A stretch of DNA of 64,000 nucleotides from Rubripirellula obstinata (GTDB lineage: Bacteria > Planctomycetota > Planctomycetia > Pirellulales > Pirellulaceae). The notes below the pieces were generated by a model that saw only the letters and a list, made by a program, of their open reading frames with translations, ran no database searches and had not been told where the DNA came from. Shown here piece after piece: positions 1 to 64,000 of this stretch. Position 1 is the stretch's first letter. Each line of letters starts with the position of its first letter. A program made the position numbers and the translations under genes. The stretch covers positions 1-64,000 of the forward strand of contig NZ_LWSK01000008.1 in NCBI RefSeq assembly GCF_001642955.1, read 5' to 3'.

Positions 1-70
1 TGCTCGCGCACCCGGCAGGGAGCTCCCGGCCCTCCGGGCCTATTGCGCAGTAACTGATGCGACGTCCCGA

Positions 71-104
71 GCGAAAGGCGACTATAAAAAGTCGTACGTT
101 CCTA
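71..104. repeat. Short dispersed intergenic repeat, copy 1
   Basis: A ~34-bp stretch with the core actataaaa followed by gtcg(t/a)acgttcct is found again at 8129-8162, with only a few differences. Both copies lie in gaps between genes. No coding potential or known site is recognised; it is probably part of a larger dispersed intergenic element. Confidence 0.55.
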
Positions 105-146
105 ACACGTGTTTTCCGGGACCAAAACCCTTCACGGCGTTGTGCC

Positions 147-255
147 CAGCACCCGGTAGACTCGCAAGCTCACCACCTCCGCACCCATGATCGGCGGCGA
201 AGCCGCCGATCATGGGTGCGGAGGACCGGGGCGAACCAATTCTGACCGGGTGCTG
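147..255. repeat. Nested palindrome with a perfect 23-bp hairpin
   Basis: Positions 176-198 and 202-224 are exact reverse complements separated by the three bases gaa. An outer pair of 11-bp arms (147-157 and 245-255, cagcacccggt and its complement) encloses this hairpin. The remainder of 1-397 holds related fragments (gcacccggca at 8-17 and again near 257) and no convincing gene. The structure lies beyond the 3' end of tatD, so it could end or stabilise that transcript, but it lacks a T-run. Confidence 0.7.
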
Positions 256-397
256 CGCACCCGGCACTGTGCTTTCGCCTCTCCGAGGCTGACTCTACTT
301 GCATCTCACGGGCTAACGTGCGTTTAGGGGATCGTCGATGTCTCGTCCGCTGCCAAAAGTGTGGGCTGGTAGTTTATTTCGTCTCAGTTGCCTAAGC

Positions 398-1174
398 CTA
401 AAGTCCGAACAGTCGCTTGGCATTTTCTGTTGTAACTTCCGCCAAGTGTTCGGCTGACACGCCTCGCACGTCTGCCAAGCATCGCAGCGTGTGTTCCACA
501 CGTGCCGGTTCGTTGGGGCGGCGACCACGAAGCGGTTCCGGGCTCAAATAAGGCGAGTCGGTTTCCACCAGGATCCGATCCTCCGGCACCATCGCGGCGA
601 CGCTGCGAAGATCATCGCTCTTTTTAAACGTCACCATGCCCGCAAAGCTGATCATTAGGCCCAGATCCAGACACGCCTGAACTTGGTCGCGGTCGCCTGT
701 GAACGAGTGCATGATTCCGCTGGGCACCGACGGTTGGTTTCTTAATTGCTCGATAATCAAATCACAGCTCTCTCGCATGTGGATCACCATCGGCAGCTTT
801 GTTTGGCGACACAGTTCAAGATGCCGGTCAAAATAGTCCTGCTGAACTTCGATCGGCGTGTCGTCCCAATAGCAATCCAAACCGGTTTCGCCGATCCCGC
901 AAACACCCGGTCGCTTCAGCAACGATTCGATTTCATCAAAGTCGGTTTCGGCTGCTTCGCCCGCACTGTTGGGTTGAATCCCCACGACCGCGTGCAGGTA
1001 ACCGGAATACTCGTTCGCCAGATCGCAAGCACGGCGACTGGTCGCCAAGTCCACGCCAATGACCGCGATGCCAATCACGCCTGCGTCTTTTGCGTTGGCG
1101 ACCGCTTGATCGACCTTGCCGACGAATTGATCAGAATTTAGATGTGCGTGAGTATCAAACAGCGTCAATGTCAT
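398..1174 (-). CDS. tatD: TatD family metal-dependent hydrolase (DNase)
   Basis: A 258-residue protein, the usual TatD length. TatD proteins are cytoplasmic TIM-barrel hydrolases with two metal ions and 3'-5' exonuclease activity, linked to DNA repair and RNA quality control. Visible signatures are DTHAHLN at residues 8-14 (first metal ligands), GETGLDCYW near 95, HMRES near 131, MHSFTGD near 155 and ETDSPYLSPEP near 205. The ATG start directly precedes the beta strand carrying the first motif. It is the last gene of a minus-strand run leuB-cdsA-tatD and starts 6 bases after the cdsA stop, so co-transcription is likely. Family assignment is secure; the physiological substrate is not visible. 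Confidence 0.93.
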   Translation of the reverse strand: MTLTLFDTHAHLNSDQFVGKVDQAVANAKDAGVIGIAVIGVDLATSRRACDLANEYSGYLHAVVGIQPNSAGEAAETDFDEIESLLKRPGVCGIGETGLDCYWDDTPIEVQQDYFDRHLELCRQTKLPMVIHMRESCDLIIEQLRNQPSVPSGIMHSFTGDRDQVQACLDLGLMISFAGMVTFKKSDDLRSVAAMVPEDRILVETDSPYLSPEPLRGRRPNEPARVEHTLRCLADVRGVSAEHLAEVTTENAKRLFGL

Positions 1175-1180
1175 CGTGTT

Positions 1181-2218
1181 TTAGACCGACCAAAAGAACC
1201 GAGTCAGGTGATAGAAAATCGGTGCGGCGAAGCAAACATTGTCAATCTGGTCCAGCACACCGGCATGACCTTCAACCAGCGTGCCGGTGTCCGTCACGCC
1301 GCGGTCGCGTTTGATCGCGCTCATGGTCATCGTTCCCGCGCATGCCATCACGGTCACGACCGCGCCCAGCAAACCAGCTTCCCACGGATAGAAAGGCGTT
1401 GCCCAAAACAATGCCGCGGCGACTAAGCCTGTCGTCACCATCGAACCGAAGAACCCTTCCCAAGTTCGCGACGCATTAATCTTTTCAGCGATCACGTGAC
1501 GCCCGGCAAGTTTGCCCCACGCGCGTTCAAACACCGAGGCCAATTGAGCGATCAGCACGAAGAAAATAAGCACACTAACGGCGCTGCCCTGCCACGGATC
1601 ACCGCCGGTTTGTTTGAATGACAAATCCAAGATCGCCGGTGCGTAGCTGAGCGAGTAGACACAGATCAAAAGCCCCGCTTGGATCTTTGCGCTGCGTTCC
1701 AGGAAACGTTTGTAGTCACCAGCAAACGCCGCGCGAGCCGGGATGAACAGGCTGGCGTAAACCGGAATCATGATGCTGTAATAATCGTAGTAATCAACAC
1801 CGCTGGTGCCGCCAAAACGCGGGGGCGGATCGCTGCCCAGTGCGATCAAGATGTATTGCAGTGGCGTGAAGATAAAGAACACCCAAAACAGGGTTCGGTG
1901 ATCACCACGACGCGTCGGCGTCATCGTGATGAATTCACGCAGCGCCCAAAACGACACCAATCCAAACAACACCACCATCCCGATCCGGTGCAGAAAAAAC
2001 GCGAGCGCAAAGATCACGATCATTAACCACCAAACGCGCAGTTTGTGGTTGTAACGTCGAACCAGGGCTGAATCGATGCCGACTTTTTCGCGGCGTGCCA
2101 GCACGATGCCGACAATCTGAGCGATGCCGAGCGCACCCAGGATGACCGCCAACAAGATGTACGTCCGAGGCTCTGCCCAAACGATCTGGGCCAATCCCAA
2201 CGGTGGCTGAATGAACAA
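1181..2218 (-). CDS. cdsA: Phosphatidate cytidylyltransferase (CDP-diglyceride synthase)
   Basis: A 345-residue integral membrane protein with many hydrophobic helices. CdsA makes CDP-diacylglycerol from phosphatidate and CTP, the branch point for membrane phospholipids. The family shows a C-terminal motif; here it reads KRDRGVTDTGT followed by GHAGVLDQID, a variant of the usual KD...HGGxLDR. A TWEGFFGS segment (usual KKTWEG) lies upstream of it. The start is TTG; the sequence taggaaaa, whose tag is the leuB stop codon, places AGGA 8 bases before it, which supports both the TTG start and translational coupling. The relaxed motif residues are worth noting, but the family call is good. Confidence 0.88.
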   Translation of the reverse strand: MFIQPPLGLAQIVWAEPRTYILLAVILGALGIAQIVGIVLARREKVGIDSALVRRYNHKLRVWWLMIVIFALAFFLHRIGMVVLFGLVSFWALREFITMTPTRRGDHRTLFWVFFIFTPLQYILIALGSDPPPRFGGTSGVDYYDYYSIMIPVYASLFIPARAAFAGDYKRFLERSAKIQAGLLICVYSLSYAPAILDLSFKQTGGDPWQGSAVSVLIFFVLIAQLASVFERAWGKLAGRHVIAEKINASRTWEGFFGSMVTTGLVAAALFWATPFYPWEAGLLGAVVTVMACAGTMTMSAIKRDRGVTDTGTLVEGHAGVLDQIDNVCFAAPIFYHLTRFFWSV

Positions 2219-2228
2219 ACTGGTTTTC

Positions 2229-3302
2229 CTAGTTGGCCAAGTGCTTCATCACGGCGTCACCCATCGCTTCGGTACCGATCGATGCTCCGCCACGCGCCAA
2301 GTCGGCCGTCCGGTGACCATCGGCCAATACCGATTCAACCGCTGTTTCAATCAGTTCGGCTTCTTCACCCAAGCCCAACGAATGACGCAGCAACATTGCC
2401 GACGCCAAAATCGTTGCCAGCGGATTGGCAATTCCCTTGCCCGCGATATCAGGTGCTGATCCATGAATCGGTTCGTATAAACCGGGGCCACCGTCACCGA
2501 GCGACGCACTTGGCAACATCCCCAGCGAACCGGGCAACATCGACGCTTCATCGGTCAAAATGTCGCCGAACATGTTGCCCGTCACAACGACGTCAAAATC
2601 CTTGGGACGATTGATCAAGTGCATCGCCATTGAATCCACCAGCACGACGTCATACTCGACATCGGGAAATTCATCGGCCATCACTTTCGCGGCAACCGAT
2701 CGCCACAAACGGCTGGGTTCTAAAACGTTGGCCTTGTCCACGCTGGTCAATCGGTTTTCGCGATTACGAGCCGCCTTGGCCGCCAATCGCACGATCCGCT
2801 GAACCTCGGGGACACTGTAGATCATTTTCTGATACGCCGACTCGGTATCGCCGCTGCCTTCGCGACCTGATTCACCAAAGTAGATTCCGCCGGTCAATTC
2901 ACGGAAGAACAGAATGTCGGTGCCTTCGATGATTTCGCGTTTCAGCGGCGATGCGTCGATCAGTTGATCAAACAATCGAATCGGACGCAGGTTGGCGAAC
3001 AGTCCAAGCTCTTTGCGGATTTTCAGCAACCCGGCTTCCGGCCGAGTCTTGGCCGAAGGGTCATCCCATTTCGGACCGCCAACGGCACCCAACAAGATCG
3101 CCGACGATTCCTTGCACGCAGCCACGGTTTCGTCGGGCAGCGGATCGCCGCAGGTATCGATGGCAATGCCGCCGATTAGGTGCGAGGAAAATTCAAACTC
3201 GTGCCCGAAGCGACTCGCAACGGCTTCAAGAACACGCTGAGCTTGGGCAACAATTTCAGGGCCAATGCCATCACCAGGCAACAGGACAATTTTGGCTTTC
3301 AA
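2229..3302 (-). CDS. leuB: 3-isopropylmalate dehydrogenase
   Basis: Oxidative decarboxylation of 3-isopropylmalate with NAD+ in leucine biosynthesis; cytoplasmic. The protein begins [15 protein letters not shown], the standard LeuB N-terminus, and shows [12 protein letters not shown], the substrate-binding ENLR-region segment [23 protein letters not shown]-like sequence, VDSMAMHLI and the [27 protein letters not shown] block. The reading frame is open much further upstream (to 3755), but family length (about 357 residues) and homology place the start at the TTG at 3302. It is the first gene of the leuB-cdsA-tatD run. Confidence is high for function and moderate for the exact start. Confidence 0.95.
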
Positions 3303-3588
3303 GGGACTTGCTTCGCGGACGGATGGAAATGAGAAACCGAAGCACTGAATGTAGCTGAGGAGTTCCCCTGCGAGTACCCTCGGCTTCTGGTGAAGGTCCA
3401 CACGGCCATCAGGTGACGCTGATCGAGAAGCGTCACGATTCTGCGCATTTTGCAGTGCTCGACGCACCATTTTGGCCGAATTGCCAAAAGTGGCCCATCG
3501 CGTTGTTTTCTTGTCGGCAAATACGAGCATGATGTTAGCAGACCCATCTCCTATCTGATTCCTGCCACGCTCGCTGATACCAACGCCA
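3303..3588. other. Divergent intergenic region leuB / S9-DUF885 gene
   Basis: This gap separates the divergent leuB and the long peptidase gene and must contain promoters for both. The leuB frame stays open across it, but the translation does not resemble LeuB. No clear -35/-10 pair, operator or leader peptide rich in leucine codons was found by eye. Confidence 0.4.
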
Positions 3589-6500
3589 ATGCCTGTCTCC
3601 ATTGCAAAGCCCATGACCGTTCCAAAAACTTTGGCAGCGATTCTGTTTTCGACTTTGTTGGCAATGCTCTGTTGGATAGGTCTCGACGGCTCAACCGCGA
3701 TGGCAGCGGAAACGATCAACCTGCAGATCAAACCTCGTTGGTCCGACGACGGCAATTTCTGGTTCGTTCGTCAAACCGAAGATGGCGAACGAGAGGTCGT
3801 TGACGTTAATGTTGACGACGGATCAATGAAGGTTCGTAAGGATGGCAGGCTGACGGATCGCCCGGCGGGCTTAATCGGTGGACCGATCCCGAAATCGATT
3901 CTCGAAAATATCGACGATACGGAAATCAAGTTTGTCAACAAAACTGAACAGCCCGTCACCACCTTCTGGATCACCTCCAGCGGTGAACAGGTCCAGTATG
4001 CGACCATTCAGCCGGGCAAAACTTCTGCTCAACATACCTTTGTCGGACACGCCTGGATCGTGAAGGGTAAGAACGGTGATTTCTACGGCAGCATCGTTGC
4101 GGAGGGACTCGGTGGCCGCGCGGTTGCAAAAGAAGTTTTTCCGCTTGTCGAAGCCAAGCGTTTCAAGAAACGTTCGTCAGCCCGGGGTAGGTCTCAGCGT
4201 CCAATGCTGGAAGCAAAGGGTTGGCAGTTGCGAGTTGACGACGGGCAGCTTCAAAAGCGTTCAAAAGATGCAGATTCAAGTTCCTGGGATTCAATCGATT
4301 CCGTGAACAGTCTGGTCGGTGAGGACTGCAGCCTACTGACACCAAGGGTTTCACCGGATGAGCGTTACCTGGTGATGTGGAAGAAAACCGCGGCAGAAAA
4401 AACGTTGGTTGCGACGATTGAATCCTCGCCCAAGGGCGGCGGTTTGGCCGTGCTGCGTCAACGTCCCTACCCATTGCCCGGAGACGATTTTGATCAATTT
4501 GAATTGATCGTCTGCGATACCGAAGATTGGCAACCCATTTCGCTGGACACACCGGTCTTTGACTTTGGCAGGCCTAGCATACGTTTCCACGGCGACCACG
4601 ATTTGTTGATTGAAAAGGTTGACCGCGGGCATCAACGATTCCGTCTCTTTCGGATCAACCCAGACAGCAAAACAGTCACCACACCGATTGATGAGCAAAC
4701 AGACACCTTTATCTGGACAGCCCACGGCCCGTTCCGGCGACCGGTAACGTATTTGAATGACGCCGATCATGTCATTTACAGCAGCGAGAAAAGCGGTTGG
4801 CGTCATTTGTATTGGGTGGATCTCAGCGGCGAAGCCGAACCGACTGCGATCACGTCAGGCGAATTTGTTGTGCGAGAACTGATTCACGTTGACGAAGAAA
4901 ACCAAACCGTTGACATCGTGATCAGCGGCTACCACGACGACCAAGACCCCTACCACCGACACTTAGCTCGCGCCAGTTTCGATGGTCAGAACTTTGACGT
5001 GCTGACCGACGGCGACGGCGAGCATCAATGGTCGTTTTCGCCAAACCGAGATCACGTGGTTGTCTCGTACAGCCGCGTTGATTCGCCGCCAATCCACGAA
5101 CTGCGAAACGCCAATGACGGACAATTGTTGGCGACTCTTTCAAAGGCAAAACGTATCGCTGATCCGGGAGAAACGCTTTCGCAATTGCCGACCGTGTTTT
5201 CAGCAAAAGGTCGCGACGGCGAAACTGACATCTGGGGATTTATCACGTTCCCAGATGACTACGATCCCAGCAGCGGCAAGAAGTATCCGGTGATCGAATC
5301 CATCTACGCCGGGCCGCACAGTTCGCATGTGCCAAAGCGGTTCCGTGGATCGCCGCCCTACAAAGACCTGAACGATTTGGGGTTTATCGTCGTTAAGATC
5401 GACGGGATGGGCACCGCGAATCGTTCCAAAGCGTTCCATGATGTCTGTTGGCACAACCTGAAGGATGCCGGGTTCCCCGATCGCATCGCTTGGATGAAGG
5501 CAGCGGCGGAAAAATTTCCAGGCATGGATTTAACTCGTGTTGGAATCTACGGCACCTCGGCGGGCGGTCAAAACGCGATGGGTGCGCTGTTGTTCCACGG
5601 CGACTTTTACAAAGCAGCCATGGGGTCATGCGGTTGTCATGACAATCGCATGGACAAAGCGTCCTGGAACGAACAGTGGATGGGATACCCCGTCGGGCCG
5701 CACTACGCACAGTCCAGCAACGTCGATAATGCCCACCGGCTTCAGGGTGACCTGCTGCTGATCGTCGGCGAACTGGACACCAATGTTCCACCCGAATCGA
5801 CCTTGCGAGTCGTCGATGCATTGATCAAAGCTGACAAGGACTTCGACTTCCTTATGATCCCAGGAATGGGGCATAGCGGCGGTGGTGACTACGGATGGCG
5901 GCGGACGAAGGAATTCTTCTGCCGATCACTAATGCCAGAAATGGGGAAGCCAGAATCCGAGACATCGGCGGCAGTTCAACCTGAATCGAAACAGAGTTCA
6001 GCTAGCGAAAAAAAAAAGAGTCCCAGTTCAGTCCTGAACCCTTCAGTTCTAAAGCCTTCAGTCCTGAACTTTTCAGTCCCAACCCCGCAGCAGCTCGCCC
6101 TGACTCCGCCTGAATCAGTTTGGCAAAAACGGCAAACACGCTTTCAAGCAGATTGGGGCAGCCTGTCACGAAAGCTGCCAACACGGCTTTCACCCCATCG
6201 CTTAACGCAACTGAATCACTTCCTAAGCGAATGGGAAAAGCGACTCGCCGATTCGTCTGATTCCGATCCGATCCTGGACGAACTTCGTGTCGAGGTCGGT
6301 GAGCTTCGCGGGCAACTTGACGCTGACGCGGTCGCGGCGATGGACGTGATCGACCGCGCCGCGGTGATGGGTCAGATTGTGGAACGATGCGATTGGTTTC
6401 GCCGCGGCAAACCGCTCGACTACCCTGCCCTGGCAGCCACGATGGGCGAATGGGGCGAATCGCTAAAAAGCCTCAGCCCCGAAAAGGCTCGTGTATCCAA

Positions 6501-8082
6501 GCCGCTGGCGAAAAACCTGGCCCAGCAATTCCGTTCCTGGAACACGTTCTACGCCAAATATGATCCATCGTTCGATTGGTGGTGCGCTGACGTGGCAACT
6601 GATGCATCAAAGCAATTGGCCGCCTGGGCAAAGCAACAAAGTGCCGAAATTCCAAAGCACGAATCCTTGGCGATCGCTGATGCATGGCAAAGTGTTGCTG
6701 CTTTGAACGACGCATCTGAGTTCCCTAAGATGACGTCCTCGCAAATGCTGCCGCCAGTAACCGTCGCCAATGAAAAGCCGGGGGGTGAACCGGAGGCGAT
6801 CTTTGCCAACATCCTGCGTGATTACCAAACCGGATTGGCGGAACTCGAAAAGGATGCTTCGCGAAAACAAGGGTTCCTAACGCAGTGGCAGGATTCGCTG
6901 ACCAAGATGCAGCGAAAAGACGTTGAGTTTTCGCGGTGGTCGGTCAGCGATCAGGTGGACTATCACCTGATTCTGCGGGACATTGAAACGCGACTCGCAC
7001 GCATCGATTTTGATAAATCATCGTCGTCTGTTGTGCGATCGTCTGACGGTTCGGGCATTATCGGAATCGCGGTCGGTCGCGAGCGATTGCTGACGGAACT
7101 GCGAGCTGAATTTATTGACGCTACTCCCGAGCGTTTGATCGAAATGGCCGAGCAGGGGTTGGAAGAATGCCATCGCGAGATGAAAGAGTTGGCTCGCAAG
7201 ATGGGGCACGGTGACGATTGGTTGGCAGCGGTTGATGCGATGAAAAACGTTCATGTCGCGCCGGGGAAGCAACCAGAACTGATTGATCAGACTGCACAGG
7301 ATTCCATTGATTTCATACGAGACAATCAATGGCTTACGATCGACCCGCTGGCCCAATCAAGTTGGCGGATGCAGATGATGAGCCCGCAGCGACAACGAGT
7401 GAATCCGTTTTTCACCGGCGGCGAAGTGATCAGCATCTCGTTTCCAACTGCGGAAATGAACGCCAGCGAAAAGAAGCAGAGCATGCGAGGGAACAACATT
7501 CCCTTTGTCCGTGCCACGGTTCATCATGAGCTGATTCCTGGGCACCATCTGCAACATTTTCAGATGGCTCGTCATGCAACGCATCGACAAGGTTTCTCGA
7601 CCCCGTTTTGGTTGGAAGGCTGGGCGGTGTATTGGGAATTTCTTCTGTATGAAAGTGGGTTCGCCGATGAACCGGTTTTCGGCGCAAGTCCAGAGGCACA
7701 GAAGTTAGGTTTTCTGGTTTGGCGTGCTCATCGCTATGCGAGAATTATCTTTTCACTTCGATTTCATTTGCGTCAGATGTCACCGGATCAATGCATCGAT
7801 TTTTTGGTCGCCAATGTTGGTTTTGACCGTCGCAATTCAACCGCGGAAGTTCGCCGCAGCGTGGGACCGGATTATCCGCCGCTCTATCAGGCGGCGTACA
7901 TGATCGGCGCTCTGCAACTGCGTGAACTAAGCCAAGAATGGGTTTCCCAAGGACGACCGTTGATCGAATTTCATGACGGCGTGATGCAACACGGCAGCCT
8001 GCCGATCGCGTTGGTGAAACCCCTGTTGTGGAACACTTCATTGGAACGCGAGCAAGCTCCAGCAATGCAATTTCCGCAGTAG
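3589..8082 (+). CDS. Secreted fusion of S9 (DPP4-type) peptidase and DUF885 peptidase
   Basis: A 1497-residue exported protein. Residues 1-40 form a signal peptide ending near AMA-AE; an alternative ATG lies at 3613. Residues ~45-600 look like the DPP4 beta-propeller region. Residues ~560-785 are an alpha/beta hydrolase with GTSAGG (nucleophile Ser657), Asp730 in GELDTN and His762 in GMGHSG, the S9 triad. A serine- and proline-rich linker (~785-835) follows. The C-terminal ~650 residues match DUF885, with the zinc motif HHELIPGHH at 1312-1320 and EGWAVYWEF downstream. Both domains are normally separate proteins. The linker contains an A10 tract (6008-6017). The S9 domain should release dipeptides in the periplasm; the DUF885 substrate is unknown. 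Confidence 0.88.
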
Positions 8083-8128
8083 GAAGTGCTTTAGAAACGA
8101 GCGGGAAATCAGTGTCGCCTTTCGCTCC

Positions 8129-8162
8129 GCGAAAGGCTACTATAAAAGTCGAACGTTCCTTA
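8129..8162. repeat. Short dispersed intergenic repeat, copy 2
   Basis: Second copy of the element at 71-104 (core actataaaagtcgaacgttcct). A small hairpin gcctttcg/cgaaaggc (about 8117-8136) overlaps its left end. It lies in the gap 8083-8401 between the peptidase fusion and the glycosyltransferase; nothing else recognisable was seen in that gap. Confidence 0.5.
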
Positions 8163-8401
8163 GCAAGCGTAGGCCGTGTGGAACTCCCCAATTCGTATTC
8201 TGCTCGACCCATTTTTTTGAGCTGCAGCTCAGTTGGTTTAATCGTTACAACCGATGCACTTTCTGTCTTTGATAAGGTCAGCCAAGAGCTTTGGATGCGC
8301 AAGAGGTCGCTTTGGATGGCAAGGTTTAGCGTACGGTCTCGCGCGAGTGTTCTCGGGCCCGCAGCCAACCATCCGTTGATCACCCAAGCAGTTCCAGTTT
8401 T

Positions 8402-9631
8402 ATGCCTTCTCATTCTGACGCAACGACAGTTGATACGACATCCGCTACTGCAAATTTGGTGCTGCCATCCAGTGGGCAACTGTCATCGACGTCGGTAGGT
8501 AGCGACGGTGCGATTGAAAAGATAAGCGTTTTGCATGTCGTCAACGGCGAACACTTTTCAGGAGCCGAGCGAGTGCAGTCGCACCTGGGACGATGTCTTC
8601 CGGAGTTTGGCGTGACAGCAGATTTTGCCAGCGTCAAACCGGGCAAGTTTGCCGAGATGGTGACGCAGCAAGGTGGTGCATGGGGACGCGGGTACTTTAC
8701 GCCAATGAAGCATCGATTTGATCTGCACGCGGCAAAGTCAATTTGCAAGATCATTGATGATGAACGCTATGACTTGTTGCATGCACACACTCCTCGCAGC
8801 GCGATGATTACTGCGTTTGCATCGAAGATGTCGGGCGTGCCGTGGATCTATCACGTTCATTCACCAGCGGCACGTGATTCGGCCAAAGCCTTTACGAACC
8901 GTTTGAATGCCTGGATCGAAAAATTGGCACTGCGAACCTGCAGCCGCCTGATCACGGTTTCGGCCAGTCTTCGTGAAGACTGCATCGCCAGTGGATCGGC
9001 ACCCGCAAAAGTTTCGGTGGTCCACAATGGTGTTCCAGCGGTTCGACCACCAAGGACTCATACTCCTAAACCCGGCGGTCGCTGGGTGATGGGATTGATC
9101 GCTCTGCAGCGACCACGCAAGGGACTTGAATTTGCTCTGGAAGCGGTCGCCAAACTTCGTGGCAATGGACACGATGTGGTGCTGCGAATTATCGGTCCCT
9201 ATGAAACGGAAGCGTACCGACGATCGATCGAAGACCAAATCGATCGCTTGCGATTGCACGAAGGGATCGAAGAAGTCGGATTCACGACGGACGTTCCTGC
9301 CGAGTTGGTCAAGCTTGACGCGATGTTGCTGCCCAGCCTGTTTGGCGAAGGCTTGCCGATGGTCGTGTTGGAAGCGATGGCAGCCGCGGTGCCTGTGATC
9401 GCAACAAGCGTCGAAGGAACGCCCGAAGCGGTAACGCATGGCGTCGAAGGTTTACTGGCCCAACCACGCGACGCGGAATCACTTGCCCAAGCCATTTCAG
9501 AATTGGTCACCGGCAAATACGACTGGACCAAAATGTCCGAAGCCGCCTTCACCACCCACGCGGACAAATTTTCGGACAAAGCGATGGCAGCCGGAACAGC
9601 CGCCGTCTACCGCGACGTCCTAGCGAAATGA
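8402..9631 (+). CDS. Glycosyltransferase family 4 protein
   Basis: A 409-residue GT-B glycosyltransferase. The N-terminal Rossmann half starts near residue 40 (ISVLHVVNGEHFSGAERV, the usual nucleotide-sugar transferase opening); a conserved-looking LHAHTPRSAM follows. The C-terminal half has GLIALQRPRKGLEFALEAV and the donor-binding EX7E block GEGLPMVVLEAMAAAVPVIAT then EGTPEAV, typical of GT4. The first ~38 residues are Ser/Thr-rich and unlike the family, so the true start may be downstream. It probably transfers a sugar from an NDP donor onto an exopolysaccharide, lipid or glycoprotein acceptor at the cytoplasmic face. It stands alone, not in a polysaccharide cluster, so the acceptor cannot be inferred. 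Confidence 0.9.
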   Translation: MPSHSDATTVDTTSATANLVLPSSGQLSSTSVGSDGAIEKISVLHVVNGEHFSGAERVQSHLGRCLPEFGVTADFASVKPGKFAEMVTQQGGAWGRGYFTPMKHRFDLHAAKSICKIIDDERYDLLHAHTPRSAMITAFASKMSGVPWIYHVHSPAARDSAKAFTNRLNAWIEKLALRTCSRLITVSASLREDCIASGSAPAKVSVVHNGVPAVRPPRTHTPKPGGRWVMGLIALQRPRKGLEFALEAVAKLRGNGHDVVLRIIGPYETEAYRRSIEDQIDRLRLHEGIEEVGFTTDVPAELVKLDAMLLPSLFGEGLPMVVLEAMAAAVPVIATSVEGTPEAVTHGVEGLLAQPRDAESLAQAISELVTGKYDWTKMSEAAFTTHADKFSDKAMAAGTAAVYRDVLAK

Positions 9632-9660
9632 TCCTGATCGCTATTTGCCGCCATCTCCTG

Positions 9661-10250
9661 TAGGCCGGAACAAGCCGCTTCGGCGCAGTTCCGGCAACTG
9701 CATGGTGCTGCGTTGTAATGCCGGAACTGCGCAAAGCTTGTTCCGGCCTACATCTCCTGTAGGCCGGAACAAGCCGCTTCGGCGCAGTTCCGGCAACTGC
9801 ATGGTGCTTCGTTGGAATGCCGGAACTGCGCAAAGCTTGTTCCGGCCTACAAGCTCCTGTAGGCCGGAACAAGCCGCTTCGGCGCAGTTCCGGCAATTGC
9901 ATAGTGCTGCGTTGGAATGCCGGAACTGCGCAAAGCTTGTTCCGGCCTACAAGCTCCTGTAGGCCGGAACAAGCCGCTTCGGCGCAGTTCCGGCAATTGC
10001 ATGGTGCTTCGTTGGAATGCCGGAACTGCGCAAAGCTTGTTCCGGCCTACAAGCTCCTGTAGGCCGGAACAAGCCGCTTCGGCGCAGTTCCGGCAACTGC
10101 ATGGTTCTGCGCTGGAATGCCGGAACTGCGCAAAGCTTGTTCCGGCCTACAAGCTCCTGTAGGCCGGAACAAGCCGCTTCGGCGCAGTTCCGGCAATTGC
10201 ATAGTGCTTTGTTGGAATGCCGGAACTGCGCAAAGCTTGTTCCGGCCTAC
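9661..10250. repeat. Six tandem ~100-bp palindromic units
   Basis: Units begin at 9661, 9760, 9860, 9960, 10060 and 10160; the first is 99 bp and the others 100 bp. Each has arms gtaggccggaacaagc + gcgcagttccggca pairing with tgccggaactgcgc + gcttgttccggcctac, so every unit can fold into a long interrupted hairpin. Units differ at a few loop positions only. Single copies of the same family are at 40626-40713 and 55031-55066. Open frames across the array (e.g. RKACSGLQAPVGRNK-like repeats) are artefacts of the repeat. The array fills the gap between the glycosyltransferase and the ThuA gene. Confidence 0.95.
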
Positions 10251-10339
10251 ATCAGTCCGCTTTCAAGACACGACGGTGAGTTTCGGATACGATCAATTGT
10301 TGTGCTCGTTTCGTTTGATCTGTTTCTACTTGTGTCGCG

Positions 10340-11263
10340 GTGATCCTAATGCTTCGATTTGTTATTTTGACTGCTTTGTTGATGGCAGTTGGCATAGCCG
10401 ACGCCGCACAGCCTCGCAACGTTTTGATGATTGCAGGTGCCCGGTCGCATGGTTACGGCGCTCACGAACACTACGCGGGATTGAAGATTTTGGAAGAAGC
10501 GATGGCCGACGAAGACACGCATGTGGACGTGGTACGTGGCTGGCCAAAAAAAGACTCGCTGATTGCCGAAGCAGACACGATTGTGATCTATTGCGACGGT
10601 GGCAAACGGCATCTTGCCATCGCTGAAATGGATCGATTGGAACAGAAATTGGCCGAAGGTTGTGGACTGGTTTGTTTGCACTACGCCGTTGAAACTGTGC
10701 CTGGTGAAATGGGGGAACGGTTCCGCAAACTGCTAGGCGGACATTTCGAGGTCAACTACAGCGTCAATCCCCACTGGATCGCCGAGTTCACCGCCCTGCC
10801 CGATCATTCGATTACACGCGGAGTCAAACCGTTCCAAGCGAACGACGAATGGTACTTCAATATGCGATTCGCATCCGATGGAAAGGTCACGCCGATTCTT
10901 TCCGCAATCGCGCCTGCTGAAACCATGCGGCGCAGCGACGGGCCACATTCGGGTAATCCGGATGTGCGAAAGAAGGTCGCCGCGGGTGATCTGCAAACAG
11001 TTGCATGGGCTTATGAACGACCCGATTCTGGACGATCATTTGGATTCACCGGCGGCCACTACCATTGGAACTGGGCCAACCAAGATATCTTGCGTTTGGT
11101 CACCAACGCGATTCGCTGGACCGCGGTGCAATCCATCCCCGACGATGGATCCAAATTGGAAACAGCGATTGAGTTCAGCGGCCTGCTAGAAAACCAAGAC
11201 TTCGATCCACCGCCAAATTTCAATCCCGACGCAATCAAAACAGAACTCGGGATTGGATCATAG
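10340..11263 (+). CDS. Secreted ThuA-like domain protein
   Basis: A 307-residue protein with a short signal peptide (MLRFVILTALLMAVGIADA). The mature part resembles the ThuA-like class I glutamine amidotransferase fold: NVLMIAGARSHGYGAHEHYAG at the start, then EADTIVIYCDGG, LAEGCGLVCLHYAVE, HPHWIAEFT-like strand and GRSFGFTGGHYHWNW near the C-terminus. ThuA was named from trehalose utilisation in rhizobia; planctomycetes carry many exported paralogues probably acting on sugars or ligands, but no reaction is established. A second ATG three codons in (10349) is an equally good start. It is followed 6 bases later by an M41-like gene and may open the 10340-17093 transcription unit. Confidence 0.85.
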   Translation: MILMLRFVILTALLMAVGIADAAQPRNVLMIAGARSHGYGAHEHYAGLKILEEAMADEDTHVDVVRGWPKKDSLIAEADTIVIYCDGGKRHLAIAEMDRLEQKLAEGCGLVCLHYAVETVPGEMGERFRKLLGGHFEVNYSVNPHWIAEFTALPDHSITRGVKPFQANDEWYFNMRFASDGKVTPILSAIAPAETMRRSDGPHSGNPDVRKKVAAGDLQTVAWAYERPDSGRSFGFTGGHYHWNWANQDILRLVTNAIRWTAVQSIPDDGSKLETAIEFSGLLENQDFDPPPNFNPDAIKTELGIGS

Positions 11264-11269
11264 CCGCAG

Positions 11270-11764
11270 ATGGAACAACCTGATCAGCAACGAACCGCGA
11301 CGGCGTACCACGAAGCTGGGCATGCCGTGATGGCAGCAATCGTAGGCCGCCCGATTCAGAAAGTTTCCATCGCACCGGGAAAACTGCAAACCGGTGGCGG
11401 GCGACTGGGCGTGTGTCAAATTCAAAAAGGGCGAATCAAGTCGTCCAAAGATTGGCTTGAAGACGAGGTCATGATTCTGTTTTCAGGCATGGTTGCCGAA
11501 GCTCATTTCACGGGTAAGTATTGCCCGGCAGGTGCGGGGCAAGACCTGCAAGGGATCGCTCGGCTGATTCGGACTCGACCCGGAAGTGAACGGCAATTAG
11601 AAAAAGTTCAACGCCGAATGCTGGACAAAACCGAACACCTGCTGAGCGACGAATCCAACGCCCAAGCGATCCGCTGGATTGCTGAAGAGTTGCTCGCTAA
11701 AACGACCATCAGCGGACGAGCGGTCAAGCATTTCTTGCAACAAGCCGAAGGACGTTCTCGCTAG
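11270..11764 (+). CDS. Stand-alone M41-type (FtsH-like) metallopeptidase domain
   Basis: A 164-residue protein corresponding only to the peptidase part of FtsH. HEAGH at residues 14-18 gives the two zinc histidines and catalytic Glu15; GAGQD at 88-92 gives Asp92 at the position of the third zinc ligand of FtsH (GAsnD). There is no AAA+ ATPase domain, no Walker motif and no transmembrane anchor. Without an unfoldase it would be expected to act on short or unfolded peptides, or to need a partner; that is inference. It lies 6 bases after the ThuA gene and 36 bases before the next gene, so it is probably in their transcript. Confidence 0.8.
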   Translation: MEQPDQQRTATAYHEAGHAVMAAIVGRPIQKVSIAPGKLQTGGGRLGVCQIQKGRIKSSKDWLEDEVMILFSGMVAEAHFTGKYCPAGAGQDLQGIARLIRTRPGSERQLEKVQRRMLDKTEHLLSDESNAQAIRWIAEELLAKTTISGRAVKHFLQQAEGRSR

Positions 11765-11800
11765 CGACCAAACTGACGCCTCATTGTCACCCAAAATCCG

Positions 11801-12745
11801 ATGCCAAAATCCGATGCCCAAATTCAGATGATTAAAGACAAGCAAAATCAATCCGCGACCAGTCCTTCGTCGAATCGCTTCCCGTACATCACGGACTACA
11901 TCAACGAAGTCTTTTCTGATGAAAAGAGTCATTGGGACTACGTTCTGCTTCGCCCCATTTTGTTGGTCGCCTATTTCTTTCTCAGAACCGTCAGCTTTCC
12001 GATCAAGTTTGTCTTGCATCGGGTTCCCTACGGATTTGAAGCGAAGGTAATCGATCGAATCATGTCATTGGGCATGAAGTACTTGGCTCGATACGAAGCT
12101 GCCGAGCTGATGCTTCGTCACGTTCAGATTGAACCGCTGCTTTATCGGCACATGCTATTGGGACAACATCCGCAACCCTCCGTCGATGAAGATCGGAAAC
12201 TCAATGGAATCGATGGAGATTTTAGCGTGGAGGATCTCGCAACCGTGGTCGAGCATAACATGACGATCGGTCATGACGAGTTGTCCTACGAATTGATTGA
12301 TCGCTTTGATCGCCAAACCTTTCTCGACAACCTCGATCAGATTCGTTCGCAACAACCGCAAGATCACGCTCAGTACAGCAAAGCCGCCTTGGAAGAGAAC
12401 AAACGCCATTCGTGGCAGATTCTTGGTGCCACCAACATTGTGTTGCTGATCGTCACGACGATCACCGTTTTCGCGGACCTGCGGACTGCAATGAAGGCAC
12501 TTGGTTCGTTCGATTCTGATTCGATCTTACTTTGGTGTCTCAAGCACATTTATCTGGAAGATCAAAAATCTCTGATCGATTTGGATTTTTTCATGCAAGA
12601 AGTGAACAACCGCGGGCACTACAACAGTAGTGCGTTTTTCTCGAACCCTAGCCAGTATCTCTATTACCACATTGTGTTCGACGAAGTCGCCTACGATCTG
12701 CTCCGACGCCAACCTCCGCTACGCCCAAACCAGATAGATGCCTAA
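11801..12745 (+). CDS. Unrecognised helical, probably membrane-associated protein
   Basis: I do not recognise this 314-residue protein. It appears largely helical with two hydrophobic stretches, around residues 48-74 (LLRPILLVAYFFL...) and 208-228 (LGATNIVLLIVTTITVFADL). Several His and Glu residues sit in helical contexts (RYEAAELMLRHVQIEPLLYRH around 100-120; YLYYHIVFDEVAYDLL near 285-300), which could bind a metal, but no standard motif is complete. Its last 8 bases overlap the start of the ketosynthase gene, and it opens the four-gene run hypothetical-KAS-monooxygenase-P450, so a role in the same pathway, such as an oxygenase, carrier-binding or membrane component, is plausible but unproven. 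Confidence 0.75.
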   Translation: MPKSDAQIQMIKDKQNQSATSPSSNRFPYITDYINEVFSDEKSHWDYVLLRPILLVAYFFLRTVSFPIKFVLHRVPYGFEAKVIDRIMSLGMKYLARYEAAELMLRHVQIEPLLYRHMLLGQHPQPSVDEDRKLNGIDGDFSVEDLATVVEHNMTIGHDELSYELIDRFDRQTFLDNLDQIRSQQPQDHAQYSKAALEENKRHSWQILGATNIVLLIVTTITVFADLRTAMKALGSFDSDSILLWCLKHIYLEDQKSLIDLDFFMQEVNNRGHYNSSAFFSNPSQYLYYHIVFDEVAYDLLRRQPPLRPNQIDA

Positions 12746-13841
12746 ATTGATGCCGTGTTACCTGACGCACACGGGTTCCTTCTTGCCTGGCAAGCCGATT
12801 GCCAACCAGGACATCGAACGTTTCCTTGGCGACATCGACGGGGAAGCCGATATCAAGCAACGGGTGCTGCGGATGAACGGCATTCAAACTCGGCACTACG
12901 CTCAGGACACTGATCAAAATCCGACTGATGACGTCTATGGATTAGCGGCGCAAGCTGTGCATAGGACACTGACCGACAGCGGGCCATTTCAACCTCCCAC
13001 GTTTCTTGCCGCTGGAACAACGTTCGCGCCACTAGCGGCACCCGGTATTGCATCGATTTTGCATCACAGAATTCGCCGCGATGGTTGGCTTGACTACCCA
13101 GTCGAAATTAGTTCCCATGGCGGCGTTTGCACCGCGTCCGCTGCGGGGATGGTCGCAGCGATAAGGGCAGTTCAAACCAACAGCCACCAATCAAGCATCA
13201 GCGTTGGCGTGGAACATGCCTCCGAAGTCTTAAAGTCGAACGTCTTTCATCCCATCGACGACCGCAGCGAACACGACGATGTCCGTCGCAGCCAATGGTT
13301 CATGTCTGTCTTTTTGCGATTCATGTTATCCGATGGTGCGGGGGCTTTTCTGTTCCAAAACAAACCCGCAAGCGATGGGATCTCGCTTCGCGTCAACTGG
13401 ACACATTCCTTGTCGTTTGCTCATGCGACAGAGCTATGCATGAAAATGCCTTCGCGATCGGCCGTGCTAAGCCAGGATGTTGCCGTCTTGTCCCGACACC
13501 TGTTTACCAGTTCGCGATCGTTTCTTTCGGACGCCATGGAAACACATGGTGAAAGCTTGGACCAATACGACCAAATCTTGCCCCACCTTTCATCATTCTT
13601 TTTTCGACGTCGCATGGAACGGATCATGCAAGAATTTGCCAAAGAATCTGCGCCGCCGGTTTCCTACTGGACCAACCTTGCCACCGCTGGAAACACCGGG
13701 TCAGCAAGTGCATACGTGATGTTGGACGAATATCTGCGAGGTCAATCGATCCGCGAAGGGCAACGACTGCTGTTGTTCATTCCTGAATCAGGGCAATTCA
13801 ATTTTGTTCTGGTCAGCCTGACCGCAGTTATTTTGACATGA
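12738..13841 (+). CDS. FabH-like 3-oxoacyl-ACP synthase III family protein
   Basis: A 367-residue thiolase-fold enzyme. The FabH pattern is visible: Cys131 in HGGVCTASAAG (nucleophile), FMLSDGAGAFLF near 195-206, His283 in LPHLSS and Asn319 in TAGNTGSASAY, matching the Cys-His-Asn order and spacing of KAS III. It would catalyse decarboxylative or non-decarboxylative condensation of acyl thioesters. The central region (170-280) is unusual compared with housekeeping FabH, and the gene sits with a flavin monooxygenase and a P450, so it is more likely a specialised ketosynthase than the fatty-acid FabH. It overlaps its upstream neighbour by 8 bases and its downstream neighbour by 4 (ATGA). Confidence 0.82.
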   Translation: MPKLMPCYLTHTGSFLPGKPIANQDIERFLGDIDGEADIKQRVLRMNGIQTRHYAQDTDQNPTDDVYGLAAQAVHRTLTDSGPFQPPTFLAAGTTFAPLAAPGIASILHHRIRRDGWLDYPVEISSHGGVCTASAAGMVAAIRAVQTNSHQSSISVGVEHASEVLKSNVFHPIDDRSEHDDVRRSQWFMSVFLRFMLSDGAGAFLFQNKPASDGISLRVNWTHSLSFAHATELCMKMPSRSAVLSQDVAVLSRHLFTSSRSFLSDAMETHGESLDQYDQILPHLSSFFFRRRMERIMQEFAKESAPPVSYWTNLATAGNTGSASAYVMLDEYLRGQSIREGQRLLLFIPESGQFNFVLVSLTAVILT

Positions 13842-15730
13842 AACGGCTAGCAATCGTCGGAACCGGAAGCAGTGGTCTGATTGCACTTAAGAATGCAATT
13901 GAGCAGTTGAGTGATTGGGAAATTGTTTGCCTGGAGAGATCGCATTCAATCCAGGGGTGCTGGGGAAACCCGTTCGAAGGTTTTAAATCAACTTCGACGA
14001 AGTACACCACCCAGTTCGCATGCTTTGCGCCCTATGACGCGACGGCTCAGGACGCGACGGTTCAAAACGCGACGACTCAGAACGCGACTGTTCAGGGCAA
14101 TCGGACCGCAACCGCCAGCGAGTTTTTTTGCGATGGAGAATATGGTCAATACCTGGAATCGTTCGCGGACGAATTTGACTTGCGTCGGTGGATTTCGTTC
14201 GGCTGTAACGTCAGTTCGATTGTTCCCGATCAGTCAAAACTTGGGTGGCAGTTGAAGTGGTCGGTCGATGGAAATCAGCAAGAGGTCATTAAACAACAAT
14301 TTGATGCAGTCATCCTGTGTACAGGTTTGGCGTCGGTCCCAAAGACCATCGAATCTTCTACGCGGATGATATCACCAGCGAAGTTAAATGAAAACGGTGG
14401 AATCCAGTCCATCAAACATCAAAGGATTGTCGTTTTTGGAGGTGGCGAATCGGCAGTCGATTACGCCCGTCGGCTCGCTGAACCCAGTCAGCAGAACCAG
14501 GTCTACTTGTCGTTGAGATCCGGAATTCGAGTCAGCCCGCGCTATCATCCCATTCGAGGTGTTCCGTCGGACTTTCTGCGCAACCGCTTACTACTTTCGA
14601 TTCATCGAGACATTCGGAATTGGATCGGTGGCGGTTTCGTGAAAGCGAGGATTCGCTACCAAAGTCTCTTCGAAAAGCTATTCACGCCGAAACATGAGCA
14701 GTCGAAATCGCATGGAGGAACACATCAAGATTCGTCCGGCAGTTCAGGAACTATGCTGAACCAAGTTCCGTCTTTGGCGAAATCTTTCGTAGCTGGTCCC
14801 GCCAGGGTTCAGTCGGGTACAGCTAATGATGGACTGAACCCTGGCGGGCCCAGCTACGGGAAAACCGGGAAGTTATTTCGGGGCAGTTCCTTGGCGGACT
14901 CGTCCTGGAAAAGTCGCAGGAAACAAAGTCGCAGGAAACGTCGCAGGAAACGTCGCAGGAAACACTGGGCGACGCGTTTGAATGAGGCTGCGAAAGATCA
15001 ACTGTTCGACATGTTTCATAACAAAAGCGATGATTTCCTAGATGCGGTCGCCAACGGAGATTTGGAAATCGTTGGCTCGCCCACTGATGAAACAGCGAAC
15101 GTCTTTCGCGCGTTTGGCGATCGCACAGGTGAAGACCTCGTGCAAGTGAATCCTGACTTGATTGTTCCTGCGATTGGCTATCGATCAACGCTAGACGAAT
15201 TGTCCAACGGAACGATTCGCATTGGTGACTTTTATCTTGGATGTGTTCATGTAGAACACCCGAATCTGTTCCTGGTTGGATTTGCACGTCCCGTGATTGG
15301 GAACATTCCCACCATCAGCGAGATGCAATCACGGTACGTTGTCGGATTGATTGCCGGTTTGCATCAACGCCCCGCAGACATCGCGACCCTGCACCAAAAT
15401 GAAATCGAAGCTTTGAGTAATCGTTTTAAAACACTCGATTTGGACGCGATCTATCCGGTCGAAATGTTTCCTTATTGCGACGAACTCGCAAAGATGATGG
15501 GAACCATGCCAAAGCCGCGTTTGGGCGGTTTGTGGCGATGGTGGAAACAGCAACTCACGCCCGCAACGACAAGGTATTATCCGCATTCAGGATCGAATCA
15601 ACTTTGCACGGTTGATGATCAATCGATTTATTTACCTGCATCCTTGATCGCTTTGCTGTTACTTCTAAAGCCAATCGATTGGGCCTATCGCGTCTATCGA
15701 AAACTGCGAAATCATTTCTATGGTCGATAG
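13838..15730 (+). CDS. Flavin-containing monooxygenase-like protein with repeat-derived insert
   Basis: A 630-residue FAD/NAD(P)-dependent oxidoreductase. GTGSSG (residues 8-13) is the FAD dinucleotide motif and GGGESA (201-206) the NADPH motif; FDAVILCTG precedes the latter. The C-terminal part continues with DLIVPAIGYRS and ends with a hydrophobic segment (YLPASLIALLLLLKPI), which may anchor it to the membrane. Two stretches are foreign to the family: residues 68-87 (four ATxQ(D/N/G) pentapeptides) and ~309-376, where an intergenic palindromic repeat is translated in frame, followed by Arg/Lys repeats. The enzyme is longer than usual FMOs for this reason. It lies between the ketosynthase (ATGA overlap) and the P450 (11-base overlap). 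The substrate is unknown; activity may be altered by the insert. Confidence 0.8.
   Translation: MKRLAIVGTGSSGLIALKNAIEQLSDWEIVCLERSHSIQGCWGNPFEGFKSTSTKYTTQFACFAPYDATAQDATVQNATTQNATVQGNRTATASEFFCDGEYGQYLESFADEFDLRRWISFGCNVSSIVPDQSKLGWQLKWSVDGNQQEVIKQQFDAVILCTGLASVPKTIESSTRMISPAKLNENGGIQSIKHQRIVVFGGGESAVDYARRLAEPSQQNQVYLSLRSGIRVSPRYHPIRGVPSDFLRNRLLLSIHRDIRNWIGGGFVKARIRYQSLFEKLFTPKHEQSKSHGGTHQDSSGSSGTMLNQVPSLAKSFVAGPARVQSGTANDGLNPGGPSYGKTGKLFRGSSLADSSWKSRRKQSRRKRRRKRRRKHWATRLNEAAKDQLFDMFHNKSDDFLDAVANGDLEIVGSPTDETANVFRAFGDRTGEDLVQVNPDLIVPAIGYRSTLDELSNGTIRIGDFYLGCVHVEHPNLFLVGFARPVIGNIPTISEMQSRYVVGLIAGLHQRPADIATLHQNEIEALSNRFKTLDLDAIYPVEMFPYCDELAKMMGTMPKPRLGGLWRWWKQQLTPATTRYYPHSGSNQLCTVDDQSIYLPASLIALLLLLKPIDWAYRVYRKLRNHFYGR
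14039..14098 (+). repeat. Four 15-bp coding repeats
   Basis: Four adjacent 15-bp units begin gcgac and encode ATAQD, ATVQN, ATTQN and ATVQG (residues 68-87 of the flavin monooxygenase-like protein). They keep the reading frame, so unit gain or loss changes length without frameshift. Confidence 0.85.
14763..14900. repeat. Palindromic repeat (family 3) inside a coding region
   Basis: Arms cgtagctggtcccgccaggg... (14788-14814) and its complement (14832-14858) pair with a single mismatch over 27 bp. The right flank agggaaaaccgggaagtt-like and cagttccttggcgg sequence also matches the intergenic copy at 34957-35010, and the left flank matches 34550-34612. The whole is translated in frame within the flavin monooxygenase-like gene. 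Other copies are at 35142-35273, 56837-56906 and 63545-63613. Confidence 0.9.
14912..14966 (+). repeat. Tandem tcgcaggaaac coding repeats
   Basis: Four copies of tcgcaggaaac, spaced 12-15 bp apart, encode a strongly basic stretch (SRRKQSRRKRRRKRRRKH, about residues 358-376) directly after the palindrome inside the flavin monooxygenase-like gene. Confidence 0.8.
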
Positions 15731-17093
15731 ACAAAATTCAGTGAATTCAAATTCCTTCGATGGGCAATTGGTCCGCGCACCGTGGATGTACCGCCAATGG
15801 ATGCTGGCTGGGAACCCCGCGTACTTCTTTGACCGCTTGGTCAACGACTTTGGTGACTTTGTTCATTGCCGAGGTCTCTTTGATTTCTACTTGGTTAACC
15901 ATCCATCCTTGGTCAAACAAGTTCTTCAGGACACTCACACTTCGTTTGACAAAAACAGTTTGATCTACGATCGGTTTCGAGTCGCTTTTGGCGGCGGCTT
16001 AGTCGTCGCGGAGGGGCAACCATGGAAGCGTCGCCGTAAGTCCATGCAGCCTAGTTTTGGTCCCACAACGATCCAGCATTTTTTTGATTTGATGGTTCAT
16101 GCGACCGACCGGATGACGGATCAATGGGACCAGGATTACCAAGAAGCAGTTGCCTTTGACATTGCAAAAGAGATGAACAAGTTGACGCTTCAAATTGCTG
16201 GGCGTGCTCTTTTTAGCAACGGTTTTGATTCTGCCAGCGAACGGATTAGTCATTGGACGCAAATCATCAATCACTACGTCGCGAAACCTCCGTTGCCGAT
16301 CATTCGCAGTTCGTGGTTCCCATCGAGAACAAACTTTCGTTTCTTCCGAGCGTTAGATGAATTCCATACGTTTCTAAAGCAAATGATTTCTGATCGACAG
16401 GATGCCGCCGGTCACCATGACTTGCTGTCGATGTTGATGGCGGCAGGCAACTTGGGAAGTGATGACGATCCACCAATGACGGACCTGGAAATTGTCGAAG
16501 AAACACTGGGGATGATCATTGGCGGCCATGAAACTTCTTCGAGTGCTCTCACCTGGATCTGGTACGAACTGCAACAGAATCCGGCAATTCAGCAGCGTCT
16601 GCATGACGAACTCGATCAGGTTATCGGGAATCGTGAAATTCAGCTTTCTGATCTCCCGAAGCTAAAGTTTGTCCGAATGATTATCGAAGAAGCTTTGCGG
16701 CTACATCCTCCTTTTTGGTTTGAAAATCGAAATGCCATGACCGACGTGACGCTTGGCGGTGCAACGCTGCCCATGGGGTCGATGGTGGTGTTTAGTCGCT
16801 ATTCGCTGCATCGACATGAACAGTTTTGGGAGAACCCTGATTCATTCAACCCCAATCGGTTCGATCCCGAAAACATGGAAAACAATCGATCCACCTATGC
16901 CACCGTACCTTTTGGCGGCGGCCCAAGAATCTGCATTGGAATCCATTTTGCCATGATGGAACTTACCGTCGCGGTGTCGTCCATTGCGAAACGCTTTGAG
17001 GTGATTATCGACGAAAGCAATCGTCACCGGATGGCCGCACACTTAACCATGACGCCAAAGCATGGTCTGCGTGTTCGCCTGAAGCGTCGATGA
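15720..17093 (+). CDS. Cytochrome P450
   Basis: A 457-residue haem-thiolate monooxygenase. GGHETSSS (268-275) is the I-helix oxygen-activation motif, EALR (324-327) the ExxR motif, and FGGGPRICIG contains the haem-ligand cysteine (Cys405). The usual RxxRR-like region (WKRRRKSMQPSF near 100-112) follows the C-helix. Length and motifs resemble class II bacterial P450s of the CYP102/CYP4-like type active on fatty chains, though this is a weak inference. No ferredoxin or reductase gene is adjacent. Its start overlaps the flavin monooxygenase gene by 11 bases, so it is the last gene of the run beginning at 11801. It would hydroxylate or desaturate the product of the upstream ketosynthase if the operon is one pathway. 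Confidence 0.95.
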   Translation: MVDRQNSVNSNSFDGQLVRAPWMYRQWMLAGNPAYFFDRLVNDFGDFVHCRGLFDFYLVNHPSLVKQVLQDTHTSFDKNSLIYDRFRVAFGGGLVVAEGQPWKRRRKSMQPSFGPTTIQHFFDLMVHATDRMTDQWDQDYQEAVAFDIAKEMNKLTLQIAGRALFSNGFDSASERISHWTQIINHYVAKPPLPIIRSSWFPSRTNFRFFRALDEFHTFLKQMISDRQDAAGHHDLLSMLMAAGNLGSDDDPPMTDLEIVEETLGMIIGGHETSSSALTWIWYELQQNPAIQQRLHDELDQVIGNREIQLSDLPKLKFVRMIIEEALRLHPPFWFENRNAMTDVTLGGATLPMGSMVVFSRYSLHRHEQFWENPDSFNPNRFDPENMENNRSTYATVPFGGGPRICIGIHFAMMELTVAVSSIAKRFEVIIDESNRHRMAAHLTMTPKHGLRVRLKRR

Positions 17094-17193
17094 GCGGTTC
17101 CGCTACACTGAAGCAAAACACCGACAAAACAACGACCAAACTTTAGAATCCATTCCCCGATTCAATCCACGAACCCTTTGTTTGACGACCACT

Positions 17194-19353
17194 ATGGCAA
17201 CGAAGCCTTCCAGTAACCATTTTAGTCGAGCCATCGCCGACGAGCTTGGCATTCCCCACAAGCAAGTCTCCGCTGCGATCGACTTGCTTGCCGATGGAAA
17301 CACGATTCCCTTTATCGCTCGCTATCGCAAAGAAGCGACCGGTGGGCTGGACGAAATCGCACTCCGAGCAATCGAGGATGCGTTGGAAAAAGCCAATGCA
17401 TTGGCCGCTCGAAAAGTCACGGTGCTGAAGTCGATCGATGGACAGGGACTGTTGACGGATTCACTGCGGGCGAAGATCGAAGCTTGCACCGACCTGCCAA
17501 CCTTGGAAGCGATCTACCTGCCGTTCAAACCCAAACGTCGGACACGAGGCACGATCGCCCGCGAACGCGGACTTGGGCCGCTTGCTGATCTTTTGCTCTC
17601 GCAAACACAATTGTCCGAATCAAAGTCAGCGATTCTGGGCCGCTTTGTATCGCCCGACAAAGAAGTTCCTGATTCCGATGCGGCGCTCGCCGGGGCGCTG
17701 GACATCGTGGCGGAAACGTGGGCCGAAGATGCCGATATTCGCACCTGGATGCATGGTCACGCGATCGATCGCGGGTCGATCACATCGAAGGTCAAACGCG
17801 GCAAGAAAGACGCGGTCGAGAAGTTTGAACTGTACGTCGATCATCAAGAATCCGTCGGTCGAGTTCCCTCGCACCGATTGCTGGCGATGCTGCGAGGCGA
17901 GGCCGAAGGCGTGCTTAAGATCGGCGTCGATATGGACGAAGCCGAAGTGATGCGAACGATCGAGCTCAAGTTGATACGCGATCGTAGCTTTCCTTTTTAC
18001 CAGGATCTGAAAGGTGCCTTGCAGGATTGCCACGATCGCCTGTTAAAGCCAGCAACCGAAACCACCGTGATGCAAATGCTAAAAGAAAAAGCGGACGAAG
18101 AAGCGATTGCTGTGTTTGGAAAAAACTTGAACGACCTGCTGATGGCTGCACCGGCGGGGCCGCGAGTCACGATCGGAATCGATCCCGGTTTTCGCACCGG
18201 ATGCAAGGTCGCTGTGATTGATGCGACTGGCAAGTACTTAGCCAACACGGCGATCTATCCCACCGCGCCTAAAAATGACACTGTCGGTGCCGGTAAAACT
18301 CTGTTGGCGATGATCAACAAGTATCAGGTTGAATTGATCGCGATCGGCAACGGTACCGCGTCACGAGAAACTGACGCCTTCGTTGGCGATCTGATTCGCC
18401 AACACAAGCTGGACGTATCCAAGGTGATGGTCAGCGAATCGGGGGCATCGATCTATTCCGCTAGCGAATTGGCGGGCAAGGAGTTTCCGGATTTGGACAT
18501 CACGGTCCGCGGCGCGATCAGTATCGCCAGACGTTTGCAGGATCCGCTCGCTGAATTGGTCAAAACGGATCCTAAGTCAATCGGTGTGGGCCAGTATCAA
18601 CACGACGTCAATCAAACTCAGCTTCGTAAGTGCTTGGACCGTACGGTCGAGTCGTGCGTCAATCGAGTCGGCGTTGATCTGAACATGGCCAGCGTGCCGC
18701 TGCTGTCTCACGTCGCCGGGATTGGTCCAAAGTTGGCCGAGAACATTGTTGAATATCGCAACGAACATGGTGGTTTTTCCAGTCGCAAGCAATTGACCAA
18801 GGTGCCCAAGTTAGGCAAGAAAGCGTTTGAACAAGCTGCCGGTTTTCTACGCATCCGGGGTGGTGACGAACCGCTTGATAATTCAGCCGTTCACCCTGAA
18901 TGTTATTCGGTGGTGACAAAGATGGCCAAGCAAATTGGTGCCGATTCAAAGTCGTTGGTGGGCAACGCGACGCTGAGCCAAAAGCTGAACCCAAATGATT
19001 TTGTCGATGATCGTTTTGGTGCTCCCACGGTGATCGACATCATTGCTGAATTAGCAAAACCCGGTCGCGATCCACGCAGCGAGTTCCGGGCGGTCAAGTT
19101 CGATGACAAGGTCAACAAAATGACCGACCTGAAACCCGGAATGATCTTGGAAGGCGTGATCACCAACGTGACACACTTCGGCGCGTTTGTGGACGTCGGC
19201 GTCCACCAGGACGGACTAATCCACATTTCGCAATTGTCCAACACGTTCGTCAAGGATCCAAACGAAATTGTGTCAGTGGGCGATGTGGTAAAAGTGAAAG
19301 TCGTCGAAGTCGATGAGCAACGCAAGCGAATCGCGATGACGCGAAAGTTTTGA
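17194..19353 (+). CDS. tex: Tex-family S1 RNA-binding transcription accessory protein
   Basis: A ~719-residue cytoplasmic protein with the full Tex layout: N-terminal helical region with TIPFIARYRKEATGGLDE, a YqgF/RuvC-like domain (VTIGIDPGFRTGCKVAVID near 330), a helix-hairpin-helix part (HVAGIGPKLAENIVEYR and the following KLGKKAFEQAAGFLRI) and a C-terminal S1 domain (LEGVITNVTHFGAFVDVGVHQDGLIHIS). Tex binds RNA and acts in transcription; its exact reaction is unclear. The start is taken at the ATG at 17194; a TTG four codons upstream is also in frame. It follows the P450 by 100 bases and is probably transcribed separately. Confidence 0.94.
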   Translation: MATKPSSNHFSRAIADELGIPHKQVSAAIDLLADGNTIPFIARYRKEATGGLDEIALRAIEDALEKANALAARKVTVLKSIDGQGLLTDSLRAKIEACTDLPTLEAIYLPFKPKRRTRGTIARERGLGPLADLLLSQTQLSESKSAILGRFVSPDKEVPDSDAALAGALDIVAETWAEDADIRTWMHGHAIDRGSITSKVKRGKKDAVEKFELYVDHQESVGRVPSHRLLAMLRGEAEGVLKIGVDMDEAEVMRTIELKLIRDRSFPFYQDLKGALQDCHDRLLKPATETTVMQMLKEKADEEAIAVFGKNLNDLLMAAPAGPRVTIGIDPGFRTGCKVAVIDATGKYLANTAIYPTAPKNDTVGAGKTLLAMINKYQVELIAIGNGTASRETDAFVGDLIRQHKLDVSKVMVSESGASIYSASELAGKEFPDLDITVRGAISIARRLQDPLAELVKTDPKSIGVGQYQHDVNQTQLRKCLDRTVESCVNRVGVDLNMASVPLLSHVAGIGPKLAENIVEYRNEHGGFSSRKQLTKVPKLGKKAFEQAAGFLRIRGGDEPLDNSAVHPECYSVVTKMAKQIGADSKSLVGNATLSQKLNPNDFVDDRFGAPTVIDIIAELAKPGRDPRSEFRAVKFDDKVNKMTDLKPGMILEGVITNVTHFGAFVDVGVHQDGLIHISQLSNTFVKDPNEIVSVGDVVKVKVVEVDEQRKRIAMTRKF

Positions 19354-19494
19354 AGTTGTTGTTCGCACGCGGTGACAATTTCCCCTCAAAGTGCTAGCGG
19401 TCGGGCTTCGTATGTCCACAAGTCGTCTGTTTTTTGAGCTCACAATTGTTGCCCCGAGAACTGTTCGATATTCAGTTAGGACTCCACGAACGTA

Positions 19495-20538
19495 GTGCAT
19501 CCAACTAAACTTAAGGAACTCGATCGGTTCAGGTTTACAAATCGAGTTACTTCTACCTTTGTTCTTTGTGTGAGGCTCGCAGTGTTTTTACGTGTTCTTT
19601 CATCGCTATCGCTGTTCTCGTTGATGATCGTCGTCGCAGGGTTTTCCGCGCCGTGCGTACTCGCCCAAACCACTGCTTCGGAAAAGTCGAGTCCAGCGAA
19701 GTATCCAAGCTTTAAAGAGGCGAGGACGGCGGGACGAGAGTTTAGAAATGCTGGCAAGTTTGAACAGAGTCGAGACGCCTACGAGGCTGCGTTAGATTTT
19801 GATTCGTCCAATCGCGATCGAAACGAAGTCTTAAGAGCATTGATTTACGTTTATCCCGAACTTGGCGAATGGGAAAAAACGTACGAGGTAGCCGAGCAGA
19901 TTGTCGAGAACCCGCCTGCACCCGCGTTCGCTTCGCTTGCGTTGTCGTCGATGGTTGGGATCGCGACTCGCAAAAACATGGGTGACGCATTGCTTCAGCG
20001 TTACCAAGCTCGGCTGGAGGAAAGCCCCAAAGATCGCACGACGCTGATCATATTAGAGAGAGCCGTCACGATGCTAAGACACGACATGCCTCGCAGGGCT
20101 GATCTTTTGCAGCGACTCATTGCACTCGATAAAGCCGATGGCAAGCCACTGGACTTTGATCGAGTCGCCAAGCTCGCCTTCACGTTGCGTCTCGCGGACA
20201 AAGAAGTCGAGTCGGCAGAAATGTATCAAGACCTCGCCGAGCAGGTACCAAGCAAACGGTCTTCCTGCTTGGCCGAGGCGGCTGAGTCTTGGCAGCGTGC
20301 GGGCGAACCCGACAAGGCGATCTCGCTTGCCATCGAAGCTTCGAATCTTGGACCGGATGCAAAACCTTACCGAGACCTGTATCACTGGAACCGAATGCTA
20401 GCCGACCTGTTCCTGAAACACCTCGCCAAAGCTCCGGCGCTGAAGCATTACACCGCCGCGCGGCAAACCGCCAAGATCGATGCCTACCGAGAACAATGCG
20501 ACGAAAAACTTAAACTGGTCCAAGCACTCAAGGACTGA
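19495..20538 (+). CDS. Exported TPR-like protein
   Basis: A 347-residue protein with an N-terminal hydrophobic segment ending ...FSAPCVLA-QT, read as a signal peptide with an unusually long n-region. The mature protein consists of helical repeats of TPR character (ARTAGREFRNAGKFEQSRDAYEAALDF, then ALIYVYPELGEWEKTYEVAEQI, SWQRAGEPDKAISLAIEAS). TPR domains mediate protein-protein contacts. The start is GTG at 19495 with an upstream agga; internal GTG codons near 19570 are alternatives. No enzymatic motif is present and the neighbours give no clue to its partner. Confidence 0.75.
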   Translation: MHPTKLKELDRFRFTNRVTSTFVLCVRLAVFLRVLSSLSLFSLMIVVAGFSAPCVLAQTTASEKSSPAKYPSFKEARTAGREFRNAGKFEQSRDAYEAALDFDSSNRDRNEVLRALIYVYPELGEWEKTYEVAEQIVENPPAPAFASLALSSMVGIATRKNMGDALLQRYQARLEESPKDRTTLIILERAVTMLRHDMPRRADLLQRLIALDKADGKPLDFDRVAKLAFTLRLADKEVESAEMYQDLAEQVPSKRSSCLAEAAESWQRAGEPDKAISLAIEASNLGPDAKPYRDLYHWNRMLADLFLKHLAKAPALKHYTAARQTAKIDAYREQCDEKLKLVQALKD

Positions 20539-20667
20539 CTTTTGCAGCTCATCCGATGGAATCGTGCACCAGAGTTCTTGGATGACTTTCCAGGCCGACC
20601 ACTTGTTGGCGTTCACTGAGAAGCGTCCTGTTTCCTCAACATTGAATGCTCACAGATTCCTTTTTCG

Positions 20668-20751
20668 GGCAAAACGATGGAGGGGCAAAACGATGGTGCG
20701 CGGTCATAATGGTCAACTCCAATAGGCAGCCAGCGCACCATCGTTTTGCCC
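20668..20751. repeat. Inverted repeat with 19-bp perfect arms
   Basis: gggcaaaacgatggtgcgc (20683-20701) and its exact complement (20733-20751) enclose a 31-base loop; a third, direct copy of gggcaaaacgatgg lies just upstream (about 20667-20680). The gap 20539-20956 holds nothing else recognisable. The open frames crossing it show no coding character. Confidence 0.8.
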
Positions 20752-20956
20752 TTTAATTGTTTTGCCCAATTGCTCAACAACCGCCCTGTCGCAATGGCAA
20801 GGGGACCAGGATTTTGCTTTGACAATGGCGAACGAGTTTGATGAGGGGTACGAAAAGTTTTTAATCAAGTCGATCTTTAGGCTGCAGCCAAATTGATGAT
20901 TGGCTACGATTGATATTGAAAGCTTGGTTTAATCACCCTCGTAAATTGGCGATCCC

Positions 20957-21535
20957 ATGTCCAGTACTACCGATCAGCTTTACATCACTGGCGACCAATT
21001 TGACCGGATGGTCGACCATGGTGCCTTTGCTGCTTTTCCTCCAGGGAAAATCGAACTCATTCACGGAGAGATACGCATCATGAATCCTGCTGGACCGATT
21101 CACGACGATCTCATTGAATACCTTCAGGAATGGTCGCACGCCAGCAGGTCTGCAACGGAATTTCGCATTCGCGTGCAGTGTGGCATTGTCGTAGACGACA
21201 ACCGACCTGAGCCCGATATCGCGTGGCTGACCCCGACCACCCGCCGCGCCCAACGACCGACGGCTGGCGACATTCGACTCTTGATTGAAGTCGCTGACAG
21301 CTCACTCACCAGCGACTTGCGAGAAAAGGCGGACCTGTACGCGTCTGGCGGTATCGCTGAGTACTGGATCGTCGATGTTCCCAACCGTCGAGTTCATGTC
21401 ATGGCCCAGCCAGACGGTGGAACTTACCGCGATTTGCGATTAATTCCTCGCGGGCAAAGTCTCTCGCCGCTGTGCCATCGCTCCGCCGTGCTGGACACTG
21501 GCGATCTGTTCAATTTTGAAGCCGATGACGCCTAA
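20957..21535 (+). CDS. Uma2 family (DUF820) putative endonuclease
   Basis: A 192-residue protein with the PD-(D/E)XK-like pattern of Uma2: KIELIHGEI near 31-39, EPDIAWL near 92 and LIEVADSSLTSDLREKADLYASGGIAEYWIVD near 112-143, where the E-x-K/K arrangement forms the proposed active site. The family is very abundant in cyanobacteria and planctomycetes; a nuclease function is predicted but not well characterised. It stands alone between two TPR genes, with no methylase or antitoxin partner in sight. ATG start at 20957. Confidence 0.88.
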   Translation: MSSTTDQLYITGDQFDRMVDHGAFAAFPPGKIELIHGEIRIMNPAGPIHDDLIEYLQEWSHASRSATEFRIRVQCGIVVDDNRPEPDIAWLTPTTRRAQRPTAGDIRLLIEVADSSLTSDLREKADLYASGGIAEYWIVDVPNRRVHVMAQPDGGTYRDLRLIPRGQSLSPLCHRSAVLDTGDLFNFEADDA

Positions 21536-21670
21536 CCGTTTGTCTTGCCAAATTCTTCTTCATCATCACCAATTGAAAGTCTCAGGTACGCATGTCGTCG
21601 ACAATGTCTTGAGTCTCACATCTGTGGCTTGAAGTATTTGTGATTGGCTCCACGCGGCCTACATCAATAC

Positions 21671-24583
21671 TCAAAGTGCTTTCGAGAATCGTTCGATCTG
21701 TTCGTGCAGATGCCATTGGCCTGGATCATCGAGGACGCAGTCTTGTTCAATTTGAATGGCTTGTTCGGGTTGGTTTTTTAGGAAGAGTATTTCGGCAAGC
21801 GTGTCTCGGTAGATCGCGCTGTCGGGTTCCGTTCGAACGGCTTGTCGTGAAAGTTTGAGGGCACGATCGAGGTGCTTGCGATTGACTGCTGCGACCCAGG
21901 CAACGTTGTTTAGTGTCATCGCGTCGTCTGGGAATTCCTTTGCGTGCGATTCACAACGCTGAAGAACTTTCAGCAGCGTTTGATCAGCGAGATCGTGCAT
22001 CCCAGCATCCCGCATCGGTGGAAGCAGTCGTTCGGTCAGGTCTAGGTCCATCGGATCCAGTTTTAGGGATTCATTGACTCGGTATTCGGCCTGGACTGGG
22101 TCACCATTTTCGATGGCTGCTTCCAAGTACCAGCGATGGACGTAGACGGGCAAAGTGACGAATGCCGTCGGTAGAAACTGGTTCGAATCAATGATTTGGA
22201 TCATGGCCAAGTCGAACCAGCGGGCGGCGGACGACGGATCTGTTTTGCTGGCCAGGAGTGCGAATCGTCTGGCGTCTTGATAAAAGTCGAGCGATTGTTC
22301 GGGGGAAAACCAACTGGACGCGAGCATGCCTTCGTAGACTTCGGCTGCCCATTCTTTCTCGCCGCGTTTGGACAAAGCGTCTGCGACTGATCGCCTGAGG
22401 GCCGCCGATGGGCCGCACAGCACGACTTCTATTTCTCGTTTCAATGCGTTCGCGTTTGCTTCATCGCGTCGTGACTTGGCCACTATCCATTGTCCCACCA
22501 ATGCCTTTCCGGTGACGGTCAGGCTTGGGTAGGACGCAATGCGATGCACCTTTTCACCCCCAAACATGACGCCGCGATTTCCATTGAGCGTCGCGCTTTC
22601 GCGAATCGTTTGGAAAATCATTTCCGCGGAATCAAGGTCGCCTGAATCGAGTGCCCGGTTTGCGATTTCCAGAATGGCGTCGGGGTCGCCTGATTGGGCG
22701 AGCAACTGCAGAAGCGAGGACGACAGATCGGGTTGATCCAATCGCGATAGCATCCAGACGATTTGCATGTTTCCTCGCAGAGTCGCACTGCGAGAAAAAC
22801 GGGCAGCGAGATTGCGAGTCGATCTTGGACGGCCGACGAATTCGTAAAAGCGACGAAAGTCGGTTTGCGGATCAAATTTATCTGGGATTTTTCCCCGCAA
22901 CAGTTGTCCTGCCGCTTCCAAGCGTTTCGCAAAACTCCATTTTGGTTGCATCGATTTCATCGCCGCCAAGACGACTTCCAGCGTCTCTTCGCTTGTTTCA
23001 GGCAAGGATCCAGCGATGGCTGCCATCCGGCTGGCGGAAATTGAATCTTCACCTTTTCCCGCATCCGATGGCGTGTCCATCTGCATCGCCAACTTGAAAG
23101 CCCAATCGGAGCGTCCGACGCCCGACAAACCGTCCAAGACAGCACTGCTGACCAGTTCGCCTGCACCTTCCGTTGCGACGGTATTGCCGTGGCCACTGCT
23201 TAGACCCGATGCGATCAACCACGCCGCGTCATCGCGACCGACGATCGTCAACACTTGCATCAGCGAGAGCAACCGCTGTGTTTCTGCGGCCAACGCGTTC
23301 TCTGATGAATCGCGTTGTTTTTTGATGGCCTGGTCGATCCATTGATGTAGGTTCTGATCAATTTCGGTCGTGGTGGTTTCCAGCGACGCAAAAGCTTTTT
23401 CAGGCCGTGATAACGTCAACCATAAATTCACCACATCGGCTTGGTCGACCGCCGAAAGGATGCTCATTGCAGGCTGCAGGTTTCCATGCAGCGCGAGCGA
23501 TCGCCAGCGCAGCTCTAAAGGTCGCTGCCTCGGTGTTTCCGTGCTTTTGTCAGTGCTTTCGTCCTGTCCCTCTGCTTGCAATTGTTGCTGTTCAACGTCG
23601 GATAGCGTCAATCGCGTGACTGCTTCATCAATCTTGGCCGTGTCACCTGTTCGCGAAGCGGCGACAAGAACATCCGACCAGTGTTTCCACATCGCAACGC
23701 TATCGTTTTCGTCTGTGTTTCGTTCCATCCGAGTGGCGGACTGATAAGCGTCGTTCTTTAACCCTTGCCAATCGCCAGCGATCATTTGGCAACGCCGAAT
23801 CAATTCTGGATTGTTGCTTTGAATCCCAATCTCAATTGCAGCATCGAATTGGCCGAGTTCAACCAGCAGGGCGATCCGGGTTTGCTGTTGTTGGATTTCT
23901 GGCCACGCTGATGATGACTTCGGCAACAAGTTCTCATCATCAATCGGCAGATCAAGATGTTGCATCAAACGGATGCGGCAAAGCGACATTTCAGGAGTCT
24001 CGGCCACCAGATCGATCAGCTTTAGTAGCTGCGTAACGGATTGACTCTTCATCGCCAATTGAGCGTAAACAGGAAACCGCTGCGTGACGGCTGCGGTGAC
24101 CCGCCGACTGATGGCTTCTCGCGCGGGCGTGCCCGCGGATTCTTCGACCGCGACGACTGCGGCACCGAACTGACCATTTTCAATTAGACGCAAGATCGCA
24201 GATTGCCCATCGCCATCATCTAGCAGACGCGAAAGCTCTGGCGGAGTATCTGGAAGTGCTCCCAGACGCCACTTGCGTAGAATCCATTTCGCACGTCCAG
24301 CGATTTCGGGATCCTCGTTTCGGGCTGCTCGCTGAACCGCGTTTCGAGATCGATCACGATTCTTCCACATGTTCATGGTGGCTTGATGGCGGGTCGCGTA
24401 ATCGCCTTCAGAAAGTTTCGCGAAGTCTTCGTCCGTGAATTCAGCATGCTGTGCGAACGCGATCGTGGTGCTGAAGAACAAGCCGCAACCGACCATTAAC
24501 GCGATCAAGATTTTTCCCGCGACGGCACCAAGCTGCGTTGATTGATCGCGATTCGCTGTTGAAAGTTGCGCTGAAGAATTCAT
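21671..24583 (-). CDS. Large exported TPR-repeat protein
   Basis: A ~970-residue protein with an N-terminal hydrophobic helix (GKILIALMVGCGLFFSTTIAFA) that is a signal peptide or anchor. Next comes LSEGDYATRHQATMNMWKNRDRSRNAVQRAARNEDPEIAGRAKWI, resembling a HEAT-like segment seen in planctomycete proteins, then many helical repeats; the last third has clear TPR signatures (NVAWVAAVNRKHLDRALKLSRQAVRTEPDSAIYRDTLAEILFLKNQPEQAI). It probably forms a scaffold in the periplasm or attached to a membrane. The frame opens with TTG at 24589; the ATG at 24583 is preferred. It is divergent from the PQQ-propeller gene 121 bases away. Confidence 0.82.
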   Translation of the reverse strand: MNSSAQLSTANRDQSTQLGAVAGKILIALMVGCGLFFSTTIAFAQHAEFTDEDFAKLSEGDYATRHQATMNMWKNRDRSRNAVQRAARNEDPEIAGRAKWILRKWRLGALPDTPPELSRLLDDGDGQSAILRLIENGQFGAAVVAVEESAGTPAREAISRRVTAAVTQRFPVYAQLAMKSQSVTQLLKLIDLVAETPEMSLCRIRLMQHLDLPIDDENLLPKSSSAWPEIQQQQTRIALLVELGQFDAAIEIGIQSNNPELIRRCQMIAGDWQGLKNDAYQSATRMERNTDENDSVAMWKHWSDVLVAASRTGDTAKIDEAVTRLTLSDVEQQQLQAEGQDESTDKSTETPRQRPLELRWRSLALHGNLQPAMSILSAVDQADVVNLWLTLSRPEKAFASLETTTTEIDQNLHQWIDQAIKKQRDSSENALAAETQRLLSLMQVLTIVGRDDAAWLIASGLSSGHGNTVATEGAGELVSSAVLDGLSGVGRSDWAFKLAMQMDTPSDAGKGEDSISASRMAAIAGSLPETSEETLEVVLAAMKSMQPKWSFAKRLEAAGQLLRGKIPDKFDPQTDFRRFYEFVGRPRSTRNLAARFSRSATLRGNMQIVWMLSRLDQPDLSSSLLQLLAQSGDPDAILEIANRALDSGDLDSAEMIFQTIRESATLNGNRGVMFGGEKVHRIASYPSLTVTGKALVGQWIVAKSRRDEANANALKREIEVVLCGPSAALRRSVADALSKRGEKEWAAEVYEGMLASSWFSPEQSLDFYQDARRFALLASKTDPSSAARWFDLAMIQIIDSNQFLPTAFVTLPVYVHRWYLEAAIENGDPVQAEYRVNESLKLDPMDLDLTERLLPPMRDAGMHDLADQTLLKVLQRCESHAKEFPDDAMTLNNVAWVAAVNRKHLDRALKLSRQAVRTEPDSAIYRDTLAEILFLKNQPEQAIQIEQDCVLDDPGQWHLHEQIERFSKAL

Positions 24584-24704
24584 TTCCAAATCTAAACCTT
24601 CCAGAGGCGAATGGTCTGGACCCCACGATGGACGATAACCCGGTAGAATTCTAACCTCAAGGGCGTCGATTCTCTTCCCAGATTTTTGTGTTTTATCTTC
24701 TCAG

Positions 24705-26057
24705 ATGGATTTCATCATGCTGCGATTGCCCATGCCAATTCCAGATTTTGCTTTTCACCTTCGCCCAGCCGCAGTCATATGCGGGCTGGTGCTCGCATCG
24801 CTGACTGGGATCGAGCCCGGTTCTGCCTTGGCAGGCGATTCCTGGCCGCAATGGCGAGGACCAAATCAGAACGGCGATGCGGGCAAAGGTGACTACCCAA
24901 TCCGCTGGGACGAGCAAACCAATGTGATGTGGAAAACGTCAATTCAGGGCAAGGGCGGCAGCACGCCTGTCGTTTCGGGCGCGACTGCGTATTTAACCAC
25001 CGGATTCGACGGCGAGAATCGATTGGTGGCGATTTCGATCGATGATGGGACCGAAAAGTGGACCAAAACGATCGGTGCGGATCGGGGCCTGAAACATCGC
25101 AAAGGTGGTGGAGCGAATCCTTCGCCAGTAACCAAAGACGATTTGGTCTATGCTTATTTTAGAAGTGGAGATTTAGGCTGCGTGAATTCGGAGGGCGAAA
25201 TCCAATGGCAAATCAACGTTCAGGAAGAGCACGGACCTGACCGGCTAAAGTGGGATTTGGGCACGTCGCTGTTAATGACCCAGCGTGCCTTGGTGATTGC
25301 GGTTGTCCAAGAAGGCGATAGCTACCTGCTTGCTTTGGATCCCAAAACCGGAGATCAGCTTTGGAAGGTCGATCGGAATTTGGAAGCTCCCGCTGAAGCC
25401 AATGACAGTTACGCCACTCCCGTTTCAGTTGAAGTCGCCGGACGAGAGGCGATTGCGGTGTTGGGTGCAGATCACTTGACGCTTCATGATGCCGCCGACG
25501 GAAACTTGATGGGCAAAATCGGTGGGCTCAATCCGGGGCAAAGGACAAACTTTCGCTCGATCGCTTCCCCGGTTGTTTCAGGTGACTACGTCGTCTGTCC
25601 CTATTCACGCGGCGAAACGGTGACAGTTTTCGACACGAAGAAACTTGTCGCCGGTGAAGGCAATGAATCCATTGTGTGGTTTCGAGATGATGTTGGCAGC
25701 GATGTTCCCACGCCCGCGATTTTTGATGATCAAGTGATCTTCGTAGGCGGATCAAAAAAACAACGTGGAACGGTTAGTGGTGTTGATCTGGAAACCGGCA
25801 AGACGATGTGGTCGTTGCAGGTTCCACTGACGCGTCACGATTTTTCAAGTTCGCCATTGGTTGCTGGTCAATACGTTTACGTCACCGGCGAAGAAGGAAC
25901 CACGCATGTGATTGGCCCGCTTGATGAAGAATCACCGCGTGTGATCAGCAGCAACTCGCTCGGTGATGACGAACCGTACACAACGGCCAGCCCGATCGCC
26001 ATCGGCGACTCGCTAATCATCCGAACAAAAAGTAATCTCTATCGCATCGGATCCTGA
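24705..26057 (+). CDS. Secreted PQQ-like beta-propeller protein
   Basis: A 450-residue exported protein. A signal peptide ends near SALA-GD; DSWPQWRGPNQNG then marks the start of the propeller, a motif common in planctomycete PQQ-like proteins. Blades carry the W-docking pattern (e.g. LVAISIDDGTEKWTKTIG, LLALDPKTGDQLWKVDR, VSGVDLETGKTMWSLQV). No quinoprotein dehydrogenase catalytic residues or haem motif are evident, so a binding or scaffold role similar to BamB is as likely as enzymatic activity. ATG start at 24705. It precedes glgB by about 225 bases on the same strand. Confidence 0.87.
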   Translation: MDFIMLRLPMPIPDFAFHLRPAAVICGLVLASLTGIEPGSALAGDSWPQWRGPNQNGDAGKGDYPIRWDEQTNVMWKTSIQGKGGSTPVVSGATAYLTTGFDGENRLVAISIDDGTEKWTKTIGADRGLKHRKGGGANPSPVTKDDLVYAYFRSGDLGCVNSEGEIQWQINVQEEHGPDRLKWDLGTSLLMTQRALVIAVVQEGDSYLLALDPKTGDQLWKVDRNLEAPAEANDSYATPVSVEVAGREAIAVLGADHLTLHDAADGNLMGKIGGLNPGQRTNFRSIASPVVSGDYVVCPYSRGETVTVFDTKKLVAGEGNESIVWFRDDVGSDVPTPAIFDDQVIFVGGSKKQRGTVSGVDLETGKTMWSLQVPLTRHDFSSSPLVAGQYVYVTGEEGTTHVIGPLDEESPRVISSNSLGDDEPYTTASPIAIGDSLIIRTKSNLYRIGS

Positions 26058-26282
26058 TTATGAATCGCGTTGTTCTATGCGAACGCTGCGGAATTGACTT
26101 CTCCCCTTGGAAGAGGTCGAGCCAAAGCGAAGGAGAGGGTTTGCGAGCAACGCTGCCCCCTCCCGGGCCTGAGAGCACGACTTCCCCCGATGCGCGGTGG
26201 AGGTATATGGTGGCGTTCACTGAGGGCATGTCACCGTCCACGTCTGTTCCTGTTTACTCGAAGGTATCAATCGATCACCAAC

Positions 26283-28148
26283 ATGACACATCAACAAGAA
26301 AACCACGAACGATATCACTGGCTTGGCGCTCACCTGGAAACTCGCGACGGCGTTTCGGGAGCCAGGTTTGCTGTGTGGGCACCCAATGCAACCGAAGTCA
26401 GCGTGTTGACCGATGGGAATGGATGGTCCCACGGCGCAGATTGGCTTGGCGGCAGCGACTCCGGTGTATGGGAAGGTTTTGTATCCGGTGTTACTGAAAA
26501 AACTCGGTACAAGTACAGCATCCGAACCAAGGAAGGCGAGATTTTAAGCAAGGCTGATCCGTTCGCCTTTGCTGCCGAACATCCGCCCGCGACCGCTTCG
26601 ATCGTCCATGATCTAAACCAATATGAATGGGCCGACACGGATTGGATGGAAGCACGCAGCCAAATCAATGCATTGCAGAGTCCTGTTTCGATCTACGAGG
26701 TACACTTGCCGTCATGGAAACGGCCCTGGGATGGTCGCGAGTATCACAGCTATCAAGAACTGGCTGAAATGCTGGTCGAGCACGTCAAGTCGTTGGGCTT
26801 TACTCACATTGAATTGATGCCGGTGACTGAGTTTCCGTTTGACGGTTCGTGGGGGTATCAGGTGACTGGTTATTTCGCACCCACCAGTCGTTTCGGCGGA
26901 CCAGATGAGTTCCGAAAGTTTGTTGATTATTGTCACCAAAACGGCATTGGCGTGATCATGGATTGGGTGCCCGCCCACTTCCCATACGACGCTCATGGTT
27001 TGGCTAGGTTTGATGGCACCGGTTTGTACGAACACGATGATCCCAAGCAAGGATTCCATCCTGATTGGAAGACGCACATCTTTAACTACGGACGAAACGA
27101 AGTCCGAGAATTCTTGATGTCCAACGCCCGGTTTTGGCTTCGCGAGTATCACATCGACGGACTACGCGTCGATGCAGTCGCGTCGATGTTGTACTTGGAT
27201 TATTCCCGAGACGATGGCCAGTGGATTCCGAACAACTATGGTGGTAACGAGAACTTGGACGCCATTGAGTTTATGAAAGAGATGAACTCGAACCTGCACG
27301 CGGACTTCCCCGGCATCATGACGTTCGCCGAGGAATCGACTTCCTATGGTGGCGTTTCGCGGCCTGTGTACACGGGCGGTCTTGGGTTCGGTTTCAAGTG
27401 GGACATGGGATGGATGCACGACACGTTGGAATACATCAAGCGTGACCCGGTCCACCGCAAGTACCATCAAAACGAATTGGCGTTTCGATCGGTTTATGCG
27501 TTTACAGAGAACTTTGTTTTACCGCTGTCGCATGATGAAGTCGTCCACGGGAAAGGATCATTGTTGTCGCGAATGCCGGGCGATGACTGGCAGAAATTCG
27601 CGAACATGCGATTGCTGTTTGGCTATCAATACTCGGTTCCAGGAAAGAAGTTGATCTTCATGGGGTGTGAATTCGCACAAGCGAGCGAATGGAACTTTAA
27701 AGAACAGCTTGATTGGGCCGCTCAATCCGGCGACTTAAACGGTGGACTGCAGCAGTTTGTTGGCGATCTAAATCGCTTGCACAAAGACTATCCAGCGCTT
27801 CACGAATTGGATTGTGAACCCGAAGGCTTTTCATGGATCGCGGCAGACGATGCTGCCAAGAGTATCTATACCTATTGTCGCACTTCCAGCGACGGTCAAC
27901 AGGTTGTCGTGGTGGTCAACTTTACGCCAACCCCGCATTCCGATTATCGCATCGGGGTCCCTGAAAAAGGTTCGTACATCGAAATTCTAAACAGTGACGC
28001 GGAAGTCTATGGCGGCAGCAATATCGGCAATCTTGGCGTGCGTAAAACAGATGACATCGCCAGTCACGGCCGCAAGTACAGCATGGAACTAAACATTCCA
28101 CCGCTAGCGATCATGATGTTGACGTTGGACGAGAAGAGCGGCAAATAG
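26283..28148 (+). CDS. glgB: 1,4-alpha-glucan branching enzyme
   Basis: A ~621-residue GH13 enzyme that forms alpha-1,6 branches in glycogen. The N-terminal CBM48 region ([38 protein letters not shown]) is followed by the catalytic barrel: [24 protein letters not shown] with nucleophile Asp297, TFAEEST with acid/base Glu350 and [14 protein letters not shown]. The C-terminal beta domain ends with [10 protein letters not shown]. The frame extends upstream to 26070, but the added 71 residues look like translated intergenic sequence; the ATG at 26283 directly precedes the CBM48 and gives a normal length. No other glycogen gene is in the window. Confidence 0.95.
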
Positions 28149-28152
28149 GTTT

Positions 28153-28274
28153 GTTTAGCCGCGTTGGGCATCGCCCCGCGCGTTTCGTTCCGCGTGGACG
28201 CGCGGGGTGATGCCCACGCGGTTAAACGATTTAGCAAACCTTCACGGCGCGGGGCGATGCCCACGCGGTTAAAC
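28153..28274. repeat. Palindromic repeat, family 4
   Basis: gtttagccgcgttgggcatcg... (from 28153) is complemented twice, at about 28199-28228 and 28249-28274, both reading ...gatgcccacgcggttaaac. aaaccttcacggcg sits between the two right arms. The element fills the gap between the convergent glgB and argS ends and may help terminate both. Other family members are at 31694-31781 and as the ends of 34630-34914. Confidence 0.85.
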
Positions 28275-28292
28275 GACTTGGAACTGTTGTTA

Positions 28293-30275
28293 TCACATTC
28301 GGGGGACGACGCCGACGCCTAGCAGCCGCAGGCCAAGTTGTAGGACTCGGCCGGTGAGTGCGACCAATGCCAAACGCGTTGCCTGAATCGCTTCGGATTC
28401 TGCTTTAAGGACGTGACAACTGTCGTTGAAACGTGAATAAACTCGCGCGGTGTCCAGCAAGTAATCGACCAATGCGTTGGGTGCGTAATCTTTGTGGACT
28501 GCCAGCAACGCTTCCTCGAACCGCAACAGGCTGAGTGCCAGCGTTCGCTCGGCGACATGTGAAAACGACAAACCGTGAGTGTCGATCATTGCGATCACGT
28601 CACTCTCGGCTTTTTCGGCACGCTGCAAGATCGCTTGCGTTCGAGCGTAGGAGTATTGGACATAGGTGGATGTGTTGCCTTCCAACGCAACCATTTTGTC
28701 CAAGTTGAATCGATAGTCACTGGTTCGATGGTGGCCAAGATCGGCAAACTTGATCGCACCGATGCCAACCGTTTCAGCCACCATTTCTTGTTCGGCGACT
28801 TCCATCGGCGGATCGAAGTTTTCCAAACGCTGCGGATCACAAACGACTGTTCTAGCGCGATCGACGGCGTCGTCGAGCAAGCTTTCTAAGCCGATCAGAG
28901 AACCGCTGCGGGTTTTCATCGGCTTGCCATCTTCGCCCAACACAGTGCCAAAGTTGACGTGAACCAGCTTCACTTCGGCAAGGCCAAACTCACCTGCCAC
29001 CGCGAAGATCTTGTCAAAGTGTTCACTCTGTCGTGAATCGACAACGTACAGAATCTCTGCAGGATTAAATTCATCCAAACGATAACGCAGCGTTGCCAAG
29101 TCGGTGGTCGCATACAGGAACGCGCCGTCTTGTTTGCGGACAATCATCGGGGCATCAAAACCGTCCAGGAACACGCACACCGCACCGTCGCTGGTCGATG
29201 CCAGGCCTTTGCTTTCGAGTTGTTCCACGACGCCACCAAGCATCGAATGATAAAAACTCTCGCCGAGTGTATGATCGAACTGAACGTCCAAGCGATCGTA
29301 GACGCGATTGATTTCGTCTTTGCAAAACGGCAAGAACTTCTTCCAAAGTTCCAGGTTTTCGGCGTCGCCCTGATGCAGTTTTGCCGTTTCCTGAAGCACT
29401 GCCTTGTCGATATCGGGATGCGCCGCCGCGTCGGCGGCCGATGTTGGGTCAGCTTCGACGCCAGCAATCTTGCTGCGAAGCGATTCCAATTCCGACTGCA
29501 GCGATTCAACGCGACGGTTCGCCGAAGCGATGGACTTCTTTAATTTCTTGGCAGCTTTGGCATCGGCAGGGTCAGGTGTCTGTGATTCCAAATCAGCAGC
29601 GTCTGCGCGAGCGGTTTCGATTGCCTGTTCGATGTCCGGCACCCACGCAACCGCTTTTCGATACTCGATCAATCCGTTGACGCGTCGGTAAAGCTTCGAC
29701 AATTCTGGCACCGGATCTTTCGCGACGACTTCAGGATCACCAAAGTGTTTGTAGCCGTAGATGATGATGCCAAACTGGGTTCCCCAATCGCCCAAGTGAT
29801 TGTCGGTGATCGTGTGGTAGCCCAAGAACTTCAGCGTTCGAGCGAGCGAATCGCCGATCACGGTGCTGCGAATGTGACCGACGTGCATCGGCTTGGCGAC
29901 GTTGGGTGACGAGAAATCGATCACGATGGGCTGAGTGCTATCGGTTTTACCGACGCCACAACGAGCGTCCCCCAGCAGCCCACGAATTTGTTCGGCCAGG
30001 AAAGAATCCTTGACCTTCAAGTTGATGAATCCTGGACCGGCGATTTCCGGCGTCTCGCAAACGTCATCCAATTTGACTGCTTCGACCACCGCCGCGGCAA
30101 CGTCACGCGGTGGCTTGCCAAGCTTCTTTGACAGCGGCATCGCCAAGTTGGCTTGGTAGTCGCCATGCTTGGGGTCGGTGGTGGGGCGAATCATCGACGC
30201 AAAGGATTCCGGCGCATCCGTCAGCGGCTTGAGAGCTTCGTGAAACCGGTCTTGCAGAAGTTGGGTGAAGTGCAT
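28293..30275 (-). CDS. argS: Arginyl-tRNA synthetase
   Basis: A 660-residue class I synthetase that charges tRNA-Arg. FSSPNVAKPMHVGHIRST holds the HIGH motif (HVGH, 131-134); the KMSKS region is degenerate, as is usual in ArgS (KPMKTRSG). The C-terminal anticodon-binding DALR domain shows YVQYSYARTQAILQRA and ARVYSRFNDSCHVL. The protein is about 80 residues longer than the E. coli enzyme; the extra length is a charged helical, coiled-coil-like insertion (roughly 215-300, with ADLESQTPDPADAKAAKKLKK). ATG start at 30275. rsfS lies upstream on the same strand, 137 bases away. Confidence 0.96.
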   Translation of the reverse strand: MHFTQLLQDRFHEALKPLTDAPESFASMIRPTTDPKHGDYQANLAMPLSKKLGKPPRDVAAAVVEAVKLDDVCETPEIAGPGFINLKVKDSFLAEQIRGLLGDARCGVGKTDSTQPIVIDFSSPNVAKPMHVGHIRSTVIGDSLARTLKFLGYHTITDNHLGDWGTQFGIIIYGYKHFGDPEVVAKDPVPELSKLYRRVNGLIEYRKAVAWVPDIEQAIETARADAADLESQTPDPADAKAAKKLKKSIASANRRVESLQSELESLRSKIAGVEADPTSAADAAAHPDIDKAVLQETAKLHQGDAENLELWKKFLPFCKDEINRVYDRLDVQFDHTLGESFYHSMLGGVVEQLESKGLASTSDGAVCVFLDGFDAPMIVRKQDGAFLYATTDLATLRYRLDEFNPAEILYVVDSRQSEHFDKIFAVAGEFGLAEVKLVHVNFGTVLGEDGKPMKTRSGSLIGLESLLDDAVDRARTVVCDPQRLENFDPPMEVAEQEMVAETVGIGAIKFADLGHHRTSDYRFNLDKMVALEGNTSTYVQYSYARTQAILQRAEKAESDVIAMIDTHGLSFSHVAERTLALSLLRFEEALLAVHKDYAPNALVDYLLDTARVYSRFNDSCHVLKAESEAIQATRLALVALTGRVLQLGLRLLGVGVVPRM

Positions 30276-30412
30276 TTGATTTTATCGAAAACTGAACACG
30301 AATGGTGAGGCCTTGGGCTGGCTCGGAACGTCCGGAAAGCTCGGAAGCTTGACCGCCCCCCGCGTCTCACTAGATTCACAAGCCGCTTCCGCCTAAACGG
30401 ATGGGTGCGTCT

Positions 30413-30943
30413 CTAAGACTCATCGCTCGAATCGTTCTTTTCACCTTGCCGCTGTTCCAAACCAAGCTCGGACAGCGGAACTGCTTTGCCGTCCGCCCAA
30501 AGCGATTCGAGGTCGTAGTATTCGCGTGTTTCTTCATCGAACAAATGAATCACCACGCTGCCGTAGTCGAGCACGATCCAGCGACTTTCGTCGTAACCTT
30601 CGATGCCCAATCGCTTGTCCTCCAAGCCTTTTTCCAACGCGTCATCAATCTGTTCGCTAATCGCGTGCAATTGCCGACGACTGGTTCCGGTGGCGAGGAC
30701 AAAAAAGTCGAACTCGGCGGATTGAGCACAGACGTCGATGACCATCACTTCGGTCCCGTTATTGTCGAGCGCTACTCGCGCCGCTTCGGTCGCCAACTTG
30801 CGACCATACTCGACACCCAAAGGTCTAATCGCGCGCGAGGCACAGCCCAGCGGACTGACGGGTTTGTCCGTTGCTGCAGCTTGATCGGGTTCCGTTGATG
30901 GGGTTGAATCGACTGGAGTTTCTTGGTTGTGGCTGGATTCCAC
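30413..30943 (-). CDS. rsfS: Ribosomal silencing factor RsfS (Iojap/YbeB)
   Basis: RsfS binds ribosomal protein uL14 and blocks subunit joining when nutrients are scarce. The family core occupies residues ~55-160: KLATEAARVALDNNGTEVMVIDV, DFFVLATGTSRRQLHAISEQIDDAL, then WIVLDYGSVVIHLFDEETREYYDLESLW, which ends in the diagnostic tail. The first ~50 residues are an extra Ser/Thr/Pro-rich leader and the last ~15 are acidic. The frame starts with GTG at 30943; a start nearer the core cannot be excluded. Located upstream of argS, same strand. Confidence 0.92.
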   Translation of the reverse strand: MESSHNQETPVDSTPSTEPDQAAATDKPVSPLGCASRAIRPLGVEYGRKLATEAARVALDNNGTEVMVIDVCAQSAEFDFFVLATGTSRRQLHAISEQIDDALEKGLEDKRLGIEGYDESRWIVLDYGSVVIHLFDEETREYYDLESLWADGKAVPLSELGLEQRQGEKNDSSDES

Positions 30944-31117
30944 GGGACCGCTTAGGGGGCTAAAAGGGGAGTCAATAGTGAGCCGATTATCAGAAGATGG
31001 CGATCGGCTAGTGACCAGAGTCTAGTAAATTTGTCCGTTCTGTCACTGACCTTGGCAGAACACTATCGTTTTGCGGACATTTCCACCATTTCACCCGCAA
31101 CAGAAGAGTCGCAAAAG

Positions 31118-31603
31118 ATGGCCGATTGGTTAGAACCCGGTTCAAAAGCCCCCGCGTTTACCCTGACAGACGACCAGGGCCAGAAGGTTCGCTTGGCAGA
31201 CCTAAAAGGGAAGCCTGTCGTCGTCTATTTCTATCCTCGCGACGATACGCCGGGCTGCACCAAGGAAGCGTGTGCATTTCGTGACCGATACGCCGAGATC
31301 CAAGAACTGGGCATCCAGTTGCTTGGCGTCAGCGGTGACAGTGCCGAAAGCCACGTCAAGTTTCGCGAAAAGTATTCGTTGCCGTTCCCATTGCTGGTAG
31401 ACGCCAAAAACGCGATGAGCGAAAAGTACGGTGCCTACCGCGAGAAGAACATGTACGGCAAAAAATCAATGGGCATCCAACGCAGCACCTATCTGATCGA
31501 CGCCGAAGGCAAGATCGCCAAAGTATGGAAGCGAGTCAAAGTCGACGGCCACGACCAGCAAGTGATCGACGCTGCGCGTCAGGTATTAGGTATTAGCGAT
31601 TAG
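31118..31603 (+). CDS. bcp: Thioredoxin-dependent peroxiredoxin (Bcp/PrxQ type)
   Basis: A ~161-residue atypical two-Cys peroxiredoxin that reduces hydroperoxides with thioredoxin. KAPAFTLTDDQGQKVRL is followed by VVYFYPRDDTPGCTKEACAFRD, where the first Cys is peroxidatic and the second, five residues on, the resolving Cys of the PrxQ class. The ATG at 31118 is preferred over the frame's TTG at 31031 because the family begins at MADWLEPGSKAP. The last codons and the stop (QVLGISD) consist of ATTAGG-type heptamers related to the array at 31854-31965. It is convergent with yidC. Confidence 0.94.
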   Translation: MADWLEPGSKAPAFTLTDDQGQKVRLADLKGKPVVVYFYPRDDTPGCTKEACAFRDRYAEIQELGIQLLGVSGDSAESHVKFREKYSLPFPLLVDAKNAMSEKYGAYREKNMYGKKSMGIQRSTYLIDAEGKIAKVWKRVKVDGHDQQVIDAARQVLGISD

Positions 31604-31611
31604 GCATTAGG
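31581..31611 (+). repeat. Four degenerate heptamers overlapping the bcp 3' end
   Basis: In exact 7-base phase: aggtatt, aggtatt, agcgatt, aggcatt, then agg. The consensus aggNatt is the reverse complement of the ctaatcc-type unit of the array 31854-31965, so the two form an inverted pair about 240 bases apart. The stop codon of bcp lies inside it. Confidence 0.75.
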
Positions 31612-31693
31612 AAAAGTGGCACACCGCTCCGCAGTCGGTGCTGAGGCCATGCGACCGCAGGCGTTCCCCAACCCCGTGAAGGGTTTCTAAACT

Positions 31694-31781
31694 GTTTAAC
31701 CGCGTGGGCATCGCCCCGCGCGTCCATGCGGGGTGTAAGGCGAGGGGCGAAACGCGCGGGGCGATGCCCACGCGGTTAAAC
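31694..31781. repeat. Palindromic repeat, family 4, perfect 30-bp arms
   Basis: Arms 31694-31723 and 31752-31781 are exact reverse complements (gtttaaccgcgtgggcatcg...). An outer pair, ccgtgaagggttt (about 31674-31686) and aaactcttcacgg (about 31806-31818), encloses it with one mismatch. Lies between the convergent bcp and yidC. Confidence 0.9.
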
Positions 31782-31853
31782 AAAACAATCGGCTTTTACT
31801 GGACCAAACTCTTCACGGCGTTGGGCGTTCCCCCTCAATCGTCTTTCTGGATG

Positions 31854-31965
31854 CTAACCCCTAACCCCTAACCCCTAACCCCTAATCCCTAATCCCTAAT
31901 CCCTAATCCCTAATCCCTAATCCCTAATCCCTAATCCCTAATCCCTAATCCCTAATCCCTAACCC
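31854..31965. repeat. 16-unit telomere-like heptamer array
   Basis: Sixteen uninterrupted 7-bp units: four ctaaccc, eleven ctaatcc, one ctaaccc. It ends 8 bases from the yidC stop. On the minus strand, the strand of the yidC mRNA, it reads GGGGTTA and GGGATTA repeats, with G-runs of three to four separated by three to four bases, which is compatible with stacked G-quadruplexes. Confidence 0.97.
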
Positions 31966-31973
31966 CTACTCTT

Positions 31974-34364
31974 CTACTTCCTCTTCGGCTTCTTGCGTTT
32001 GTTGGGGCGATCGAAGGTGGGTTCGGGACCGTTGACTTGGTCTTTGATTCGCTGAGCCAACGTGACCTTGGGTTTCTCGGTTGGCTTGGCGGTGCCCTCG
32101 ACCACGCCTTCGGGTGTGGCGAGGTCAAAGTGGGTTTTGCTGGGGATGGTTTTTTTCACCAACACTCGCTCGCAAATTCCCCACAGGCTGCTGGTGATGA
32201 AGTACAGGCACAATCCCGCTGGCACACGGAAGAAGAACAAGCCCATCATCAACGTCATGATGCTCATCATCTTTTGAGTCATCGCGGTTTGTTCATCGGT
32301 CGCTGGCGGCATGAACAATTTTTGTTGCAACAAGAACAACAACACAACAACCACTGGCAGGATATTGAAGTACGGGCCAAGCCATCCGGTACCGCGCCCG
32401 CCAAAGTAGTCCATCATCCAATCACCCCAGTAATTGAACATGTCGGGGCCAGCCAAGTTTGACGCCCAATCAAGACCGGGGAACAACGGTTGTTGACGCA
32501 ATTCGATATCGACCGACAAAGCTCGATAGAGCCCGATAAAAATTGGCAACTGCAAGAACATCGGCAAACAACCCGCCATCGGATTGAAACCAACTCGCTT
32601 TTGTAGGTCGCGTTGGGCAGCCATGCGAGCTTGGATGTCTTCTTTGTGCTGTTCAGCGATTTTTTTCAGCTCCGGTGCAAGCTCTTGCATTTTCTGAGCA
32701 TTCACGGCGGCTTTGCGTGACAGTGGGAACATTGCTCCACGAACAATCACCGTCAGCACGATGATCGCGACCGCGTAATTGCCAAAGAAACCGGCCAGAA
32801 CGTGCAACAGACCGGCCAACAAACTTGCGAATCGTGCGAACCATCCGTAGTAAACAGCGTCACCGAGGCCGTAATTGGCAAGAACATCGGGATCCTTTGG
32901 CCCGGCAAACATCCGCAAGCTTTGACGCATCGATCCGCCGGCCGGCACGGTCGCCGTTTCGGTATCCAGAAAGAACGACGTGTTGACGGCTCGTTCTTTG
33001 TGCCTGGGGATCTCATCCGGATCAACGATCAAGCCGACTGCGGCCCGCTTAAAACTCGTGAAGGAATTGTTGTCTTCTGCCGGGATGTAACCGACCGTGA
33101 AATACTGGGCATCGACGCCGATGTATTTTAGGTTTCGCGAATCAACACTGCCGTCGGGTGCGAAAATGGTTTGGAAAGGCTCGTCAACTTCTTTTCGAGC
33201 ACGTTTGAGCAGATTGAAACCGCTGATCAATTGGTGTCCATCGGCAGCGGTGCGATAGATGATGTCGCGTGCGGCGGCACCGGACCAATTGGGACTGATC
33301 TTGTTGCTGTACCACCAACCTTCCAACGTGACTCCGTTGGCACCTTCCAAGCGAATCGCCAAATCCTGTGCTTCTTCGCCAAGGTTGTCGAGCTGCACAT
33401 CCATGTCGACCGCGTATGAACCAGGCTTGATCGTATAAGAGCGTTTGAGTCGCACCGGCGATCCGCCGACGACCGCGGTTTCCTTCGCCGAAAGTTCCAA
33501 ATCAAATTCGACCGACTGCTGTTCATCGCCGGCTTCGACATCACTCGACGTCCAAACCAACTCAGTCGGATTGACTAGTTTTGGAATCGACAGCTTACTG
33601 GCCGGGATACTCTTGCGATTGATCTGTGCCAGCGTCATCAAACAAGATTGTCGCGATAGATTGCCGTCGATCTGATCGATGCCTGCATCGCTGGCCAGGC
33701 GGACCAGATCCAGCGGGTGATCGGAAAGCGTCGCCGTGATCGTAACTGGAGTGGAAGAACCTTCGCGAACGACTTCTAGTTTGACTTCGTCATCTGGTTT
33801 CGATTCGAGCAGCACATCATCGATGTCATTTCGATTGAGCACGGGTTTTGCGTCGACCGAAACGATGATGTCGCCGACCTTTAGTCCGGCGGTGTCGGCT
33901 GGTGTTCCCGGACCGACAACATTGACTTGGACACCATCGATTTCGGCGGCGGGTTGAGCCGCCAAGTAACCGAGGTAGCCCGATCGAACATCGACGCGGT
34001 GATATTTCAGCTTGCCTTTTTCATCTCGCTCGGTCAATTCAATCCGCTCGACCCCGGCACCTTCCGAATTGAGCGTCATCAGCATCAGATACTCTGATGC
34101 GGGGTCCATCGACCCCAGCGTGATCAGCTTCCCGGACTTGGGACGTGCCGCGGCCGCGTCGTCAGAAGCACCTAAGGCGTCTGCATTTTCTGAATCTTCG
34201 TCTTGATCGAGTGCTTCGGGATCGGCCAGCAAATTGTCGGCTTCGGCATTTTCCGCGACCGCGGGTGGACGCACTGGTTGGGGGCCGATGAGTCGCTGCA
34301 GCGAGATATAGAGCAGTAGGAACGCCGTCGAAGCGATGAAAAAGGTGAGCAGACGACGTTCCAC
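31974..34364 (-). CDS. yidC: YidC/Oxa1 membrane protein insertase with a PDZ domain
   Basis: A 796-residue inner-membrane insertase. Residues 1-25 form the N-terminal helix; an acidic linker (40-70) follows. The periplasmic domain contains a PDZ-like insert at about 144-212 ([29 protein letters not shown]), not normally present in YidC. The conserved five-helix core is at ~500-750: [23 protein letters not shown], the cytoplasmic helical hairpin, [25 protein letters not shown] and [18 protein letters not shown]. The basic tail (KRKKPKRK) suits ribosome contact. GTG start at 34364. Length exceeds E. coli YidC by ~250 residues owing to the PDZ and linkers. The 3' end abuts the heptamer array. 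Confidence 0.95.
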
Positions 34365-34527
34365 GAGCAGATCCGGTGGGGAAGATGGTTAAAAGCGAGA
34401 ATTTGGTTCGTTGAACGCGTATTCTGCCGCCCAACGGTGATCTTGGGAAGCCGAAAGCAAAAACGCGGCGTTCGGACCGGGTTTTTAGCGATTCAGTTCT
34501 CTCACGCATCATGGGTGTCCACCAAGG

Positions 34528-35012
34528 TCACCCGCCAAGGAACTGCCCTAAAATAAGTTCCGTATTTGACGAAATTTTTCGTAGCTGGGCCCGCCAGGGT
34601 TCAGTCGGTCACAGCTCAACGCCCAAATCGTTTAACCGCGTGGGCATCGCCTGGCGTGATGAAAATGTGTCGTTGTCAACTTGTCACGACCCTTGAAAGT
34701 AGGCCGTAGCGAGCCATAGCGAGTTACGGCGGTGCGCACATTGCCGTAACTCGCTTTGGCTCGCTACGGCCTACATGCGGGCGGTCAGGGAAATGTGCAG
34801 TTGCCACAATGCTTCCCAACGCTGCAGTTTGTGTTGTCGGCCATGGTGCAGCTTGCCCAATTTGCTGCGTTGCAATGATTTTCATCAGGCCAGGCGATGC
34901 CCACGCGGTTAAACGAATTGTAAACCCTTCACGGTGTTGGATGCAGTTCCTGACGGGCTGAACCCTGGCGGGATCAGCTACGGGAAAACCGGGAAGTTGT
35001 TTCGGGACAGTT
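34528..35012. repeat. Family 3 palindrome, apparently split by another element
   Basis: The left half (34528-34612: ccgccaaggaactgccc, aagttccgt, cgtagctgggcccgccaggg) and right half (~34957-35012: aaccctggcgggatcagc, agctacgggaaaaccgggaa, cagttcc) are reverse complements of each other and together match the complete copy inside the monooxygenase gene at 14763-14900. Between them lies the 285-bp element 34630-34914. The whole gap 34365-35277 carries no gene. Confidence 0.75.
34630..34914. mobile_element. MITE-like element, copy A, with 37-bp terminal inverted repeats
   Basis: Ends 34630-34666 and 34878-34914 pair with one mismatch over 37 bp (gtttaaccgcgtgggcatcg...). A second palindrome (family 2; 34699-34730 with 34743-34774, 32-bp arms, one mismatch) sits inside. 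No coding sequence. A second copy of the interior is at about 43904-44165. No target duplication is obvious at its borders. It looks like a non-autonomous element; no matching transposase is in the window. Confidence 0.7.
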
Positions 35013-35141
35013 CCCAATAATTCAACTTCCCCGGAGATCGAGCCCATTGAAAGCTAACAATTTTTTTGACGCTAATTTTTTTGTCAAACCGTCGTTGCAG
35101 TCCAGATGCGTTGCCCGATCCAAGAACTCCGATCTCAGGAA

Positions 35142-35273
35142 CTGTTTTAAAACGACCTCGCAGGTTGCCGACGACCTGCCCGTAGCTGATCCCACGCGTG
35201 AGCCGTAGGGTTCAGTCGAGCTTGATCCGATCGCGGACTGAACCCTGGCGGGATCAGCTACGTTTTAAAACAG
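35142..35273. repeat. Family 3 palindrome with outer ctgttttaaaac ends
   Basis: ctgttttaaaac (35142-35153) pairs with gttttaaaacag (35262-35273). Inside are gtagctgatccc and the complement of the family 3 arm gactgaaccctggcggg; the left inner arm carries a changed stretch (acgcgtgagccgta) in place of gccag. It ends 4 bases before the stop codon of the CxxCH haem protein and may serve as its transcript end. Confidence 0.8.
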
Positions 35274-35277
35274 TCTT

Positions 35278-38200
35278 TTACGGCCGCGATGCAACCTGTT
35301 CGGCCGGGATCAGCTTCATGTAACTCATCAGGTCGCTGATTTCGGACAACTTCAAATCATCCAACAAACCGCTCGGCATAATGCTGCTGGTGCTGGGTAG
35401 GATTTGATCGACTTCGGATTCATTGATCATCGTGACTTGATTGTTTGCATCACGAATTTCGATTGCCTCAGTACCGCTCTGGCTGACCATGCCGACCAAG
35501 ATTCGGCCGTCCAGCGTCAGCACCTTCTTGCTGGCGTACTGATCGCTGACCACATGGGCGGGATACAGGATCGCTTCCAGAACTTCACGTTTGCTCAGCC
35601 GCCGCGACAAACTGCTCAGGCTGGGGCCGACCGAGGATCCAACATCGTCGAACCGGTGGCACGACGCACATTGAGCTTTGGAGTAGACCGATTTTCCGTG
35701 AACCGGATCGCCGAAACGACCTTCGGTGCTGTCCAGGTAGGTCACCAGCTGATCAAAATCCCATCGCGATTCGTCGGCTTTGGGTAATTCCGCTGGCCGG
35801 CGATCGGGGTAGGTTTCGGCGTACCATTTTTGCCACGGCTTCATCGACCGTTTGGCACCCTGGGGACGTTCCATGCCGGTCCAATGTTCCAGCAGTTTTT
35901 CAACATTCTCGAAACCGTTTTTGTCGGCACCCATTTCACTCGTGCTGTGCGGGTCCGCTTCGGCACGCAATCCGACCAAGATCAACTGACGCAGGGCCAT
36001 GGGGTCGTCGGTCGCAATCTGAACGCTCAACAAAGCACGAATGACTTCGTCGGCGGTTTGTTCGTCCAATACATTCAGGCTTCGCACCAGGTAATCCCAG
36101 TTCTCGCCGTCAGGATTCTGAGCCAGTGCCATCGCGATCACAGCCCGACGTTCGGGTTCGCTTCGCCACATCTTACGCAGATACGCACCTGACTTTTCAT
36201 CCGAAGCGGTTGCCAACATCGCGATGATGCCCGTTCGCAGTCTTCGCTGCAAATCACCAGGACGTGGATCATCGGCGACGGATCGATCGAGCGTTCGCAG
36301 CAGCTCGGCAGTTTTTTCGTCAACAGGTCGCGGTAGTTTGTAGATCGCCGCCAGTGCCGCGTTACGCCAAACCGATCCCTGTTCCAAGATCGCTTGCACG
36401 TCTTCTTGTGACAACGATTTTGCGAAATCGCGCGTGACCGCCATCAAGTACATCGACAACGAACCGGTCGTCGCCGCGTTGGCCGTGTTCTCGTAATACT
36501 TCAGAATCTCGAACCGTTGTTTCGCCGTCCAATCGTGTGAGATGAACTGCAAGCACATCGCCACCAGCGTTCGATCCATCGTTGGGTTCTGTGAATCGTT
36601 GATGTAGTCCAACGCTCGCTCGGCGACACTGTCGGCTTGCAAGTAGGCACATAACCGGATGACTTCGTGGTTCATGCGGTGATCGCCGGCTGGGAACTCG
36701 GCGGCAATTTGATCACGCAGGTAGGTGACTTTTTCGGGGCTGATTTTGCCGCGATGCAATGCCACCTGGCACAAACGAAGCGTGTCAACAAAGTCGGCGT
36801 CGCTAAGGAAATCGGCCATCAACTCGCTTGCTCGTTCGGTGACCGACAAACAAGTCGCTTCGGTGGTGTCGGCATTGACCAGTGCCAACATGCCGACGAT
36901 CGCGACGCGAGGTTCAGGACTGGCCAGCACTTCGCCTCGCCAAATCGGTGTAGGAATTCGTTCCAAGACACGACGTGCAACGAAGGCAAGCGTTCGGTCA
37001 TCGTCACCCAGCAAAGGCAAAACCTCGTCGGCTGTTTTGGGAATTTGTCCGCTGCGAAGGATCGCTTCGCAGGCGGCACGTTGGACCGCTTTGTTGCTGT
37101 CACTTAAAAGCTCGACCAAACGCTTGGCACTGCGGTCGCCGGGGTGCAATCCCATCAAGCGTGCGGCGCGACCGCGAACGGCTTCGCTGGGTGCGCGGCT
37201 GAGTTCGATGATCAGGTCTTCGCTTGGCACAGGACCAAACAACTGCATCAAATCCATCGCTCGGGTGCGATAATGCGACGGGTTGTCGTTACTGTAGGCG
37301 ACACCGGCGACCAGTTGGCCCCACTTGTCGCCGAGTTCGCGCTTGATCGACGCGACTTCTTGTCGGGCCCACGCGGATTCGAGTTGAGGTTGACGGATGG
37401 CGGCGGCGATTCCGACGCCAAGATTCTTCATGCGATCAGGAATGTCGCCTTTGTAAACGACGCGATAAACACCGCCCGCAGTCCCGCGGCCTCCGGTGCA
37501 GAAATACATCGCACCGTCTGGGCCGACGGCAAGGTCGGTCACGTTTAGCGGTTGCCCTTTCAGGAACACCTCGCTGTCGGCGGTATATCCGCTGCCGTTG
37601 GGTTTCAGACGCACGTTCAGGATTCGGCCTTCCGACCAATCAGCCAGGAACAACGAATTGTGATAGCGGACGGGGAACATGTAGTGTTCGTAACAAAGCG
37701 CACCGGTGGGGCTGCCACGGCCGGTGTCTAACAAATCGGGCAAGCGATCGACGTAGTACGAAGGCCACTTTGCCCAACCCGGACGCCATCCAAATTCGGC
37801 CGCTTCGGTGACATCAAACAACGCGGTTGGTCGGAACCAAGCGGTGTCCACATCGGCTTCCATATCGGAATCGTGAACGAACATGCCGCCCGACGGATGA
37901 AAGACCAAATCGTAAGCGTTGCGGATTCCACCGGCGACTCGCTCAACAACCGTTCCATCAATGTTGGTTCGGATCACAGTACCGCCGGGTGCTTTGACGC
38001 CGCGACCGTGTCCCGCTGGATCTTCATAACGAGGCAGCAAGTCGCCTTCGTAGGAATCGATCAGTGTTTCGCCAGGGCCGGCTTCGGCATCGGCTTGCAC
38101 AAAACCACCCAGGACAACGTAGATCATTCCGTCCGGTCCAAGCCGTAATCCGTGTGCTCCGTGTTCGCCGGGTTGGCCTTTGAACTTGACGATCGCTTTG

Positions 38201-39285
38201 ACTTTTTCGAGCGACCCGTTTCGGTCAGCGTCGGTCAAACGGTACAGCGCGCTGCCTTCGGGGCCTTCGCCAGTGACAAAGACTTCGCCATTAAGTGCCA
38301 GGATGCCCTGACAGGAATTCACTTTGTCACAATAAGTCCGAACGGTTTCAGGAATGCCGTCATCGTCTTGGTCAAACACCATCAACAACGGGCCGCCTTC
38401 TTGCGAAACGATGATGTGACCGAATTCGTTGAAGTCCATTGCCAGCACGCTGCCAACTTTGTCATCGTCAAGGACTCGTTGGACACCAAAGCCTTTTTGG
38501 ATTTGGAATCGCTCGCGCTGTTCGACTTCTTTTTCAACCGCAGAGTCATCGGCATCAGGTGCGGCGGTTTTTTCGTTGGAGGCAACCTTGGGGAGTTGCG
38601 ATTTTGGCTTGAGAGCTTCTGGTGGTGCAGGAGGTTGCGTGCTGGCGACCGATTCCTGTTTATCCCACGGCGAGGTGTCGCCCAGTTTTCCGTACGAAGC
38701 CGCTGATCCCCACAAGCGATCGTTGAAGACCACGGTTTCCCACATCGCCATTTTGTCGGTGGTGGTTTTCCACGATGGATCGGTGCTGAAGGTGTACCAC
38801 TTCGCTTGTCCGTTGCTCGTTTTCACGTTGGGCTTCACCGAAACGCGAGCAGCCAATGCGGCCGTTTTTCCGTTCGTATTGATGACCTTGATCGCGACGA
38901 CGTTGCGGCCAACTTCCAAACGGTCGGAAATGTCGTACTGCTTTAATTGGCGAGCCGATTTGCCTCGACCAATCAATTCCTCGTTCAAATACAACTCGTA
39001 TTGATCGTCTGCCGCGATCTCGATTCGCCCTTCGCCTGGCGTGCGGAGATTGATCGCTTTGCGGAAATAGCAGGTTTCGCCGGTGGCGATGGGCTTGCTA
39101 AGCGAGCTGCCGGTGGCCCAAATCCATTGTGCCTCGGCCGCCGAGGCATCACGCGGATGAATCACCAGCGACAGCAGGATCACGAATGCCCAAATAGGCA
39201 CACTGACCGGCAAGCTGCGGGAGCGAGAACGTGAGAAATGCTTGTAAAATCGTGTCAACGACAGCGATGGGCGAAGGCCTTCCAT
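35278..39285 (-). CDS. PVC-type CxxCH haem-binding protein with propeller and HEAT repeats
   Basis: A ~1335-residue exported protein. After a signal segment (VPIWAFVILLSLVIHPRDASA) comes a carbohydrate-binding-like beta region (residues ~50-200: WIWATG, YFRKAINL, DDQYELYLNEELIGRG). A six-bladed propeller with glucose/sorbosone-dehydrogenase character follows (VLAMDFNEFGHIIVSQEGG, HGLRLGPDGMIYVVLGG, MFVHDSDMEADVDT, DLAVGPDGAMYFCTGG). Next are HEAT-like repeats, and at the C-terminus a cytochrome c motif CASCH (residues 1206-1210). This architecture is typical of planctomycetes and is presumed to oxidise sugars and pass electrons to the haem. The frame opens with GTG at 39348; the ATG at 39285 better fits the signal peptide. 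Confidence 0.9.
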   Translation of the reverse strand: MEGLRPSLSLTRFYKHFSRSRSRSLPVSVPIWAFVILLSLVIHPRDASAAEAQWIWATGSSLSKPIATGETCYFRKAINLRTPGEGRIEIAADDQYELYLNEELIGRGKSARQLKQYDISDRLEVGRNVVAIKVINTNGKTAALAARVSVKPNVKTSNGQAKWYTFSTDPSWKTTTDKMAMWETVVFNDRLWGSAASYGKLGDTSPWDKQESVASTQPPAPPEALKPKSQLPKVASNEKTAAPDADDSAVEKEVEQRERFQIQKGFGVQRVLDDDKVGSVLAMDFNEFGHIIVSQEGGPLLMVFDQDDDGIPETVRTYCDKVNSCQGILALNGEVFVTGEGPEGSALYRLTDADRNGSLEKVKAIVKFKGQPGEHGAHGLRLGPDGMIYVVLGGFVQADAEAGPGETLIDSYEGDLLPRYEDPAGHGRGVKAPGGTVIRTNIDGTVVERVAGGIRNAYDLVFHPSGGMFVHDSDMEADVDTAWFRPTALFDVTEAAEFGWRPGWAKWPSYYVDRLPDLLDTGRGSPTGALCYEHYMFPVRYHNSLFLADWSEGRILNVRLKPNGSGYTADSEVFLKGQPLNVTDLAVGPDGAMYFCTGGRGTAGGVYRVVYKGDIPDRMKNLGVGIAAAIRQPQLESAWARQEVASIKRELGDKWGQLVAGVAYSNDNPSHYRTRAMDLMQLFGPVPSEDLIIELSRAPSEAVRGRAARLMGLHPGDRSAKRLVELLSDSNKAVQRAACEAILRSGQIPKTADEVLPLLGDDDRTLAFVARRVLERIPTPIWRGEVLASPEPRVAIVGMLALVNADTTEATCLSVTERASELMADFLSDADFVDTLRLCQVALHRGKISPEKVTYLRDQIAAEFPAGDHRMNHEVIRLCAYLQADSVAERALDYINDSQNPTMDRTLVAMCLQFISHDWTAKQRFEILKYYENTANAATTGSLSMYLMAVTRDFAKSLSQEDVQAILEQGSVWRNAALAAIYKLPRPVDEKTAELLRTLDRSVADDPRPGDLQRRLRTGIIAMLATASDEKSGAYLRKMWRSEPERRAVIAMALAQNPDGENWDYLVRSLNVLDEQTADEVIRALLSVQIATDDPMALRQLILVGLRAEADPHSTSEMGADKNGFENVEKLLEHWTGMERPQGAKRSMKPWQKWYAETYPDRRPAELPKADESRWDFDQLVTYLDSTEGRFGDPVHGKSVYSKAQCASCHRFDDVGSSVGPSLSSLSRRLSKREVLEAILYPAHVVSDQYASKKVLTLDGRILVGMVSQSGTEAIEIRDANNQVTMINESEVDQILPSTSSIMPSGLLDDLKLSEISDLMSYMKLIPAEQVASRP

Positions 39286-39433
39286 GGCACAATCAATCGA
39301 TAAAGGGAGCGTTTCAAGGAACGCCAAGGAACTTATCGATTCTGCCACGCCCCCCGCAAGATTAATTTTTTCGCGCTTGAAAGAGGTCAGTTGCGGGCAA
39401 TCCAGGTGGCAAACGCCCCGAAGTAGCCCTGAA

Positions 39434-39582
39434 GTAGGCCGTAGCGAGCCATAGCGAGTTACGGCTTTTTGAACCAGTGAGTTTCCGTGTCGTCGATCGT
39501 TGAAGTAGGCCGTAGCGAGTAAAGCGAGTTACGGCAGGGCCACAAAAAGTGCCGTAACTCGCTATGGCTCGCTACGGCCTAC
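39434..39582. repeat. Family 2 palindromes, two left arms and one right arm
   Basis: gtaggccgtagcgagccata... occurs at 39434-39465, a variant at 39505-39535, and the complement at 39551-39582. The remainder of the gap 39286-39712 shows no gene; it must contain the divergent promoters for the CxxCH protein and the zinc peptidase. Confidence 0.85.
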
Positions 39583-39712
39583 GAAAAAGTAATCCGATTC
39601 GGTTGCCTGCACCCGTAGCGAGTGAACTGATGTGACCTTAAAAAGAAGGGCCGGTCGGAGACGTCTCCGGCCTGAATTTTTGATTGACGTGAATCGGGTT
39701 GAGGTCAGAGCA

Positions 39713-40564
39713 ATGAAGTGGCGTGGACGACGACAGAGTGAAAATGTGGTGGACCGTCGCGGCGTCTCGGGACGCACCGTTGCCGGTGGTGGGATCGGCG
39801 TGATGCTGATCGCGTTGTTGATCGGTTTCCTGGGCGGCGACCCTCGCCAATTCATGCAGCAAGCTCAACAACAAAAAGCGGCTCCCCAAGCAGGTGCCGG
39901 TGGTCCGCTATCAGAGAAAGACAAAGAACTTGGTGAGTTCGTCTCCACCGTATTGGCAGACACCGAAGTCGTCTGGACGGACCTCTTTCAACGCAGCAAT
40001 CTCGTTTACGAAAAACCCAGGCTCGAATTGTTCACCGATACAACCACTTCTGCTTGTGGATCGGCGACCGCGGCATCGGGCCCGTTTTACTGCCCGGCTG
40101 ACAAAAAGGTTTATCTGGACCTGTCGTTCTTTGACCAATTGGCTAATCAACTTGGTGCCCCCGGCGACTTCGCGCAGGCCTACGTCGTCGCACATGAAGT
40201 CGGTCATCACGTTCAAAATCTGCTAGGCAAAACGTCGGAACTGGACAAGCTTCGACGCAGTGTTCCGCAAGTCGAATACAACCGGTATTCAGTGATGCTT
40301 GAATTGCAGGCCGACTTTTACGCCGGCGTTATGTTCCATCACGCGCAAAAGCGTTTCAACATTTTGGAACCCGGCGACATCGAAGAAGGGCTACGTGCCG
40401 CGTCGTCGATCGGTGACGACAAACTTCAAAAACGTTCGCGTGGTCAAGCCAACCAAGAAAGCTTTACTCACGGCACCAGCGAACAGCGTGTCCGATGGTT
40501 CATGAAGGGCCTGCAAACCGGCGACCCCGGCCAAGGCGATACGTTCAACGCGGCTCAGTTGTAG
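39713..40564 (+). CDS. YpfJ-type neutral zinc metallopeptidase
   Basis: A 283-residue protein of the putative neutral zinc metallopeptidase family. One N-terminal transmembrane helix (GGGIGVMLIALLIGFLGG, ~26-43) anchors it, with a Gln/Ala-rich linker after it. The conserved block reads GPFYCPADKKVYLDLSFFDQL, then VVAHEVGHHVQNLLG (HEVGH zinc motif), LELQADFYAGV (third ligand Glu) and a C-terminal SFTHGTSEQRVRWFMKGL. The catalytic part faces the periplasm; the substrate is unknown. The ATG at 39713 fits the family's KWRGRRxSxNVxDRR opening; the frame is open to 39632. Confidence 0.92.
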   Translation: MKWRGRRQSENVVDRRGVSGRTVAGGGIGVMLIALLIGFLGGDPRQFMQQAQQQKAAPQAGAGGPLSEKDKELGEFVSTVLADTEVVWTDLFQRSNLVYEKPRLELFTDTTTSACGSATAASGPFYCPADKKVYLDLSFFDQLANQLGAPGDFAQAYVVAHEVGHHVQNLLGKTSELDKLRRSVPQVEYNRYSVMLELQADFYAGVMFHHAQKRFNILEPGDIEEGLRAASSIGDDKLQKRSRGQANQESFTHGTSEQRVRWFMKGLQTGDPGQGDTFNAAQL

Positions 40565-40625
40565 GAGGTAAAATGTGGGTTCGTCCGATGCAAGGTTGCA
40601 TGGGAATTTTCCAAACGGAACTGTC

Positions 40626-40713
40626 GTAGGCCGGAACAAGCTTAGCGCAGTTCCGGCAATCCAACGTAGTACCATGCAATTGCCGGAACTGCGCTAAGCT
40701 TGTTCCGGCCTAC
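40626..40713. repeat. Family 1 palindrome, perfect 35-bp arms
   Basis: Arms 40626-40660 and 40679-40713 are exact reverse complements (gtaggccggaacaagcttag...). Same family as the tandem array at 9661-10250. It follows the zinc peptidase gene by about 60 bases and could act as a transcript end. The gap to the next gene (40714-40948) shows only probable promoter sequence with no clear boxes. Confidence 0.92.
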
Positions 40714-40948
40714 CGAGAATCCATCGGTGCCCGAATGCCCGATCGGCATGCGGTTTTGCAGCCTGTAACCGATACAACCTGCACTCTTGCTAAAGTCGAT
40801 CCGGTTCTTTGGTCAGATTGTTCTAAGCTGCGATCTTTTCCTAGAAAGGCTTTTTGGGCCAACTAGTTTCGCGTGGAAACACTCTCGTTTCCCTGGGTGA
40901 TCGCCAACTGTGGCAATCACTCCAATGCACCTCTAGAGGATCTCACCT

Positions 40949-42712
40949 GTGAAGAAGCTGTTCTTTTCTCTTTCGATCGCAGCGGCAACCGTCTGCGGCG
41001 GAGCCCAAGTTTACGCTCAATGTTGTGACAATCCCGCTCCCGCCGCCGAAGGCTGTGGATGCGGTGAAGCTGGCACCATCGTCGGTGGTGGCGAAGCCAT
41101 CGCATCGGGCGCTGGTTGTGGACCAGCAATGACGACCAAGACCATCATGGTCCCACAACAAGTGACTGAAACCAAAATGGTAACAGTGACTGAAAACAAA
41201 CAAGAAACGCGTCAGCGTTCTTACACCGTGATGAAGAGCGTTCCACGCACTGAAACACGCACACGCACCGTGACCAAGCAAGTTCCTCGCCAAGTCACCA
41301 AGACTCAGTCGTACACCGAAATGGTTGCCACGACGCAAGTTCAAGACTACACCGTTCAGGTTCCTGTCACGACGCAAGTCCAAGAGTCCTACACCGTCAT
41401 GGTTCCTAAAACCAGCACGGTCGAAGAAGCTTACACCGTTCGCGTTCCTGTTCGCACTCAAGTTGAAGTGCCTTACACCGTTAACGTGCCTTACACCGAA
41501 ACTGCGACTCGCAACTACACCGTGCAAGTTCCTTACACCGAAATGGTCGAAAAGTCCTACTCGGTTTGTGTTCCCTACACAGAGAACATCGAACAAACTT
41601 ACACAGTGAAAGTTCCTTACACCGAGCAAGTTGCACAAACTTACTGCGTTAAGGTTCCTTACACCGAGACGACTGAGCAAAGCTACACCGTCAACGTGCC
41701 TTACACCGAAACTTTGACCGCAACGAAAACCGTTTGCCAAAAAGTTCCTGTGACGAAGACTCGCACCGTGTCGAAAGACATGGGCAGCTACCAATGCATC
41801 ACCGAAGAAGTTCCAGCAGCAAGCAGTTGCGGTACATCTAGCTGTGGCGGTTGCGGATCATGCGGCGGATGCAGCAACGACTGCGGTTGCGAAAGCAGTT
41901 GTGGCGGATGTGCACCAGCGACTCAAACGATCACCAAGAAAGTTTGGGTTCCAAACGTTGTTTGCGAAGAAGTTCCTTACACCGTTTACACCACGCAAAA
42001 GGTTCAACAACCTTACACGTACACCGTCACCAAGACTCGTTGCGAAACTCGCACCCGTCCTGTTTCGGTTACCAAGTACCGTACCGAAAACAAGACTCGT
42101 ATGGTTTCGATCAACAAGTGCCGCATGGAAACTCGCACCAAGAGCGTTCCTGTGACTCGCACACGTCAAGAAACTCGCGTCAAGCAAGTTCCTGTTCAAC
42201 GTTGCCGCACCGAGACTCGTACTCAAGAGTACCAAGTCACCAAGATGCGTGCTGAACAACGCACTCGCACCGAGTGCCGAACCAGCTACGCAAACGAAAC
42301 TCGTACTCGCAGCAAGCAAGTTTGCACGCAAGTTGCCGAGACTCGTACTCGTATGGTTCCAAAGACCACGATGACCACTGAAACTCGCCAACGAAATGTC
42401 ACCGTCATGGTGCCACAAGAAAAGACTCGCGAGTACACCGTGACCGAATTTGACACTGTCAGCGAAGAAGTTCCTTACAGCGTCACCGTTGTGGATCAAG
42501 TTCCAGAAACCAAGACCGAAAGCTACACGGTCTGCGTTCCTGTTCAGGTTCAAAAGGAAGTTCAAGTTTGCAAGACCATCATGGTCCCACAAACGATCGA
42601 AGTTCCCGTCGCAAGCGGCTGCGGAGCTGGCTCGGCCAGTAACGCTGGTTGTGGCGACGCTGGTTGTGGATGCGGCAACGCACCAGCACCAGCAAGCGAT
42701 TGCGGTTGCTAG
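40949..42712 (+). CDS. YTV-repeat, cysteine-rich surface protein
   Basis: A 587-residue exported protein. Residues 1-23 are a signal peptide (MKKLFFSLSIAAATVCGGAQVYA). Residues ~120-260 are consecutive 14-residue repeats of the type PYTExxxxSYTVxV. Residues 294-321 are a Cys-Gly cluster (CGTSSCGGCGSCGGC...). Residues ~340-500 are a second, RTRT/ETRTR-rich repeat region with regular Cys, and the C-terminus (565-587) is again Cys-Gly-rich. Planctomycete YTV proteins have been proposed as components of a protein-rich envelope, with disulphide cross-linking. GTG start with an excellent agagga 8 bases upstream; an intrinsic terminator follows at 42748. High expression is likely. Confidence 0.9.
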   Translation: MKKLFFSLSIAAATVCGGAQVYAQCCDNPAPAAEGCGCGEAGTIVGGGEAIASGAGCGPAMTTKTIMVPQQVTETKMVTVTENKQETRQRSYTVMKSVPRTETRTRTVTKQVPRQVTKTQSYTEMVATTQVQDYTVQVPVTTQVQESYTVMVPKTSTVEEAYTVRVPVRTQVEVPYTVNVPYTETATRNYTVQVPYTEMVEKSYSVCVPYTENIEQTYTVKVPYTEQVAQTYCVKVPYTETTEQSYTVNVPYTETLTATKTVCQKVPVTKTRTVSKDMGSYQCITEEVPAASSCGTSSCGGCGSCGGCSNDCGCESSCGGCAPATQTITKKVWVPNVVCEEVPYTVYTTQKVQQPYTYTVTKTRCETRTRPVSVTKYRTENKTRMVSINKCRMETRTKSVPVTRTRQETRVKQVPVQRCRTETRTQEYQVTKMRAEQRTRTECRTSYANETRTRSKQVCTQVAETRTRMVPKTTMTTETRQRNVTVMVPQEKTREYTVTEFDTVSEEVPYSVTVVDQVPETKTESYTVCVPVQVQKEVQVCKTIMVPQTIEVPVASGCGAGSASNAGCGDAGCGCGNAPAPASDCGC

Positions 42713-42747
42713 TTCGCACTAGCGAATCAGTATTGAAGCAAAACGAG

Positions 42748-42785
42748 ACGCTAGGCCCTTCCATCGAGGGGCCTAGCGTTTTTTT
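42748..42785 (+). terminator. Intrinsic terminator after the YTV gene
   Basis: acgctaggccc (42748-42758) pairs exactly with gggcctagcgt (42769-42779) around a 10-base loop, directly followed by a seven-T run (42779-42785). It lies 35 bases after the YTV stop. Confidence 0.93.
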
Positions 42786-42978
42786 ATTGAGTCAGCGGAA
42801 CTGTGAAATTATGGTTAATAACGGCCTCCAGCGTCCAACCAGTGATGAATTCCTTATTAGCGTCAGTACATTCAATGTTTGAATGCGTTCCTATGTATAA
42901 GTCGAACGCGTAGTGTCGAACTGAGTACGCCCCCAACGAATCCAACGAATCGAATTTCCCACAGGAAACCGTAATTAA

Positions 42979-43734
42979 ATGAACACTCGAATTTACTCCG
43001 CCGCCATCGCGGCATTGATCGCCTGCATGACGATCGCTCCCACAACAGCAAGTGCTGCCGAAGTGATCGCATTCTGGGACTTCAACGACGGCTTCGACGT
43101 AGATGACAATATCCCTCAAATTGTTCACGCGGCGACATTGGGCAATGGCACAATTTACCAGCAGCGTGCGGATACCGATGGCAACGGCGGTGGGGGATTT
43201 GCGTTCAGCAGTACTGATCCATTGGTAAACGCCGTTGAAGGAAAGTCAATGACTTGGGATGACATTTCAAAGTCAGGCGACAACGACGCCGAGTTTTTCA
43301 TTACGACATCAACCTTCGGTTTTAAAGACATCATGATTCGGTTCGACGTCGAAGGGAACGATGAAGGCGGGTTTGCGGAGTACGACTTTGTGTACGCCCT
43401 CAATCCCCTTATCGATGTTACGAATCCCGGTGACGTCGTCGGAACGATCAAGGATTTTGATTCCAACGGAAATATAGATATTTTCAACAATCAACCGATC
43501 GCTACCAACGCCTTGTTTGAACCGATTTCAATTGACCTAAGCGGCATCACCGATTTAAACAACCAGTCTTTGTTGGTATTCCGTTTTGATGACTTTGACG
43601 GCAACGACAGCGTCAGCTTCGATAACATTCTTATCACCGGTACTGTGATTCCAGAACCCACCAGCACTGCCATGTTGCTTGCTGTTGCAGGAGTCGTTGG
43701 AATGCGACGAAAAAGAAATTCGTTTCGCAGCTAA
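42979..43734 (+). CDS. PEP-CTERM sorting-domain protein
   Basis: A 251-residue exported protein of unknown function. Signal peptide (MNTRIYSAAIAALIACMTIAPTTASA) then a beta-rich mature part (VIAFWDFNDGF, acidic and Gly-rich). The C-terminus has the PEP-CTERM layout: PEP at residue 225, a hydrophobic helix (TAMLLAVAGVVGM) and basic RRKR. Such tails are recognised by exosortase and direct proteins to the surface or matrix. No exosortase gene is in the window. ATG at 42979 with aggaa upstream. The WDFND start resembles planctomycete lectin-like PEP-CTERM proteins. Confidence 0.88.
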   Translation: MNTRIYSAAIAALIACMTIAPTTASAAEVIAFWDFNDGFDVDDNIPQIVHAATLGNGTIYQQRADTDGNGGGGFAFSSTDPLVNAVEGKSMTWDDISKSGDNDAEFFITTSTFGFKDIMIRFDVEGNDEGGFAEYDFVYALNPLIDVTNPGDVVGTIKDFDSNGNIDIFNNQPIATNALFEPISIDLSGITDLNNQSLLVFRFDDFDGNDSVSFDNILITGTVIPEPTSTAMLLAVAGVVGMRRKRNSFRS

Positions 43735-43816
43735 GACTGCTTAGCAGCAACGACACATCGGGCGGCAGCAATACCTTTTCTGCTCGCCCCCGTGAGCAAT
43801 AAACTGACATTACGAA

Positions 43817-43857
43817 ACGCTGGGCGATCCTCGAATTGAGGGAGTCCGGCGTTTTTT
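43817..43857 (+). terminator. Probable intrinsic terminator after the PEP-CTERM gene
   Basis: acgctgggcg...tcctc and gaggga...tccggcgt form an imperfect hairpin with a G-T pair and one internal mismatch, followed by six T. It lies 83 bases after the stop. Confidence 0.7.
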
Positions 43858-43881
43858 CGTATTGATCGGAGCACCTCTCGG

Positions 43882-44165
43882 TTAAACTCACGGCGCTGAA
43901 CTGGCCTGATGAAAATGTGTCGTTGTCAACTTCTAGCGACCCTTGAAAGTAGGCCGTAGCGAGCCATAGCGAGTTACGGCGTTGCGCACATTGCCGTAAC
44001 TCGCTATGGCTCGCTACGGCCTACATGCTGGCGATCAGGGAAATGTGCCGTTGCCACAATGCTTCCCAGCGCTGCAGTTTCTGTTGTCTGCCATGGTGCA
44101 GCTTGCCCAATTTGCTGCGTTGCAATGATTTTCATCAGGCGGGGCGATGCCCACGCGGGTTAACC
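43882..44165. mobile_element. MITE-like element, copy B
   Basis: From gcctgatgaaaatgtgtcg (about 43904) to the right end ...gatgcccacgcggg (44159) it follows copy A (34630-34914) almost base for base, including the inner family 2 palindrome (43949-43980 with 43993-44024, perfect 32 bp). The left outermost end is degraded (ggttaaactcacggcg instead of gtttaaccgcgtggg). No coding sequence. It occupies the gap before the aminotransferase. Confidence 0.72.
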
Positions 44166-44307
44166 GTCTAGAAAGTAGGCGTCAGGCACCGGTCTGCAAA
44201 AAATGTGAGTTTCGCTGTGGGTGTCGCGTGCGTGCTTGATCGCAGTATATTCTAACCACGATACAGCACTGATTGACAACTCTGGCCCACGTTCGCAGGA
44301 CAACCCG

Positions 44308-45522
44308 ATGACTTCTTTACTCGACAAGTTTTCCAAGCTGGGTGTCGCAAATGCGCCGGGGCAAGAGTCGAGACAGAAGATCGACGACATGGATCTGCGT
44401 GGTGAGAACATCGCGGGAACGCCGGTTGACTTTTCGCATGGCGACATTGATGCCCATCCGCCGATCCCTGGTTCATTTGAAAAATTTGCTGAGGGGTTTC
44501 AGGTTGGCGGGGTTCAGGCCTATACCGAATATCGCGGCAAACAAGACATTCGCGAAGAACTTGCTGAGAAGCTATCGGTGTTTTCGGGTGCCCCGATCGA
44601 TGCCGAAACGGAACTCATCCTGGCTCCGGGGACACAGGGCGCTTTGTTCTTGGCTGCGGGTGCAAACATCGGACGCGGTGACAAGGTCGCAATCATCGAA
44701 CCTGACTACTTTGCCAACCGTAAAATGGTCGAATTTTTCGACGGCGAATTGGTTCCCATTCCGATGGACTATTTTGGTGTTCAATCGGGCAGTGGCATTG
44801 ACCTCGAACGTTTGGAAGAGAGTTTTAAATCCGGCGTGAAATTGTTCCTGTTTTCAAATCCGAACAATCCGACCGGCGCGGTGTATTCGCGTGCGGAGAT
44901 CGTTTCGATCGCGACCCTCGCAGAACGCTACAACGTTGACGTCATCGTTGACCAACTTTATTCGCGACAGATTTTCAGCGATTGCGAGTTTACGCATTTG
45001 CGTAGCGTGCCGGAGCTAAATCCAGAAAACTTGTTGACGATCATTGGTCCATCGAAGACGGAATCCCTGAGTGGCTTTCGTCTCGGTGTCGGCTTTGGTT
45101 CGTCGCGAATGATCGACCGGATGGAAAAGCTGCAAGCGATCGTTTCGCTGAGAGCGGCTGGGTATTGCCAGGCGGTTCTGCGGCAATGGTTTTCCGAGCC
45201 CGCCGGTTGGATGGAGCAGCGTGTCGCAGACCACGAGGCGATTCGGAATGACATCCATGGCGTTTTCAGCAATGCTGATGGATTCAAGCTTCGGTTGGGC
45301 GAAGGCGGCAGCTACCTGTTCCCGAAAATGCCCAAGCTGGCGATCAGTCTGGCTGATTTCACAAAAGCACTTCGCTTGCAAGCTGATGTGATCGTCACGC
45401 CGGGCACCGAGTTTGGCCCGGAGTTTGGCGATAGTTTTCGGATCAATTTTTCGCAGGATCATCAAGCAGCCGTTGAAGCGATTCATCGCACGATCGAGAT
45501 CGTCAATCGCTATCGCGTTTGA
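44308..45522 (+). CDS. PLP-dependent aminotransferase (class I/II)
   Basis: A 404-residue fold-type I aminotransferase. The PLP lysine is Lys250 in GPSKTESLSGFRLG; FSNPNNPTGAVYS and VIVDQLYSRQIF carry the other cofactor contacts, and the C-terminal FRINFS holds the carboxylate-binding Arg. The amino donor and acceptor cannot be told; the nearest described relatives are aspartate/alanine-type transferases. ATG at 44308 has agga 7 bases upstream and is preferred over the frame's earlier start at 44221. Lies alone between envelope genes. Confidence 0.9.
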   Translation: MTSLLDKFSKLGVANAPGQESRQKIDDMDLRGENIAGTPVDFSHGDIDAHPPIPGSFEKFAEGFQVGGVQAYTEYRGKQDIREELAEKLSVFSGAPIDAETELILAPGTQGALFLAAGANIGRGDKVAIIEPDYFANRKMVEFFDGELVPIPMDYFGVQSGSGIDLERLEESFKSGVKLFLFSNPNNPTGAVYSRAEIVSIATLAERYNVDVIVDQLYSRQIFSDCEFTHLRSVPELNPENLLTIIGPSKTESLSGFRLGVGFGSSRMIDRMEKLQAIVSLRAAGYCQAVLRQWFSEPAGWMEQRVADHEAIRNDIHGVFSNADGFKLRLGEGGSYLFPKMPKLAISLADFTKALRLQADVIVTPGTEFGPEFGDSFRINFSQDHQAAVEAIHRTIEIVNRYRV

Positions 45523-45554
45523 GTTAGCGTGCCCAGCACGCTAACTTAAACGGC

Positions 45555-45591
45555 AAAAAAGCCCGCGAGACTTTTTGTCTCGCGAGCTTTT
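45555..45591. terminator. Bidirectional terminator between convergent genes
   Basis: gcccgcgagac (45561-45571) and gtctcgcgagc (45577-45587) pair with one mismatch around a five-T loop; six A precede and four T follow. It can end the aminotransferase transcript and, on the other strand, that of the BBP7-like gene (six T). Confidence 0.87.
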
Positions 45592-45675
45592 AAGCAGATC
45601 TTCAGATTTGCCTCGGGCGCAGTGTTCCCGAAACTTGATGCACCCAGGCGTCATCCGGCCTGCTGTGCATTCAAC

Positions 45676-47355
45676 CTAAAAGTCGATCACAAATCCAAGG
45701 TCGATGCCATGGACGAACAAGCTGCTGTCGTCTTCTAGGAATCCGTTGTCGTTGAGGCCGGTTCCAAGGGTGGCTCCGTCAACAAGTCGATCGATGCCGG
45801 TTCCGGTCAAAGCAACATTGTCGAAGTAGATGAAGCTGTAACCAACCGTCAGTGCAACGTTTGGTCGGAACTGGTAACCCAACTTGAAATTGGCTTCCGG
45901 TGCGAAAGCAAACACATCGCGTTCGACTGCGATCGGAGTGTTGCCAGCCAGAATGCCGCCTGGGTTCGACGTTGGAGCACCAGTTGCAGGTGTCGTGATC
46001 GATGAACCGTTGATTGCGATCGCTTGATTCATGTTACCCAAGTGAACCTTGGTTAATGAACGAGCTGTCCAGCGACCGCGGTTCATCACCATTTCAAAGC
46101 CAAGCTGTCCACCATCAAAGGTGTTCTCTGCCATCGCTTGATCAAGGTAACTGACGCTATCGCCGACTGCGGATCCCGCTGGCGGTGCTCCGCCGGTTCC
46201 TTCGATCGTCGTCGTGCTGTTAATGAACAGGCTGTCGGCGATGTCGAAGTGCGAGTAACCTGCGATGAAGTCAAGTTGGCAGCTCTTGGTGCAACCAAAA
46301 CGAAGTCGTGCGTAGGCTTCGGCCGCCCAAATGTCCAGCGCGCTTTCAGCGTTGACGCTGCCGCTGAGGTCAGGTCCACCTGCAACACCCGTCAAAGCGA
46401 TCGGCAGCGAATCTTCGCCGCCGTTATTGCCGGCAAACAATGCACTGTTGGTGTTGAAGAAAGGACGTCCGACGGAAATATCATCTCCGTTGCCACTGAA
46501 GGCGTAGGATTGACCGTTTTCGGCCAAGGTCCAAAATCGTCCACCCACACCGACGTTATCGGTCAGCCAGATGCCTGCGTCGGCTCGGAAACCGGCACTC
46601 AATTCAGCATCGTTTTCGCCACCGAAAACAGTTCGAGTAGAAGGTGAGATCGCGGGATCGAGAATCGGCAACGTGCCGGCATCGGATTCAGCAATCAAAC
46701 TCGGCGACTTGCGTCCTTGCGGGAACCACAACAGCAAATCCATTTGAGCCCAAGTGTTTCCTTGACTGCGATCGAACAACTTGCACATTCGCTTGTGCGT
46801 TCGGCAAGACGATCCGCCACCGCAAGCGGACGAACCGCAACCGCAGCTCATGTCGGCACCGCAACTGCTTCCGCCGCCACATGAGTTGTCGCCGCAACCG
46901 CAGTCGCCACCGTCAACGTAACCACCGTCAACGTAACCGCCTTCGTTGTAGCCTGATCCCATCATCTGATGAGACACAGGTTGCATTTGCTGCGTTGGAT
47001 ACATTTGCCGTGCTGGCATCGCCGCGTTGCTGCGGTTGATCCGGGCGGATGCTTGACGCATCACGCTGCGGCCGCTGGCTCGCTGGGTTGCACGCTGGGT
47101 GTGTCCAACGGGTTGAACGTCACCCATGATCGAGTCGCCTTGATAGGCTTCGTCACCATCGACAATTTCGTCTTCGTAATCGTATGATTCGTTGCTTTCT
47201 GGGACCGCCGTGTAGGCAGCGTCTTCGCCAAAGTAGGCGTCCTCGCCATAGCCGGGCAAATCGCCCACCACTGAGGTACCATCGTTTGCAACAACCATGC
47301 TAGAACCTGTCAGCAACATAGCTGCGATTGCTAGTCTTCCAAATCTCATTTTCAT
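45676..47355 (-). CDS. BBP7-like outer-membrane beta-barrel protein
   Basis: A ~559-residue outer-membrane protein of a planctomycete family. A signal peptide (MKMRFGRLAIAAMLLTGSSMVVA) is followed by an acidic region, Gln/Met-rich sequence and a Cys-Gly-rich block (about 150-191: CGCGDNSCGGGSSCG...). The rest is a barrel: WAQMDLLLWFPQGR, VGVGGRFWTLAENG, EAYARLRFGCTKSCQLDFIAGYSHF, FKLGYQFRPNVALTVGYSFIYFDNVAL and a terminal ...DLGFVIDF ending in Phe, the outer-membrane assembly signal. ATG at 47355 with aagaga upstream; a second ATG is two codons on. It is convergent with the aminotransferase and divergent from secA. Confidence 0.87.
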   Translation of the reverse strand: MKMRFGRLAIAAMLLTGSSMVVANDGTSVVGDLPGYGEDAYFGEDAAYTAVPESNESYDYEDEIVDGDEAYQGDSIMGDVQPVGHTQRATQRASGRSVMRQASARINRSNAAMPARQMYPTQQMQPVSHQMMGSGYNEGGYVDGGYVDGGDCGCGDNSCGGGSSCGADMSCGCGSSACGGGSSCRTHKRMCKLFDRSQGNTWAQMDLLLWFPQGRKSPSLIAESDAGTLPILDPAISPSTRTVFGGENDAELSAGFRADAGIWLTDNVGVGGRFWTLAENGQSYAFSGNGDDISVGRPFFNTNSALFAGNNGGEDSLPIALTGVAGGPDLSGSVNAESALDIWAAEAYARLRFGCTKSCQLDFIAGYSHFDIADSLFINSTTTIEGTGGAPPAGSAVGDSVSYLDQAMAENTFDGGQLGFEMVMNRGRWTARSLTKVHLGNMNQAIAINGSSITTPATGAPTSNPGGILAGNTPIAVERDVFAFAPEANFKLGYQFRPNVALTVGYSFIYFDNVALTGTGIDRLVDGATLGTGLNDNGFLEDDSSLFVHGIDLGFVIDF

Positions 47356-47598
47356 AAAATGTCTCTTACAGTCCGGGAACACTGATTGACTGGTATAAGA
47401 CGATCGACGCAAACGACCGGTTTATGCAGCACAGCCGTCAACCGAGGAATAACTAAGCCAAACTACCCATCTTGATGGACCAAAGCGTTTCAGTTTGCCT
47501 AGCATTCCTGGCTTGCGCGTTAGAATGAGTTCCCCGGCCAAATCGAGCCGTTTCACGATCAACTTGTCCTCTGTTTCTCTCCAAAAAAGGCGGCTTTC

Positions 47599-49740
47599 AT
47601 GTCGACCGGCGCTGATCCCAATCGCGAAGCGACGCCTGCAAGCTCCGAATTGTCGGTTCCTGTTCCTGAAACAGCCTCTTCTGACGATCCGAATTCAGAC
47701 ACACCGGCAACTTCGGAACCGGCAACTCCGGCCCCAGTTCCGGCTCCCGCCCCGGCAACCGATTCGCAAGCCAACAAGCGACGGTCCAACGACACCGGGC
47801 GAACGCTGTCGATGTTTTCGCGTCAGGGGTTTCGGCCTCAGATGGTCCGTTGGAAACGTCAACTCGCGCAGGTCAACGCGTTGGAGGAAGTTCTTAAAAA
47901 AGAAGACGACGCATCGCTTCGAAAACGATCGTTGGCTCTGCGATACCAAGCCATGGCCGGCGAGAAACTTTCGACGTTGCTGCCCGAGGGTTACGCGTTG
48001 GTCCGCGAAGCCGGTCGTCGCACGCTTTCGATGCGTCACTACGACGTTCAGATTATCGGTGGCGTTGCATTGTTTGAAGGCTACATCGCCGAGATGCAAA
48101 CGGGCGAAGGTAAAACGCTGACAGCGACGTTGCCGTTGTACCTGCACTCGTTGACCAGCAAGGGTGCCCACCTGGCGACGGTTAACGATTACCTGGCGAA
48201 GCGTGATGCCGAGTGGATGGAGCCGATCTTCAACATGCTTGGGCTAGACGTGGGAATCATTCAAACTGCCGATGACCAGGGATCGCGGCGGAAGTCCTAC
48301 GCTGCGGCCGTCACGTATGGAACCGCGAAAGAGTTCGGCTTTGACTTCTTGCGAGATCGCTTGTTGCTGCGTGCTCAAAACCGTCTTCAAACCGAGATGC
48401 TCGGCGACGGTGGCGGCGGGTTTGGTGGCAGCGGAGATGAAATCGTGATGCGCGGCATGCACTTTTGTCTCGTTGACGAAGCGGACAGCATTCTGATTGA
48501 CGAAGCTCGCACGCCGCTGATCATCGGCAGCATCGAAGACACCGTTCGTGACCAAATTGTTGAAACGTATCGCTGGGCGGCTGAACACGGTAAAGACTAC
48601 GAAAAAGAAGAACACTTCACGATCGATCCGGACACCAAACAGATTGAATTGACTGCTCGCGGTCGGCAAAGAGTCCGTGCGCTGCCCAAGTCTGATCTGG
48701 TGCGAACGATGGGCTTGGTGGACCTGTACGAATACACCGAAAGAGCGATCAAGGTGCATCGTGAATTCTTGTTGGATCGGCAGTATGTTGTTCGGCCGGG
48801 CGACAAAGGCATCGATGAAATCGTGATCGTTGACGAGTTTACTGGGCGGTTGGCCGAGGGCCGTAAGTGGCGTGACGGGATCCATCAATCGATCGAAGCG
48901 AAGGAAAATATCGAGATCAGTGTGCCCACGGGCCAAGCGGCGCGAATCACGGTTCAGGATTTATTTTTGCGTTATCCCAACCTGGCTGGCATGACGGGAA
49001 CCGCGGCCACCAGTGCTCGCGAATTACGCCGCATTTACAAAACACCCGTGCTGCGAGTGCCGACGAACAAACCGCCAAAACGCCAACAATTACGCGACCG
49101 CGTGTTTGGAACGATGACGCGAAAGTTCGAGGCGATCGTGAAGGAGATCGAAGAGGTTCACGCCCAGGGGCGACCGATTTTGATCGGGACTCGGTCGATC
49201 GACAAAAGCGAAATCATTTCCAAAATGCTGGACGAGCTTGGCATCCAACACCAAGTTTTGAACGCCAACAATGTCGAACAAGAAGCGGAAATTGTTGCTG
49301 CCGCTGGTGGCGAGGGCAAAGTCACCGTCGCAACCAACATGGCCGGACGAGGTACCGACATTAAATTGTCCGACGGTGTCGAAGACATCGGTGGCATGCA
49401 CGTGATTTGTACCGAGTTCCATGATGCGGCACGGATTGACCGCCAATTGATTGGTCGTTGTGGTCGCCAAGGTGACCGCGGTTCCTACCGCCAATACCTG
49501 TCGCTTGACGATGACATTTTGAAGAGTGGTCTAGGTCTGAAACGCGGTGAAAAATTGAAGGACCAAGGCGAGTTGATGGGCGGTTCAGCGGACCGCTACG
49601 CAAAGCTGTTTCGTAAGGCTCAGCGAAAAGTCGAACGCAAGCATTTTCGAGATCGCATGGTCCTGATGCATCACGAAAAAGAACGCAAAAAAATGCAACG
49701 CGAAATCGGCCAAGATCCGTACTTGGACACGCCAGATTGA
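47599..49740 (+). CDS. secA: SecA-type preprotein translocase ATPase, short form
   Basis: A 713-residue SecA-like motor for protein export. Walker A AEMQTGEGKT (164-173; Lys172), Walker B/DEAD box LVDEADSILIDEARTPLII, the pre-protein cross-linking region, YPNLAGMTGTAATSARE, TNMAGRGTDIKL and RIDRQLIGRCGRQGDRG are all present. It differs from standard SecA (about 900 residues) in lacking most of the helical wing/scaffold C-terminus and the CxCx8CH zinc tail, ending YLDTPD, and in having a ~65-residue Pro/Thr/Ala-rich leader. It may be a second, specialised SecA. ATG with aaaagg 8 bases before. Confidence 0.9.
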   Translation: MSTGADPNREATPASSELSVPVPETASSDDPNSDTPATSEPATPAPVPAPAPATDSQANKRRSNDTGRTLSMFSRQGFRPQMVRWKRQLAQVNALEEVLKKEDDASLRKRSLALRYQAMAGEKLSTLLPEGYALVREAGRRTLSMRHYDVQIIGGVALFEGYIAEMQTGEGKTLTATLPLYLHSLTSKGAHLATVNDYLAKRDAEWMEPIFNMLGLDVGIIQTADDQGSRRKSYAAAVTYGTAKEFGFDFLRDRLLLRAQNRLQTEMLGDGGGGFGGSGDEIVMRGMHFCLVDEADSILIDEARTPLIIGSIEDTVRDQIVETYRWAAEHGKDYEKEEHFTIDPDTKQIELTARGRQRVRALPKSDLVRTMGLVDLYEYTERAIKVHREFLLDRQYVVRPGDKGIDEIVIVDEFTGRLAEGRKWRDGIHQSIEAKENIEISVPTGQAARITVQDLFLRYPNLAGMTGTAATSARELRRIYKTPVLRVPTNKPPKRQQLRDRVFGTMTRKFEAIVKEIEEVHAQGRPILIGTRSIDKSEIISKMLDELGIQHQVLNANNVEQEAEIVAAAGGEGKVTVATNMAGRGTDIKLSDGVEDIGGMHVICTEFHDAARIDRQLIGRCGRQGDRGSYRQYLSLDDDILKSGLGLKRGEKLKDQGELMGGSADRYAKLFRKAQRKVERKHFRDRMVLMHHEKERKKMQREIGQDPYLDTPD

Positions 49741-49960
49741 TCCTTGGTTTACTTCGGGACTAGAAAAAGTGGGCCGTGTGGAACTGGCGTGATAAAGACA
49801 AAAAAATTATTGTCAAAAAGATGGTGTCGGCAACGCAATCTCGTGCTGTAGCGTTGGCCTGATCTTCTTGACGCCATCACGGCCACTCAGGTACTTAAGA
49901 AGCGTCGAATACTCGATTCGATTCTTCCTGTCTTAGACAAGTCCTGGCGTGTAAACCTTG

Positions 49961-52900
49961 ATGCAATTTCCAATGCGATTCACTTCGCTTTCGATCTTTT
50001 TTGCGACGATTTTTCTGCATTCGTTTCCAGCGAGCGGCCAGTTCGCGGGACTGCCCCTGCCAGTTTCACAACCAGCGGTTTCACAGTCAGCGGTTTCACA
50101 ATCAGCGAATTTACAGTCGGCCAACACTGGGGCGTCAACGCAACAGATTCCGGCGGTTACAGACAACGAGTCAACCGACGGCAACCAGCCGACGATTAAA
50201 TCGGTGATCGATGAAATCAATGTCATCACGGCGGCTGCAGACCTTGCGGACGAGTTGAAGAAAGAATGCCTCGATCGGCTTGGCAAGGCGAAGGCGTCCC
50301 TGGAAAGTGCCCAAGCTTCCAGCCAAGAACGCACGGCCATCGAAGCGGAACTGACCTCTTTACCCGCACGCACCGAAGACGTTCGCCAACAGTTGGCCAA
50401 AGACGCTGACGCATTGCAGCCCGAATTCCCCGAAGGGATCACGATCGCAGGATTGGAAGCTCGGCTAGCTGACATGCGGCAGCAAGTCGAAGCCGCCGAC
50501 GCCGATGCGCAAGCGAGTCAAAAAGCCACGGAATCTCGCGGGCTTCGAATCGCTGATTTGGCGAAACAGATTCTTGAAACCGACAAACGATTGACCCAAA
50601 CGGCCGAATCCATCGTCGGGATCACGGGTACGGACCTGTTGAGTAAGACAAAGTTGACCGAGCAGCGTTGCCGACAAATCTCGTTGACGAAACAACTGGA
50701 AATGTTGAAGGTCAAGCAGCGTTTGATGGAAGCAAACAGCGAAATCCTTCCGATGCAGCGAGACCTGGCTGTCCGCAATGCGTCGATTGCTGAAAAACAA
50801 TTGACGTTGTGGCAGGACGCCGTCAGCCGTTGGCGAAAACAGGAATCACAACGCCAAGCCAAGCAAGCCCGCCGTATCGCCGAGCAATCGCACCCGGCAC
50901 TGAAGTCGCTGGCCAGCCAGAACGCTGACATTGCCGAGCTCCGAATTGCAACAGCCGCCGGCATCGACAAACTGGCAAAGATGCTTCACGACATTCGCGA
51001 ATCGTCAACGCGAACCCGCGAGCAGTTTGATGATCTTCGTGATCGCGTCGAACATGCGGGCGCGACCACATCGACTGGGATCTTGCTGCGAAAGCAACGC
51101 AGCGAATTGCCTCAACCGTCAACGTTCCTGAAACGAGAAACCCTGGTTGAACAGGAAATGCCAAAGGCGCATTTGCGTTTGATGGAGATGAAACAATGGC
51201 GGCGCGAAGTTGCCGATTTGGGAAACGCAGCAGAAATCGTGATGCAGAACGTTGGCGACGATTTGGCTGACTACAATCGCGACAACGTGATCGCGGTCGT
51301 AAAACGTTTGCTGTCCGATCGACGTGATTTTCTGGACAAAGTGATTCCTGACCAGAACACGTACTTACGCGATTTGAACGAACTTGATTTGGCCAACGGT
51401 GCCTTGGCGACTCAGGTCAACGAGTTCCAGAATTTCTTGGACCAGCGTGTGCTGTGGATTCGCAGCGACGACATGTTTGGTCTTTCGGACATTCGCGACG
51501 CCGCGAAGGGACTTCGCACCGTGATCGCGCCCAGCAGGATCGCGGAAGTCGCCAAGGTCGGTGGCGCGGATATGTTGCGTCGCCCCGCGGTGGCCGTCGC
51601 AGTCATTGCAGCCTTCTTTTTGGTGATGATGTTTCGTGCACGAATGGTTGCGACGCAAACGCGACTGACCAATCCACCTTCGGCCGGCCAGTGCGCCAGC
51701 TTTCGCGACTACGCACTCGCCTGCGTGATCACCCTGGTGATTTCAGTCCGCTGGCCAATCCTGTTGGCGGCGTTTGGTTATCGCTTGGTTTCTGCTAGTG
51801 GAACAACGCCATGGACTCACAGTGTTGGCGAGGCTCTTTTGACGACCGTTTTGTTTGTCTGGAGCTTTGAACTGATTCGCGAAATGAGTCGTCGCGGTGG
51901 CGTTGGCGAAAAACTGTTTGGTTGGTCCGAAGGTGTTTCCGCTTCGATCCGCGGTTCGCTGGAAACGATGCTGCTGTTGGGGACACCGCTGTTTGCTTTG
52001 TTGCAACTCGCCCAGTTCGATGAAACGCCTGAAATGGAAAGCCTGAAACGTTTTCTGTTCATCACGTTGCTGATGCTGACCGGTTTTCAGCTCGGTTGGT
52101 TGGCTCGAAACAACGGCAAGCTGATGCGGGCGTTGGTGATTCACGCGCCGAAAGCTTTGGTGTGCCGATTGCGCCGTCCGATTGGCATTTTTGCGACCGC
52201 AGCACCGATTGGTTTCGCGCTGATGTCGTTTGCCGGGTTCCACTTTTCGGCGTACCAGTTATCAGGACGCTTGGCGGAAACCGGCGCAGCGATCGTCGCA
52301 ATGATTGTCCTGCATTCTTTGTCGCTTTGCTGGTTGGAGGTCAAAGGTTTCAATCGAAAACTTCGGCAACGCAAAGAAGAACAACAAAAGAAGCGAGAAG
52401 AAATGCTTGGTGCAAGCGAACCGATTGGATCGCCGGCAAAACTTGCAACGATTGACACTGCGGCGGCTTCGGTGATCGATGTTTCAAACCAATCGATGGA
52501 AACGTCTCGCAAACAAATGAATGAGGCCGCCGACCAGGAATTCAAAGAGCTGTTGCGATACGCCGCGGTGATCACGTTGATCGTTGGCGGTTGGTTTATC
52601 TGGTCAGACGTGCTGCCGGCGCTGCGGATTCTGGACAAGGTTGAACTGTGGCAAAACATTGAAACCGTCGCCGAAACGGTGATCGGTAAAGATGGCAGCG
52701 AATCGATTCGCACCATCGAACGGAACTCTCCAACCACGCTGACCAATGTCTTGATGGCCTTCGTGATCGGTTTGGGAACGGTCATGGTGGGGCGTCGCCT
52801 GCCAGGTCTGTTGGAACTGACGTTGTTGGAACGGTTGCCGTTGGAACCGGGCACCCGTCAAGCGATCGCGATCCTGGTTCGCTACACGGCCACGGTGACG

Positions 52901-53563
52901 GGGATGTTGTTGGTGTGCAACGCGATCCATTTGTCGTGGGGCAGTGTTCAATGGTTGGCAGCCGCGATGACGGTGGGGCTGGGGTTTGGTTTGCAGGAAA
53001 TTTTTGCGAATCTGGTCAGCGGGCTGATCATCCTGTTTGAAAGGCCCATCCGAGCCGGTGACTTGGTAACCGTTGGCGATGTGACTGGTCACGTGACGCG
53101 GATGCAAATGCGTGCGACGACGATCACGGATTTTGATCGCCGCGAATTGATTGTTCCCAACAAGACCTTCATCACCGATAGCGTCATCAACTGGACCTTG
53201 TCCGATCCAGTGTCGCGTATCACGTTGCCGGTCGGCGTCGCCTACGGCACCAGCGTCGCCAGGGTCAGGGAAATCATGCTGACGATCGCCGAAAACAGCA
53301 GTTCGGTGATGAGCGAACCGCCGCCTCACGTTTTGTTTAAGGGTTTTGGTGACAGCACGCTGGATGTGGAATTGCGGGTCTTTATTCCCAAACGCGAACT
53401 CTATGTTGATGTGGTCAACGAAATCAATCTGGCGATCGCGGACGAATTTAGCCAAGCCGGCATCGAGATCGCGTTTCCTCAGCAAGATTTGCACATTCGG
53501 TCGATCGATGGACTTCCGGCGATGATCGGCCAGCGACAGGAACCGCAGCGAGAAGCTGCTTGA
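49961..53563 (+). CDS. MscK/MscS-type mechanosensitive channel
   Basis: A ~1200-residue inner-membrane channel that opens under membrane tension to release solutes. A signal peptide (residues 1-26) leads to a long periplasmic part rich in coiled coil (about 60-480). Several transmembrane helices follow (~530-830). The MscS core lies at ~950-1180: TM3 region VQWLAAAMTVGLGFGLQEIFANLVSGLIILFERPIRAGDLVTVGD, then the beta domain RATTITDFDRRELIVPNKTFITDSVINWTL. Length and layout resemble KefA/MscK rather than the small MscS. TTG at 49958 precedes the ATG used here. Confidence 0.92.
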   Translation: MQFPMRFTSLSIFFATIFLHSFPASGQFAGLPLPVSQPAVSQSAVSQSANLQSANTGASTQQIPAVTDNESTDGNQPTIKSVIDEINVITAAADLADELKKECLDRLGKAKASLESAQASSQERTAIEAELTSLPARTEDVRQQLAKDADALQPEFPEGITIAGLEARLADMRQQVEAADADAQASQKATESRGLRIADLAKQILETDKRLTQTAESIVGITGTDLLSKTKLTEQRCRQISLTKQLEMLKVKQRLMEANSEILPMQRDLAVRNASIAEKQLTLWQDAVSRWRKQESQRQAKQARRIAEQSHPALKSLASQNADIAELRIATAAGIDKLAKMLHDIRESSTRTREQFDDLRDRVEHAGATTSTGILLRKQRSELPQPSTFLKRETLVEQEMPKAHLRLMEMKQWRREVADLGNAAEIVMQNVGDDLADYNRDNVIAVVKRLLSDRRDFLDKVIPDQNTYLRDLNELDLANGALATQVNEFQNFLDQRVLWIRSDDMFGLSDIRDAAKGLRTVIAPSRIAEVAKVGGADMLRRPAVAVAVIAAFFLVMMFRARMVATQTRLTNPPSAGQCASFRDYALACVITLVISVRWPILLAAFGYRLVSASGTTPWTHSVGEALLTTVLFVWSFELIREMSRRGGVGEKLFGWSEGVSASIRGSLETMLLLGTPLFALLQLAQFDETPEMESLKRFLFITLLMLTGFQLGWLARNNGKLMRALVIHAPKALVCRLRRPIGIFATAAPIGFALMSFAGFHFSAYQLSGRLAETGAAIVAMIVLHSLSLCWLEVKGFNRKLRQRKEEQQKKREEMLGASEPIGSPAKLATIDTAAASVIDVSNQSMETSRKQMNEAADQEFKELLRYAAVITLIVGGWFIWSDVLPALRILDKVELWQNIETVAETVIGKDGSESIRTIERNSPTTLTNVLMAFVIGLGTVMVGRRLPGLLELTLLERLPLEPGTRQAIAILVRYTATVTGMLLVCNAIHLSWGSVQWLAAAMTVGLGFGLQEIFANLVSGLIILFERPIRAGDLVTVGDVTGHVTRMQMRATTITDFDRRELIVPNKTFITDSVINWTLSDPVSRITLPVGVAYGTSVARVREIMLTIAENSSSVMSEPPPHVLFKGFGDSTLDVELRVFIPKRELYVDVVNEINLAIADEFSQAGIEIAFPQQDLHIRSIDGLPAMIGQRQEPQREAA

Positions 53564-53675
53564 ATTCGAACGAATCGCAAGCCCTTCGTGGCTGACATTA
53601 TGTCGGTAGATTGGTATCGTTTGTATAACGTAAGAATCCCAGATTTCTGTCCCTCTCTGAAGCAGTGCTGTTCTC

Positions 53676-55019
53676 GTGAGCGAAATGATCCAAGTAGAAG
53701 TTCCCACCGTTGGCGAATCGATCAGCGAAGTCCAAATTGGCCAATGGTTGAAAGCCGAAGGTGATTTTGTTGAATCCGGTGAAGATCTAGTCGAAATCGA
53801 GACCGAAAAAGCGTCGGTGCAAATCCCGGCTCCGGCCAGCGGCATCTTGCAGGGCATTCAGAAACAGCAAGAAGAGTTCGCTTTGGTCGGCGAAGTCATC
53901 GCGCAGATTGATCCCAACGGAGCACCATCAGGCGGTGGATCAACGAATGAGCAATCCGCGGCACCAGCGACCTCGTCAGCGTCACCGTCAGCCCCCGCCC
54001 CCGCGGCACCAGCTTCCAACACACCTTCGCCCGCTAAAGTCGGCGGTTCCCACTCCGGTGGTGGCGGCATCGTCATGCCAGCAGCACGGCGAATTTTGGA
54101 TGAACACGGCATCAACGCCCAGGATGTTCCTGCGACCGGGCCTGGCGGACGGTTGTTGAAAGAAGACGTGGTTGCCTTCATCCGCAATCCGCCTCAAAAA
54201 CAAGCCCCACCACCGGCTCCCGCCCCACCGCAACCTGCTGCCACCGCGATTGCTGCACCGGCACCACCCGCACCAGGCGGCGGATCGTTTGGGTCTTTGA
54301 TGACCGAACAAGCACCGCATCGGGGCGAAGAAGTCAAACCGATGAGCATGTTGCGTCGGACGATTGCGTCAAGACTTGTCGAGGCACAACAGACCGCGGC
54401 TCTGCTGACCACGTTCAACGAAATCGACATGCAGCCGACGATGGAAATGCGTAGCCAGTACAAGGATTTGTTTGCTGAAAAGCATGGCGTCAAACTTGGC
54501 TTTATGTCGTTCTTTGCCAAAGCTGCCGTGGAAGCGCTTCGCAAGTTCCCAGCCGTCAACGCGGAAATTCGCGACGGCAATATCGTTTACCGACATTATC
54601 AAGACATCGGCATCGCGATCGGCGGCGGCAAAGGGTTGGTGGTACCGATCCTGCGAAACGTCGAACGGATGAACTTTGCCGACATCGAACGTTCGATCAG
54701 CGACTATGCCAAGGAAGCTGGTGAGAATCGGTTGCAGCCAGAAGACTTGATGGGCGGCACGTTCACGATCAGCAACGGCGGCATTTACGGTTCACTTTTA
54801 TCGACGCCAATCGTCAATCCACCTCAAAGTGGAATCCTCGGTTTGCACTCGATCCAGAAACGTCCGATCGCGGTCAACGATGAAGTCGTCATCCGCCCCA
54901 TGATGTACATCGCACTGACGTACGATCACCGGATCGTCGATGGACGCGAAGCAGTTGGTTTCTTGAAAACGATCAAAGACGTCATCGAAGAACCAGCACG
55001 ATTGTTTTTAGAGCTGTAG
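53676..55019 (+). CDS. odhB: 2-oxoglutarate dehydrogenase E2 (dihydrolipoyl succinyltransferase)
   Basis: A 447-residue E2 component transferring succinyl groups to CoA in the TCA cycle. The lipoyl domain (1-80) has Lys45 in ETEKASV; an Ala/Pro linker (~85-120) leads to the E3-binding domain ([32 protein letters not shown], ~130-165), then a second Ala/Pro linker and the catalytic domain with [24 protein letters not shown] and [14 protein letters not shown] (catalytic HxxxDG). Start is GTG at 53676; the ATG three codons on is possible. The E1 gene is not adjacent. The GESISE opening and ETEKASV favour the succinyl over the acetyl enzyme. Confidence 0.94.
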
Positions 55020-55030
55020 GTTCCGTTTAC

Positions 55031-55066
55031 GTAGGCCGGAACAAGCGGAGCGCAGTTCCGGCCTAC
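55031..55066. repeat. Family 1 palindrome, short form
   Basis: gtaggccggaac and gttccggcctac, with a 12-base loop, form a minimal copy of the 9661-10250 family, 11 bases after the odhB stop. It probably marks the transcript end of odhB. Confidence 0.85.
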
Positions 55067-55120
55067 ATCAGTTATCGCTTCGATTGATGATATTAGGCGA
55101 TGTTATTGGGCGATGATTTT

Positions 55121-55176
55121 GTAGTGGATCTTGTTAAAGATCCTTGCGGCATCGGATCTTTAACAAGATCCACTAC
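55121..55176. repeat. Perfect 23-bp stem-loop
   Basis: gtagtggatcttgttaaag... (55121-55143) and 55154-55176 are exact complements around a 10-base loop. Unlike the other families, it is A/T-rich in the stem. It lies between the convergent odhB and the following minus-strand gene. Confidence 0.9.
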
Positions 55177-55212
55177 GAATTGCGGCGAAGCCGCCTTAAG
55201 AGAATGGCCGCA

Positions 55213-56718
55213 TCAATTTGCGTCCCACCACCATCGCTGGATAACTTTGGGACGATCGCCCGGCATATTCTGAAAAGACCGAAGCGTTGGATCAACGACT
55301 AGGTCCATCGCAACGGTGCCGGAAGGTTTGACCGCGACACCGCCGCTGGCGATCAGAATGTTGTGTCTCTGTTTGCCAGACCGAGTGCGATGCATCACTG
55401 CGATCGTTTGAACTTGTTTTGGAATCGGCAAACCTAAACTTGCAGATGACGAAGTTGCGGCAAAGAAGTCTAGCAACGATTCGTGAGACTTTGACGCGGC
55501 ATACTTGTCCGCGATCGCTGCGACGACCGCGGATTCATAGATCGATTGCAGCCCCGCATAGATGGGATACTTGGACCGAATTTTTGACGCGTTGCCGTTA
55601 AAACTGTCCACAAAGATCTTGGTTCTGGGATCATCGATGACGTGACCGCGTTGACCGTCGGCCATCGCACGCTCGTTTTGCCCTGACAAACGCATCGCAT
55701 CGCCATCAATCTGAAAGACGCGGCGGTCAGTGTCTGACCGAACTTGGCAGGCGTTCGCGGTGAACCACAAACGTAACAGCAAATCATTTGGCGGTCCCTG
55801 TGCAGCGTTCTGTTGGATCGTCGTGTCAATCGCGTCCAAATAGTTTGCGACTTCCGCAGGCATTGGATGGATGCCCAGGGCAAGTTGTTTCATGTGCCGA
55901 TCAGCTTCCACCATCATCAACCCGATGGGCGTGTCAGCGGCAGTCCCAAAGACTTCGATGCGTTGCATTCCAATCGCGCTGGCCAACTCTTCGGCGGCCA
56001 ATCCGATCGGGATCGACTTTGACTGGATGTTGGCGGCAACCTTCGCCGCGTTTTGCAGTCCTTGCTTCGTTGGATCGATCGTGCAACCAAACGAAGCCTT
56101 CGATCGTGCTGCCGCGATCGTCGTACTAAGGAAGTCCAACCGAATCGCGGCCAGTCCCGTTTGTCGATCGCGAACCCAACCCTGATGCGATTCAATGCCA
56201 CCGACCGGTCCTGCCAAAACAATGTCGTCGTCGGTCAACATGACGTAACGAACCTTCGATAAACCAGCCATGTGAACCATCGATTCGGTTGGCTTGGAAA
56301 ATCCAGCCTGTCGATTCATCCACGCATCTTTGAGCCGTGTGAGAGAAACGCATCGCAGCGTTGATTCGGCGAGCCAATTTTGACCTGCGTCGGAATCGGA
56401 ATTGCTTTGCAGCATCGATTCTAAATTTGCGAGCGAATCTGATTGAGCAACCGTTTCGCATGCCAGCAGCGTTCCCGATGGATCGACATAAACGCCTTGC
56501 GGATATTCCCGCATGGAACTGGGGCCGCCAAGTGCGTCCCATGTGTCTGGGACGACCGTCGTTTGAATCAAGTCGATTAGAGAAGCGAAATCGGCGAACG
56601 AACCTCCACCGGCCACCCCGGTTTGTTGCTGGCGATTGTCTTGGCCCCAGACCGGGGAATTCTGATTGGCGAGAAACGAAACCAATAGAGCGATCAGCAA
56701 TAAATGTCGGTGCGTCAT
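55213..56718 (-). CDS. Secreted planctomycete protein of unknown function (DUF1598-like)
   Basis: A ~501-residue exported protein (signal peptide MTHRHLLLIALLVSFLANQNSPVWG). The mature N-terminus contains GGGSFADFASLIDLIQTTVVPDTWDALGG, a motif seen in other secreted planctomycete proteins, followed by YPQGVYVDPSGTLLACE. The later region (FLSTTIAAARSKASFGCTIDPTKQGLQNAAK, PMPAEVANYLDAIDTT) recalls DUF1598, but I cannot confirm this. It has no recognisable active site. The frame is open to 56802; the ATG at 56718 places the signal peptide first, with aagaaa upstream. Confidence 0.75.
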   Translation of the reverse strand: MTHRHLLLIALLVSFLANQNSPVWGQDNRQQQTGVAGGGSFADFASLIDLIQTTVVPDTWDALGGPSSMREYPQGVYVDPSGTLLACETVAQSDSLANLESMLQSNSDSDAGQNWLAESTLRCVSLTRLKDAWMNRQAGFSKPTESMVHMAGLSKVRYVMLTDDDIVLAGPVGGIESHQGWVRDRQTGLAAIRLDFLSTTIAAARSKASFGCTIDPTKQGLQNAAKVAANIQSKSIPIGLAAEELASAIGMQRIEVFGTAADTPIGLMMVEADRHMKQLALGIHPMPAEVANYLDAIDTTIQQNAAQGPPNDLLLRLWFTANACQVRSDTDRRVFQIDGDAMRLSGQNERAMADGQRGHVIDDPRTKIFVDSFNGNASKIRSKYPIYAGLQSIYESAVVAAIADKYAASKSHESLLDFFAATSSSASLGLPIPKQVQTIAVMHRTRSGKQRHNILIASGGVAVKPSGTVAMDLVVDPTLRSFQNMPGDRPKVIQRWWWDAN

Positions 56719-56836
56719 CGAGCGTTTCTTTTTTGAAGATAGGAAAAAAGAGTAGCGTGAGGATGACAAGCTACCCTTCCAACATTCTAACGCCGATGTC
56801 ACTAAGTCGATCGGAAGATATTGTTTCGCACCAATC

Positions 56837-56906
56837 GTAGCTGATCCCGCCAGGGTTCAGTCGAGCTGAATCCGATCGTGGACTGAACCCTGGCGGGATC
56901 AGCTAC
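56837..56906. repeat. Family 3 palindrome, perfect 26-bp arms
   Basis: gtagctgatcccgccagggt... (56837-56862) and its exact complement (56881-56906) with an 18-base loop. The right end runs into attttaaaa, as in the copy at 35142-35273. It lies directly behind the stop codon of the DUF362 gene. Confidence 0.92.
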
Positions 56907-56921
56907 ATTTTAAAAAAGCTA

Positions 56922-57947
56922 CTAACTGACAAAATTGTCGTTGCTATCTCGCATATTTTTCAGATGCTTACGATCCAGGATCAAGAATGGATCGGCCAAC
57001 GGTTGCCATGCTTCACCACGTTGGTTGATCTGTCGATCGTCGGTCGATCCCAGCAGACCGGACGCCAGTTCCAGATATGGGATACGTTCTGGAATGATGT
57101 GCATCAGCCGCGCCATCGTCGCGTCGACCGCGGTCAAATCCTGGCCGACCATGATCAATCCCATGTGCTTGGGGGTTCCCAGAATCGGGCCATCGCCTTC
57201 CATGCAGTCGATGCCATCGACGATCGTGATTCGGTTGCCGACCGATGCATTGATGTCGAACACGGTTTGGGGAATGCCGTTGTAATGAAGCACGTTCTTG
57301 GGCCATCCGTATTTGATTCCCGGAATCACGCCGTATAGATTTTTCATCGCACCGGTCATTCCCATCCAGTGGTGCGTTTTCATCTTGGGCATGCTGACGA
57401 CGAGGTCTGCTTCAATGACGGACCGGGGGAAAAAGAACTCTTTCAACTTGCAAGCTCGGCCGGCATTGGTGACTGCTTTGATTTCTTGGTAGTTCAGATC
57501 TTGGAAAGGCATCTTGATGTCGGCGAGTGCTTCCATGACGCCGGATTCAATCAGCGCCTGTTCGGTGTCGCGGACGTGACCAGGGCCTTCACCGACGGTG
57601 ACGTCAGCCTTCCAACCGCGAAACACTTCGACGGCCGCTTGAATCACGACCGGGTGAGTCGTCATGTGGGGAGCCAACCGAGACGGTTCGACCAGGTTGG
57701 GTTTTAACAGGACTCGTTTTCCGCGAATCGTCGCGGGATCGAACTCGCACGCCAATAGTCCGTCGCGAATTGTGCGGACCAGTTCACCCGAGTACTTTTG
57801 GTTCTTTGCGATGAAGACGTCGCTGCTGGAACGGTAGCTGGACGAAACGTAAGCGGTCCCAACGGCTGCCGCTGCGGTGGCGGCACCGGTAATGAAAAAC
57901 TTGCGACGGTCGGGAGTGTGGTTGTCGGGTGGTTGATTGTTATTCAT
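56922..57947 (-). CDS. Tat-exported DUF362 protein
   Basis: A 341-residue protein with a twin-arginine signal (DRRKFFITGAATAAAAVG; Arg14-Arg15). DUF362 features are visible: RGKRVLLKPNLVEPS, THPVVIQAAVEVFRGW, VGEGPGH, ADLVVSMPKMKTHHWMGMTGAMKNLYGVIPG and NRITIVDGIDCMEGDGPILGTP. The function of DUF362 proteins is unknown; some carry Fe-S clusters, but no Cys cluster is seen here. It overlaps the upstream toroid gene by 4 bases (ATGA), so the two are translated together and probably act together. Confidence 0.9.
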   Translation of the reverse strand: MNNNQPPDNHTPDRRKFFITGAATAAAAVGTAYVSSSYRSSSDVFIAKNQKYSGELVRTIRDGLLACEFDPATIRGKRVLLKPNLVEPSRLAPHMTTHPVVIQAAVEVFRGWKADVTVGEGPGHVRDTEQALIESGVMEALADIKMPFQDLNYQEIKAVTNAGRACKLKEFFFPRSVIEADLVVSMPKMKTHHWMGMTGAMKNLYGVIPGIKYGWPKNVLHYNGIPQTVFDINASVGNRITIVDGIDCMEGDGPILGTPKHMGLIMVGQDLTAVDATMARLMHIIPERIPYLELASGLLGSTDDRQINQRGEAWQPLADPFLILDRKHLKNMRDSNDNFVS

Positions 57948-58918
57948 CGGATCGCCTCGCGTGAGTTCGGCAACGAGTGATAACCGAGATCCAGCAATGG
58001 CGACTGATCTTGCAGGCTCGCCAACATCAGCATGTTTTGCCGGTGCGGGTTCGGGTCAGCTAACCGCAACCGATCAATCGCTGTCTTCAGCGGCGTTTCA
58101 AAACTAATCTCTGATTCAACGCCTGGTTCTGTTGTTTCTGACGACACAGCGGCCAACGCGTGGATCGCCCAGGCCAATGAGATTGCGGCGATGGGCTGAT
58201 TGATTTGGGATCGCAAGTAGTTGATCGTTGATTGCCGTGTTTGCGGTTCTGGTTTGAATCGATGCAGAGCTACCAGGCTGATGGCACTGGGCATGACGTG
58301 GGGACGAAGTTTTTTGCCAAGCACAAAGGTGTTGCCATAATTGGCACCGCCCGAGTCCAGTTGACGATCCAACAACAGTTCCGCTGCCTCGATCGCACGC
58401 GGGTGCTTCGCAAAACCGCATTGACGCATCGCCAACAGCGCCATTGCGGTCGGTTCCAGCCACGAATGCGTGCCATCGACCCAAGGCCAACCCACCAGTT
58501 GGGTGTTGTGTCCAAGTTCCGGGTCGGGATCGATCTTCGCGCCACCAAAGCTGGTTAAAAACTCAACAGCGTTTCGATAGGCATCGCGATATCGCCAATC
58601 CGTTGGCTCCCAAGTCCGCTCGAATTGCCGCCAAGCGATGGCCGCCAACGAGGTTGGCCAAAACGGGCCTTGATAATCCAGGCGAACGGACACGGACCCG
58701 TGTTTGTTTTGAGCATCAAGCAGACGGTTGCAGGCTGCTTCGGCTGGTGCTTTCAGGCCAAAGCCACACGCAGTGATCGCAGCAAAGGCGACCGGTTCGG
58801 CGGTCGCTGATTCGTCCTTGGAGTACCCGCAAAGCGGATTGGCGATGAGACGTTTTTTTTGCTGATCTAACCAGTCCGTCAGCCAACTGGCTACAGTCAA
58901 GGCTGGGGGAACATCCAT
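57944..58918 (-). CDS. Alpha/alpha-toroid (prenyltransferase/squalene-cyclase-like) protein
   Basis: A ~324-residue protein of repeated helical hairpins (ESATAEPVAFAAITACGFGL, YQGPFWPTSLAAIAWRQFERTW, THSWLEPTAMALLAMRQCGF, KHPRAIEAAELLLDRQLDSGGANYGN), matching the terpenoid cyclase/prenyltransferase alpha-alpha toroid pattern. No DXDD or other cyclase acid motif is seen, so catalysis is doubtful. No signal peptide is apparent. The frame starts with TTG at 58984; the ATG at 58918 is preferred. ATGA overlap with the downstream DUF362 gene. Confidence 0.78.
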   Translation of the reverse strand: MDVPPALTVASWLTDWLDQQKKRLIANPLCGYSKDESATAEPVAFAAITACGFGLKAPAEAACNRLLDAQNKHGSVSVRLDYQGPFWPTSLAAIAWRQFERTWEPTDWRYRDAYRNAVEFLTSFGGAKIDPDPELGHNTQLVGWPWVDGTHSWLEPTAMALLAMRQCGFAKHPRAIEAAELLLDRQLDSGGANYGNTFVLGKKLRPHVMPSAISLVALHRFKPEPQTRQSTINYLRSQINQPIAAISLAWAIHALAAVSSETTEPGVESEISFETPLKTAIDRLRLADPNPHRQNMLMLASLQDQSPLLDLGYHSLPNSREAIR

Positions 58919-59041
58919 GGCTTTGCCCGGGCTCGCAAGGTTATCGCTAGTGTGCCCAAAGCCTAAAGTTTCAACGATCGCCAATCAAGCCCGAAGGTTG
59001 GGTTGGGATAATTCGATGATTCGATAATTCGATAACGCAAC

Positions 59042-59115
59042 GTAGGCCGTAGCGAGTGGAGCGAGTTACGGCGGGCAGCACAATGCCGAAACTCGCTCAA
59101 CTCGCTACGGCCTAC
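59042..59115. repeat. Family 2 palindrome
   Basis: gtaggccgtagcgagtggag... (59042-59072) and gccgaaactcgctcaactcg... (59085-59115) pair imperfectly. It sits just beyond the 3' end of cpaE and may mark the end of the tad transcript. Confidence 0.85.
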
Positions 59116-59136
59116 AAAAGCTACAAAAGCAAATCG

Positions 59137-60363
59137 CTACGCCTTGGCACCGGGCCAGAATTTCTTCCACTTGCTTTCGCCTGCGATGGCTTCTTCGCTG
59201 CCAGGTTCCCCGGCGGCTTCTGCGGCGTTTGCCTTTCCTTGCAATCGAGTTGCGAGGTCACGAATCGCTAACGTGATTGCGGCTTTGGGAGCCTGGGTGA
59301 TCAGGGGCACACCGTTGTTGCGTACTTCGACCATCGTTCGATAATCGTTAGGCAACAGCGAGAAGATTTCTCGTCCTAGTGTTTCCTTCGCCTTCTTCAA
59401 ACTGATCTGTCCCGAGTCCAGTCCAGCACGATTGACGACGATCTCGACCTTGGCGGACAAGTCGTCAATTTCCTCGAAACTCATCATCAATCGAACCACG
59501 TTTCGCAGACATGGCAAATCTAGCTGCGTCACCAGCACGACCTTGGTCGCACTTTCCACCGCAGCCATGTCGATGGGGCTGTAAGTCTTGGACAGGTCAA
59601 TGATCAGGTGCGTAAAGGATGCCTTTAACAAACCGATCACCTTGCGAATGCTGTCTTCGGTGATCGTCAACGCGTCCTGCAATTCCACCGGACGTGGCAA
59701 CAGGTAAAGGCCGCTGCTGTGTTTGGTCAACGAACGCTTTAGCAATTGAATGTCCAGACGCGAAACGTTCTGCACGACATCGGCCAGGGTGTAATCGGGA
59801 ATGGAATCCAGAAACACGTCAGCATCGCCGAGCGCTAAATCCAGGTCCAGCAAGGCAACACTGTTTTGCGGATCGGATGCCAGGACACAGCCAAGGTTGA
59901 CTGCTGCGCTGGTGGTTCCGACGCCGCCTGTTGCACCGGCAATCGCGTAAATCTCGCAGCTTCGTCCACCGGATTCGGCGGAACCGAATTTTTGTTGACT
60001 GACACGAGCAAGGGCTGCGTCCAGCTCTTCGCCAACTGCTGGCAAGGTTAAAAATTCGCGGGCTCCCGCACGCATGGTGCGGAGGATGAGTTGACCGTCA
60101 GCGCTTTCGCTTGCTGCCAAGATCGCAGTACTAGGTGCTTCGGCGGCCATCCGCGAAACCAACGCGATCGCTTGATCGGGATCAGAATCCAGCGAGATGA
60201 CGCCGACATCGGGCGCGGTGGTTTCGATGACGTCGGGAAAGAACTCGTATCGAGAGCAGTCAGCTTCCAACCAAATGGTGTCCATGCTGACCAGCATCGC
60301 TTTGAGCGCTTCTCGAGACTTGTCGTTTGGATCGACTAAAGCGATACGAAGGACATTACTCAT
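59137..60363 (-). CDS. cpaE: Tad pilus ATPase-like protein CpaE/TadZ
   Basis: A 408-residue MinD/ParA-type protein that positions the tad (Flp) secretion machine. Residues ~5-125 form a receiver-like domain (RIALVDPNDKSREALKAMLVS) without an obvious complete phosphorylation site. Residues ~137-390 are the MinD-like domain with a deviant Walker A (ATGGVGTTS, lacking the Lys) and NSVALLDLDLALGDADVFL. Later come LIIDLSKTY and VLVTQLDLPCLRNV. Loss of the Walker lysine is common in TadZ. Same strand as cpaC, 66 bases downstream. Confidence 0.9.
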   Translation of the reverse strand: MSNVLRIALVDPNDKSREALKAMLVSMDTIWLEADCSRYEFFPDVIETTAPDVGVISLDSDPDQAIALVSRMAAEAPSTAILAASESADGQLILRTMRAGAREFLTLPAVGEELDAALARVSQQKFGSAESGGRSCEIYAIAGATGGVGTTSAAVNLGCVLASDPQNSVALLDLDLALGDADVFLDSIPDYTLADVVQNVSRLDIQLLKRSLTKHSSGLYLLPRPVELQDALTITEDSIRKVIGLLKASFTHLIIDLSKTYSPIDMAAVESATKVVLVTQLDLPCLRNVVRLMMSFEEIDDLSAKVEIVVNRAGLDSGQISLKKAKETLGREIFSLLPNDYRTMVEVRNNGVPLITQAPKAAITLAIRDLATRLQGKANAAEAAGEPGSEEAIAGESKWKKFWPGAKA

Positions 60364-60429
60364 GAGTTTCTTTTCGATGACGTGGTGTGAATGAACTGAC
60401 AGGAATCTCGAGAAAGCAAAACTTTGGCA

Positions 60430-62076
60430 CTAATTCGAGGGTGAAGTGATCGTGATTCCTTCGCCAACAACAATCGGATCATTACCGGGAACGATCGCAC
60501 CCGATGGGATCGAAGATGGCAGAATGGTTCCGCCATGCATTTCGTTTCCATAAGAAACGCCGCCACCGTAATTGGGTTGGTGATGAACGGCACCGCTAGC
60601 CGCATCATTGCAAGTGTTGCAACCACCATCGGGACCACACGACGACTGGCCGCCGTTCACGGTGCATCCCGTACCATCGCCCAACATGTTTGGCACTTCG
60701 ATGTGCCCCTTGATGTACAGTTCGTGGTCGGTGGGCGACATGCTGTTCAAGCCTGGTCCGCCAGATGGAACTTCGTAGGGATCCATCGCCGCGACCAATT
60801 CAGGCGTGACGGTGATCAGCAATTCGATGTCGTTGCGTTCCTCGACAACGTCCCGAAACAAGCTTCCAACGATCGGCAATGAACCAAAGAACGGTGTCGC
60901 TCGAGTTTGCGATTCGGTGCGACTTTGAAGCAGACCAGCGATCGCAAAGGTTTGTCCAGCCTGCATTTCAACCGCTGTTTCGACATAGCGAGTTGAGAAG
61001 CCAGGAACCTGAGCTCCCAGGGTGAAGATACCCAGAGCTGGATTCAGCTCCGAAACTTCTGGACGAATTTCTAACCGAACGCGTCCGGGCCCCACAACAA
61101 ACGGAAGGAAGTCGATCGACGTTCCGAATTCCTCGAATTGAACTTGAACCTGACCGTTTTGGCCGGGAATGATGAAGGGCGTTTTTCCGCCGACGTTAAA
61201 CCGAGCTGGGCGACCGTGAGTTGCCACGACGGTAGGTTCAGCCAAGAACTTGACGAGGTCTTGTTGACGCAGTGCGTTAATCAGCGCGAAGAAATCGTTT
61301 GTTACCAATTCGTTGGTGTACGCGGTTCCGGTTCCTGCGAATGAAAAGAGCCCTTCAGCCGCGTCTTCGATTCCGGTCAGATTATTGTCCAACAGAGCCG
61401 AAGGAGCCGACGTCAAATAGCCGTCTGTGCTGATCGCTCCCCAGTCAATGCCCAACTCACGAAGCTTGGTTCGCGACACTTCCATGATTCGCGTGTGCAA
61501 CAGAATTTGTTGAACGCCAACCACTTGAACGTTGTTGACCACGGTTGGATAAAACTGTTCGACAATTGCGACAGCGCGGTCCACGTCGTCAACGTTGGTG
61601 ACAGTTCCCGAGATGATCGCACTGCTGTTAACCGGCAAGACTTGCAAGCTGGCGAAGGGCAATTGGTTAGCCAGGATGCCTTCGACTTCGCGAGCGTCGG
61701 CGGTGACGGTGACATCAACCGTGTACATCTTTTCGTTGGTGTCCCACAAATTCAATTGAGTGGTACCAGGAGCCTTCGCAAAGATCTGAATTTGGTTTTG
61801 CGAAACGGGCGTTGCGCCCAAGATGGTTTCGTTATGAACCTGGAACTTTGGAATTCGATCTTCCAAGGTCAAGATGCGGCTGCTTTTCACCAGCATCTGA
61901 ACTCGTTCGATCGACTGCGAAATCGCTTTGTTGACCGTGGATTCACTGTTCGTCAACTTGACCGCGTTCCCCTGAGCCGAAACGGGCGTGTAGGAGGCAG
62001 CCGTCATGCTTGTCACCACCACGAAAGCGGCGACAAAACGAGTAGCGGCGTTTGCCTTTTGGCGAATCATTTCCAT
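60430..62076 (-). CDS. cpaC: Tad pilus secretin CpaC/RcpA
   Basis: A ~548-residue outer-membrane secretin forming the exit pore. After a signal peptide (TRFVAAFVVVTSMTAASYTPVSA) comes the pilus N-terminal domain (SRILTLEDRIPKFQVHNETILGATPVSQNQIQIFAKAPGTTQLNLWD), a BON-like region and the secretin domain: LHTRIMEVSRTKLRELGIDWG, PFIIPGQNGQVQVQFEEFGTSIDFLP, VEMQAGQTFAIAGLL and PFFGSLPIVGSLFR. The C-terminal tail is unusual: Cys-Gly-rich (GCTVNGGQSSCGPDGGCNTC) and hydrophilic. The ATG at 62076 with aagga upstream is preferred to the TTG at 62130. Confidence 0.92.
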   Translation of the reverse strand: MEMIRQKANAATRFVAAFVVVTSMTAASYTPVSAQGNAVKLTNSESTVNKAISQSIERVQMLVKSSRILTLEDRIPKFQVHNETILGATPVSQNQIQIFAKAPGTTQLNLWDTNEKMYTVDVTVTADAREVEGILANQLPFASLQVLPVNSSAIISGTVTNVDDVDRAVAIVEQFYPTVVNNVQVVGVQQILLHTRIMEVSRTKLRELGIDWGAISTDGYLTSAPSALLDNNLTGIEDAAEGLFSFAGTGTAYTNELVTNDFFALINALRQQDLVKFLAEPTVVATHGRPARFNVGGKTPFIIPGQNGQVQVQFEEFGTSIDFLPFVVGPGRVRLEIRPEVSELNPALGIFTLGAQVPGFSTRYVETAVEMQAGQTFAIAGLLQSRTESQTRATPFFGSLPIVGSLFRDVVEERNDIELLITVTPELVAAMDPYEVPSGGPGLNSMSPTDHELYIKGHIEVPNMLGDGTGCTVNGGQSSCGPDGGCNTCNDAASGAVHHQPNYGGGVSYGNEMHGGTILPSSIPSGAIVPGNDPIVVGEGITITSPSN

Positions 62077-62242
62077 CGCGAATGCGTCCTTGCAATCGAC
62101 CCGCTCATCAATCAAATCGATGAAAATCAACCACGGCGAGCAATCCTTTGCTCAGTGATCAATCAGGTCTTGGCGGTAAACAGTAAAAGGAAAAGGTGTC
62201 TTTGGAGCGTAGATCTTTGAAAAGATCTTCTCTGGTCAACTT

Positions 62243-63310
62243 CTAGTATTGGTAGTTTGTGCGAACGCGTGATCCGCGTCGATTTGTTGGTGGCTGGAAC
62301 AGCGGACTGTCTTCGCCATTGAGGTAGCTGTATTCGTCGGCGTCTTTGGATCCCGACTTCGTGGTACTGGCCGGTTGTTCGCCGATCAGCGGAAATTCGC
62401 CTTCAGCGTTCACTTCGTCTTCGCCACCTACTTCGCCAACGCGAACCGGCATTTTGCCAGGGACGATCCAGTACTCGACCATGCGGCCTTCGACCAATTT
62501 GAACATCGAAAAGCCTTCTTCAACAGGCTTCGATGGCTTGGTTGGTTGAGCGTAAGGACGGTTGCCTCGACGCTTGTCTTGTTCAGCACGCAAACGAGCT
62601 TCTTCTTGTTTGATTCGGAACTCTTCGATCCAAGACAGGAAGTCTGCTGCGGCTTCGTTGGATCCGTCGTCGTTGGTGTAGTCGGCGTCGCTGCCGAGAG
62701 CCAATTGAATGCGTCCAAGTTCGCCAGCGTAGGACCAAGCTTGTTGATCCTTCTTGTTAATCAACAATTGAATGTTGCGAACTGATTTTGGTCGGTCCTC
62801 ACCGGCACGTCGCTGGGTATCGCCATCAAGAGCATAGACGCGGATACCCATCAACACGGTCTTGGTCATCGTTTGTGGGATCAGGTCACTTTTTTCAAAG
62901 TAGGAAAGCACGTCAACGCGATCGCCTGGTTGAATCAAGTTAGCGATACTGACGTCGGATGCTCGCATCGCGACGACGCTGTATCCCTTGGGGACCGTGG
63001 TCCAGTTTTCGTCCATCAACTTGACCGGCATGATCGGTTCGCCGGTAAAGAAGCGTTGTTTGGCGTATCGTTTTTCGAGTTGTGCAAAGTCGCCCGATGA
63101 GCCTTCGGGAATTTTGTCCGCGGGCCATTGTTCCAGGCGAACTTTTTCCGGGGTGATGGCTTCGCCAATGTCGATCGCTGCGGCTGCCACAAAGATCTCA
63201 GTCGTGGTCGTTTCCGCCGGTCCGGTCGAAGCGTTTAGGAACTGATTGGCAACCACGGTTGCAACCGTGCCAACGACCAGAGCGATCAGGAGAAGCATTG
63301 ACTTTCGCAT
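62243..63310 (-). CDS. cpaB: Flp pilus assembly protein CpaB/RcpC
   Basis: A ~355-residue exported or membrane-anchored protein of the tad system that helps assemble the secretin. One N-terminal hydrophobic helix (SMLLLIALVVGTVATVVANQFL), then a SAF domain (VAAAAIDIGEAITPEKVRLEQWPADKIP, GEPIMPVKLMDEN) and the RcpC region (GYSVVAMRASDVSIANLIQPGDRVDVLSYF). A charged middle stretch (FRIKQEEARLRAEQDKRRG) and a polar C-terminus follow. The ATG at 63310 precedes the helix; the frame is open to 63439. 166 bases separate it from cpaC. Confidence 0.92.
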   Translation of the reverse strand: MRKSMLLLIALVVGTVATVVANQFLNASTGPAETTTTEIFVAAAAIDIGEAITPEKVRLEQWPADKIPEGSSGDFAQLEKRYAKQRFFTGEPIMPVKLMDENWTTVPKGYSVVAMRASDVSIANLIQPGDRVDVLSYFEKSDLIPQTMTKTVLMGIRVYALDGDTQRRAGEDRPKSVRNIQLLINKKDQQAWSYAGELGRIQLALGSDADYTNDDGSNEAAADFLSWIEEFRIKQEEARLRAEQDKRRGNRPYAQPTKPSKPVEEGFSMFKLVEGRMVEYWIVPGKMPVRVGEVGGEDEVNAEGEFPLIGEQPASTTKSGSKDADEYSYLNGEDSPLFQPPTNRRGSRVRTNYQY

Positions 63311-63544
63311 GATTTCTAAGAGCCCCTTACAGGCAAAGTGTTGGCGGATCGGCCCGAGTTGAATGGAAACTTCGCCGATTTCGGGAACCGACTCTCTACA
63401 GGCTTTCGACGCGATTAACGTTACAACTACACCCCACACGTCGCCGGGGGCACCACCGATACGACCGAAGAGGTCGATGCAATTGCACGACCTCTCCTAA
63501 TCGAAATAAATTACCTGGCTTGTCCTGTGAAACAGTTTTGAATC

Positions 63545-63613
63545 GTAGATGATCCCGCCAGGGTTCAGTTGAGCTTATCCAATGTAGGACTGACCCCTGA
63601 CGGGATCAGCTAC
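63545..63613. repeat. Family 3 palindrome, degenerate
   Basis: gtagatgatcccgccagggt... (63545-63569) and ...acgggatcagctac (63589-63613) pair with mismatches. It lies between the prepilin peptidase and cpaB. The remainder of the gap 63311-63628 shows no gene. Confidence 0.82.
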
Positions 63614-63628
63614 GCTGGCATGGCTGCT

Positions 63629-64000
63629 TTACGCCAACATTCCGGCTAGGGCAAAGTAGGCGATGGAGCCGATTGCCATGGGAATGCCGTAGGGAAGCAA
63701 GTACATGTCAGGCTTACGCTCTCGTGCGATCGCGGCGAGTTTCTTGGGCTCGCGGACGTCCTTCCATTCCAACAAGATGCGTTGGGCCATCGTGAAGTGA
63801 TGTTGCCAGTTGCCGCTTTTCCAAATCATGAATGCGGCCATGACGCCACCAACAACAGCAGTTGCGGCGAATGCGTAAAGTGTGATCACGGTTCCAAGCC
63901 ATGCACCGACACCGGCAAGCAGTTTCACGTCACCGGCACCCATGCCGCCGATGTTGCGAAGAACAAGCAACAACATCATGCCGACGAACGTTCCTGAAAG
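63629..64000 (-). CDS. Prepilin peptidase (A24, CpaA type), cut by window edge
   Basis: The C-terminal ~124 residues of an inner-membrane aspartic protease that processes Flp prepilin. The signature GMGAGDVKLLAGVGAWLG contains the catalytic Asp of the GxGD motif; flanking helices (LLLVLRN, LYAFAATAVVGGVMAAFMIW, IPMAIGSIAYFALAGML) agree with the family. The frame is open to 64000 without a start, so the N-terminus, including the first catalytic Asp, lies outside. Its position ahead of cpaB, cpaC and cpaE fits a tad locus. Confidence 0.88.
   Translation of the reverse strand, partial: LSGTFVGMMLLLVLRNIGGMGAGDVKLLAGVGAWLGTVITLYAFAATAVVGGVMAAFMIWKSGNWQHHFTMAQRILLEWKDVREPKKLAAIARERKPDMYLLPYGIPMAIGSIAYFALAGMLA

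Follow-up and report, generated by a model that had tools for sequence, protein, structure and literature searches.

The window, meaning the whole analysed stretch of 64,000 nucleotides, belongs to the draft genome of Rubripirellula obstinata (6.58 Mb, 307 contigs). The convergent genes bcp and yidC face each other in it across a gap of 370 bases, which is bordered on both sides by arrays of seven-base units and holds a separate inverted repeat in its interior (Table 1).

Table 1. Genes and repeats around the bcp/yidC gap, in window coordinates
Feature	Position	Strand	Remark
bcp, AhpC/TSA-type peroxiredoxin	31118..31603	+	final six residues VLGISD and stop codon inside left heptad arm
left heptad arm, made up of four degenerate units and running over the bcp stop	31579..31610	+	
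inverted repeat, perfect 31-nt arms, 28-nt loop	31693..31782	.	dispersed, REP-like, outside the heptad family
right heptad arm, 15 exact CCCTAA[C/T] units with partial edges	31854..31968	-	TTAG read on the sense strand of yidC
yidC, 60 kDa inner membrane protein family	31974..34364	-	convergent with bcp
rsfS, neighbour gene	30413..30943	-	

The array on the yidC side is real and nearly uniform, with 16.4 copies at 98% matches (TRF). Its exact units number 15 (31859-31963; 4 CCCTAAC and 11 CCCTAAT), one short of the sixteen reported in the initial annotation, and five bases, rather than the eight given there, separate its edge from the yidC stop codon (31974-31976, minus strand). The heptads at the bcp end read GGTATTA, GGTATTA, GCGATTA and GGCATTA; they share an ATTA(G) core and run inverted to the yidC-side array. 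They had been described as the last four heptamers of bcp, stop codon included, and as copies of the same unit. The inversion and the overlap with the stop (TAG, 31601-31603) hold, but none of the four is exactly GGGATTA and the fourth lies past the stop. The Bcp protein has 161 residues and a heptad-encoded end here, against 155-159 residues and different ends in eight full-length orthologues. By this protein comparison the heptad repeat has shaped the Bcp C-terminus, as had been proposed.

About 243 nt separate the two arms, which pair with each other when the bcp strand is folded in silico, in agreement with the suggested pairing across some 240 bases. The minimum free energy of this fold is -156.3, compared with -110.5 for 60 shuffles, and a large share of the energy comes from the separate inverted repeat. 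A 27-base core of the latter, GTTTAACCGCGTGGGCATCGCCCCGCG, is present again in many analysed stretches of the same genome, which gives this element its REP-like character. The only Rfam match in the gap, below threshold (mir-3180, E 0.15), falls on this inverted repeat and is taken as chance. The array on the yidC side is best explained as the right arm, in expanded form, of a pair of inverted heptamer arrays bracketing the gap.

The array was initially described as telomere-like and ideal for G-quadruplexes, and on that view could be an element regulating yidC and bcp. Read along yidC, every unit does carry a GGG, and the array fits the motif G3+N1-7. The same motif fits only 2 of the 62 heptad arms in this genome, so the G-quadruplex cannot be their common function, and the heptads of the bcp/yidC gap in two relatives (G001 and G012, described below) lack a regular GGG. 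A telomere would be expected at a replicon end; the array is internal to a 98,460-bp contig and lies between two genes, and the core common to the arms is TTAG. Such an element is extremely improbable. The fit of this one array to the motif stands, while the emphasis placed on it does not.

Heptamer arrays are neither telomeric nor unique to the bcp/yidC gap. A genome-wide search finds 151 matches to three ATTAGNN units with at most one mismatch, against 37 for the reversed pattern, a control which is itself inflated by arrays matching the reversed pattern in another phase. The ATTAGNN arrays are thus present beyond chance; for the GGG version the counts are 18 and 15, and the control is useless for the same reason of phase. 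Among the matches listed, other arrays are built of the units TTAGCNN, TTAGGNN, ATTAGGA and ATTAGTC. Counting the window pair, this genome has no fewer than 31 pairs of inverted arrays built on a TTAG core. An inverted partner accompanies 10 of the 12 array regions examined, and the remaining two (contigs C2 and C307) have none in the stretch examined. What the initial annotation noticed at a single locus belongs to a genome-wide family whose usual form is the inverted pair. It is the inverted partner that matters most at this locus, and the telomere or G-quadruplex reading is incidental.

The orientation of the pairs is strictly fixed. For two TTAG units facing two CTAA units over a spacer of 15-45 bases, 68 overlapping matches point inward in this genome and 0 outward. 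In three stretches that together cover 449 kb and take in the window, none of 16 arms is inside an ORF, and adjacent arms face inward in seven cases and outward in none. Seven of these arms follow a stop codon in sense orientation and six precede a start codon in antisense, with none before a start in sense; two others lie after a stop in antisense, 57 and 62 nt away on the far side of the gap, and one is more than 100 nt off. The seven arms placed in another genome, G071, obey the same rule (four after a stop in sense, three before a start in antisense). For closer inspection, 30 pairs were collected with arms up to 90 nt apart and at least two exact units each; the loci come mostly from TTAG patterns, which biases this list toward paired TTAG arms, and the window pair and a pair on contig C242 with a 73-nt gap were left out. 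A called gene edge lies within 21 nt of 20 of the 30 left arms and 27 of the 30 right arms, by uncorrected ORF calls. Stops in all six frames occur in 27 of the 30 left arms; as a general rule such stops were rejected, since they are missing in all three arms tested from G001 and G012.

A scan for tandem runs at lags 4-12 confirmed both the period and the position. Runs of lag 7 occur at 10 of 560 gap edges in this genome and runs of other lags at none, in a sample that included two contigs already known to carry arrays (C1 and C242), and no run of any kind was found in 169 gap middles. In 20 small contigs picked without regard to arrays, lag 7 occurs at 4 of 248 edges and the other lags at none. 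The four runs at 250 edges of G012 all have period 7, whereas in G003 and G071 a few runs of other periods occur as well. Heptad-bearing edges are a small minority, and in the own genome the mean autocorrelation has no peak.

The strongest rival of a functional reading, though an unlikely one, is a neutral or selfish satellite. Such repeats would be seeded at gene borders, grow by replication slippage in gaps that tolerate them where coding sequence does not, and become inverted by template switching between arms, serving no function. Long homogeneous runs, such as the 15 units of the window or about 32 ATTAGGA units on C2, fit this account, as do the unpaired arrays on C2 and C307. The inward orientation, 68 to 0, and the placement of arrays at gap edges instead of gap middles speak against it.

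The genes around the pairs are mostly co-directional. Raw ORF calls gave 24 co-directional, three convergent and three divergent pairs. A check of the neighbours reassigned four of them, three called divergent and one convergent, because short genes or tRNAs had been overlooked: rpmI-rplT, two genes of the flagellar rod type (the FlgB-like one recognised by eye, without a Pfam match), tRNA-Ile/tRNA-Ala, and clpP followed by a tRNA. This tRNA is tRNA-Glu in G001 and receives no assignment from ARAGORN in the own genome. After correction 28 of the 30 pairs are co-directional and two convergent. The baseline is 80 co-directional gaps out of 133 (50-250 bases, uncorrected ORF calls), from which the pairs differ with a binomial probability of 5e-5; 11 pairs of G065 and G076 (five convergent, three co-directional, three divergent by uncorrected calls) are excluded from the count. 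In 26 of the 28 co-directional cases the genes on both sides are backed by a Pfam or tRNA match. Four pairs lie in the S10-spc run (L23-L2, L22-S3, after L16 with S17 as the next confirmed gene, and L14-L24), three in a groEL-groES-groEL-dnaJ run on contig C13, and one between tRNA-Gly and tRNA-Thr upstream of an EF-Tu gene. The other co-directional sites include rpmI-rplT, ffh-rpsP, fliP-fliQ and tRNA-Ile/tRNA-Ala. At the last site, on contig C246 (L246, 1-2186), the order is tRNA-Ile, heptad pair, tRNA-Ala, 23S rRNA, and 16S rRNA is unmatched in the roughly 1.9 kb upstream, which may mean that the rRNA genes are not linked.

Gene runs of the S10-spc, groESL and tRNA type are normally transcribed through. 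By analogy with these known operons, the gaps holding pairs are probably co-transcribed. Strong terminators are unlikely at the pairs for the same reason, although stem-loops adjoining stop codons, with convergent genes at the window locus and two others, are what bidirectional terminators between genes would look like. The hairpin of an intrinsic terminator is followed by a U-tract. No terminator-like site was found in the bcp/yidC gap, the single site detected being inside bcp (1 against 0.9 expected), and the listed pairs have no U-tract after their stems, as checked by eye. With 28 of 30 pairs between co-directional genes, in the S10-spc and groESL runs and between tRNA genes, a terminator function is improbable.

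The arms of a pair match each other as a class. The left arm has half or more of its length paired with the right arm in 28 of the 30 predicted folds. The fifth base of the unit is the same in both arms in 30 of 31 pairs (window included), an agreement reached by 2 of 5000 shuffles; it is a class effect, in which TTAGC goes with TTAGC and TTAGG with TTAGG. Co-evolution of the two arms at each locus was considered and rejected. A raw swap test gave -31.5 for native and -27.0 for swapped partners, with unequal arm lengths. With equal lengths, 668 of 20000 permutations over all own pairs were as good or better, and this difference arises only through the TTAGC/TTAGG class; the signal disappears when TTAGC pairs alone are compared (19130 of 20000), and G065/G076 show none either (17900 of 20000). 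Within a class the arms are interchangeable as partners and show no sign of base-by-base tuning. The satellite account gains from this missing partner specificity.

The loops bear on a third possibility, in which the pairs act as DNA: a protein-binding array, a cruciform, or a mobile palindrome of the REPIN kind. In the own genome the loops are almost unrelated on average (score 5.78 against 5.47 when shuffled), which argues against recent copying of one element, as does the preference for co-directional gaps against a DNA-level function. A slight excess of related loops (eight pairs scoring at least 10, with 3.0 expected) leans the other way. So do the loops of one relative, G039, which are related between copies as in a dispersed element, with a mean score of 7.89 against 4.94 for shuffled loops, reached by 0 of 50 shuffled sets. 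The G039 pairs (e.g., C10:700946-701002) are dispersed and of reversed polarity, with CTAATGT arms and GAAGA..TCTTC loops, and look like a copied element. For the family as a whole, a DNA-level role has a poor probability.

Other genomes contain similar repeats in a patchy distribution, which would be expected of a satellite. The four-unit TTAG pattern is present in 29 of 80 genomes searched, the own genome included; inward pairs were found in 18 of 147 genomes and outward pairs in 4. The control pattern read backwards counts partly other heptamer units and gives no clean null. Almost every genome keeps to one polarity: the own genome has 68 inward and no outward matches, and G039 has 0 and 48; G134 has 1 and 6.

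Four genomes of the same genus (G001, G012, G003 and G019) keep argS, rsfS, bcp and yidC together, so the gap can be compared directly. In G012 it carries TAGG/CAGG-type heptads inverted against CCTA-type ones, and in G001 inverted heptads with a GGTAAC-like unit. GTAAC-type pairs were rejected as a genome-wide unit of G001, where their single match is the yidC gap itself. For these two gaps the predicted folds fall below shuffles by a modest margin (z -1.3 to -3.1). No heptad signal was found at this gap in G003, which has GC-rich stem-loops instead, or in G019, whose fold over a stretch extended past the gap is close to shuffles. The gap between clpP and its tRNA has ATTAGCG-type arms in the own genome and GGNNACA-like arms in G001 and G012, inverted in all three; G003 has no heptad arms there. 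The lag-7 identity of the arms at orthologous gaps ranges from 0.36 to 0.97, with G003 at background.

Duplex energies between arms of three species average -31.6 within and -20.9 across species at the clpP gap, and -24.2 and -20.5 at the yidC gap. The clpP gap is the clear case, as the two arms of the own genome match one another but not the arms of G001 or G012. For three of the six left arms, a foreign right arm is a better partner than the native one; these are the left arms of the own genome and of G012 at the yidC gap, and that of G012 at the clpP gap. By this comparison of sequences, the inverted heptad layout recurs at two orthologous gaps with different units. The satellite account can accommodate the difference in units between species, but not easily the inverted heptads that three species share at the same two gaps.

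At other sites the relatives differ more. The L23-L2 gap in G001, G012 and G003 has heptads solely ahead of the start codon (by eye), and an inverted pair at L22-S3 was seen in none of 26 relatives, also by eye; the heptad element is accordingly dispensable, a point in favour of the satellite account. A second clpP pair was seen in no relative examined. On this distribution, pairs are gained and lost. The short heptads before the L2 start are of the types CCTAANN, CCTGANN and ACTGNNA (L291, L292 and L293), stand without a left arm, and recall the TAACTGA repeats discussed below. In G052, CCCCGAA-type heptads form a run on one side only, immediately 5' of the S3 start codon (L310). A further 44 named yidC loci cannot serve as orthologous gaps because none shows a bcp orthologue beside yidC within the flank, although five have a relative with 32% identity elsewhere in it. 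Among them only the planctomycete CA13 passed the threshold for heptads near yidC, with about 11 GGGAATG units upstream of the gene (L050, 4812-4891), adjoining a run of N; this unit resembles that of Xanthomonas.

Taken together, the pairs can tentatively be read, at a probability somewhat short of even, as RNA hairpins that space co-transcribed genes and are kept while slippage rewrites their unit. In the proposed mechanism, the transcribed UUAG arm and CUAA arm would fold into one long stem with about five paired bases per 7-nt unit, which would fill most of the gap between neighbouring genes. Such a spacer hairpin might stabilise the RNA between cistrons or help to process it; at convergent genes it would act at the 3' end of the gene. 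Slippage would alter the unit from species to species, and inverted arrays of like units would persist. Since the majority of pairs separate genes that run in one direction and are probably co-transcribed, the role is most likely post-transcriptional. A further, speculative idea is that RRM proteins bind UUAG. The analysis shows the repeats with their orientation and positions, the predicted folding, and different units at two orthologous gaps; that the genes are co-transcribed, that the hairpin forms in the cell and that it affects the stability or processing of RNA is inferred. The spacer reading is favoured by the exclusively inward orientation (68:0), the co-directional setting and the predicted folds (28 of 30 each), the agreement of the fifth base and the orthologous gaps. 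Against it count the swaps within the TTAGC class, the preference for foreign arms in three of six cases, the modest folds of G001 and G012, the unpaired arrays and the relatives lacking pairs.

A bolder version of the spacer reading, which is rather improbable, would have an active process write the inverted pairs at gene borders. Upon a change of unit, such as that from TTAGCGA in the own genome to the GGNNACA-like unit of two relatives at the clpP gap, both arms would be rewritten together, by hairpin-templated synthesis or by a dedicated polymerase, and RNA spacers of fixed geometry would be kept with arbitrary letters.

Several bacterial heptamer repeats are known, and the pairs share the architecture of one of them. 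The Xanthomonas and Nostoc heptamers GGGAATC and GGGGA(C/T)T are tandem and intergenic, form G-quadruplexes in vitro and have their function left open (Rehm et al. 2015, PMC4692102). They lie mostly within 50 bp of stop codons (sense) or start codons (antisense), and some overlap stops. Convergent inverted pairs are given as 70 in Xcc and 75 in Xac, and groES is one of the genes named as associated with repeats. A period of exactly 7, the intergenic position near gene ends, the strand rule and the convergent pairs are all found here. The planctomycete repeats differ from this account in host, in the core (TTAG, not GGG), in the G-quadruplex not being a common feature, and in a unit that varies between gaps and between species at one gap. 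What is new is a mostly non-G-quadruplex variant in a planctomycete. Orientation, position and pairing are kept with the G-tracts mostly missing, so the hairpin idea becomes separable from the G-quadruplex idea, a separation to which two close relatives with the same layout and other units at the same two gaps add. The S10-spc, groESL and tRNA gaps are places where RNA ends, half-life and processing are directly measurable.

The TAACTGA heptamers of Beggiatoaceae, Cyanobacteria and Bacteroidetes are intergenic, near start codons and also inside ribosomal-protein operons (MacGregor 2015, PMC4679880), with direct repeats and one inverted case in a Beggiatoaceae genome. The present heptads are likewise intergenic and occur in ribosomal-protein operons; unlike them, they have TTAG-core units and commonly form inverted pairs instead of direct repeats. 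The REP, BIME and REPIN palindromes are intergenic hairpins with proposed roles in mRNA stabilisation and termination (PMC3733652). The arms of the pairs differ from copied palindromes in being heptad arrays with almost unrelated loops, those of G039 excepted; a REP-like element is present in the bcp/yidC gap as the separate inverted repeat.

Cyanobacterial STRR heptamers are seven-base tandem units in intergenic DNA. The comparison with them drawn in the initial annotation captured a kinship with other bacterial heptamer repeats, but is only partly apt, as the host is a planctomycete and belongs to a different phylum. Calothrix heptanucleotides are mentioned in PMC4692102. The word stem planctomyc is absent from the texts of PMC4692102 and PMC4679880. 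In searches of the open-licence literature, by planctomycete names with repeat terms as well as by heptamer repeats, no paper beyond these two gave a title or opening of an abstract reporting such pairs.

Some arrays of the own genome change their unit abruptly. In an unpaired array (L097, 1692-2001), about 11 GTACTGA units switch to about 32 GGAATTA units, and in another (L104, 1581-1758), TTAGTCA changes into TTTGTCA. On contig C286 (L102, 2180-2379), a third unit, GTACTAG, occupies the inner end of a TTAGCGG arm. In the window itself, a 100-bp unit whose GTAGGCCGGAACAAGC-type ends look inverted is repeated six times in tandem at 9655-10251, with 96% matches.
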